Below are positions 1-28,611 of a stretch of 28,611 bases of DNA, piece by piece (position 1 is the stretch's first letter; each line of letters opens with the position of its first letter). The position numbers were made by a program, and so were the translations under genes. The notes below the pieces were generated by a model, which was given only the letters and a program-made list of their open reading frames with translations, had not been told where the DNA came from and searched no databases. Source of the DNA: a virus. The stretch covers positions 1 to 28,611 of IMG/VR virus record IMGVR_UViG_3300047409_000087; one strand, 5' to 3'.

Positions 1-1343
1 TACATTATCTGCTTCACAACATCATTATTTAACTGAATAATTCTAAATTTAGTCTCAAACAGTTGAGAAATCCAAAGAGCTTGAACTTTCCATGATAATT
101 CAGGTAATATGTAACGTCCATTAAATAACATAATACCTTTTTGTGATGCAACAACTAAATAATCAATATTTCCATATCCAGTGTCAATTACAGATGCAAT
201 CCCATGAACTCCACAACCCATTGCATTGTCAATAGTCGTTAATTGCCAGCTAGCCGGAACATCATCATTATCAACAAATGAGCATGTTCGATTTCTCTTC
301 ATTACATAGAATACATCTCTCAATTCAGATGCATTAGTGATATAATTGCCATCGGGAGGAACTACCAATAATCCATTAATTTGATTAATTGCCTCAGGTT
401 CACCAACAGCACTAACCCTAACTAGCGATGGATTATCAAATTCAGTATATATACACAAACGATTATGATAAGTAGTAATTCCAACACCAGCTTTAATCTC
501 CGAGAAGTTATCTTTTAAGTGTGTCGCATCAGAAACCAAATCAATGTCGAAGAACGAAATATTAGAAAGTGTAGTACCAACATTGTTCGGGATTGTAGCT
601 CCTGGAATGAAGAATAAGTCATATCCATCCAAGTCACCATTGAAAGTTTGGATAACTTTTGAAGCAACAATGTGGCGTTTAGTGACAAAAGCATCAGGGC
701 TAACAGGGACAGTTGAGAAACTAACAGAAAGCAAAGCTCCAGTAACAAAAGAGGCAAATGCAGCTGGAGCAGTGAGATATCCAGTATCAGTTTCATATAC
801 AACGCCAAACACATGAGTACCAGCGTCAGTGAAACCTGCGGCTCCATTCGCAACAGTAACAGTACCAACCGGCTTATTACCGGCTGCTTTACGTGCTGGT
901 GCTCCTGCTCCGAGATAAACGTACATGAATTCGTTCTGGAGTCCTCTTTCTCGATTTAATCCTAATGCTACTTCTGTAGTAAATGGTGTAATATAAGCAC
1001 GTCCAGCATATGCAACGAATCCGAAGTCTGTCATTAATGGAATTGTTAATATTGGACCAAATGTAGTAGTTGCATCAACAACGTGATAAATTTTGCCACC
1101 AGACGTGAGAACTAAAATTGTATTTCCAGTAAGAGTTGGATAGTTGTAGATTCTAAGAATGTCACCTAATGGAACTACTACATTCTGATGATGATCTATG
1201 CCATCTCTAGTTGCAAATGCATTTTCACCAAAGAATTTGACATTATTACAATCTGAGAAATGATCGAGAGGGACACTTTCAATGTCACCTCTCTTCCACA
1301 ATCCTAAAAACTTATCAAATGTTACTGGTTGATGGTCTCTCAT
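1..1343 (-). CDS. Tail/nozzle-like structural protein, 3' end cut by window edge
   Basis: An open frame runs from an ATG at 1343 to the left edge without a stop, giving at least 447 residues, so the C-terminus is missing. The first 50 residues have the pattern WKRGDIESVP, then a DxxNV motif, then ATRDG; a short N-terminal segment with 'xG...vP...f.d..Nv....g....R.G' is common at the start of podovirus-type tail nozzle or stabilisation proteins. The rest is rich in Gly, Thr, Val and Ile with many short strands, as expected of a beta-propeller or beta-sandwich tail protein. It is the last gene visible in the structural operon and starts 12 nt after a connector-like gene ends. The assignment rests on pattern and position only; it could also be another tail-tube or fibre-anchoring protein. 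Confidence 0.5.
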   Translation of the reverse strand, partial: MRDHQPVTFDKFLGLWKRGDIESVPLDHFSDCNNVKFFGENAFATRDGIDHHQNVVVPLGDILRIYNYPTLTGNTILVLTSGGKIYHVVDATTTFGPILTIPLMTDFGFVAYAGRAYITPFTTEVALGLNRERGLQNEFMYVYLGAGAPARKAAGNKPVGTVTVANGAAGFTDAGTHVFGVVYETDTGYLTAPAAFASFVTGALLSVSFSTVPVSPDAFVTKRHIVASKVIQTFNGDLDGYDLFFIPGATIPNNVGTTLSNISFFDIDLVSDATHLKDNFSEIKAGVGITTYHNRLCIYTEFDNPSLVRVSAVGEPEAINQINGLLVVPPDGNYITNASELRDVFYVMKRNRTCSFVDNDDVPASWQLTTIDNAMGCGVHGIASVIDTGYGNIDYLVVASQKGIMLFNGRYILPELSWKVQALWISQLFETKFRIIQLNNDVVKQIM

Positions 1344-1355
1344 TGACCTAAAGAA

Positions 1356-2057
1356 TTAGATAATTCGTCGTCGTTTGTAAGCTGAGCGAAATGGCCTTCT
1401 TCGTGTTGAAATCTGCTGTTTACCCTTACTATTGATACCAACCACTCTATCTTTAGCCAAAACTGCATATGCATTCATTGCATTAGCACTTGTTAGATTT
1501 CGCTCAATAAATTCTGCTAAGAGTCCTGCAGTTCTATACTCAAGGAATGTTTTTGCATTAATTACGTTAATTAGTGAGTTTTCATTAGCAATTGTTGTGA
1601 ATAGAGCCTTAATATAATCAATTTTGATGTCATTATCAGTGTTACTTGGCAAAAATTCGATCTTTTGATGACTCCATGTAAACACTAGAAATTGATTAAT
1701 ATTAACTCCCCCTAAGTAATGTGGAAGATATTCAACTTTTCTCATTGGAACGAATGGATCGGAGTTCCTAAATCGTTCCCAGAGCTGTTTTGGCTCAATA
1801 AAATCAGTTGGGAGTGTAGGAAATCCAACACCACCATTAAATATGATCTCTGTAAGTCCTGTATTAATTGGAATTACAGCAGATGTCTCTTCAGTTACTG
1901 CCATATTATGAAGCTGGAACTCTTCCTGTAACTCGTCCATAGCCATTTGAAGATATGGAACCTGAGCTGTATACGAATATACAGTTCTAGCCGTATCATT
2001 CATCAACGATGCGGCTTTATCCATTACTGTTCCTGCTAATAAATCACTTGTAGACAT
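1356..2057 (-). CDS. Head-tail connector/adaptor-like protein
   Basis: 233 residues. The N-terminal half is helical with the pattern DTARTVYSYTAQVPYLQMA followed by DELQEEF, resembling the N-terminal helix bundle of T7 gp11/P22 gp4-type head-to-tail adaptor proteins ('...D.....ys...LlpyLn.A..el...l...'). A middle stretch is beta-rich and includes WERFRNSDPFVPM. The last 20 residues are strongly basic (RRRPFR, YKRRR), which may contact DNA in the channel. It lies between a zinc-ribbon protein and the tail-like gene, the usual place for adaptors. I infer an adaptor; a tail completion protein is the alternative. Confidence 0.5.
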   Translation of the reverse strand: MSTSDLLAGTVMDKAASLMNDTARTVYSYTAQVPYLQMAMDELQEEFQLHNMAVTEETSAVIPINTGLTEIIFNGGVGFPTLPTDFIEPKQLWERFRNSDPFVPMRKVEYLPHYLGGVNINQFLVFTWSHQKIEFLPSNTDNDIKIDYIKALFTTIANENSLINVINAKTFLEYRTAGLLAEFIERNLTSANAMNAYAVLAKDRVVGINSKGKQQISTRRRPFRSAYKRRRII

Positions 2058-2063
2058 CAGAAT

Positions 2064-2759
2064 CTACTTTGCAAACTGCAAACCAAGAGCAGTAGCCTTT
2101 TCAACGTCATTTATCGCCTTGCAATTGCTGCAAACTGGAAATTCTGGATTTCCAAGATGTCCACAAGCCTTACAGCGAACCAATTCGACAGCAAATGAAT
2201 CTTTTAGCCAATCTTTATTGTTCAAATTAAGACTCCTAGCCGCAATTCGCATATCCTCACTAATACTTAGTGGATTGCCATTACTACCAGCCCAAAGACT
2301 ATCTGCGAATTTGACTAGAATCTCAAAAAACGACTTTTGCTTCCTCTGAGCAATCAAAAGATCACCAAGTCTGCTTTTCTTAATCTGTTCAGATGCCCAA
2401 GCACCAGGAATATAAAAGAGTCCTGGCATATTCTCACCCATGTCACAGCCAAATATGCCATTACAGTAGTCCTTTACAATACTATCGGCGATTTGAATGG
2501 AACTTTGTGGAATTTCCAACAACGGCTGCATATCATCAATTTCTTTCCACCAAGAGCTTGAAGTTACAGTCAAAACGGCTGGATGTTCAAAACTACCAGG
2601 CTCAATATCAAACACACCAGGCTGAATAGTGTGTTTCACTTCATGAATAGCTTTAGGATAAATTGAAACAACGGTACACCTATCCATCTCATTCAACGGA
2701 GCGCGAATAGTTCTACGCTTAATATCAGACATTAATGGAAACGCACCAACAACAGGCAT
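2064..2759 (-). CDS. Phage structural-module protein with C-terminal zinc ribbon
   Basis: 231 residues. The N-terminal region (about 1-120) is mixed alpha/beta and unrecognised. The middle has a helix with KKSRLGDLLIAQRKQKSFFE. The C-terminus carries four cysteines in a CKACGHLG...CSNCKA arrangement (about residues 195-215), a rubredoxin-like zinc ribbon that should bind one zinc ion. The gene abuts the upstream one and sits in the middle of the connector genes, so the protein is probably a virion or assembly component. Nothing enzymatic is visible. Function unknown. Confidence 0.75.
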   Translation of the reverse strand: MPVVGAFPLMSDIKRRTIRAPLNEMDRCTVVSIYPKAIHEVKHTIQPGVFDIEPGSFEHPAVLTVTSSSWWKEIDDMQPLLEIPQSSIQIADSIVKDYCNGIFGCDMGENMPGLFYIPGAWASEQIKKSRLGDLLIAQRKQKSFFEILVKFADSLWAGSNGNPLSISEDMRIAARSLNLNNKDWLKDSFAVELVRCKACGHLGNPEFPVCSNCKAINDVEKATALGLQFAK

Positions 2760-3332
2760 CTAACTCTCCTTCTTGTAATTTCTTGGAACAACTATCGCTT
2801 CATGATGAGCAAGAGCATCTCCAGTGAATGTTTCATTACCAAATAGTTCTTCCTGAAGATTGTCAATTCTTTCTCTTTGCTTCTCGATTATGTCATCTTT
2901 ACTCAATCCTGAGTCTGGATCTTTATATTTAGCCATATCTCCTTGACCCATAGCAGTATGAACTAAATCAATAGCAAATTGACAAGCATCCAGTCTAGGT
3001 GGCAAATAATGACCACTTCCAGTCTGAAAAATGTGCAACGGCTCATATGACATCTTAACAGCCGGTAACTCCAACATACTAGTATATGGCACTAAAACTA
3101 GTCGTTCTAAGACATATCTACCCTTAAACCAGTACTTTGGAACATAACGAACTTCTCTTACAGTTCTTAAATAAATACCAGATTCAGTCTTATCTTCATA
3201 ATCATCTAAGCGATGTTCAAATTGGTCATCACTGAACGCAACTCTCCACATTGGTTGACCTGTACTTGTATCAATTCCGTACAAATCTTGCAATTGGTTA
3301 TTTATACGTTCAATTGGTTCAGTGAGTTCCAC
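2760..3332 (-). CDS. Conserved-looking structural-module protein, unknown function
   Basis: 190 residues from a GTG start at 3332. The upstream gene's TAG stop shares its last base with this GTG, so translation is probably coupled. The sequence is polar and mixed alpha/beta, with YVPKYWFKGRYVLERLVLVPY, then a helix near DACQFAIDLVHTAMGQGDMA, and a C-terminal helix IEKQRERIDNLQEELFGNE. No catalytic motif or membrane segment is seen. Proteins of this shape occur between capsid and connector genes in environmental phages, but I do not recognise a named family. Confidence 0.75.
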   Translation of the reverse strand: MELTEPIERINNQLQDLYGIDTSTGQPMWRVAFSDDQFEHRLDDYEDKTESGIYLRTVREVRYVPKYWFKGRYVLERLVLVPYTSMLELPAVKMSYEPLHIFQTGSGHYLPPRLDACQFAIDLVHTAMGQGDMAKYKDPDSGLSKDDIIEKQRERIDNLQEELFGNETFTGDALAHHEAIVVPRNYKKES

Positions 3333-3571
3333 TATTTCACTTCTTTTGCTTCTTTTGCTTCATTAAGCAATTGTCGATGTTTATTCTGCAATTCCCAGTA
3401 TTTATGACTAAGTGGAATATTAGATTCTTGATGATCATGTGCAGCCAAAATAGCTTGAATTTCAGCAAGAATCATTTCAATTATTGTTAAGGTTTTCTTA
3501 CTTATCTTTTTAGGTTCTTCAGATTTTTTAGGCTCTGTCACTGATTTCTCGCCACCAAATGGAAAAGACAT
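3332..3571 (-). CDS. Small Lys/Glu-rich helical protein
   Basis: 79 residues, start ATG preceded by AAGGAG at good spacing. Residues 9-27 are Lys/Glu/Ser/Pro-rich (EPKKSEEPKKISKK), followed by one long amphipathic helix (TIIEMILAEIQAILAAHDH) and a charged tail that repeats KEAKEVK. No known domain. It overlaps the downstream gene by one base and is part of the same transcript. It may be an assembly factor; no function is assigned. Confidence 0.7.
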   Translation of the reverse strand: MSFPFGGEKSVTEPKKSEEPKKISKKTLTIIEMILAEIQAILAAHDHQESNIPLSHKYWELQNKHRQLLNEAKEAKEVK

Positions 3572-3619
3572 CTCACTCTCCTTATTCTGCGTTTGATAGA
3601 TGCGCAGCCCCTAGTTTGA

Positions 3620-3949
3620 CTACGAAGCAACCAGAACTAGCTTACCAACAGTATACTTACCAGTAAGTGGATTGTAGAAAGCTAGTACAGGCACTCCAGC
3701 AACAACGGCTGAAAGAGCCTTATCAATATTACCAGCAGCAGTAGTTGTCCATGTTGCGGCAGCGGCTGGAATAAGTACCAGCATATGAGCACCACTCACA
3801 GGTGGAGTGATATTCACAACAGCGGCAGCACCAGAAATCACAGTCATAAATCCAGTAGGACCAATTGTAGCAGCAGAAGCAATGGTTCTTACTCCTGGCT
3901 GCAAGCTATTCTGTACAGTTGAGAGTTGCTGAAAATCTACATCAGGCAC
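3620..3949 (-). CDS. Small beta-rich structural/decoration-like protein (paralogue A)
   Basis: 109 residues from a GTG start at 3949, chosen because AGGAG lies 8 nt upstream and no ATG fits. The protein is almost all Ala, Val, Thr, Ile and Gly, in short strands: SAATIGPTGFMTVISGAAAV, then ITPPVSGAHMLVLIP, then AAGNIDKA and a C-terminal LAFYNPLTGKYTVG. The same order of elements occurs in the neighbouring 94-residue protein, so the two look like tandem paralogues. Such all-beta proteins near the major capsid gene often decorate the capsid or tail; that role is inferred. Confidence 0.7.
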   Translation of the reverse strand: MPDVDFQQLSTVQNSLQPGVRTIASAATIGPTGFMTVISGAAAVVNITPPVSGAHMLVLIPAAAATWTTTAAGNIDKALSAVVAGVPVLAFYNPLTGKYTVGKLVLVAS

Positions 3950-3964
3950 TTTTCATTCTCCTAA

Positions 3965-4249
3965 CTAGAGAGCACCAGGATACCACAAACCAGTAACGCT
4001 ATCGAAAACAAACGATAGCACTTGGAATTGAATTGAAGTTGCAGCTTTAGCTATATTACCACCAACGTTGAATACAACAGCTCCATCAGTTGTAATAACA
4101 AATATTATTGTACTGGCTCCGGCAGCAGCAGGTGTAATTGTAGTAACAGCTACTGCTCCAGTAACTCGTACAATGTCAGTTAGTACAGTAATGGTTGCGG
4201 CTGATGCAACTACTGATTCAGTCAATCTAGACATTTGACCGGGAATCAT
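3965..4249 (-). CDS. Small beta-rich structural/decoration-like protein (paralogue B)
   Basis: 94 residues, ATG start with AGGAGAAATAA upstream. It follows the order SAATITVLTDIVRVTGA, TTITPAAAGASTIIFVI, GGNIAKAAT, and a final FVFDSVTGLWYPG. This order matches the neighbouring 109-residue protein, and the closing 'v.D...g.WY' strand is typical of phage beta-structured decoration or tail-associated modules. It lies two genes downstream of the capsid gene's immediate followers, within the structural operon. A capsid or tail decoration role is inferred. Confidence 0.7.
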   Translation of the reverse strand: MIPGQMSRLTESVVASAATITVLTDIVRVTGAVAVTTITPAAAGASTIIFVITTDGAVVFNVGGNIAKAATSIQFQVLSFVFDSVTGLWYPGAL

Positions 4250-4259
4250 TTATTTCTCC

Positions 4260-4472
4260 TTATGCATTCCCAGCAATTGGGATCTGAGTTTCAACTATCA
4301 CTTGAATACTATCAACTGGTCCAACAGAAGTTGTGCTACCAGCAAAGCTAGCATATTTGGTTTGGATAGTTACAGTTGGTTGAGCCGGAGTTCCACCAAT
4401 TGCAGTAACCCTACCAACAATACTAACTAATGTGCCAACCTCGAAGTTCTGTTGGATTCTGTCAAGCGGCAT
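4260..4472 (-). CDS. Small beta-rich protein following the capsid gene
   Basis: 70 residues. The sequence contains VGTLVSIVGRVTAIGG and TVTIQTKYASFAGSTT, alternating hydrophobic and polar residues as in an OB-like or small beta-barrel fold. The start codon overlaps the stop of the preceding gene by one base. There is no motif pointing to a catalytic function. It is probably a virion or assembly component by position. Confidence 0.65.
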   Translation of the reverse strand: MPLDRIQQNFEVGTLVSIVGRVTAIGGTPAQPTVTIQTKYASFAGSTTSVGPVDSIQVIVETQIPIAGNA

Positions 4473-4693
4473 TAGCTGATAACCAGTGTGTAGTTAGCGC
4501 CACTAACTGTCGTTGTGAAAGTAGTGACACCAACTAGTTCATATTCAAGCCATCTAGTAGGTTGATCTGTAGTTCTAACCAAAATAACCCTATTAACCAA
4601 ATCAACTCGATACTCAATAACATTCAAAATCACACCAGCCGTTGTTTGAAGTGCTGGACCTGATTTTGCTGTAACCGTTAATTGGCTAGGCAT
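4472..4693 (-). CDS. Small beta-rich protein directly after the major capsid gene
   Basis: 73 residues, ATG with AGGAGAATAATAA before it. Successive short strands (ILNVIEYRVDLVNRVILVRT, WLEYELVGVTTFTTTV) indicate a small all-beta protein. It is the first gene downstream of the major capsid gene, a place often taken by capsid cement or decoration proteins. That role is inferred only from position and fold class. Confidence 0.65.
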   Translation of the reverse strand: MPSQLTVTAKSGPALQTTAGVILNVIEYRVDLVNRVILVRTTDQPTRWLEYELVGVTTFTTTVSGANYTLVIS

Positions 4694-4707
4694 TTATTAT
4701 TCTCCTT

Positions 4708-5955
4708 TTAGTATCCCGAAGGAACAGCAAGTGCATCAATGTACGCACATCCAGCGGGATTATTAACAAATACCTGCATACCAACAACCATATAGAAGAT
4801 TTCTGCAGTAGCAACGCCTCCAGAAGCTCCTCTAATCTCGAAGATATTCCTTCCATCAGTCTTATAGAATCCAATTGGGAGGATTTCTCCACGACCCCAA
4901 ACGGAATCTGTTACAAAGTCAATGCGTGTCTTATCCCAATTGTACGAACAAGTGACATCAGCACCAGCCATTGTCATCTTGTCGAAATACATATTCAAGC
5001 CCTCTTCAGAAGGCTTCTTGTAAATAAGACTAACTAGCTGACCAATCTGTTCATAAGCGGCTTTCTGAGCAGGATGCATCCATGCTCTTGGATTGAAGTC
5101 ATTATCAAGCCCAAGCCGATTTCCGATCTTATTGATTGCTAGCCTAGGAAGTGGCAATGACAAAGCAGCACTACCACCATTGACTCGATTCGCACGAATC
5201 TCAGGAGTGGTAGAACGGCTGAAGCCAAGCCAAGTTCCAGTGCTAGCATTTGAGTGATGATATGGAATACCAAACAATGCTGGAAGTGAGGTTGGTGAAG
5301 CAATACCATTGGTAACAATCAAATCAGTAGGAGCCACAGCGGCAATCTGTGGTGTGATACTGATTGTCTTGTTCTCAACGTCCCAATTGGTAATAACTCC
5401 GCTACCTCGATTTACTGCAAGAGCAGCATCAAAGACCTGGACAGTCTGTCCAAATCTCATTAGCCTTGCACCAAATCCATCAGTAGTAAGAGTGATTACG
5501 TTACTACCACCAGCCGGTGTATCAGTTGTAACTGTACCAATAACACCATTACCGGCTTGCATCATCTGAGCATCAAGCTGACGACGCATTTCATCCAATG
5601 CAGTAGCAGTTAGTCTCCTAACTCCATTGATGATGCTCTTTCGATTATCATCAGTTGACCACTGAGCCAGCTTTGTGTATTCAATGTTCTCACTAACGAA
5701 CACACTAGTAAGAACGGCTTTATCAAATGTCGGCCCACCACCACGACCAAGATCACCACCATCAGGATTGAAATACTGAAATGAGCCACCAGGACGAAGC
5801 TCTAGTGGAACTCTCATCTGTCTATTACTAATCTGTTCAACATCACGCTTTTTAATATTAGCATAAAACTTGTCATCCCTCTCGAACAGTGTTCGAATCT
5901 TAGGAATGACTCGTTCAAGTTCAAGTGCAGTAACTTGAGACTCTACCAGTGCCAT
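4708..5955 (-). CDS. Major capsid protein (HK97-fold type)
   Basis: 415 residues. The N-terminal part has an Arg-rich helical arm (ELERVIPKIRTLFERDDKFY) and a beta segment MRVPLELRPGGSFQYFNPDG that fits an E-loop region. A long spine-like helix follows (INGVRRLTATALDEMRRQLD), and the C-terminal half holds PRAWMHPAQKAAYEQIGQL and ADVTCSYNWDKTRIDFV, typical of phage coat proteins of this size. It sits right after the scaffold-like gene and portal in packaging-module order. There is no obvious cleaved delta domain inside it; assembly probably depends on the separate acidic gene. The call rests on pattern plus synteny and is strong. Confidence 0.85.
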   Translation of the reverse strand: MALVESQVTALELERVIPKIRTLFERDDKFYANIKKRDVEQISNRQMRVPLELRPGGSFQYFNPDGGDLGRGGGPTFDKAVLTSVFVSENIEYTKLAQWSTDDNRKSIINGVRRLTATALDEMRRQLDAQMMQAGNGVIGTVTTDTPAGGSNVITLTTDGFGARLMRFGQTVQVFDAALAVNRGSGVITNWDVENKTISITPQIAAVAPTDLIVTNGIASPTSLPALFGIPYHHSNASTGTWLGFSRSTTPEIRANRVNGGSAALSLPLPRLAINKIGNRLGLDNDFNPRAWMHPAQKAAYEQIGQLVSLIYKKPSEEGLNMYFDKMTMAGADVTCSYNWDKTRIDFVTDSVWGRGEILPIGFYKTDGRNIFEIRGASGGVATAEIFYMVVGMQVFVNNPAGCAYIDALAVPSGY

Positions 5956-5997
5956 AGATTTTTCTTCTCCAAAAATTACATGTTAACTTTTGAGCTT

Positions 5998-7305
5998 CTA
6001 GTCCTTCATCAGATACTCTAAGCTCGTCATACCTTTAGGAATTGCGGATGATTTCCGGCCGCTGGCACTTTGGGATTGCGGCTTATCCTGCTTCTTTGGA
6101 CCATTTAGGTCAGTGTTATCATTCTCATCATTATCTTCATTATTTCTAGATTTTCTACCCATACCTCTCAAAGCTTCATTACGGGCCTGTTTTATGACTG
6201 CAGGCAACAGTGTCTTTGACTTCGAGAGATATGCTGACTTAATTCTATCAACATCTTCTTTATTAAAGTTAGATTTGAATGCTCTTTCCCATAACTTGTC
6301 AAGAAGTGCTGTAAATCTAGTATCTTTGCTAATTAAATTCTGTAGAGTTTCAAGTGATTCTCTAACTGCTACATTCTTAACATAAGATGTCATTGATTTA
6401 TTAGGATCAATATGTCCTTCAACAGTCAATCGTAGTGTATTGTTAACACGTGTACTCAAATCATCACGGCTAGACTCAAACTGCCTTCTGGTAATACTTC
6501 TTTCTCGTTCAACAATCTCTTTTTCTCGTGTATTATCAACTTCGCGTTCTTCTTTCGAGAGATTTGTAGGAGGTGTATATTCACTGCTTCCAAAAACAAA
6601 TTGGTTTAGAACCTTAGCCGCTTGCTGGAGTTCTTCATTACCAGTTCTCTTACCCTCGACTGCCATATTGTAGATTGTATGCTTCGTAATATTTCCAATG
6701 ACATGATAATAGGCTTTATCATCAACCTTTGACAATGTAGAAAGATAATTGTCTACAATTAGATTAAATGACTTAGGATTATTCTCTTTTAATGTTTTAA
6801 GGAGAGTTCCAGTGTCACCGCCAATTAAATCCTCTTCAAAACTGTCTAATACTTGAGCCTTGCCAACGGCTTGCTTTGCATCATCAATAGTTGGCAATAA
6901 TTCTGTATACTGTTGCTCTCTATAGTAAGCCTTTTCAAGATATGGAAAATCTTTGAAGACGTTTGGATATTTCTTAAGAATCTCACGTCTTGGAACTGGA
7001 ATTACAGGTTCGAGTTTGTCGTCATCTGGTCCTTCAAGTTCTTCTTCTATTTCTGCAAGTTCGTCAACTTCTTCTACTTCTTCAGTTTCTTCTACTTCTT
7101 CAGTCTCTTCAGTTTCCTGAGAAGTTTTTGCTTCCTTCTTAGGCTTATCTTCAATCTCAAGAGCCTCATCTTCAGGTTCTTCATCACCAAGTAGTGTAAC
7201 AATATCTTCTTTATTTAGAGTTTTATCTTCAATAGTTGCAACACCTCCAACAGTAGTATCTGGAGGGCTAAACAACAACATCAAATCACTGAACAGTTTC
7301 AACAT
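5998..7305 (-). CDS. Acidic scaffold-like protein
   Basis: 435 residues, ATG preceded by AGGAGAAGGTA and overlapping the portal gene's end by 20 nt. Residues about 40-100 are extremely acidic, with a run of EE(T/V) repeats (EETEEVEETEEVEEV). The rest is long charged helices (for example REREVDNTREKEIVERERS-like segments around residue 255-275) ending in a polar, Ser/Lys/Gln-rich tail and a short helix TSLEYLMKD. High charge, coiled-coil character and position between portal and major capsid protein are typical of internal scaffolding proteins. The final short helix would be the capsid-binding end seen in other scaffolds. No protease domain is visible, so how scaffold is removed is open. Confidence 0.7.
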   Translation of the reverse strand: MLKLFSDLMLLFSPPDTTVGGVATIEDKTLNKEDIVTLLGDEEPEDEALEIEDKPKKEAKTSQETEETEEVEETEEVEEVDELAEIEEELEGPDDDKLEPVIPVPRREILKKYPNVFKDFPYLEKAYYREQQYTELLPTIDDAKQAVGKAQVLDSFEEDLIGGDTGTLLKTLKENNPKSFNLIVDNYLSTLSKVDDKAYYHVIGNITKHTIYNMAVEGKRTGNEELQQAAKVLNQFVFGSSEYTPPTNLSKEEREVDNTREKEIVERERSITRRQFESSRDDLSTRVNNTLRLTVEGHIDPNKSMTSYVKNVAVRESLETLQNLISKDTRFTALLDKLWERAFKSNFNKEDVDRIKSAYLSKSKTLLPAVIKQARNEALRGMGRKSRNNEDNDENDNTDLNGPKKQDKPQSQSASGRKSSAIPKGMTSLEYLMKD

Positions 7306-9646
7306 TACCTTCTCCTACAATTGGTGCCTCTTGATTTTGCTCGTTTGGCTTTGCACCTGGAGCGGCTCCGGCTTGCATTGCCATTGCCTGTTGCATGAAC
7401 ATATAATGCATTTTACCATGCAACAGAACGTTCATATATCCTGGAGGATTATCTGTCTTTGCTTGTCTACCTGCATCACTATTTGCCCATTTCTGAACAA
7501 TATCAAATTCAATTGGATGCTTATCGTATATCTGATCAACTTCTACCGATGGCATTTCTGGATTCATCATGTCACCAGTAGGAATTGGTTCACTATTCAA
7601 CAAAAGTTTAATTTCATCATACTGTTTATTTCTTGCATCTTCACCAGGAATGAAGAAATCAACCAAACCTAATGCTTCACGCAAAACTGGCATATTTTCA
7701 GGATCGCCAATGATTTCCAAAATCTGTGGATTACCGGCTTCAATGAACTTCATGAGCATATCCTTCTGTTGTGCCCATGTAGCCGGAATATTCTCATTCG
7801 CTTCTATTTCAACTTTACCAATCTTCCCTTCTAGTTCAGCTTTGCGAATGAATACATTGAAAAAGCTTCCATCTTTAGCTCTTTGGACATCCTTCTCATC
7901 GTCTTTAAGTTCTTTAATAAACATTGGAATGACTTTACCATTAATTTCTTTCCACCACGACAATAGAATCTTCCAAGTATTCTGCTGTCTCTGCAATGCC
8001 TGAGCACGAGACATTGAATACTCTGAAGCTGTATCACTTCCTTCAATCTGACCACCAAAAAGACTTGGCAATGCCCCAGAAGCTAACTGACCGAGTGATT
8101 GAACTTGCTCACTAAATGGAAGTACTTCCGCACTAAGAGTAGCTGTTCTAACCTCATAGAATGCGTCAGCAACAGATTTCCCACTCTTAGGCGTAACTTC
8201 ATATATGCCACCAGGAACGGCTTCTAATTGTCTATAAGCAGGAAAATCAAGAACTCCAGGATCAGCAAATGTCTGTGGGATACCATGTTCTATAGTCTGA
8301 ATAACTAGGCTTATAAGATCATTAGTAATTTCTTGTATGCTAATAAGCAGCATTCCCAAGGGATCATAATGAACAAAATCAGCCAGCGGATTATAAGTAA
8401 GAGTCCAAGTATCATCTAACGACTCATTGCACGCTTCTGCAAATTGTTGATTGACTCTGACAAGTTTGCATCCATTAGGAAATAACTTTTTAAGTTCTTT
8501 AACTTCATCAAGATCAGGCAAGATATTAAACTTAGCCGGTCTGAGCCAATACTGATTAATCGTAACTACATTTGTTGGATACTCACCACGATATTGAGGT
8601 GACAATCTTCCCCAGAACTCATAATTGTCATCTGGTCCCGAAGCTTTAACAACTCTATCTTTAATACTTTCATCACCATGCAAGTCTTCATATCTCTCAA
8701 TTGCTTGAGCATAATCAACTTCATGACTAAACTTAAGATATGAACATTCAGCTTGAGTCTTTGCATAATTTGAAATCTTTACATTCAAGCCACCGTATGC
8801 TTCCATGCAGATTCTTGATTTCGGTTCATTAGTAACTCCAACCAGCTTAGTGACAATAATTGTTTCCTGAGTAATCTGTGGAATAACAGCCTGAGCACAA
8901 TTTGGACATATCTCAGGTTCTTGTGCAACATTCTGAACATCTACATTAGAGTCATCAGGTTGGAATTCATCTTCACTTAATTCTATTCTATCGTTAAGAA
9001 CTTGCTGCTGTTGCTGTTGTTGAATTTGTTGTGGATCTACTTCTTGACCTTGAGTCTGCGAAGAAGGATCAACAGGATTACTATCAAATTCAAATTGACA
9101 ATTCGGACACTTAGTTACTTCATGCTGTTCTGCTGAATCTTCATACTTTTCATTCTTGTACGTGCCATACTTCTCATCTGATTTAGGATACGTATAACAT
9201 GCAACCATTCCTTCAGTAGCGAAAATGAATAAAGCATGAAGCCAAAGAAGCTGTACGTTATTGTGTCTAGCAACAAGCTGGGCGATTTTATCACCAGCCT
9301 TAGCAGTTGATAAATCTAAAGTATTGTCAGCATCGTCAGGAAAACACTTAATATTAGGAACAGTAACAGAGAGAGCAGCGATGATACTTTCCAGATAGGC
9401 TCGAAATACATTAACTGGCTTATCGTAATATGACTGTTGTGTATCATCCGTCTCAGGTGTATCAGCAATTCGCCAATCATGTGCTACCTCACTATACCAA
9501 ATACGACTATATCCTTCCCATAACAGTTTAAGCTGTTTCCAAGTTCTAATCTGTCTTTCACGTACAGACAAATCTTCCTTGTCACAATCATCAGCGATTG
9601 TGCAGAGAAGCCGTTGAATTCTTTCGTCTAACTTCTTCTTAGCCAT
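7286..9646 (-). CDS. Portal protein with split zinc ribbon and poly-Q insertion
   Basis: 786 residues, long for a portal. The N-terminal region has RIWYSEVAHDWRI and KPVNVFRAYLESIIAAL, and the core has DFVHYDPLGMLLISIQEITN, QTIEHGIPQTFADPGVLDF and a clip/wing-like region rich in polar helices (ASEYSMSRAQALQRQQNTW), the pattern of large podovirus-type portals. Two CPNC motifs (about residues 180-183 and 247-250) flank a disordered segment with QQIQQQQQQQ (about 206-215), so the two halves may form one zinc ribbon around a flexible loop. The C-terminus is Met/Ala/Gln-rich and probably disordered. It lies between the Gly/Met-rich gene and the scaffold. Portal identity is well supported by size and synteny. 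Confidence 0.8.
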   Translation of the reverse strand: MAKKKLDERIQRLLCTIADDCDKEDLSVRERQIRTWKQLKLLWEGYSRIWYSEVAHDWRIADTPETDDTQQSYYDKPVNVFRAYLESIIAALSVTVPNIKCFPDDADNTLDLSTAKAGDKIAQLVARHNNVQLLWLHALFIFATEGMVACYTYPKSDEKYGTYKNEKYEDSAEQHEVTKCPNCQFEFDSNPVDPSSQTQGQEVDPQQIQQQQQQQVLNDRIELSEDEFQPDDSNVDVQNVAQEPEICPNCAQAVIPQITQETIIVTKLVGVTNEPKSRICMEAYGGLNVKISNYAKTQAECSYLKFSHEVDYAQAIERYEDLHGDESIKDRVVKASGPDDNYEFWGRLSPQYRGEYPTNVVTINQYWLRPAKFNILPDLDEVKELKKLFPNGCKLVRVNQQFAEACNESLDDTWTLTYNPLADFVHYDPLGMLLISIQEITNDLISLVIQTIEHGIPQTFADPGVLDFPAYRQLEAVPGGIYEVTPKSGKSVADAFYEVRTATLSAEVLPFSEQVQSLGQLASGALPSLFGGQIEGSDTASEYSMSRAQALQRQQNTWKILLSWWKEINGKVIPMFIKELKDDEKDVQRAKDGSFFNVFIRKAELEGKIGKVEIEANENIPATWAQQKDMLMKFIEAGNPQILEIIGDPENMPVLREALGLVDFFIPGEDARNKQYDEIKLLLNSEPIPTGDMMNPEMPSVEVDQIYDKHPIEFDIVQKWANSDAGRQAKTDNPPGYMNVLLHGKMHYMFMQQAMAMQAGAAPGAKPNEQNQEAPIVGEGNVETVQ

Positions 9647-10167
9647 TAGTAATACATATTACGCTGTGGAATCTGCTGTCTATTCTGCATGTAGTTTGCC
9701 ATTAGTCCTTGTATGCCTTGCATTCCTTGATTATTCATTTGCGGCATTCCACCACCCATTGCACTCATTCCACTTGGACCTGCAATGCTAATTGGCATAT
9801 TAGTATTTGGCATTTGCATTCCAGGAGAAGGAGGCTGTTGCATTCCAGGACTACCAGCTATTGGACCTTGTGGCATTCCAGTCATACCACCAGAACCCAT
9901 ATCAGCACCAAGAGTAGGCATTCCAAGTCTACCAAGCATACCATTAGTTGGACCAAGAGAAGCTCTAACTGCTCCTTTACCCATACTATTGATTGCACTT
10001 CCAGCACCGCCAACCATCTTATTAGATGCACCAATTGCACCTTTACCTACAGTGTTAGCGGCACCAATAGCACCTTTTCCAACTTTAGTAACTCCACCAG
10101 TAACATTCTTTACTGCTCCACCAATACCTTTACCAATTGATTTGACAACACTAAATGGACTCTTCAT
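9646..10167 (-). CDS. Gly/Met/Pro-rich low-complexity protein, possible ejected or membrane-active virion protein
   Basis: 173 residues. The N-terminal half is a series of Gly-Lys-rich repeats of the form (V/M)GKGA(I/V)GA..., with small residues every few positions (KGAIGAANTVGKGAIGASNK), which could form a glycine-zipper membrane-active helix. The C-terminal half is Met/Gly/Pro/Gln-rich and disordered. Glycine-zipper proteins next to portals in other phages are thought to be ejected into the host envelope; this is only a parallel. It overlaps the portal start by one base and the next gene by 4 nt. No enzyme motif is present. Confidence 0.7.
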   Translation of the reverse strand: MKSPFSVVKSIGKGIGGAVKNVTGGVTKVGKGAIGAANTVGKGAIGASNKMVGGAGSAINSMGKGAVRASLGPTNGMLGRLGMPTLGADMGSGGMTGMPQGPIAGSPGMQQPPSPGMQMPNTNMPISIAGPSGMSAMGGGMPQMNNQGMQGIQGLMANYMQNRQQIPQRNMYY

Positions 10168-10364
10168 TTCACACCATGCTTCTTCTTGAAGTTGTCAGAA
10201 GGTGAAATATCTACTTTGTATTCTGGATTACTTTTAGACTTCTTCTTTTCACTTAACATAACAGCAATAGCTTGCTTTTTATTTGTAACTTTCTTACCAC
10301 TCTTAGAACCAGAATGAAGATTGCCATGCTTAAACTTGTGCATCACTTCATCGAATGGCATCAC
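10164..10364 (-). CDS. DUF6496-like small basic protein
   Basis: 66 residues. The block VMHKFKHGNLHSGSKSGKKV, followed by TNKKQAIAVMLSE, matches the conserved pattern I know for the DUF6496 family ('vmhefk.G.L.sgsG..Vtn.kQAiAIalSe'). The rest is Lys-rich. Starts with two consecutive Met codons, so the exact start is uncertain by one codon. It is short, basic and embedded between terminase and portal, overlapping both neighbours by 4 nt. The molecular role of the family is not established to my knowledge. Confidence 0.75.
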   Translation of the reverse strand: MMPFDEVMHKFKHGNLHSGSKSGKKVTNKKQAIAVMLSEKKKSKSNPEYKVDISPSDNFKKKHGVK

Positions 10365-10900
10365 TTAACTCCAGTAACCAGTTGTTGAAGTTTGCCAGAT
10401 GTTGGACCAACTTTAACTTTCTGTTTCATTAGTTGAATATCTCCCATACCAGTTACAGGATCTCTCATCCAAGGAAGATGATGTGATAAAGTTCTAGCTC
10501 TCTCAGCATCGAATGCTTCCAGTTCTTGAGGACGCCAATGATAAGGTGTATCCATTGAACTTGGAGCACCTTGAGGAACCGTTTCATCTGGAGAGAATAA
10601 TCCAGCCACTGTCTTATACCAAGGAGTATTCTGTGCTTGTCTAGAATGAGTTAATTCATGAGCAACAGTATTCTCAAGTTCATCCTGTCCAATGCCTTGT
10701 AGCTGTTTAGGATTATAATGAATATTACCAGTAAATGGATTAGTAGTAGCCATTGCACCTTTAGGAGCAAACAGCCTATTCATTAGACTAGAGTCAGATG
10801 AAGAAATAGATACTGGCTTGACATCAGGATTCTCACCCTGAACCTTCCTCAATGCACGTTGCATTGACTCGTCAAGTAATCTATTGTCCTGCTTCGGCAA
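10361..10900 (-). CDS. Predicted zincin metallopeptidase (HELTH motif)
   Basis: 179 residues. Residues 80-85 read AHELTH, the HExxH zinc-peptidase signature (H81 and H85 ligands, E82 catalytic), and 40 residues later PQELEAFDAER offers acidic third-ligand candidates (E126, E128 or D131), as in gluzincin or DUF4157-like folds. Upstream, GNIHYNPKQL is the edge strand usual in such proteins. It sits between terminase and portal, so it could act in virion maturation or on the cell wall; no other maturation protease is visible in the operon. The frame opens with a TTG at 10900 overlapping the upstream gene by 20 nt; ATG at 10864 is an alternative, and neither has a strong ribosome site. Confidence 0.7.
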   Translation of the reverse strand: MPKQDNRLLDESMQRALRKVQGENPDVKPVSISSSDSSLMNRLFAPKGAMATTNPFTGNIHYNPKQLQGIGQDELENTVAHELTHSRQAQNTPWYKTVAGLFSPDETVPQGAPSSMDTPYHWRPQELEAFDAERARTLSHHLPWMRDPVTGMGDIQLMKQKVKVGPTSGKLQQLVTGVK

Positions 10901-11321
10901 TGCCTAGCTCTTTCTCTAGCTCGTCTACTTTTGAAACATTAGTAATAACGGCTGGGTGCTTTTTAACTTCTTCAGCCGCTATCTTCTGATCCTTATTAGA
11001 TTTTCTAATCAACTCAGCTTTAGCTTTATCTTCTGCTTCCATCATCTGTCTCTTGACAGCCCAAGGAAGAATTGGAGATTTCTTAGTATAACTAATTATT
11101 GGCGGTCCTTGGTCAATAACTGGTTCTGGTTTCTCAGTTAACTTGTCAAGAAGTTTCATCTTCTCAATATTACTTACTTCTAATTGATGCTTTAAGATTT
11201 CACATCCTTCACAAACTTTGTTTCTCTCTTCACGTTCAATCTTATCAATCTCATCCAACTTACAATCTGGACAGTGTGGATTGATTAGTTTGTGAAAGAA
11301 TGAATGAATCTTATCTAGCAC
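10881..11321 (-). CDS. Cys-motif coiled-coil protein between terminase and zincin genes
   Basis: 146 residues from a GTG at 11321, chosen because AGGAG lies 5-6 nt before it; a TTG five codons earlier has no such site. The N-terminus has CPDC then, about 20 residues on, CEGCE, a possible zinc knuckle, joined to a charged coiled coil (ILKHQLEVSNIEKMKLLDKL). The remainder is Lys/Glu-rich and probably helical or disordered. The start overlaps the end of the terminase gene. No function recognised; proteins with a short Cys pair followed by a coiled coil recur near terminases in environmental phages. Confidence 0.7.
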   Translation of the reverse strand: MLDKIHSFFHKLINPHCPDCKLDEIDKIEREERNKVCEGCEILKHQLEVSNIEKMKLLDKLTEKPEPVIDQGPPIISYTKKSPILPWAVKRQMMEAEDKAKAELIRKSNKDQKIAAEEVKKHPAVITNVSKVDELEKELGIAEAGQ

Positions 11322-12924
11322 GATATCTCCTAACAACCTGCATAGGATTAGCCGCTTCCATTGTTCTCATGTTTCTGTAGAATGCAGTATAATCATTACT
11401 ACTTGCAAGCTTTCTCAGTAAGTCTTCTCTCTTCTGAACCTTTACAAATTCTTTTTGTGCTACTTCAAAATACTGTTCAGCAGAATCAACCATATATCTC
11501 AATCCATCTACAGGGTCATCACCTTCAAATTCAGCGATATCTTCAACCTTCTTCTTATCATAACTACAAGCCTTAATTGCTTCAATCAGAACTTGGCAAG
11601 ACTTAAAGATTTGTAATCTAGGTAAATTGTGTTCCGGCTCTGGTGCAATGAATGAATCTAAATAAGAATTGTACTCATTCATTCCCCGATTACGAAGAAT
11701 CCACAGAGCCGTTTCCTCATTATACTTACCAGGTTTATCAGCATTTTGTATAGTCTTAGGTTTCCATCTCATGTACTCTTGAACTAACTGCTTGCCAGAG
11801 ATTCTACTTCCTGGTGCATTACCTGACAATTCAATTTCACAATCTAACGCAGTTGATATCTGTTGTTGAATGGTATGTTCCGTTCCTCTATCCTGTGCAA
11901 CTGAACGACAGAACTTAACCATCCTAGGCTTTTCAGTTTCAATATAATTCTTAACTTCAGGTGCCCAAATTTCAATCTTAGTTTTAATCCAATGCAACTC
12001 TCTGTATATGTATAGCCGTTCGTCCGGGCTAATGGCACCAAATCCAATCCATGTCATTGCTGCAAATCCCCAGTCACCGATTACAATCTTCGGCCACCAT
12101 TCGGGGATTTCACAGTCATCTATTACATGCAATGCATTTTCCGGCTCATCTGGATAACGTCTATCTCTGAACTCATCAAAGACTTGTCCAGAATAAGCAT
12201 CCCAATCGCCATACAGCTTTGCTCTCTTCTCTGCTTCTGGTAATGCTTCTAATGACTTCTTATATTCAGGGTCAACGTGTGGATTATCTGCTAGTGTTGC
12301 ATGAACATAGAATCTTTTAACACTACCCTTACCTATAATTACTACTCCACCTTTAGGTGCTGGAGTGACAAATCTTTTTCTGACCCAGGTATGTCCAATT
12401 CCTCCGGACATAGCTCCTGCTCGTATAATGGCTGGTAGCGTAGGATCAGATGTTCTAACCCTGGTAAATCCGATGTACAAATAGATGAACTCGGTAAAAC
12501 TAGTGAGCTCATCCGGTGTATAGAGATTAATTTCCATCGAATCATATTTGTGTACATCTTCCTCATCCTCACATTGTCCCAAGAAGACCATAGCTCCAGC
12601 ATTGGTCATTCCAGTTCCACCATATTGATCTGGAGCCGGAAATGTCCAAGCCATATCAGATTTATTTAATGTAGCTCCAAACTTTGGATATATCTGTCTT
12701 GTTCTAGGAATAATTTCATTCCTTAATTCAGGAAATGTACGTCTCTGGAATACTTGTTTAAATCTAGGATTCTCTGTCCAGCCTCTAGCAATACCATATA
12801 GCAATAGTACGTCAGTCTTCGCAGAACCGGCTCCACCTCCTATCAATGCCTCTTTAATAGTTAGAGGAAGTGATAGGAAGATTTTCTGTTTGCTTGTTGG
12901 AGTCCAGCTTTTATCAAAAGCCAT
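11311..12924 (-). CDS. terL: Terminase large subunit (DNA-packaging motor)
   Basis: 537 residues. It translocates DNA into the prohead and cuts it. The Walker A motif is GGGAGSAKT at residues 29-37; note AKT where GKT/S is usual, a change seen in some terminases. MEINLYTPDELT (about residue 130) fits Walker B plus catalytic Glu. The nuclease half has KIVIGDWGFA (first Asp), VAQDRGTE (second Asp) and FEGDDPVDGLRY (third Asp), the RNase H-like order of terminases. Length is normal for the family. The ribosome site is weak. It lies in the late operon five genes after the candidate small subunit. Confidence 0.92.
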   Translation of the reverse strand: MAFDKSWTPTSKQKIFLSLPLTIKEALIGGGAGSAKTDVLLLYGIARGWTENPRFKQVFQRRTFPELRNEIIPRTRQIYPKFGATLNKSDMAWTFPAPDQYGGTGMTNAGAMVFLGQCEDEEDVHKYDSMEINLYTPDELTSFTEFIYLYIGFTRVRTSDPTLPAIIRAGAMSGGIGHTWVRKRFVTPAPKGGVVIIGKGSVKRFYVHATLADNPHVDPEYKKSLEALPEAEKRAKLYGDWDAYSGQVFDEFRDRRYPDEPENALHVIDDCEIPEWWPKIVIGDWGFAAMTWIGFGAISPDERLYIYRELHWIKTKIEIWAPEVKNYIETEKPRMVKFCRSVAQDRGTEHTIQQQISTALDCEIELSGNAPGSRISGKQLVQEYMRWKPKTIQNADKPGKYNEETALWILRNRGMNEYNSYLDSFIAPEPEHNLPRLQIFKSCQVLIEAIKACSYDKKKVEDIAEFEGDDPVDGLRYMVDSAEQYFEVAQKEFVKVQKREDLLRKLASSNDYTAFYRNMRTMEAANPMQVVRRYRAR

Positions 12925-12981
12925 TTACTGTATGTCTATTTAATAATCATCTATGTCAGCCAATGCCAATGGTGCCAGGAA

Positions 12982-13590
12982 TCAAACCTCTGGAAGACTA
13001 GTCCAAGGTGGAACCTTACATTCAGCTCTGAACTCATTAATATGTTTAAGAATAGAATCATTCTGACTCAATCTACCAGCCTGCCAATCAGCTTGACATC
13101 TCATTGCAAAGAGTTGAACCTGACCAGGATCATCTGTAAGTTTAAACATTGGAATTTCATTTGTACCTTTAGCCGCCATACTAGTAATACAACGACCCCA
13201 TCTAACAGCCATTGCATCATCATAATCATTGGGACACTTGTTCTCAGGTGGCATTGTATTTGGAAACTCCAAGTGGTTAACAGGATCAACAGCAACAAAA
13301 ACTTGTCCGGTAAGATTAATTGAATCTGGGAATTGTGCAATGATGCCACCGGCTATTTGTGTGTCCCATCCAACAAATATAAATCCATCAGTAAATGCAA
13401 CTACATCTGCACTCAAAGGACTTGATGTTGAACTCTTCTTTGTTCCCCATTCAGAGCCTAGCTCAAAACAGCATTGCTGAGCAAATAACATTGTAAGAGA
13501 TCTACGAGCTTCATCATCACCATGAACTAATTCAGGATGCATGTCAGCCAGTGTATTGATAATCTCTTGAACTCTGTCAGGGTACTTCAT
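12982..13590 (-). CDS. Conserved-looking phage protein of unknown function
   Basis: 202 residues. I set the start at ATG 13590 because AGGAGAAAT precedes it; 13 extra codons upstream are open but have no site. The N-terminus (YPDRVQEIINTLADMHPELV, then EARRSLTMLFAQQCCFELGS and EWGTKK) resembles a small family common in environmental phages and bacteria in which a helix with RR.LT...A.Q..FELG..WGTK is followed by a beta core with a GWD motif (here FIFVGWDTQIAGG). That family has no function known to me. The C-terminal third is helical with two Cys. Not membrane associated. Confidence 0.7.
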   Translation of the reverse strand: MKYPDRVQEIINTLADMHPELVHGDDEARRSLTMLFAQQCCFELGSEWGTKKSSTSSPLSADVVAFTDGFIFVGWDTQIAGGIIAQFPDSINLTGQVFVAVDPVNHLEFPNTMPPENKCPNDYDDAMAVRWGRCITSMAAKGTNEIPMFKLTDDPGQVQLFAMRCQADWQAGRLSQNDSILKHINEFRAECKVPPWTSLPEV

Positions 13591-13615
13591 ATTTCTCCTA
13601 GTTGCTAATGTCCAG

Positions 13616-13945
13616 TTACTTATTCTCAACAGTTACAACTTTTGTACTTGATGCAACTGACTGTGCAAGGAGCGAAGCCGCTAGTTTATTTTCGTTAATA
13701 AATTCTCTAAGTATTTTATTCTCATTCATGAGATTAACTTCTCTTCCTTGTGAAGCCGTCTTTTCACTATTAACAGCTACTTCAATCTTACCAGCCGTTA
13801 CACCTACGTTATGTAACTCTTTTATAACAAGAACAATGCCAGATGCAATTGCGGCTACAATTACTCCAGCTGTAGTTCCAAAACTTATAATTATTGGAAC
13901 CGACCAAGTAGGAACGCAAGCTAACGGAATAACTGCATCAGTCAT
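13616..13945 (-). CDS. Single-pass membrane protein with coiled tail
   Basis: 109 residues from ATG 13945, which has AAAGGGATGAG upstream; 12 codons further upstream are open but overlap the neighbouring gene. One membrane segment is clear (VPIIISFGTTAGVIVAAIAS plus GIVLVI, about residues 18-43), followed by a hydrophilic, helical tail with KILREFINENKLAASLL. This layout (short N-terminus, one span, helical tail) is shared by i-spanins and small phage membrane proteins. The adjacent gene encodes a two-span protein, so the pair may belong to lysis; that is inference and no endolysin is visible here. Confidence 0.65.
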   Translation of the reverse strand: MTDAVIPLACVPTWSVPIIISFGTTAGVIVAAIASGIVLVIKELHNVGVTAGKIEVAVNSEKTASQGREVNLMNENKILREFINENKLAASLLAQSVASSTKVVTVENK

Positions 13946-13946
13946 C

Positions 13947-14096
13947 TCATCCCTTTGGAATGATCTGTAATGCAACAACAATCCAGAGTAAGATTACTCC
14001 AATCCAAAGAGGAACCTTATCTGGTCTAGTTGCAGCAAAGATAATGCAAATGAATGATGCAAGTAAAAACAGTGCAGTGAGTGTGAATGGGACCAT
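13947..14096 (-). CDS. Small two-span membrane protein, holin-like topology
   Basis: 49 residues from ATG 14096, which lies 8 nt after AAGGAG; an ATG two codons earlier is too close to that site. Two hydrophobic helices (TLTALFLLASFICIIFAA and VPLWIGVILLWIVVALQII) are joined by a short polar turn TRPDK, and the protein ends in PKG. Two short spans with a tight turn fit a class II holin-like topology, but many small phage membrane proteins look like this. The stop is 1 nt from the start of the single-pass protein downstream. Confidence 0.6.
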   Translation of the reverse strand: MVPFTLTALFLLASFICIIFAATRPDKVPLWIGVILLWIVVALQIIPKG

Positions 14097-14112
14097 CTTC
14101 ATTCTCCTTATG

Positions 14113-14496
14113 TTATGTTGGTGGAAGAATACCAATGCTAATAGGAGCTGATGGAACCGCTACAAATGTGAAGTTGAATGGTACAGACTTTGGAGATTCA
14201 CCACCAGAGTTACTAGCCGTTAACTGTAGTGAATGAGAACCAGGAGTGAAAGCGGGGAAGTTTGCATTGCACGTTGCGAGTGTAACACCACCAGATGTAG
14301 TGCTAACACATAGTACATTATTTAATGCTATGCCAGTAGTCTGATTATCAGGATAATATTTATAAGTTAACTGACCAGCCGTTATTGCTGTTTCATTAGG
14401 CTGTGTCCATGTTAACTTACTCGTGGGCGTTGCCTGTGCATGGCTCACTGTTGAGAACAATAGAACAAAACAAAAAGCGGCTAAGACTCTTTTCAC
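14113..14496 (-). CDS. Secreted protein with signal peptide and Fn3/Ig-like domain
   Basis: About 127 residues from a GTG at 14496, which sits 6 nt after GGAG; an ATG at 14502 directly abuts the GGAG and would be too close. The N-terminus is a Sec signal peptide: basic KR, hydrophobic VLAAFCFVLLF, and a cleavage site SHA-QA. The mature part looks like one fibronectin III/Ig-like sandwich (SKLTWTQPNE..., SHSLQLTASNSGGESP, NFTFVAVPSAP). A phage-encoded exported Fn3-like protein next to two membrane proteins could sit in the periplasm or at the cell surface. Function unknown; a role in surface modification or superinfection exclusion is speculation. Confidence 0.65.
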   Translation of the reverse strand: MKRVLAAFCFVLLFSTVSHAQATPTSKLTWTQPNETAITAGQLTYKYYPDNQTTGIALNNVLCVSTTSGGVTLATCNANFPAFTPGSHSLQLTASNSGGESPKSVPFNFTFVAVPSAPISIGILPPT

Positions 14497-14516
14497 ATTC
14501 ATCTCCAATTGAAAAC

Positions 14517-14744
14517 TTACATCGTCTTCAAACAAACAATAGTGTCAGCCGCAGCTGATTTAATAAAGGCACAACTTACTACAGAAGCAGTAGCAATCAC
14601 TAATGCGAACGTAGATCCATCATTCGAGCCAGTGGGGGCCGTTCCTTGATAACTTATATAACATGCACGTGCAGGCAATGCATACGCAACACCTGATGCT
14701 AATGTTGTCACAACGCCAATCTGAAGTTCTTCAATAATCGCCAT
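14517..14744 (-). CDS. Small beta-rich protein, decoration-like
   Basis: 75 residues, ATG with GAGG 7 nt upstream. The pattern is GVAYALPARACYISYQG..., GSNDGSTFALV, then AAADTIVCLK: alternating strands with an 'A.ALPAR..y......l..S.Dg..f' layout that I associate with small beta-sandwich proteins of environmental phages. Two or three Cys are present. Position at the front of the late operon, after the candidate small terminase, is consistent with a virion accessory protein. No firm function. Confidence 0.65.
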   Translation of the reverse strand: MAIIEELQIGVVTTLASGVAYALPARACYISYQGTAPTGSNDGSTFALVIATASVVSCAFIKSAAADTIVCLKTM

Positions 14745-14746
14745 CG

Positions 14747-15142
14747 CTAAGCCTCACTAACGTCAATGGTTTCAAACATATCTTCACTAACAAGTGCAGG
14801 AGAATTAATAATTACGATTGCTTGTCTAGGTTGATTCTCATTTCGAACCTGAGTACTATCAATTACCTTAGCCATACTCGATGCAACGTTTGCAAGCTCT
14901 CTTGGTTTCAGTTCCGGAATCTTCCTATCAAGTTCATCCAATGCTAAGTTCATTACATTCATAGCTTTAGACTTAGCAGAGCCAAACTTAATCTTATCAT
15001 CTAAATCTGGAATGATTTCTTTTGAGTCCGGAATACTTACAATGTGTGGATGCGACTTGGGAGTGATAGAACTCTTTAATCTGTTTAAAAGATTAAGAGG
15101 AGACTCTAATCTCTCTTGTATCTCTGCTTCATGTAAAATCAT
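14747..15142 (-). CDS. First gene of the late operon; candidate small terminase subunit
   Basis: 131 residues, start ATG with GAGGTT about 6 nt upstream. The centre is helical: KIKFGSAKSKAMNVMNLALD, then DELDRKIPELKPRELANVAS and SMAKVIDST, and the end is a short strand pair (QAIVIINSPALVSEDMFETI). A helix pair with '..tp.eLA.va..maKv.d.t' and a C-terminal 'viI..P....E' is seen in small proteins at the head of terminase operons, which is why I suggest a small terminase subunit. No clear DNA-binding HTH can be demonstrated by eye, so this is tentative. It is driven by the promoter at 15184-15213. Confidence 0.5.
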   Translation of the reverse strand: MILHEAEIQERLESPLNLLNRLKSSITPKSHPHIVSIPDSKEIIPDLDDKIKFGSAKSKAMNVMNLALDELDRKIPELKPRELANVASSMAKVIDSTQVRNENQPRQAIVIINSPALVSEDMFETIDVSEA

Positions 15143-15183
15143 ATATTAACCTCGACCCTGAGGATACACAACCAACTGCCACC

Positions 15184-15213
15184 ATTCTAGCACAATCAGG
15201 CGAAGCCTGTCAA
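15184..15213 (-). promoter_or_regulatory. Late promoter, sigma70 type with extended -10
   Basis: On the minus strand TTGACA (15213-15208), an 18-nt spacer, then TAGAAT (15189-15184) preceded by TGC, an extended -10. The spacer contains AGGC-TTC-GCCT, a perfect small inverted repeat that could be an operator. Transcription would start near 15177 and leave a leader of about 35 nt before the first late gene. It is the only strong minus-strand promoter I found and fits the whole late operon. Confidence 0.7.
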
Positions 15214-15249
15214 CCTCTGGTAAAGTCTAATGATTTAACTGAAAAGTGC

Positions 15250-15296
15250 TGAAATTTTCATCACTAAATTGTGAAATTTTCATCATGTGAATTTCA
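15250..15296. repeat. Direct repeats of a near-palindromic TGAAATTTTCA motif
   Basis: TGAAATTTTCATCA occurs at 15250-15263 and again at 15272-15285, exactly 22 bp apart (about two helical turns). A shorter GTGAATTTCA follows at 15287-15296. Each core is close to a palindrome. They lie about 40-80 bp upstream of the late promoter, so they could be binding sites for a regulator of late transcription. Confidence 0.5.
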
Positions 15297-15420
15297 ATTT
15301 TTCTACACAAATTTTGCTGGTTCCATTTTGAGTTATTAAATAATACTAGATAAATATTTGATAATCTTTCACAGATAAATATGATTCATCTCCGCCCCTT
15401 CAGTGCCAATATGTAACTAA

Positions 15421-15470
15421 ACGTGCAGGGGTGTGCAGGGGTGTGAATGCAATTGTGTGCAATTATGTGC
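15421..15470. repeat. Helically phased GTGTGCA repeats
   Basis: Five consecutive 10-bp blocks: ACGTGCAGGG, GTGTGCAGGG, GTGTGAATGC, AATTGTGTGC, AATTATGTGC. The shared core GTG(T)GCA recurs every 10 bp. The reverse core TGCACAT(AG) appears further on at 15507-15515 and 15578-15586. Ten-bp phasing puts the sites on one face of the helix, as for cooperative binding of a regulator or initiator. Confidence 0.6.
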
Positions 15471-15522
15471 ATATCATCGGCATATTTCGTGCCATGTTTA
15501 CATCATTGCACATAGATTCATA

Positions 15523-15559
15523 TGACAACAATTGTTGTCACTTGTGACATATAGTGTCA
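15523..15559. promoter_or_regulatory. Operator-like 18-bp perfect palindrome plus second TGACA inverted repeat
   Basis: TGACAACAATTGTTGTCA at 15523-15540 is a perfect 18-bp palindrome. Five bases later TGACA-N5-TGTCA (15545-15559) repeats the half-site, and TGTCAC-TT-GTGACA links the two. This spacing and symmetry are typical of paired binding sites for a dimeric repressor or activator. They lie about 50 bp upstream of the -35 of the plus-strand promoter at 15607. Confidence 0.6.
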
Positions 15560-15606
15560 GCCGGAGCCGGGCGGAACTGCACATAGTGTTACATGGTTAC
15601 ACGTCG

Positions 15607-15634
15607 TTGCATGTGGCACGGCTGATGCTATATA
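15607..15634 (+). promoter_or_regulatory. Plus-strand promoter with extended -10, upstream of structured RNA
   Basis: TTGCAT (15607-15612), 16-nt spacer, TATATA (15629-15634) preceded by TGC, an extended -10. Predicted start near 15641. TCAGCCG/CGGCTGA (15557-15563 and 15619-15625) form an inverted repeat that ends inside the spacer, so binding or folding here could affect use. The transcript would begin with the hairpin-rich region and reach the small genes at 16075. Confidence 0.5.
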
Positions 15635-15640
15635 TACATG

Positions 15641-15985
15641 CAGAACGTAGGTTGCAAGCGGCGACGGAAAAGCAACAGACGCGAAGGCTAACAGAACTAC
15701 ACTTTCTAGTTGATTCTAGGACTATCTTTTGATAGGATTAGTGTAGCGGCTGAGTCGGGCTGATAAGCACAGCCCATTTAAAAACTTAACATGCTGTCTC
15801 TTCTGTATACTGGATTACCGGCTTAGGCACGGGATTGTATATAGGAAATAATAAGAGTCTAGTTAGTGGCTGAGATAATCCAATCAGCCAATGGACTAGA
15901 AACGCGAACCTAGCTACGGCTAGAATGAGCAAAGTATAGTTGCCGGATTCACGGAATAATCAGCCACTAACTAGACTCTTATTAG
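15641..15985 (+). ncRNA. Candidate ornate structured RNA or long structured leader
   Basis: No convincing gene lies in 15143-16074. This part holds many stems if read on the plus strand: CTACACT 15697-15703 with AGTGTAG 15740-15746 enclosing CTATC-TTTT-GATAG (15722-15735); GGGCTG/CAGCCC at 15757-15775; and a 25-bp perfect inverted repeat, 15849-15873 with 15960-15984, enclosing CTAGC-TACG-GCTAG (15910-15923). GGCTGA at 15868 can pair either with TCAGCC in the far arm or with TCAGCC at 15884-15889, giving two exclusive folds. It follows a promoter and precedes two tiny genes. I cannot match it to a known RNA class. Confidence 0.4.
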
Positions 15986-16074
15986 CAATACAGCATCTTC
16001 TACTGAACATTGAAATAGTAAAACGCGAGAACGCGGTAGATTACTCTACTGCATAACAATTAGGAGATACTACA

Positions 16075-16230
16075 ATGTTAATCGGTCAATACACTCGCGT
16101 AGCGAACATCAAACGTGATGTTAACGTGAGACGCTACAACAGGATTCAATACAATCGAAAGATTGCACTTGCTTGCTTTGCAGCTTTCGTTCACACTCCT
16201 AGACTTGTGAAAAAGGTTTCTCATGTCTGA
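16075..16230 (+). CDS. Small basic protein, 51 residues
   Basis: Frame ATG 16075 to TGA 16230, 51 residues, with TTAGGAGATACTACA directly upstream, one of the best ribosome sites in the window. The protein is basic (VANIKRDVNVRRYNRIQYNR) with a hydrophobic middle KIALACFAAFV and a basic end. It could bind nucleic acid or membrane; no family recognised. It is the first plus-strand gene after the structured region and its end overlaps the next small gene by 8 nt. Confidence 0.6.
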   Translation: MLIGQYTRVANIKRDVNVRRYNRIQYNRKIALACFAAFVHTPRLVKKVSHV

Positions 16231-16360
16231 AAATGAGAGACTTGCGGACCAGATGATTAATGAGATTACAAGGGCTGTCCTTGCATATCTCACTAACTCA
16301 TACACTGCTGAACAATTCTTAAACAGATTGAGAATCATCTTCAAAGCTTCCAATCTGTAA
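16223..16360 (+). CDS. Small helical protein, 45 residues
   Basis: ATG 16223 to TAA 16360, 45 residues, with AAAAAGG about 8 nt upstream, overlapping the previous small gene. The sequence (SENERLADQMINEITRAVLA, then YLTNSYTAEQFLNRLRIIF) is one or two amphipathic helices. Translational coupling with the 51-residue gene is likely. No known family; the length alone does not allow a function. Confidence 0.55.
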   Translation: MSENERLADQMINEITRAVLAYLTNSYTAEQFLNRLRIIFKASNL

Positions 16361-16362
16361 AG

Positions 16363-16428
16363 ATTACTCAGTAAGTCTAGTATCAAGACACGTTCACTCT
16401 GTCGCAATAAGATACTAGCGTGAGTAAT
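16363..16428 (+). other. Long stem-loop between small genes and the strong early promoter
   Basis: ATTACTCA (16363-16370) pairs with TGAGTAAT (16421-16428), CTAGTATC (16377-16384) with GATACTAG (16411-16418), and GACA/TGTC (16387-16390, 16400-16403) sits in the loop. It begins 3 nt after a stop codon. It lacks a T-run, so it is not a classical terminator; it could stabilise the upstream mRNA end or be a small RNA. The rest of 16361-16576 is the next promoter and leader. Confidence 0.5.
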
Positions 16429-16497
16429 ACAGACGTTCTGGACAACCCGTGATACGATTTTTGTCACACGATTGTTTGGTCGTCTGTTCGTTTCTTG

Positions 16498-16526
16498 TTG
16501 ACAACGACGTTCGTTCGTGAGATAAT
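16498..16526 (+). promoter_or_regulatory. Strong early promoter, near-consensus with extended -10
   Basis: TTGACA (16498-16503), exactly 17 nt, then GATAAT (16521-16526) preceded by TGA, an extended -10. Predicted start near 16533, leaving a 44-nt leader with GGAGGATACGACA before ATG 16577. It is the best match to a host sigma70 promoter in the window and should be active immediately after infection. Confidence 0.75.
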
Positions 16527-16576
16527 CGGCGTGTCGGAAAAGGACAATTACGTCCAACTAATCGGAGGATACGACA

Positions 16577-17023
16577 ATGGCAGTAGAAGCACAGACACCG
16601 CGTGAACTGGAAGTGGCACGGAAAGAAGCGGAAGCGGAGATTACCAACAAGGCTCGGACCGGTGTTGGTGTTCGCGTTCGTGTTGGACAGACTCGTGGTA
16701 AGAATCCCTTGGTTATTACTTGGGAAGCTTTCGACGAATCTCAGCCAGCTACGCTTCCTACTTCTATTCAGCAATTCATGGATATCACTGGTGTCAAAGA
16801 CGAGCCTACACTCGTCAGCTATTTGATTACTGGTGCTAACGATGCAGCGTATACTGCTGCTAGTGACCCGCTTGCTGAATACGTTGACCCAACTTGGCCG
16901 CCTGATTCTCAGGTTCAATTCAGGTTGGTTGTTCGGAACTATTCGCGCGGTGCGAATGTCTCATTGGAAGATGCTGTTGCTCTGATTAAGCCCGGTTTTG
17001 TTGCTCAGTTCTCGAAGAAGTAA
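16577..17023 (+). CDS. Probably highly expressed early protein, unknown function
   Basis: 148 residues. ATG has ATCGGAGGATACGACA upstream and the near-consensus promoter just before. Composition differs from neighbours: G+C is clearly higher and arginines use CGT/CGC/CGG rather than AGA, as in highly expressed genes. The N-terminus is a charged helix (TPRELEVARKEAEAEITNKA), then a beta segment GVGVRVRVGQTRG and a helical part with SIQQFMDITGVKDEPTLVSY. It ends VSLEDAVALIKPGFVAQFSK. I do not recognise a family. An abundant early DNA- or host-interacting protein is a reasonable guess; it is flanked on both sides by structured RNA-like sequence. Confidence 0.8.
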   Translation: MAVEAQTPRELEVARKEAEAEITNKARTGVGVRVRVGQTRGKNPLVITWEAFDESQPATLPTSIQQFMDITGVKDEPTLVSYLITGANDAAYTAASDPLAEYVDPTWPPDSQVQFRLVVRNYSRGANVSLEDAVALIKPGFVAQFSKK

Positions 17024-17058
17024 CAAATCCATCTTAGTCTGCTAATGAGTCTAACTCG

Positions 17059-17478
17059 ACTAGGCGAGTATAAATAGAGTTTAAGCCTAGTGCGGCTTCG
17101 CCGATTGTCTGCATATGTCAGTAATCGGTGAAGCATACTCAGCAAAGAGTATGGGCGGTTCTGCAGAGCATGACCCAAAAAATATGCTGACGTTGTGATT
17201 AGGTTTTGTAGTTTAGTAGACCACAACGTAATAACTAAACTAACTACTCGTGCTTAATTGTCAATCTGACGCACGGTAGTTAATAATGATTGACCACTTG
17301 TCGGCCAGTGTTAAAAGACCGACAGCTTTCTCTTAGTAGTTGGATTGGTTGCATAGTAGCTGAAAACTAACCACTTATAGGTTAGCAGCAAAAAGCCTAA
17401 CCATTATAGGACTAGTGATTATAGCCCGCAATAGGGACACTAGTGGGATGATAACTATGCAACCTATCGAACTACTAA
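17059..17478 (+). ncRNA. Candidate large multi-stem RNA (or structured leader) between early genes
   Basis: The 468 nt between genes holds seven stems: 17059-17065/17085-17091 (7 bp), 17095-17106/17123-17134 (12 bp, one G-U), 17134-17140/17147-17153 (7), 17190-17197/17222-17229 (8), 17241-17253/17271-17282 (12, one bulge), 17299-17304/17319-17324 (6), and a 20-bp split stem 17333-17341+17347-17357 with 17454-17464+17470-17478. The last encloses three hairpins (17367-17385, 17396-17410, 17411-17444), a closed multi-branch fold that ends 2 nt before the AGGAG of the next gene. No open frame fits. The class is unknown to me; a riboswitch-like leader is the alternative to a free RNA. Confidence 0.45.
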
Positions 17479-17491
17479 CAAGGAGAAAAGA

Positions 17492-17677
17492 ATGGAAAAG
17501 AGTATCACTCCGAAGTCTGACTATCTCATGCAGGAAGTTCAAAAGACTCTTCTACAATACACTGAGGGTGCAATCACTTCGCCTGAAGGATGCATTCATA
17601 TTCTTGTCATGATTGCTGACTATGAGAAGCAAATCTGTGATGAGAATGACGCAATGAAAAAGCTCTATGGTGAATAA
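17492..17677 (+). CDS. Small protein, 61 residues
   Basis: ATG with AAGGAGAAAAGA upstream, directly behind the structured region. The sequence has a helical pattern (SDYLMQEVQKTLLQYTEG, then CIHILVMIADYEKQICDEND) and no known motif. It begins a short run of tiny genes. If the upstream fold is a leader, this gene is what it would regulate. Confidence 0.65.
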   Translation: MEKSITPKSDYLMQEVQKTLLQYTEGAITSPEGCIHILVMIADYEKQICDENDAMKKLYGE

Positions 17678-17679
17678 TT

Positions 17680-17793
17680 ATGACACTTAAAGAGAGAATG
17701 GAACTTCTACAAAAGGCAATGCTTTTAAAGCGCTTGCTGATTGAATCAGGCGTTAACTCGAATCTTCAAGAACTCTTAACAAAGGTGAAATAG
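17680..17793 (+). CDS. Micro-protein, 37 residues, helical
   Basis: ATG 17680 to TAG 17793, two bases after the previous stop. The peptide (TLKERMELLQKAMLLKRLLI then ESGVNSNLQELLTKVK) is a single amphipathic helix pair. No obvious ribosome site of its own beyond coupling to the previous gene, so confidence is moderate. Function unknown. Confidence 0.4.
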   Translation: MTLKERMELLQKAMLLKRLLIESGVNSNLQELLTKVK

Positions 17794-17795
17794 TA

Positions 17796-17879
17796 ATGAA
17801 ACTAAATGAAACTCTTCCAATCCTCTTAGGTCTTTCAATCATCTATCTTCTCATAATCTATCTTGTAGTGACTATCTGA
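17796..17879 (+). CDS. Micro-protein, 27-residue membrane peptide
   Basis: ATG 17796 to TGA 17879 with AAAGGTG about 9 nt upstream. After a polar KLNET it is one hydrophobic helix, PILLGLSIIYLLIIYLVVTI, long enough to span a membrane. Very short single-span peptides occur among phage early genes and can act on host membrane proteins. The size is near the limit of what can be trusted. Confidence 0.4.
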   Translation: MKLNETLPILLGLSIIYLLIIYLVVTI

Positions 17880-17887
17880 TTTAATAG

Positions 17888-17922
17888 TTAAGTCTATTTG
17901 ATTTACTATCAAGTAGATTTAA
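17888..17922 (+). terminator. Long AT-rich stem-loop after the micro-genes
   Basis: A 15-bp stem with two G-U pairs and a 5-nt loop: TTAAGTCTA-T-TTGAT (17888-17902), loop TTACT, ATCAA-G-TAGATTTAA (17908-17922). It lies 8 nt after a stop codon. The downstream TTATT is only a weak U-tract, so it may be a leaky terminator or an mRNA-protecting structure. Confidence 0.4.
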
Positions 17923-17950
17923 TTATTGGCTCAATTTCGCCTAACTTCGT

Positions 17951-18008
17951 CGGTGCGTCTCGGAGCGTTTCGGAGAGTCTCGTATCGTTTCGGAACGCAT
18001 CGCTGGAG
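17951..18008. repeat. Iteron-like 10-bp tandem repeats (left array)
   Basis: Consecutive 10-bp blocks: CGGTGCGTCT, CGGAGCGTTT, CGGAGAGTCT, CGTATCGTTT, CGGAACGCAT, then CGCTGGAG. The shared form is CGGAGCGTYT. The block is far more G+C-rich than its surroundings, and 10-bp spacing keeps all copies on one helix face. Together with the inverted array at 18278-18350 and the AT-rich tract between them it resembles an iteron-type replication origin. Confidence 0.55.
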
Positions 18009-18098
18009 TTTTCAACCCCTCCAACGAGCGTTAAACCCCTGATTCTACAGGCGTTTACTGGCTTTCCCGCGATTTTCAGACCCCTCAGGGGGGTTAGT

Positions 18099-18117
18099 GG
18101 GGGGTATCTTTTCCCCC
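18099..18117 (+). terminator. GGGGG/CCCCC stem-loop with downstream pyrimidine tract
   Basis: A G-run (18099-18104) and a C-run (18113-18117) are separated by TATCTTTT and followed by TTTCTATGTC and a long T-rich tract. A second CCCC-TCA-GGGG element lies just before it (from 18081). The arrangement fits a rho-independent terminator on the plus strand closing the small-gene transcript, although it also lies inside the origin-like block. Confidence 0.45.
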
Positions 18118-18180
18118 TTTCTATGTCTTATCTATCTTATTCTTTTTTATATATTTTTTTATTATATATATTAGAATAAG
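18118..18180. other. AT-rich tract with inverted repeat, candidate DNA-unwinding element
   Basis: About 62 bp of mostly T, with A/T runs and few C or G. Arms CTTATTCT (18136-18143) and AGAATAAG (18173-18180) are a perfect 8-bp inverted repeat enclosing two TATATA stretches. It lies between the two oppositely oriented GC-rich repeat arrays, which is where an unwinding element of an origin would be expected. Confidence 0.45.
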
Positions 18181-18212
18181 AAGTGTCACCAGAAAAGGAC
18201 AAAACCTCCCTC

Positions 18213-18241
18213 TTGACTTTTGGAGAGAGGTATGATACAAT
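18213..18241 (+). promoter_or_regulatory. Early promoter, near-consensus with extended -10
   Basis: TTGACT (18213-18218), 17 nt, TACAAT (18236-18241) preceded by TGA, an extended -10. Predicted start near 18248. It would drive the gene at 18370 and the long early operon that follows. Because it covers the ATG at 18232, that codon cannot be the start for this transcript. The repeats at 18278-18350 lie in its leader. Confidence 0.7.
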
Positions 18242-18277
18242 CGGCCAGTGGACAACTCCAACATTTTCAACAACTTA

Positions 18278-18350
18278 CAGGCATGGACCGTCCACGAGAC
18301 CGACCGCGATGCACCGAAGTTCTCCGAGACCGTCCGAGACCGTCCGACAG
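18278..18350. repeat. Iteron-like repeats, right array (inverted relative to the left)
   Basis: CCGAGACCGT is repeated in tandem at 18324-18343 (CCGAGACCGTCCGAGACCGT), with related CGAGACCGACCG and GGACCGTCC upstream. On the other strand this reads GGTCTCGGAC, sharing the TCTCGGA core of the left array at 17951-18008. The array lies between a promoter and the first codon of the next gene, so it could act both as operator and as half of an origin. Confidence 0.5.
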
Positions 18351-18369
18351 TAGAATCAATACTGAGGTA

Positions 18370-18690
18370 ATGATTAAAATGAAACGTAAGTTTTTTAACT
18401 CAGTAGAGAATCAACCTATTCAACGTGAGAGAAATAGGATTAGAGAGAAGGCTAAACGCAAAGCCGCTCGTAGGATTCTTGAAAGAGAATTGCATAAATT
18501 CTTAGATTCTGAAAAAGAGAACAGAACTAAGATAATTGAGAAGTCTATGCAAGCGAATGGTAATCCTAAGAATTACACAACGGAAGAAAGAGAACAGAAA
18601 GATTTAATACTTGAGGATGCAATTAAAGACTTAGAAGCAAGACAAAGAATATCTACTAAATTGATGCTCGATTTAATGTTAAAGGAGTAA
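18370..18690 (+). CDS. Basic coiled-coil early protein
   Basis: 106 residues from ATG 18370, which follows TGAGGTA; ATG 18379 is an alternative. An open frame extends further upstream to 18220, but that part is simply the translated repeat array and promoter. The protein is very rich in Lys, Arg and Glu: QRERNRIREKAKRKAARRIL, then ERELHKFLDSEKENRTK, ending with an acidic helix EDAIKDLEARQRI. A basic helix followed by a coiled coil suits a nucleic-acid-binding dimer. As the first gene beside an iteron-like array it is worth considering as an initiator or regulator, without direct proof. Confidence 0.65.
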   Translation: MIKMKRKFFNSVENQPIQRERNRIREKAKRKAARRILERELHKFLDSEKENRTKIIEKSMQANGNPKNYTTEEREQKDLILEDAIKDLEARQRISTKLMLDLMLKE

Positions 18691-18691
18691 T

Positions 18692-18931
18692 ATGAAATAC
18701 AGCAAGGTTCTCTCTCAATACTACGAAAAGTGGCTAAGAGATGCATATGATTCAGTAGATTACTGTAAGAGTAATAATAATCATGCATTAGCCGCTGAGT
18801 ATCAACAGAGTGCTAAGAAGATATTCGATGTTATCAATGAGAATTGGGATGCTATTCAGTTCTTCTCAGTGGGAGATAGAGCATTCTTATATGATGAGGT
18901 GATTCCAGCCGAATTCAGAGGATATGAATGA
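18692..18931 (+). CDS. Small early protein, 79 residues
   Basis: ATG with TTAAAGGAGTAAT upstream, one base after the previous stop. Helical, with YSKVLSQYYEKWLRDAYDSV and a second helix AAEYQQSAKKIFDVINEN followed by an acidic, aromatic end. No Cys motif or membrane span. Function unknown; it shares a transcript with the coiled-coil protein before it. Confidence 0.7.
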   Translation: MKYSKVLSQYYEKWLRDAYDSVDYCKSNNNHALAAEYQQSAKKIFDVINENWDAIQFFSVGDRAFLYDEVIPAEFRGYE

Positions 18932-19095
18932 CTCTAGAGACTAACAGTCACAATGACAAATGTGATTTGTGTGATAATCATTGGAGTGCTATTAGTAATA
19001 TTGAAGAATTGTATGGTAAGTTTAAGACAATCTATCTGTGCAGCAGTCACTGGATTAAGCATTATGAGGCTTTGGTTAAACTTAGAAGGAGTTAG
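18928..19095 (+). CDS. Small zinc-binding protein, 55 residues
   Basis: ATG 18928 overlaps the previous TGA (ATGA). Residues 12-15 read CDLC and residues 38-41 CSSH, a CxxC...CxxH set that should bind one zinc ion. The rest is helical. Similar tiny zinc proteins occur at least six more times in this early region. No function recognised. Confidence 0.6.
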   Translation: MTLETNSHNDKCDLCDNHWSAISNIEELYGKFKTIYLCSSHWIKHYEALVKLRRS

Positions 19096-19159
19096 TCCTT
19101 GCACCAGACTATAGGATTGACATACAAATTGACAAATGCTGATGATTTGACTATTTAAT

Positions 19160-19801
19160 ATGTCTTGGATTTGTTCATGCGGCACAGTTAATTCCGGTAT
19201 TCAGATTAATTGTGCCGCATTAAGAGCTTCAAGATTTGGTGAAGTTCATAATCAGATTAGTGCTAATAAGCCAGATTATTTAATGGCAGTAATGGCAGCA
19301 AAGGAAATTATGACACCACAAGAAGAGTTATTTGCTAAGTTCTACAATCATGAGAAAATTCTTGTCAAGGACATGAATGATTCTCAACTAAGAGAACATC
19401 GTGAAGAGCTATCAAGGATTGCATTCGAAGCGAAGGCTAGACTTGTAGCCGCTGACGATGAAACACGAGAAAGAAAAGCTAAGAACGGCAATAAGGAATG
19501 GACAGTAACACCGACAGAGAGCGACCAGACTACTACGGATGCTATCAATGCTGTCAAGACTCGTAAAGAGAGAATGACGAAGCTTGACAAGCAACGTGAG
19601 TATTTGGAGAAGGCTGGATTAGATGAGAACATCATCAATGAGATGATGAAGAACATGGAACGAAGAGCTACGGAAAAGAGTCTCAAGACTGTTACATTCA
19701 CTAAGAAGAGTGAAGAGACTAGTGCTATTCAGGTTAAGATTGAAAAGCCTGATGAACCGAAAGAGCCGTTCGATGCTAGTAAGCTTAAGTTTGGTAGCTA
19801 A
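19160..19801 (+). CDS. Early protein with N-terminal RanBP2-like Cys motif
   Basis: 213 residues. The first 20 residues (SWICSCGTVNSGIQINCAAL) follow the 'W.C.CG..N......C..C' pattern of RanBP2-type zinc knuckles, but the last Cys is replaced by Leu, so zinc binding may be lost. Residues 60-180 are charged helices (SQLREHREELSRIAFEAKAR; NEMMKNMERRATEKS), and the end is Lys/Glu/Pro-rich. No ribosome site is visible before the ATG; three TTGACA/T-like hexamers (19117, 19129, 19147) crowd the 60 nt upstream, but none has a good -10. Function unknown. Confidence 0.7.
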   Translation: MSWICSCGTVNSGIQINCAALRASRFGEVHNQISANKPDYLMAVMAAKEIMTPQEELFAKFYNHEKILVKDMNDSQLREHREELSRIAFEAKARLVAADDETRERKAKNGNKEWTVTPTESDQTTTDAINAVKTRKERMTKLDKQREYLEKAGLDENIINEMMKNMERRATEKSLKTVTFTKKSEETSAIQVKIEKPDEPKEPFDASKLKFGS

Positions 19802-19873
19802 CCCGTAACCAATACCATGAACTGAAGCTGATGATTATTGAACTGACATACAACTAAGTGAGGTAACATACAA

Positions 19874-20203
19874 ATGAGCAGAATTAAAGTAGAACCATTT
19901 CTGATGAAGAAAGGCAATCGCGTAGCTAAAGGTGCGATTGACTTTGAAGACGATGCTTTGTTAAAAGGCTTTCATCTAGTTGGATTCACTATCTGTGATG
20001 ATGCAGAAAAGGGACTGTTCGTCTTGTTTCCGGCTAGCATTATCAAACGTAATGGTGACGATGATAAAGGAGATGGAAAGAACAAGCCATTCTTTTTTCT
20101 TCGTCCTGATAGTGATGATTTGATTGGTAAGTTAGAGGCTGCAATTTTGGATGTTTATGAAAGCATGACTGGTAGTTTTAATCATCCGAAGATTAAGAGT
20201 TAA
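19874..20203 (+). CDS. Early protein, possibly SpoVG-like
   Basis: 109 residues, ATG with GTGAGGTAACATACAA upstream. The middle (GAIDFEDDALLKGFHLVGFT, then GLFVLFPASI) and a C-terminal helix (KLEAAILDVYESM) follow the order of SpoVG: a strand with 'a.i.fdd.f...gi.vv', 'GlFVamPs', then a helix 'i..avl.eY'. SpoVG proteins bind nucleic acid. The match is by eye and partial, with an inserted acidic loop DDDKGDGKNK. It sits two genes before the helicase. Confidence 0.6.
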   Translation: MSRIKVEPFLMKKGNRVAKGAIDFEDDALLKGFHLVGFTICDDAEKGLFVLFPASIIKRNGDDDKGDGKNKPFFFLRPDSDDLIGKLEAAILDVYESMTGSFNHPKIKS

Positions 20204-20216
20204 CAGAGGATAGATT

Positions 20217-20363
20217 ATGCAGAATTCAATCGTAGAAATATCAATTAGACATGACATGGACGATGATGAATATTCAAGATTTCTAATTTTACTACATAAA
20301 TTCATTGTTGAGAATTGTCCAATTACGACTAAGAAAGATGATGTCTTAGTTGTACCAAAGTAG
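20217..20363 (+). CDS. Small protein, 48 residues
   Basis: ATG 20217 to TAG 20363 with AGAGGATAGATT upstream. It has a strand-helix-strand pattern: SIVEISIRHDMDDDEYS, then RFLILLHKFIVEN and DDVLVVPK. It lies 8 nt before the helicase gene. Too short to name. Confidence 0.55.
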   Translation: MQNSIVEISIRHDMDDDEYSRFLILLHKFIVENCPITTKKDDVLVVPK

Positions 20364-20371
20364 GATAACAA

Positions 20372-21940
20372 ATGGCACTAAGTTCAATAGTAAAGAAAAC
20401 GTGTAAGCAATGCGGAAAAGTTGCAGTTGAAAAAAGCCGCATTAACTTTGGCACGACTAAGCTAATCACATTAGAATGTGGTCACGTAACTAATGATGAA
20501 GTCTTGTCAACGGCTGACTACTCATCCATCATCTCAAGTGATGGTAGGAAGTTAATGCCTTATCAAGCTGAAGGAATTAAGTTCCTTGAACAAAGTGATG
20601 CAAGGGCATTACTTGCCGATGAACAAGGCTTAGGTAAGACAATTCAAGCACTCGCGTTGATTAAGCTTCACCGTGAGTCACTTCTACCAGCAGTAATAGT
20701 AACGAAGACTACAATCAAGATGCAATGGCATCATGAGATTATTCGCTGGTGTGGAGTGCAAGGCTTTCTAACTCAAGTAATCAGTAGTGGAAAAGAGAAA
20801 GCCGCACCGGGATTTGACATCTATGTCGTTACATATGATTTGCTTAAAACAGATGCATTTGACATGATTGCAGATAAGATTAAGTTTGTAGTCATTGATG
20901 AATGCCAAGCAATCAAAGACCATACAAGTGGAAGAGCTAAAGCCGTTCAGAAGATTTGTAAGAATGTAGACCATATCTTGCCAATGAGTGGAACGCCAAT
21001 TAAGAATAATGCAGGTGAGTATTTCACAGTATTGAATCTGATTCAACCACGGCTATTTCCACAATATACACGGTTCATTGAGAATGACTGTGATAGTTAC
21101 AATAACGGCTGGGGATACAAAGTAGGAGGATTAAGGAATCCTGAAGCATTTCATGAGAAGACTAAGGAATTCATTCTAAGGAGAACGAAAGCAGAAGTTC
21201 TACCAGACTTACCAGAATTGAGTCGTAAGTTCTATCACGTAGAGCTAGACAAGAGATTGAATAAAGCATACGCCGCTGCTTTGTCAGAACTAGATGACAT
21301 GATGTATAACGAAGATATGGATAGCATGCAAAAGAATAGTAACATGCTAGCCATTATGACGAAGATGAGACAGATTACAGGCGTTAGCAAAGTAGAACAA
21401 TGTGTTGACTTTGTTACTGAGTTCATAGAAAGCAATGATAGAAAGATAGTAATCTTCGTTCATCATCATGCCGCTGTCAATAAGCTAGGGAGTGATTTGA
21501 ATGAATGGCTTACAACTCATGAGCTCAAGCCGGCGTTGAACTTGAATTCAACTCTAGACAGCAATGCAAGACAAGACTTAGTAGAGAGATTCAAAGAGCC
21601 AGAGTATCGCGTATTGATTGCATCAACGTTAGCGGCTGGCGAAGGATTGAATCTTCAATTCTGTTCTGATGCAATCATGTTAGAGAGACAATGGAATCCT
21701 GCAAACGAAGAACAAGCAGAGGCACGCTTTCACCGGTTTGGACAAATGAATAAGGTTAACGTAACGTACATGCTAGCGAGTGAAACGATAGATGAATACT
21801 TCACTGAGTTAGTAGAACAGAAACGTGCGATTGTTGCAAGTACAATGGATAACAAAGAGATAGCGTGGGATCAATCATCACTACTTACTGAACTTGCTAA
21901 TATTCTCGTGACGAAGGGGAAGAAGGCATGGAAATTATAG
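20372..21940 (+). CDS. SNF2-type superfamily 2 helicase/translocase
   Basis: 522 residues. An N-terminal zinc motif (CKQC at 11-14, ECGH at 35-38) precedes the motor. Motif I is ADEQGLGKT (82-90), motif II DECQ (176-179), motif III MSGTP (205-209). The second lobe carries STLAAGEGLNLQ (motif V) and EEQAEARFHRFGQ (motif VI), which is the SNF2/Rad54 arrangement; DECQ instead of DEAH is common in phage members. Such proteins translocate on duplex DNA and take part in replication, recombination or removal of bound proteins. It is the largest early gene and lies upstream of the nuclease and ATPase genes. Confidence 0.9.
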   Translation: MALSSIVKKTCKQCGKVAVEKSRINFGTTKLITLECGHVTNDEVLSTADYSSIISSDGRKLMPYQAEGIKFLEQSDARALLADEQGLGKTIQALALIKLHRESLLPAVIVTKTTIKMQWHHEIIRWCGVQGFLTQVISSGKEKAAPGFDIYVVTYDLLKTDAFDMIADKIKFVVIDECQAIKDHTSGRAKAVQKICKNVDHILPMSGTPIKNNAGEYFTVLNLIQPRLFPQYTRFIENDCDSYNNGWGYKVGGLRNPEAFHEKTKEFILRRTKAEVLPDLPELSRKFYHVELDKRLNKAYAAALSELDDMMYNEDMDSMQKNSNMLAIMTKMRQITGVSKVEQCVDFVTEFIESNDRKIVIFVHHHAAVNKLGSDLNEWLTTHELKPALNLNSTLDSNARQDLVERFKEPEYRVLIASTLAAGEGLNLQFCSDAIMLERQWNPANEEQAEARFHRFGQMNKVNVTYMLASETIDEYFTELVEQKRAIVASTMDNKEIAWDQSSLLTELANILVTKGKKAWKL

Positions 21941-22074
21941 ATTTTGAAGGAATCAAATCTGCTATTCAGATACTTCAAATGAATCAAAGTGTTAAGAAAG
22001 TAGATGGACCAAATTGGTCTGTTTATTGGGTTGGTAGTATTATGAGAGTTGATATTAAAAAGGATAGCAAATGA
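21928..22074 (+). CDS. Small protein overlapping the helicase end
   Basis: ATG 21928 to TGA 22074, 48 residues, with AAGGGGAAGAAGG upstream, overlapping the helicase by 13 nt and the next gene by ATGA. The sequence is FEGIKSAIQILQMNQSV, then GPNWSVYWVGSIMRVD, a helix followed by strands. No family recognised. Confidence 0.55.
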   Translation: MEIIDFEGIKSAIQILQMNQSVKKVDGPNWSVYWVGSIMRVDIKKDSK

Positions 22075-22676
22075 CTAACCTAAAGAGTGTATCTGAAGGA
22101 TATAACAAATTCTGTGGACCAGCCGTTCTTTCAATATTAACAGGTAAGAACACAGATGAATGTGCCAATGCAATTGGCTATATCAGTGGTGAGTATAACA
22201 TTAAAGGAGTGAAATTAGAACATCTTCTAGCCGCAGCTAACAGACTAGGATTCACTAGCACTAAAGTAGACGAAGGCACTAGTTTGTATGGAACAATCAT
22301 TCGATTAGTGAATGACGATGGAATGTACATTGTAACAGTTCCAAATCACTTTGTAGTCATAGAAGTAAATAACAAGAAAGCTTACTTCTGTGACAATCAT
22401 ACGAAAGAGCCGATACCGGCTGCAAGTTCAGCAAGATTGAGTCAGAGAGTTGTTGCCGTTCATAAAGTTTCACGTAAGAAAGAACCAGTTTTAGTTAAAG
22501 AGTACATCAAGTTGCACAAGGTTCAAACTACAAATTCAATCAGTATTCGAGTAATGAGAGTATCTGAGTTTGATGAAGGAGAACCTAATCACTCAAATCT
22601 TGGAATCATTGTAGTAAAGAATGAGACTGAACTGAATGAGCTGATTGATAAGATAAAGGAGTCTTCATATGAGTGA
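22071..22676 (+). CDS. Predicted cysteine protease, C39/papain-like
   Basis: 201 residues. YNKFCGPAVLSILTG puts a Cys at residue 15 at the start of a helix, as in papain-like C39 peptidases. After a second helix and a strand block, TVPNHFVVIEV supplies the His (93) and AYFCDNHTK the Asp or Asn (108/109): the Cys-His-Asp/Asn order and spacing (about 78 and 15 residues) of that fold. Residues 130-201 form an extra C-terminal part with no motif. C39 domains normally cleave leader peptides at double-Gly sites; a phage early version may act on host or phage proteins. Activity is inferred from motifs only. Confidence 0.65.
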   Translation: MTNLKSVSEGYNKFCGPAVLSILTGKNTDECANAIGYISGEYNIKGVKLEHLLAAANRLGFTSTKVDEGTSLYGTIIRLVNDDGMYIVTVPNHFVVIEVNNKKAYFCDNHTKEPIPAASSARLSQRVVAVHKVSRKKEPVLVKEYIKLHKVQTTNSISIRVMRVSEFDEGEPNHSNLGIIVVKNETELNELIDKIKESSYE

Positions 22677-22821
22677 TAATGGTTATGATGATAGAGAATG
22701 GATACCAGAAGAGACTGCAACATTTGTAGGACCATGTATTTGTGAACATCCGATAGATGAGCATGGCTATATTATGTGCAGTATTGATGATTGTCCATGC
22801 GAAGCACATTGGGAGGAATAA
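22669..22821 (+). CDS. Small Cys/His-rich zinc protein, 50 residues
   Basis: ATG 22669 to TAA 22821 with AAGGAGTCTTCAT upstream, overlapping the protease gene by 8 nt. Residues 23-46 contain C.CEHPIDEHG....CSIDDCPCEAH, with five Cys and three His, enough for one or two zinc sites. It resembles small Cys/His-rich proteins of other phages, function unknown. Confidence 0.6.
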   Translation: MSDNGYDDREWIPEETATFVGPCICEHPIDEHGYIMCSIDDCPCEAHWEE

Positions 22822-22827
22822 ATTCAA

Positions 22828-23028
22828 ATGACATCTGAAGAATTAGAGAAGCATATAGATGAAATAGCAAAGTTATACGATACATCAAATGCAGAGAAAG
22901 TCTGTGTAACTCATATGCTTACAATGGTATCTATGCTAGGCTATAGTAAGCCACTAACTGCCAAATGTCTAAAAGTTCTAGCCGCAATCTTTGAAGTCAT
23001 GATTGATAATGATAAGAGGAATAAATGA
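22828..23028 (+). CDS. Small helical protein, 66 residues
   Basis: ATG with GGGAGGAATAAATTCAA upstream. Entirely helical: SEELEKHIDEIAKLYDT, then AEKVCVTHMLTMVSMLGY and KCLKVLAAIFEVMIDND. No recognised motif. Its end overlaps the next start by ATGA. Confidence 0.65.
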   Translation: MTSEELEKHIDEIAKLYDTSNAEKVCVTHMLTMVSMLGYSKPLTAKCLKVLAAIFEVMIDNDKRNK

Positions 23029-23219
23029 GAAAGCTAAATCAATTTCTAACAGAAATCTTCACAGAAGATGAGAAGATTATCTTCAAGTCTGGACATGGAA
23101 TACTTCCAGGTTCGTGTCCTAATTGTCAGGGAATTCTTGATTTTGGAAGATTAGATGAGGATGAGTTGATTTGTCGAAATAAGTGTGGGTGGAAGTTCAC
23201 AAAGGATAATAATGGCTAA
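23025..23219 (+). CDS. Small zinc-ribbon protein, 64 residues
   Basis: Overlaps the previous gene by 4 nt. The C-terminal half has CPNCQG at about 31-36 and CRNKCGWKF near residue 50-58, a four-Cys zinc ribbon. The N-terminal part is a helix (LNQFLTEIFTEDEKI). It lies directly upstream of the nuclease gene and ends inside its first codons. Confidence 0.65.
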   Translation: MRKLNQFLTEIFTEDEKIIFKSGHGILPGSCPNCQGILDFGRLDEDELICRNKCGWKFTKDNNG

Positions 23220-24102
23220 GGTTAACATAGTCTTTGACGCCAGTCAATTCGACATGTTCAGGCTGTGCGAACAGAGGTTTAACTTACGATACAATCTAAA
23301 TAAATCCTTACCAACAAAGTCAATGCAGTTGGACAGAGGAACGCTAGTTCACATAGCCTGTGAGATTTATTATCAATGTCTTAAAGATGGTGCAAGGTAT
23401 GATTATGCTGTGAATGCCGCTCTAGTGAAAGTCAAAGAAGCCGGTGTTATTGAAACTGATTTAGATAATGACATGATTAACAGAGTATTAGAGGTAATGG
23501 AAGAGTACTTTGAATACTGGCGAGTTGCCGACCAGAGTTTTGAGATCAATCATGTAGAGAATCCATTCATTTATCTATTGTATGAGGATGATGAAATTAA
23601 GATTCACATGGCAGGTAAGATTGACCTATTGTTTACTGACAACAAGTATACTAATTGTCCATTAGACCACAAGAGCTATGACAGGACATCTGAAGTAGAG
23701 AGGATGAGTAATCAGTTTAAGAACTATTGCTATGCTACAGAAAGTAATATCCTAATAGTAAATAGGATAGGCTTTCAAAAGACATTAAAGCCGCACGAGA
23801 AGTTCAAACGCATTCCATTAAGTTATGATCCATTGATACTAACGGCCTGGAAATCTAACGTAGTCAAAGTAATCCGTGACAATTACTTACAATGCGTAGC
23901 CACTAACGAATGGCCATTGAATGAAACGTCTTGTTACAAATACAACAGGAAGTGTGAGTATCATGCTATCTGTGACAGCAGTGGTGAAGAAGCTAAGCTG
24001 TATAAGCTAGCAACTGACTACGTTGATATAGAGGCTTGGGATGTTACGAAGGTTCTGCGTAAGAGTTCGGCAGTGTTAGAAGATAAGGTTAAAAACGAAT
24101 GA
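23212..24102 (+). CDS. Cas4/RecB-like PD-(D/E)XK nuclease with Fe-S cysteine set
   Basis: 296 residues from ATG 23212, which has AAAGGATAAT upstream; nine upstream codons are open but unlikely. FRLCEQRFNL (C19) opens the domain; RGTLVHIACE has the conserved His 47; GKIDLLF (D138), then PLDHKS (D152, K154) is the PD-(D/E)XK core; NQFKNYCYA gives the QxxxY motif. Near the end C241, C248 and C254 (CYKYNRKCEYHAIC) with C19 make the four-Cys 4Fe-4S site of Cas4/AddB. Such nucleases resect DNA ends for recombination. No other cas gene is nearby, so this is a phage recombination nuclease rather than CRISPR adaptation. Confidence 0.85.
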   Translation: MAKVNIVFDASQFDMFRLCEQRFNLRYNLNKSLPTKSMQLDRGTLVHIACEIYYQCLKDGARYDYAVNAALVKVKEAGVIETDLDNDMINRVLEVMEEYFEYWRVADQSFEINHVENPFIYLLYEDDEIKIHMAGKIDLLFTDNKYTNCPLDHKSYDRTSEVERMSNQFKNYCYATESNILIVNRIGFQKTLKPHEKFKRIPLSYDPLILTAWKSNVVKVIRDNYLQCVATNEWPLNETSCYKYNRKCEYHAICDSSGEEAKLYKLATDYVDIEAWDVTKVLRKSSAVLEDKVKNE

Positions 24103-24458
24103 CAATCCAAAAGCACGTTCATAAGCTGAAGAGGCATAAGTATAAGTCAGGCAACAAGGTTTACTTCTGCATTTTGCCAGACTGCCATTATAAGATGGAC
24201 GTAGCACTAACACTTGGCAAGAGAACTCTTTGTAATTCTTGTGGTGATGAGTTCATCATTAATGAAGCTACGATTAAACTTGAAAAGCCTCACTGTAATA
24301 ACTGTGGTAAACAGAAAGTGAAGGGTGCTGATGGCAAGAATTACTACATACGAAAGAAGTCGAATCAAATCATTGCTTCACTTGCTGATGATAATCTTTC
24401 AGATCTTCGTTCTAGGATGCAAGGACTTACTGGTCAATCTAGTGAAGATGATATTTAA
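24099..24458 (+). CDS. Zinc-ribbon protein common in environmental phages
   Basis: 119 residues, start overlapping the nuclease end. HVHKLKRHKYKSGNKVYFC begins the protein, then C-x4-C (FCILPDC), GKRTLCNSCG, and KPHCNNCGKQK give six to seven Cys. This 'hk..r........C......Gk...C..Cg..F......l..P.C..C' layout recurs next to recombination genes in many phages. Two zinc sites are likely. A DNA- or protein-binding accessory role is possible; function unproven. Confidence 0.7.
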   Translation: MTIQKHVHKLKRHKYKSGNKVYFCILPDCHYKMDVALTLGKRTLCNSCGDEFIINEATIKLEKPHCNNCGKQKVKGADGKNYYIRKKSNQIIASLADDNLSDLRSRMQGLTGQSSEDDI

Positions 24459-24567
24459 TAGGTGCAAACATACTAATACTATTAAGGGATATGATGAGTT
24501 TAGAGAGGTTATGTATGTTGAGTGTCTTGACTGTAAATGGAAGAGCAGTGGAGTGAGAGTTAAATGA
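24448..24567 (+). CDS. Small zinc-binding protein, 39 residues
   Basis: ATG 24448 to TGA 24567, in a different frame overlapping the previous gene by 11 nt. It reads NRCKHTNTIKGYDEF, then YVECLDCKWKSSG: a C-x-H and a CxxC pair, a single zinc site. The upstream GAAG is a weak ribosome site. The next gene overlaps its stop by ATGA. Confidence 0.5.
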   Translation: MIFNRCKHTNTIKGYDEFREVMYVECLDCKWKSSGVRVK

Positions 24568-24710
24568 CTAATGAAGAACGTGATGAAATACTTAAAGCTC
24601 TAGAACTAGTAATATCATCTCCGTATATTGATAGGATAGATATGAAGTACTGCTCCATCTATAAGGTTGGAAAGATAACTAGGATAGATGTAAAGGCTAC
24701 AAATAAATGA
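24564..24710 (+). CDS. Small protein, 48 residues
   Basis: ATG 24564 to TGA 24710, joined by ATGA overlaps on both sides. Helix then strands: NEERDEILKALELVISSPYI, then KYCSIYKVGKITRIDVKA. No motif recognised. The double overlap supports a real gene. Confidence 0.55.
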   Translation: MTNEERDEILKALELVISSPYIDRIDMKYCSIYKVGKITRIDVKATNK

Positions 24711-24928
24711 CTAGACAAGAACATATTGCATGGTGCAAAGAAAGAGCTATTGCTGAAATGGATTATTACAAAGATCCATCTAAAGGCATTGTTTCTATGA
24801 TGTCAGATTTGAGGAAGCATCCAGAAACTAATAGCGAAGCATTGATTAGTCTTTGTGGAATGCAATTAATGATGAAGCCAAAGATGTCAAGGCAAGAAGC
24901 TGTTAATTTCATTAACGGATTTAACTAG
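24707..24928 (+). CDS. Small conserved-looking phage protein, 73 residues
   Basis: Starts TRQEHIAWCKERAIAEMDYY, followed by SMMSDLRKHPETN and RQEAVNFINGFN. This 'MTR.EHl.WcKerAl.y.d.........sm.sDl.kH.eT.......' pattern is one I know from many phages with siphovirus or podovirus morphology, where it is annotated only as hypothetical. Helical and soluble. Confidence 0.7.
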   Translation: MTRQEHIAWCKERAIAEMDYYKDPSKGIVSMMSDLRKHPETNSEALISLCGMQLMMKPKMSRQEAVNFINGFN

Positions 24929-24950
24929 ACAACCAAAAAGAGAAAAGACA

Positions 24951-25388
24951 ATGAAAAAGAAGACAAAGAAGTCCAAGCCTAACCGAACTTTAGACGGTCT
25001 GAAAGTAGTAGATGCTGATCACAATTTGATTATTGATATCACTAAAGGTGATGTCAGTCATTCAAATAAGAAAGACCCAGCTAATTGTGCAGCCGCTCAG
25101 GCTATTAAGAGGCAATTTAAGTGCAAGAAAGTTAAAGTATTTATGTCTAGGACATACGTTCAGGAAGGTAATAAATATGTGAGATATGTAACACCGCAAG
25201 CTGTTAATAGGGAAATCACATCATTTGATCGCGGGAGCGGCTTTGAACCTGGTGAATATAAAATCAATAAGCCTCCAACTTCACAGAAACTTGGGCATTA
25301 TAGAGGTAAGAAGACAAAAACCACTGGAGCTAAAAGAAGTAAATATCATTTTACAGCTAACGTCAGAAACTGGCAGGTAAGTAAATGA
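24951..25388 (+). CDS. Conserved-looking early protein, unknown function
   Basis: 145 residues. VVDADHNLIIDITKGDV, then DPANCAAAQAIKRQF, a strand KVKVFMSRTYVQEGNKYVRY, and FDRGSGFEPGEYKIN: a strand-helix-strand core with conserved Asp and Gly turns, followed by a basic Lys-rich tail. The family recurs next to Sak4-type ATPases in environmental phages, function unknown. Its stop overlaps the ATPase start. Confidence 0.7.
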   Translation: MKKKTKKSKPNRTLDGLKVVDADHNLIIDITKGDVSHSNKKDPANCAAAQAIKRQFKCKKVKVFMSRTYVQEGNKYVRYVTPQAVNREITSFDRGSGFEPGEYKINKPPTSQKLGHYRGKKTKTTGAKRSKYHFTANVRNWQVSK

Positions 25389-26311
25389 AAGCAAGTAACA
25401 TGATAGTCGACTCAGTCATTAGTATGCTAATGAAAGGCCCTTATGGCCACTCTAAGACTTGTTCAGCAGCTACATTTGCCGTTGACGGACCTGTCTGGCT
25501 TGCGTATTGGGACAAGAAGAAGCCTATTGAGCTAGTTAATTATTTCCACAAAATAGTCAAACGTCCAGATCTTCTAGACAGAATCGAATATGATATCTAT
25601 GGAGCAAACAACGCAAACGAATATCTCAATAAGTTAATAGCGTTATCCAAAGATTGCCGTTACTTTGCAATCATTAATGATTCAGTCACGCAGATGACTA
25701 GTGGAGCCGTTAACTGGTCTTTGAACTTCAACGATGATAGAAAAGGGAAGAATAAACTTAAGCTCATTCCAGACTTTGATGAATACAAAGTAGAAACGTC
25801 GTTAGTCACTCAGGCATTAGACATCTGCCGCTCTCTTCCTTGTCACGTCATTTGGACATGCCACCCAGTTCCTTCTATTAAGATTGAAGGTTCTGGTGCT
25901 AGCATGAAAGTAACCAAAACCAATCCAATCGTTACATATGGTAGCAAGGTAGCCGGTATTGTTCCGGGCAATTTTAGTGAAATTTATCACTTTAGCAAAG
26001 TCAATGATTGGGACTCAACGGCTGGCAAAGCTTCGACTAAATACATTGTAGATACTGATGCAGTGGGTGATGACTTCGCTAAGTCTAACATTGGACTTAC
26101 TGGTCAGATGGATATTACTAACAGATTATTTTATGAAGTTTGGAAACAAAAGGTTGTGGATCATAACAAGGAGGTGACTGATTCAGTAATTGAACAAAAC
26201 AACAAACCTATTAATCCATTTGATATCATTAAAACAGTAACAAATCCAACACTACCAGAACCAAATCAAACAAACAAAAAGTGGAACTCTGAAAAGGGAG
26301 CTTACGAATGA
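25385..26311 (+). CDS. Sak4-like RecA-fold ATPase
   Basis: 308 residues. Walker A is GPYGHSKT (18-25), with Ser where Gly is usual before the Lys. A strand-Asp (YFAIINDSVTQMT) serves as Walker B, and HVIWTCHPVP is the sensor-like strand of phage RecA-fold proteins; the C-terminal part has the VYG/KVAGIVPG segment before the last strand. Sak4-type proteins pair with single-strand DNA-binding proteins to anneal or exchange DNA strands. It is followed by an HNH gene and then a DUF669-like gene, consistent with a recombination module. The last 50 residues are Asn/Pro-rich and disordered. Confidence 0.8.
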   Translation: MKASNMIVDSVISMLMKGPYGHSKTCSAATFAVDGPVWLAYWDKKKPIELVNYFHKIVKRPDLLDRIEYDIYGANNANEYLNKLIALSKDCRYFAIINDSVTQMTSGAVNWSLNFNDDRKGKNKLKLIPDFDEYKVETSLVTQALDICRSLPCHVIWTCHPVPSIKIEGSGASMKVTKTNPIVTYGSKVAGIVPGNFSEIYHFSKVNDWDSTAGKASTKYIVDTDAVGDDFAKSNIGLTGQMDITNRLFYEVWKQKVVDHNKEVTDSVIEQNNKPINPFDIIKTVTNPTLPEPNQTNKKWNSEKGAYE

Positions 26312-26769
26312 TGAAGCCTGACAAGTTCTATGATAAGGCTAGACTTGTTCGCAGACTTACAGTTAGAACAAGAATCATAGATGGTCATTGGCTTTGGATT
26401 GGTAAGATAACATCAGGTGGACGTGGTGTTATGACAGTTGGTGGTAGATTAAAAGGTAAAGATATAGAAGTTCATAGATTATCAGCGTTTATTTATTTAG
26501 GATTAGATCTTAAAGATTCCAATTCACATTCTTTGCATAAGCCAAGTTGCACATATAGAAATTGTTGGAATCCTGAGCATTTGCATGTCGGTAGTCATGC
26601 TGATAATATGAAAGATATAATGTTACTACCAAACTTCAGATGTGGACATCCAAAGGAGGGTAATCTATCGTTTAGAAGCAATGGGCATCATAGGTGTCTC
26701 ACATGTCATAGAATAAGTGTTAAAAATAGTAGAAAGAGACAACTCAAAACCAGCGTAAAAACAACTTAA
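26308..26769 (+). CDS. HNH endonuclease (homing-type)
   Basis: 153 residues, starting with two Met codons that overlap the ATPase stop. GHWLWIGKI, then VHRLSAFIYLGLDL, then LHKPSCTYRNCWNPEHLHVG is the HNH_3-type core: the His of VHR, the Asn of CWNPEHL and its His. CGHP and CLTCHR at the end add a zinc site. A/T-rich codons mark it as a recent arrival. Homing enzymes of this kind move between phages and often sit between essential genes, as here between ATPase and DUF669-like genes. Confidence 0.85.
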   Translation: MMKPDKFYDKARLVRRLTVRTRIIDGHWLWIGKITSGGRGVMTVGGRLKGKDIEVHRLSAFIYLGLDLKDSNSHSLHKPSCTYRNCWNPEHLHVGSHADNMKDIMLLPNFRCGHPKEGNLSFRSNGHHRCLTCHRISVKNSRKRQLKTSVKTT

Positions 26770-26782
26770 GGAAAAACAAACA

Positions 26783-27163
26783 ATGCGTGCAATTCTCACA
26801 CCGGATGACTTGAAAAAGGGTGATCTCGTTGAACCAGGTTGGCAGCCATTAGAAGTTGTTGATTACTCAGAGAAAGAAGCTGAGACTGATGGTAGCACTA
26901 ACTGTATCTTCAAGTTCAAGATATTTGATGGTCCACATAAGGGAGTTACTCCCAGTAAGTTGTTTAATGAAAAGGCTCTTGGCTTTGGTAAGTCTCTGTG
27001 GAAGGCACTTGGTCTTCCATTTGATGCTGAGAAGGGCTATGAGCTGAGTAGTGAATTGTTTAAGGCTCAGATTGGAAAGAAGGTTAAGGGATATATTAAG
27101 CGTGGTAAGAGCAACAAGGGCAATGAATTCAATGACCTTGCTGATTTCATGCCGTTGACATGA
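26783..27163 (+). CDS. DUF669-like recombination-associated protein
   Basis: 126 residues, AAGGA about 12 nt upstream. LTPDDLKKGDLVEPGWQPLE, then an 'f.v..G....' block (KFKIFDGPHKGVTPSKLFN), SLWKALGLPF and ending KVKGYIKRGKSNKGNEFNDL follow the layout of phage DUF669-like proteins, which occur beside single-strand annealing ATPases and may bind DNA. The match is by pattern only. It was probably adjacent to the Sak4-like gene before the HNH gene came in. Confidence 0.6.
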   Translation: MRAILTPDDLKKGDLVEPGWQPLEVVDYSEKEAETDGSTNCIFKFKIFDGPHKGVTPSKLFNEKALGFGKSLWKALGLPFDAEKGYELSSELFKAQIGKKVKGYIKRGKSNKGNEFNDLADFMPLT

Positions 27164-27369
27164 TTACAGATCAAGATATTGACAATTGGTTCACATACCA
27201 TTCTCCAACACCTGAACAGCTACCAAAGTATCAGGCTATTAGAGAAGCAGGTAAACATTTAGCAAAGACGATAATGGATAATACACCATCAAGTGCAGAT
27301 CAGTCAGCCGCTATCAGGTTAGTTCGAGAAGCGGTTATGACTGCAAATGCATCTATTGCTTGTAGTTAA
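27160..27369 (+). CDS. acb2: Acb2/Tad1-hairpin-domain anti-defence protein
   Basis: 69 residues, start overlapping the previous stop (ATGA). NWFTYHSPTPEQLPKYQAIR, then SADQSAAIRLVREAVMTANA, is the signature of the Acb2/Tad1 hairpin domain (DUF7681): '..F.YH.P...Q...Y..iR..ak.lA..I....P.s.d...Air.leeaVMwANAaIA'. Acb2 oligomers trap cyclic di- and trinucleotides made by CBASS defence, and related proteins trap Thoeris signals. Tyr13 and the basic residues at 28 and 32 are candidates for ligand contacts. The length is typical. This is a strong family match, though its ligand cannot be read from sequence. Confidence 0.85.
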   Translation: MITDQDIDNWFTYHSPTPEQLPKYQAIREAGKHLAKTIMDNTPSSADQSAAIRLVREAVMTANASIACS

Positions 27370-27513
27370 ATAGAAGATAGTCGTTCCGGCTTCAGTCGGC
27401 AGGCTGACACTGATAAGGTTAGAATATCTCCTTTAATCACCTTGGGAGTGAGTAAGGGGGCTCAGCAGTTCTAGCAGCCGGACTCATTTGTTGCTTTCAA
27501 AAGGAGAAAAAGA
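27370..27513 (+). other. Non-coding stretch with hairpins after the acb2-like gene
   Basis: 144 nt without a plausible gene. TCAGT/ACTGA and AAGGT/ACCTT pairs are followed by a nested stem TGAGT...GGCT/AGCC...ACTCA (about 27449-27486), then a T-rich TTTGTTGCTTTC and the AAGGAGAAAAAGA of the next gene. It could be a weak terminator for the upstream operon or a structured leader. G+C is higher than in the genes around it. Confidence 0.4.
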
Positions 27514-27684
27514 ATGGACAAGAAGAAGATTCTCAACAGATTGAGTGATGCTGTTATGGCAGTTGCAAATATAAGGAGATCAATTAGAAGAATTGATGAT
27601 GAATTAGATAATCTTGAAAATGGATTGGATAGCCTACAAAGAGAGATTGAAGACGATGAAGAAGAGGAGACAAAGAATGAATAA
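27514..27684 (+). CDS. Small acidic coiled-coil protein, 56 residues
   Basis: ATG 27514 to TAA 27684 with AAAAGGAGAAAAAGA upstream. Mostly one coiled coil (RLSDAVMAVANIRRSIRRID, then DELDNLENGLDSLQREIED) with an acidic end EDDEEEETK. It overlaps the next gene by 8 nt, and both start with M-(D/N)-KKK, so the two may be diverged duplicates. No function known. Confidence 0.6.
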   Translation: MDKKKILNRLSDAVMAVANIRRSIRRIDDELDNLENGLDSLQREIEDDEEEETKNE

Positions 27685-27865
27685 GAAGAAGTATGTTGAG
27701 AAGATTCGTGAAGTTTATGATTTACTAGACAATGCACATGGAGTTGCTAGAAATCTTCAACAACAGCTTAAGAGTATACTTAAAGACCTTGATGCTCTTC
27801 CTAATGATTCCAGAAAGATTAAGAATAGTGACGATTCTGAAAGTGAAGTAGAAAATGACAATTGA
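27677..27865 (+). CDS. Small coiled-coil protein, 62 residues
   Basis: ATG 27677, set by GAAGAGGAGACAAAGA upstream; earlier in-frame codons lie within the preceding gene. NKKKYVEKIREVYDLLD, then GVARNLQQQLKSILKDLDAL is helical, followed by a disordered Ser/Asp/Glu tail. Same arrangement as its neighbour. Function unknown. Confidence 0.6.
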   Translation: MNKKKYVEKIREVYDLLDNAHGVARNLQQQLKSILKDLDALPNDSRKIKNSDDSESEVENDN

Positions 27866-28112
27866 AAACGTTAAGTGTCCAGATTGTGGTAGTGAAATGA
27901 TAAGCCGTTCTGGTAAATATGGAATATTTTGGGGATGTAAATCTTATCCCCAACGTAAAGGAACTAGAGATTCAATGGGTCGTTCTAAGGCTGATAGGGA
28001 TGCTGAGAGAGAATCTGATAGTTCTAAAGGTAGTGTAATAGAGCAAGATGATTTAAGTTATATGGAATGGCCTAGAAATAGAGAAGATAAAATTTCATTT
28101 AACAAGAAATGA
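27855..28112 (+). CDS. Topoisomerase-type zinc-finger protein
   Basis: 85 residues. CPDCGSEMISRSGKYGIFWG, then CKSYPQRKGTR, copies the C-terminal topoisomerase I zinc-finger pattern (CP.Cg..m..r.g..g.FwgC..yP.C.gtr), except that the fourth Cys is a Gln. Alone, without a topoisomerase domain, it may bind single-stranded DNA. The rest is charged and disordered, ending WPRNREDKISFNKK. Overlaps both neighbours. Confidence 0.7.
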   Translation: MTIENVKCPDCGSEMISRSGKYGIFWGCKSYPQRKGTRDSMGRSKADRDAERESDSSKGSVIEQDDLSYMEWPRNREDKISFNKK

Positions 28113-28384
28113 AATCACCTCCATTAAAAGTACACTGGCTAGAAAGGGCTATATCCATATACAACTTTCACAGTTCTCAGTTAAAGGATGAACCTGATTG
28201 GACGATTGAGAAGACAGCCGCTGCACTCAATCGTTCATTAGGTTCTGTTAGTCAAGATATAACTATTGCATCATGGTCAGTTAATTATGGTAAACAGTTA
28301 AGAAGATGTTCCAGTATGAGGGATGCACTTGCTTATATTAAAGATAAGAAGCGTGAGATGAAGTTGATGGAGATTGAAAGATAA
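28109..28384 (+). CDS. HTH DNA-binding protein
   Basis: 91 residues. WTIEKTAAALNRSLGSVSQD is a helix-turn-helix ('tA..L..S.gsVSqdi..A'), followed by ITIASW and a basic helix. The turn and the downstream 'A..w' are ParB/KorB-like. A candidate transcription regulator or plasmid-partition-type binder; its target may include the palindrome or repeats of the central region, which cannot be shown here. No tail for a second domain. Confidence 0.65.
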   Translation: MKSPPLKVHWLERAISIYNFHSSQLKDEPDWTIEKTAAALNRSLGSVSQDITIASWSVNYGKQLRRCSSMRDALAYIKDKKREMKLMEIER

Positions 28385-28387
28385 TTA

Positions 28388-28611
28388 ATGCCAAGTTATA
28401 TTTACTGGATAAATAAATTACATCTAAGAACTACAATAACTAAACCACACTGGCTGTGGAATGGACCAGTAAATCCAAAAACTGGACATGGTCTTATTAA
28501 AGTTGGTAAGAAGATGGTTTATGTACATAGATTTATATTTTGCTTAGTTCATAATCTTGATTATAATGATAAGACATTCACTGTTAATCATATATGTAAT
28601 ATAGCAAATTG
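28388..28611 (+). CDS. Second HNH endonuclease, 3' end cut by window edge
   Basis: ATG 28388 to the right edge, at least 74 residues. KPHWLWNGPVNPKTGHGLI, then KKMVYVHRFIFCLVHNL and TVNHICNIAN mirror the first HNH protein (GHWLWIG..., VHRLSAFIY..., LHKPSC.YRNC), with the His, the Asn-His and the Cys of the zinc part visible. A/T-rich codons again suggest transfer. The rest of the HNH core lies outside the window. Confidence 0.65.
   Translation, partial: MPSYIYWINKLHLRTTITKPHWLWNGPVNPKTGHGLIKVGKKMVYVHRFIFCLVHNLDYNDKTFTVNHICNIAN

Follow-up and report, generated by a model that had tools for sequence, protein, structure and literature searches.

A 69-residue hairpin protein of the Acb2/Tad1 family, predicted to be a cyclic-nucleotide sponge, with an altered last-helix ligand side

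Sponge proteins sequester small alarm molecules produced by infected bacteria, and can thereby reveal the chemical signals used by the hosts of a phage. The experimentally proven cGAMP sponge Vs.4 (Acb2) of phage T4 is a hexamer held together by L29, A66, A73 and A77, in which Y8 and F82 stack on the cGAMP bases and polar contacts are provided by Y8, H11, K23 and R79; the S74N substitution abolishes its function, and T12I likewise breaks it (Jenson et al. 2023, PMC10097602). Loss of activity was also described for F82C and Y8A, and a lowered affinity for T68M, in the Panoptes papers (PMC12657218, PMC12657230). Other described members are Acb2 (p26) of Pseudomonas phages (PDB 8H2J, 8IXZ), the hairpin-only Acb2 homolog 43 of 76 aa with a solved structure (PDB 9PTQ), and Tad1 of a Clostridium botulinum prophage (CbTad1; PDB 7UAV, 8KBE), a protein in which the N-terminal beta-sheet domain is part of the gcADPR pocket (PMC12043709).

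The window analysed here is the whole 28,611-nucleotide stretch of the IMG/VR virus record IMGVR_UViG_3300047409_000087 (positions 1 to 28,611). An open reading frame on its plus strand, from an ATG at 27160 to a stop ending at 27369, encodes a protein of 69 aa (MITDQDIDNWFTYHSPTPEQLPKYQAIREAGKHLAKTIMDNTPSSADQSAAIRLVREAVMTANASIACS up to the stop), and all motifs quoted in the original prediction are present in this translation. The gene belongs to a rightward run at approximately 18.2-28.6 kb, and the genes of the left half, including those for the terminase large subunit and the major head protein, run leftward. The following features are discussed below.

20372-21940, rightward run: SF2/SNF2 helicase
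23185-24102, plus strand: PD-(D/E)XK (RecB-like) exonuclease (PF12705, 49.7 bits; phrog_1218 exonuclease, E 6e-20)
25385-26311, plus strand: Sak4-like P-loop ATPase / ssDNA annealing protein, so named by its relatives (P-loop GPYGHSKT)
26308-26769, plus strand: HNH endonuclease (phrog_826, E 1e-15)
26783-27163, plus strand: DUF669 gene, probably SSB-like (PF05037, 22.4 bits against a cut-off of 21)
27160-27369, plus strand: Acb2/Tad1-hairpin protein, 69 aa, predicted cyclic-nucleotide sponge (PF24729, AlphaFold2)
27370-27513, plus strand: non-coding gap 3' of the sponge gene, 144 nt (folding z -1.18)

The reading frame was confirmed to be a real gene. Comparison with its closest syntenic relative, locus L005, gave a dN of 0.21 and a dS of about 1.6, which is near saturation and makes the dN/dS ratio approximate; the differences are distributed over the three codon positions as 19/8/32, with the majority at third positions. 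A dN well below dS and the third-position excess are those of a selected coding gene and indicate purifying selection.

The 69-aa protein belongs to the Acb2/Tad1 hairpin family, as had been predicted. It matched the Pfam model PF24729 with 50.6 bits (E 2.3e-13), against a curated cut-off of 27 bits, over the entire profile (positions 1-58 of 58), and T4 Vs.4 matches the same model positions with 71.4 bits. The two-helix hairpin that had also been proposed was recovered by AlphaFold2: the monomer model, calculated from an alignment of 66 relatives with a mean pLDDT of 95.3, contains a short N-terminal helix (residues 4-10) and two long antiparallel helices (21-41 and 46-67), as in Acb2, and no strand. 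The top Foldseek matches in BFVD were mostly named Acb2/Tad1 hairpin (TMq 0.71-0.89 for ranks 1-10), while in the PDB six of the eight best ranks were occupied by chains of Vs.4 (7UQ2), CbTad1 (7UAV/7UAW/8KBE) and Acb2 (8H2X), with E-values that are individually not significant for this short helical query. Apart from Vs.4 itself, matched by construction because it was included, a profile of T4 Vs.4 and phage homologues ranked next Acb2 homolog 43 (E 0.0034, the best PDB match after T4), CbTad1 and p26 (E 0.6-0.9).

A phmmer search of PDB sequences with the window protein returned only chance matches to designed helical proteins, a profile of its subfamily alone retrieved no Acb2 or Tad1, which were reached with the broadened profile described above, and BLASTP produced no alignment with T4 Acb2. 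An hhalign profile comparison with T4 Acb2 gave a weak match (E 0.066) in the same register as the multiple alignment. The protein had no match in NCBIfam or PADLOC, and its PHROG assignment is phrog_1454 (66 bits), whereas T4 Acb2 belongs to PHROG 717 (PMC10097602).

The window protein shares with T4 Vs.4 the Pfam model and the arrangement of a short N-terminal helix followed by a two-helix hairpin, with about 28% identity over the alignment, but lacks the approximately 20-residue extension that separates the long helices of Vs.4. Acb2 p26 is of the same fold class (Foldseek rank 8), but is longer (93 aa) and of very low identity. The second long helix of CbTad1 aligns without gaps with that of the window protein (SSADQSAAIRLVREAVMTAN), including M60 and N63; however, of the CbTad1 helix set R-E...T..E....W.N only the N is found in the window protein, which carries A46, D47, R53, R56 and T61 instead. 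The N-terminal beta-sheet domain of Tad1 is absent from the 69-aa protein, and anti-Thoeris action by the Tad1 mechanism is unlikely because this domain builds the gcADPR pocket. Acb2 homolog 43 has R-E-K...T...E...F, as in Paenibacillus and Gordonia phage homologues and unlike the window protein. The homologues from Paenibacillus, Gordonia and Tunturiibacter phages (e.g., MH460826, PQ201087, PP887698) are hairpin-only proteins 46-58% identical to the window protein and are often annotated as hypothetical; the set R-E-T/N-E/D-W/F-R is found in the Paenibacillus and Gordonia proteins, while the one from the Tunturiibacter phage belongs to the window's type.

According to the multiple alignment, the functional residues of T4 Vs.4 correspond to those of the window protein as follows: Y8=Y13, H11=P16, T12=T17, K23=R28, L29=L34, A66=A51, T68=R53, A73=A58, S74=V59, A77=A62, R79=A64 and F82=A67. 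The pocket tyrosine Y13, the basic R28 (conservative for K23) and the helix cap T17 are kept; Y13 is present in 89 and R28 in 94 of the 96 subfamily members, and position 17 is T in only 45 of them. All hexamer-interface equivalents, L34, A51, A58 and A62, are kept as well (A51, A58 and A62 in 89, 90 and 95 of 96 members, respectively). The T4 pocket residues H11, R79, F82 and S74 and the affinity residue T68 are replaced by P16, A64, A67, V59 and R53. A full Acb2/Tad1 signature had been claimed for this protein; the claim holds for Y13, R28 and the hexamer alanines, but the equivalents of T68, S74, R79 and F82 have been exchanged. As judged from the alignment, the N-terminal pocket side and the assembly residues are thus mostly retained, in contrast to the pocket side on the last helix. 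Since the half of the pocket formed by the second long helix differs, the ligand range cannot be transferred from Acb2 or Tad1, and the ligand may not be 3'3'-cGAMP. Arg67 of the Pseudomonas-phage Acb2, which we take to be a contact for cyclic trinucleotides, would map to A46.

Position 53 is one of six positions at which a coordinated, near-invariant switch separates two subfamilies. The 96 window-type sequences carry A46 (90 sequences), D47 (all 96), R53 (95), R56 (all 96), T61 (95) and C or L at position 68 (94), whereas the 85 sequences of the Paenibacillus/Gordonia type carry R (83), E (85), T (81), E/D (85), W (84) and R (85) at these positions; the contrast is sharpened by the separate seed queries from which the two types were gathered. 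The matching helix of CbTad1 has R, E, T, E and W, and the R-E-T-E-W-R set is thus largely seen in Tad1. Common to both types are F11, Y13, H14, P16, Y24, R28, P43, A51, A62, N63, A64, I66 and A67. Intermediates at the six positions occur in Brevibacillus (AEREWR), Lactococcus (AETRFI) and T4 (LDTKWQ), and the homologue in Mycobacterium phage Myrna is window-type. In a tree of 166 rows built without the six switch columns, the two types cluster, with 3 changes among the typed rows; with 63 columns its forks are poorly resolved, and T4 Vs.4 forms a long branch. Resampling on a helical wheel gave P 0.08 for clustering of the switch positions alone and P about 0.03 for clustering away from the hexamer alanines, so that a weak lean away from the hexamer face is suggestive at most.

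A tblastn search revealed 120 phage records with relatives at E<=0.01, mostly of Paenibacillus, Gordonia and Mycobacterium phages and all with less than 60% identity, and strict peptide patterns recovered at least 169 loci in IMG/VR, with identities of 57-76% for the best 80. At the DNA level, no similarity to phage records was found for the 19-28.6 kb part of the window. Acidobacteriota and Planctomycetota genomes contribute many of the relatives in the subfamily. A relative in Acidicapsa dinghuensis lies near integrase and endolysin genes and is part of a prophage. Of 11 bacterial genomes with a relative, one has a SMODS-type cyclase; this count says nothing either way, since a prophage gene need not co-occur with the defence that it counters. 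Homologues in Paenibacillus and Brevibacillus phages (L083:1995-2210 and L184:592-798) are annotated as 'putative phosphomannomutase'; for Acb2/Tad1 hairpin proteins this label looks like an annotation error that has been propagated.

That the gene closes a recombination module, as stated in the original prediction, is borne out by the gene order: helicase, exonuclease, P-loop protein, HNH and DUF669 genes are followed directly by the sponge gene. The product of 25385-26311 itself matched no Pfam or PHROG family, and its homologues in L014, L025 and L060 match phrog_124 (Sak4-like) and AAA_24; the DUF669 homologues in L005 and L025 are weak matches to phrog SSB families. The HNH gene that separates the Sak4-like ATPase and DUF669 genes has probably been inserted as a mobile element, because in L005 these two genes nearly abut with no HNH gene between them. 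The sponge gene and the upstream gene, which matches DUF669 just above the cut-off, overlap by four bases (ATGA, 27160-27163) that contain the ATG of the former and the TGA of the latter; the sequence ahead of this start shows no clear ribosome-binding site. Translational coupling to the DUF669 gene, which had been proposed, is therefore likely. No promoter above chance level was detected near the sponge gene.

Only L005 among the relatives found has the same order of Sak4-like ATPase, DUF669, sponge and zinc-ribbon genes. A recombination module is also located near the sponge gene in L014, L025/L026/L054 and L060, where DUF669, if present, is placed after the sponge; in L002 a Sak4-like gene precedes it, and in a Paenibacillus phage the homologue is found two genes downstream of an SSB. 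Most of the approximately 80 nearest relatives have unrelated adjacent genes (terminase, portal, methylase, glycosyltransferase, unknown). Given such varied neighbours, the gene moves between phage genomes, and its context carries little functional information.

With good confidence, the gene can be regarded as encoding a minimal, hairpin-only Acb2/Tad1 sponge that would form a hexamer and bind a cyclic (oligo)nucleotide of a host CBASS-type defence. We infer that the protein would be made together with the phage DNA replication and recombination proteins, in the early or replication phase, that its helical-hairpin subunits would assemble into a hexamer, and that this hexamer would bind either a cyclic oligonucleotide or another, related cyclic nucleotide from the CBASS-type defence and hold the signal below the level activating the suicide effector. 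CBASS-type signals are a first guess at the target; the earlier proposals that the sponge is expressed early and that the phage meets CBASS or Thoeris go beyond the evidence. Such a sponge would also act as a trigger if the host had a Panoptes-like guard (PMC12657218). The genomic setting could alternatively mean that the hairpin has taken on a different role, perhaps that of a small recombination helper partnering DUF669/SSB or the Sak4-like ATPase, with signal binding lost. The coupling to DUF669, the recombination modules near the sponge in the loci named above, L005 and L002 included, and the Paenibacillus homologue behind an SSB would all fit such a role, but most of the 89 neighbouring proteins of the relatives are unrelated to recombination, the Gordonia homologues follow a portal gene, and the pocket Tyr and Arg are retained across all these settings, which makes loss of signal binding quite improbable.

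A sponge of the same fold could also be specialised for another signal, such as a different cyclic trinucleotide or larger ring, or a nucleotide outside those assayed to date, with R53, R56 and T61 reshaping the pocket. The coordinated switch at six positions, the correspondence of position 53 to T4 T68, where T68M lowers affinity, and the weak lean of the switch positions away from the hexamer face are in favour of such a specialisation, as is the abundance of relatives from Acidobacteriota and Planctomycetota genomes, whose defence signals, to our knowledge, have been little studied. However, the two groups came from two seed searches and intermediates exist in Brevibacillus, Lactococcus and T4, so that the switch could reflect gradual drift within one function; this specialisation is a tentative possibility. 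A stronger version, in which the large branch with the rebuilt ligand face (A-D-R-R-T-C/L), composed mostly of uncultured-virus contigs and Acidobacteriota- or Planctomycetota-linked genomes, sequesters an immune signal unbound by characterised Acb2 and Tad1 proteins, appears rather unlikely; if true, it would point to an unrecognised nucleotide signal in hosts linked to these phyla.

The family being already known, specialist interest is confined to the branch-wide difference at the ligand-side residues of the last helix. No solved structure was found for the window's branch, whose presumed ligand face differs from that of every solved member found, and no ligand, oligomer or defence assay of the subfamily was found in the literature. 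The window protein is small, single-domain and easily made. If the switched residues set specificity, the ligand range would become readable from sequence for hundreds of phage genes annotated as 'hypothetical' or 'phosphomannomutase'.

The non-coding gap downstream of the sponge gene (27370-27513) ends in sequences that pair with each other (GTTCCGGC...GCCGGAC), but its folding is no better than that of shuffled sequences, no credible Rfam match was obtained, and no similar DNA occurs in homologous loci; its interpretation as a structured element was ruled out on these grounds. A strong hairpin (AGTATGGGCTACTA...TAGTAGCCCATACT) lies between the DUF669 and sponge genes of L005 (L005:3097-3200) and is absent from the window. 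Elsewhere in the rightward run, a 201-aa protein (22071-22676) with no homologue in related loci resembles C39 peptidases at a score below threshold (16.5 bits, cut-off 22). A Pistol self-cleaving ribozyme (Rfam RF02679, 41.7 bits versus a gathering threshold of 34.5) is located at 17054-17118 on the plus strand, between the leftward structural and the rightward early genes.
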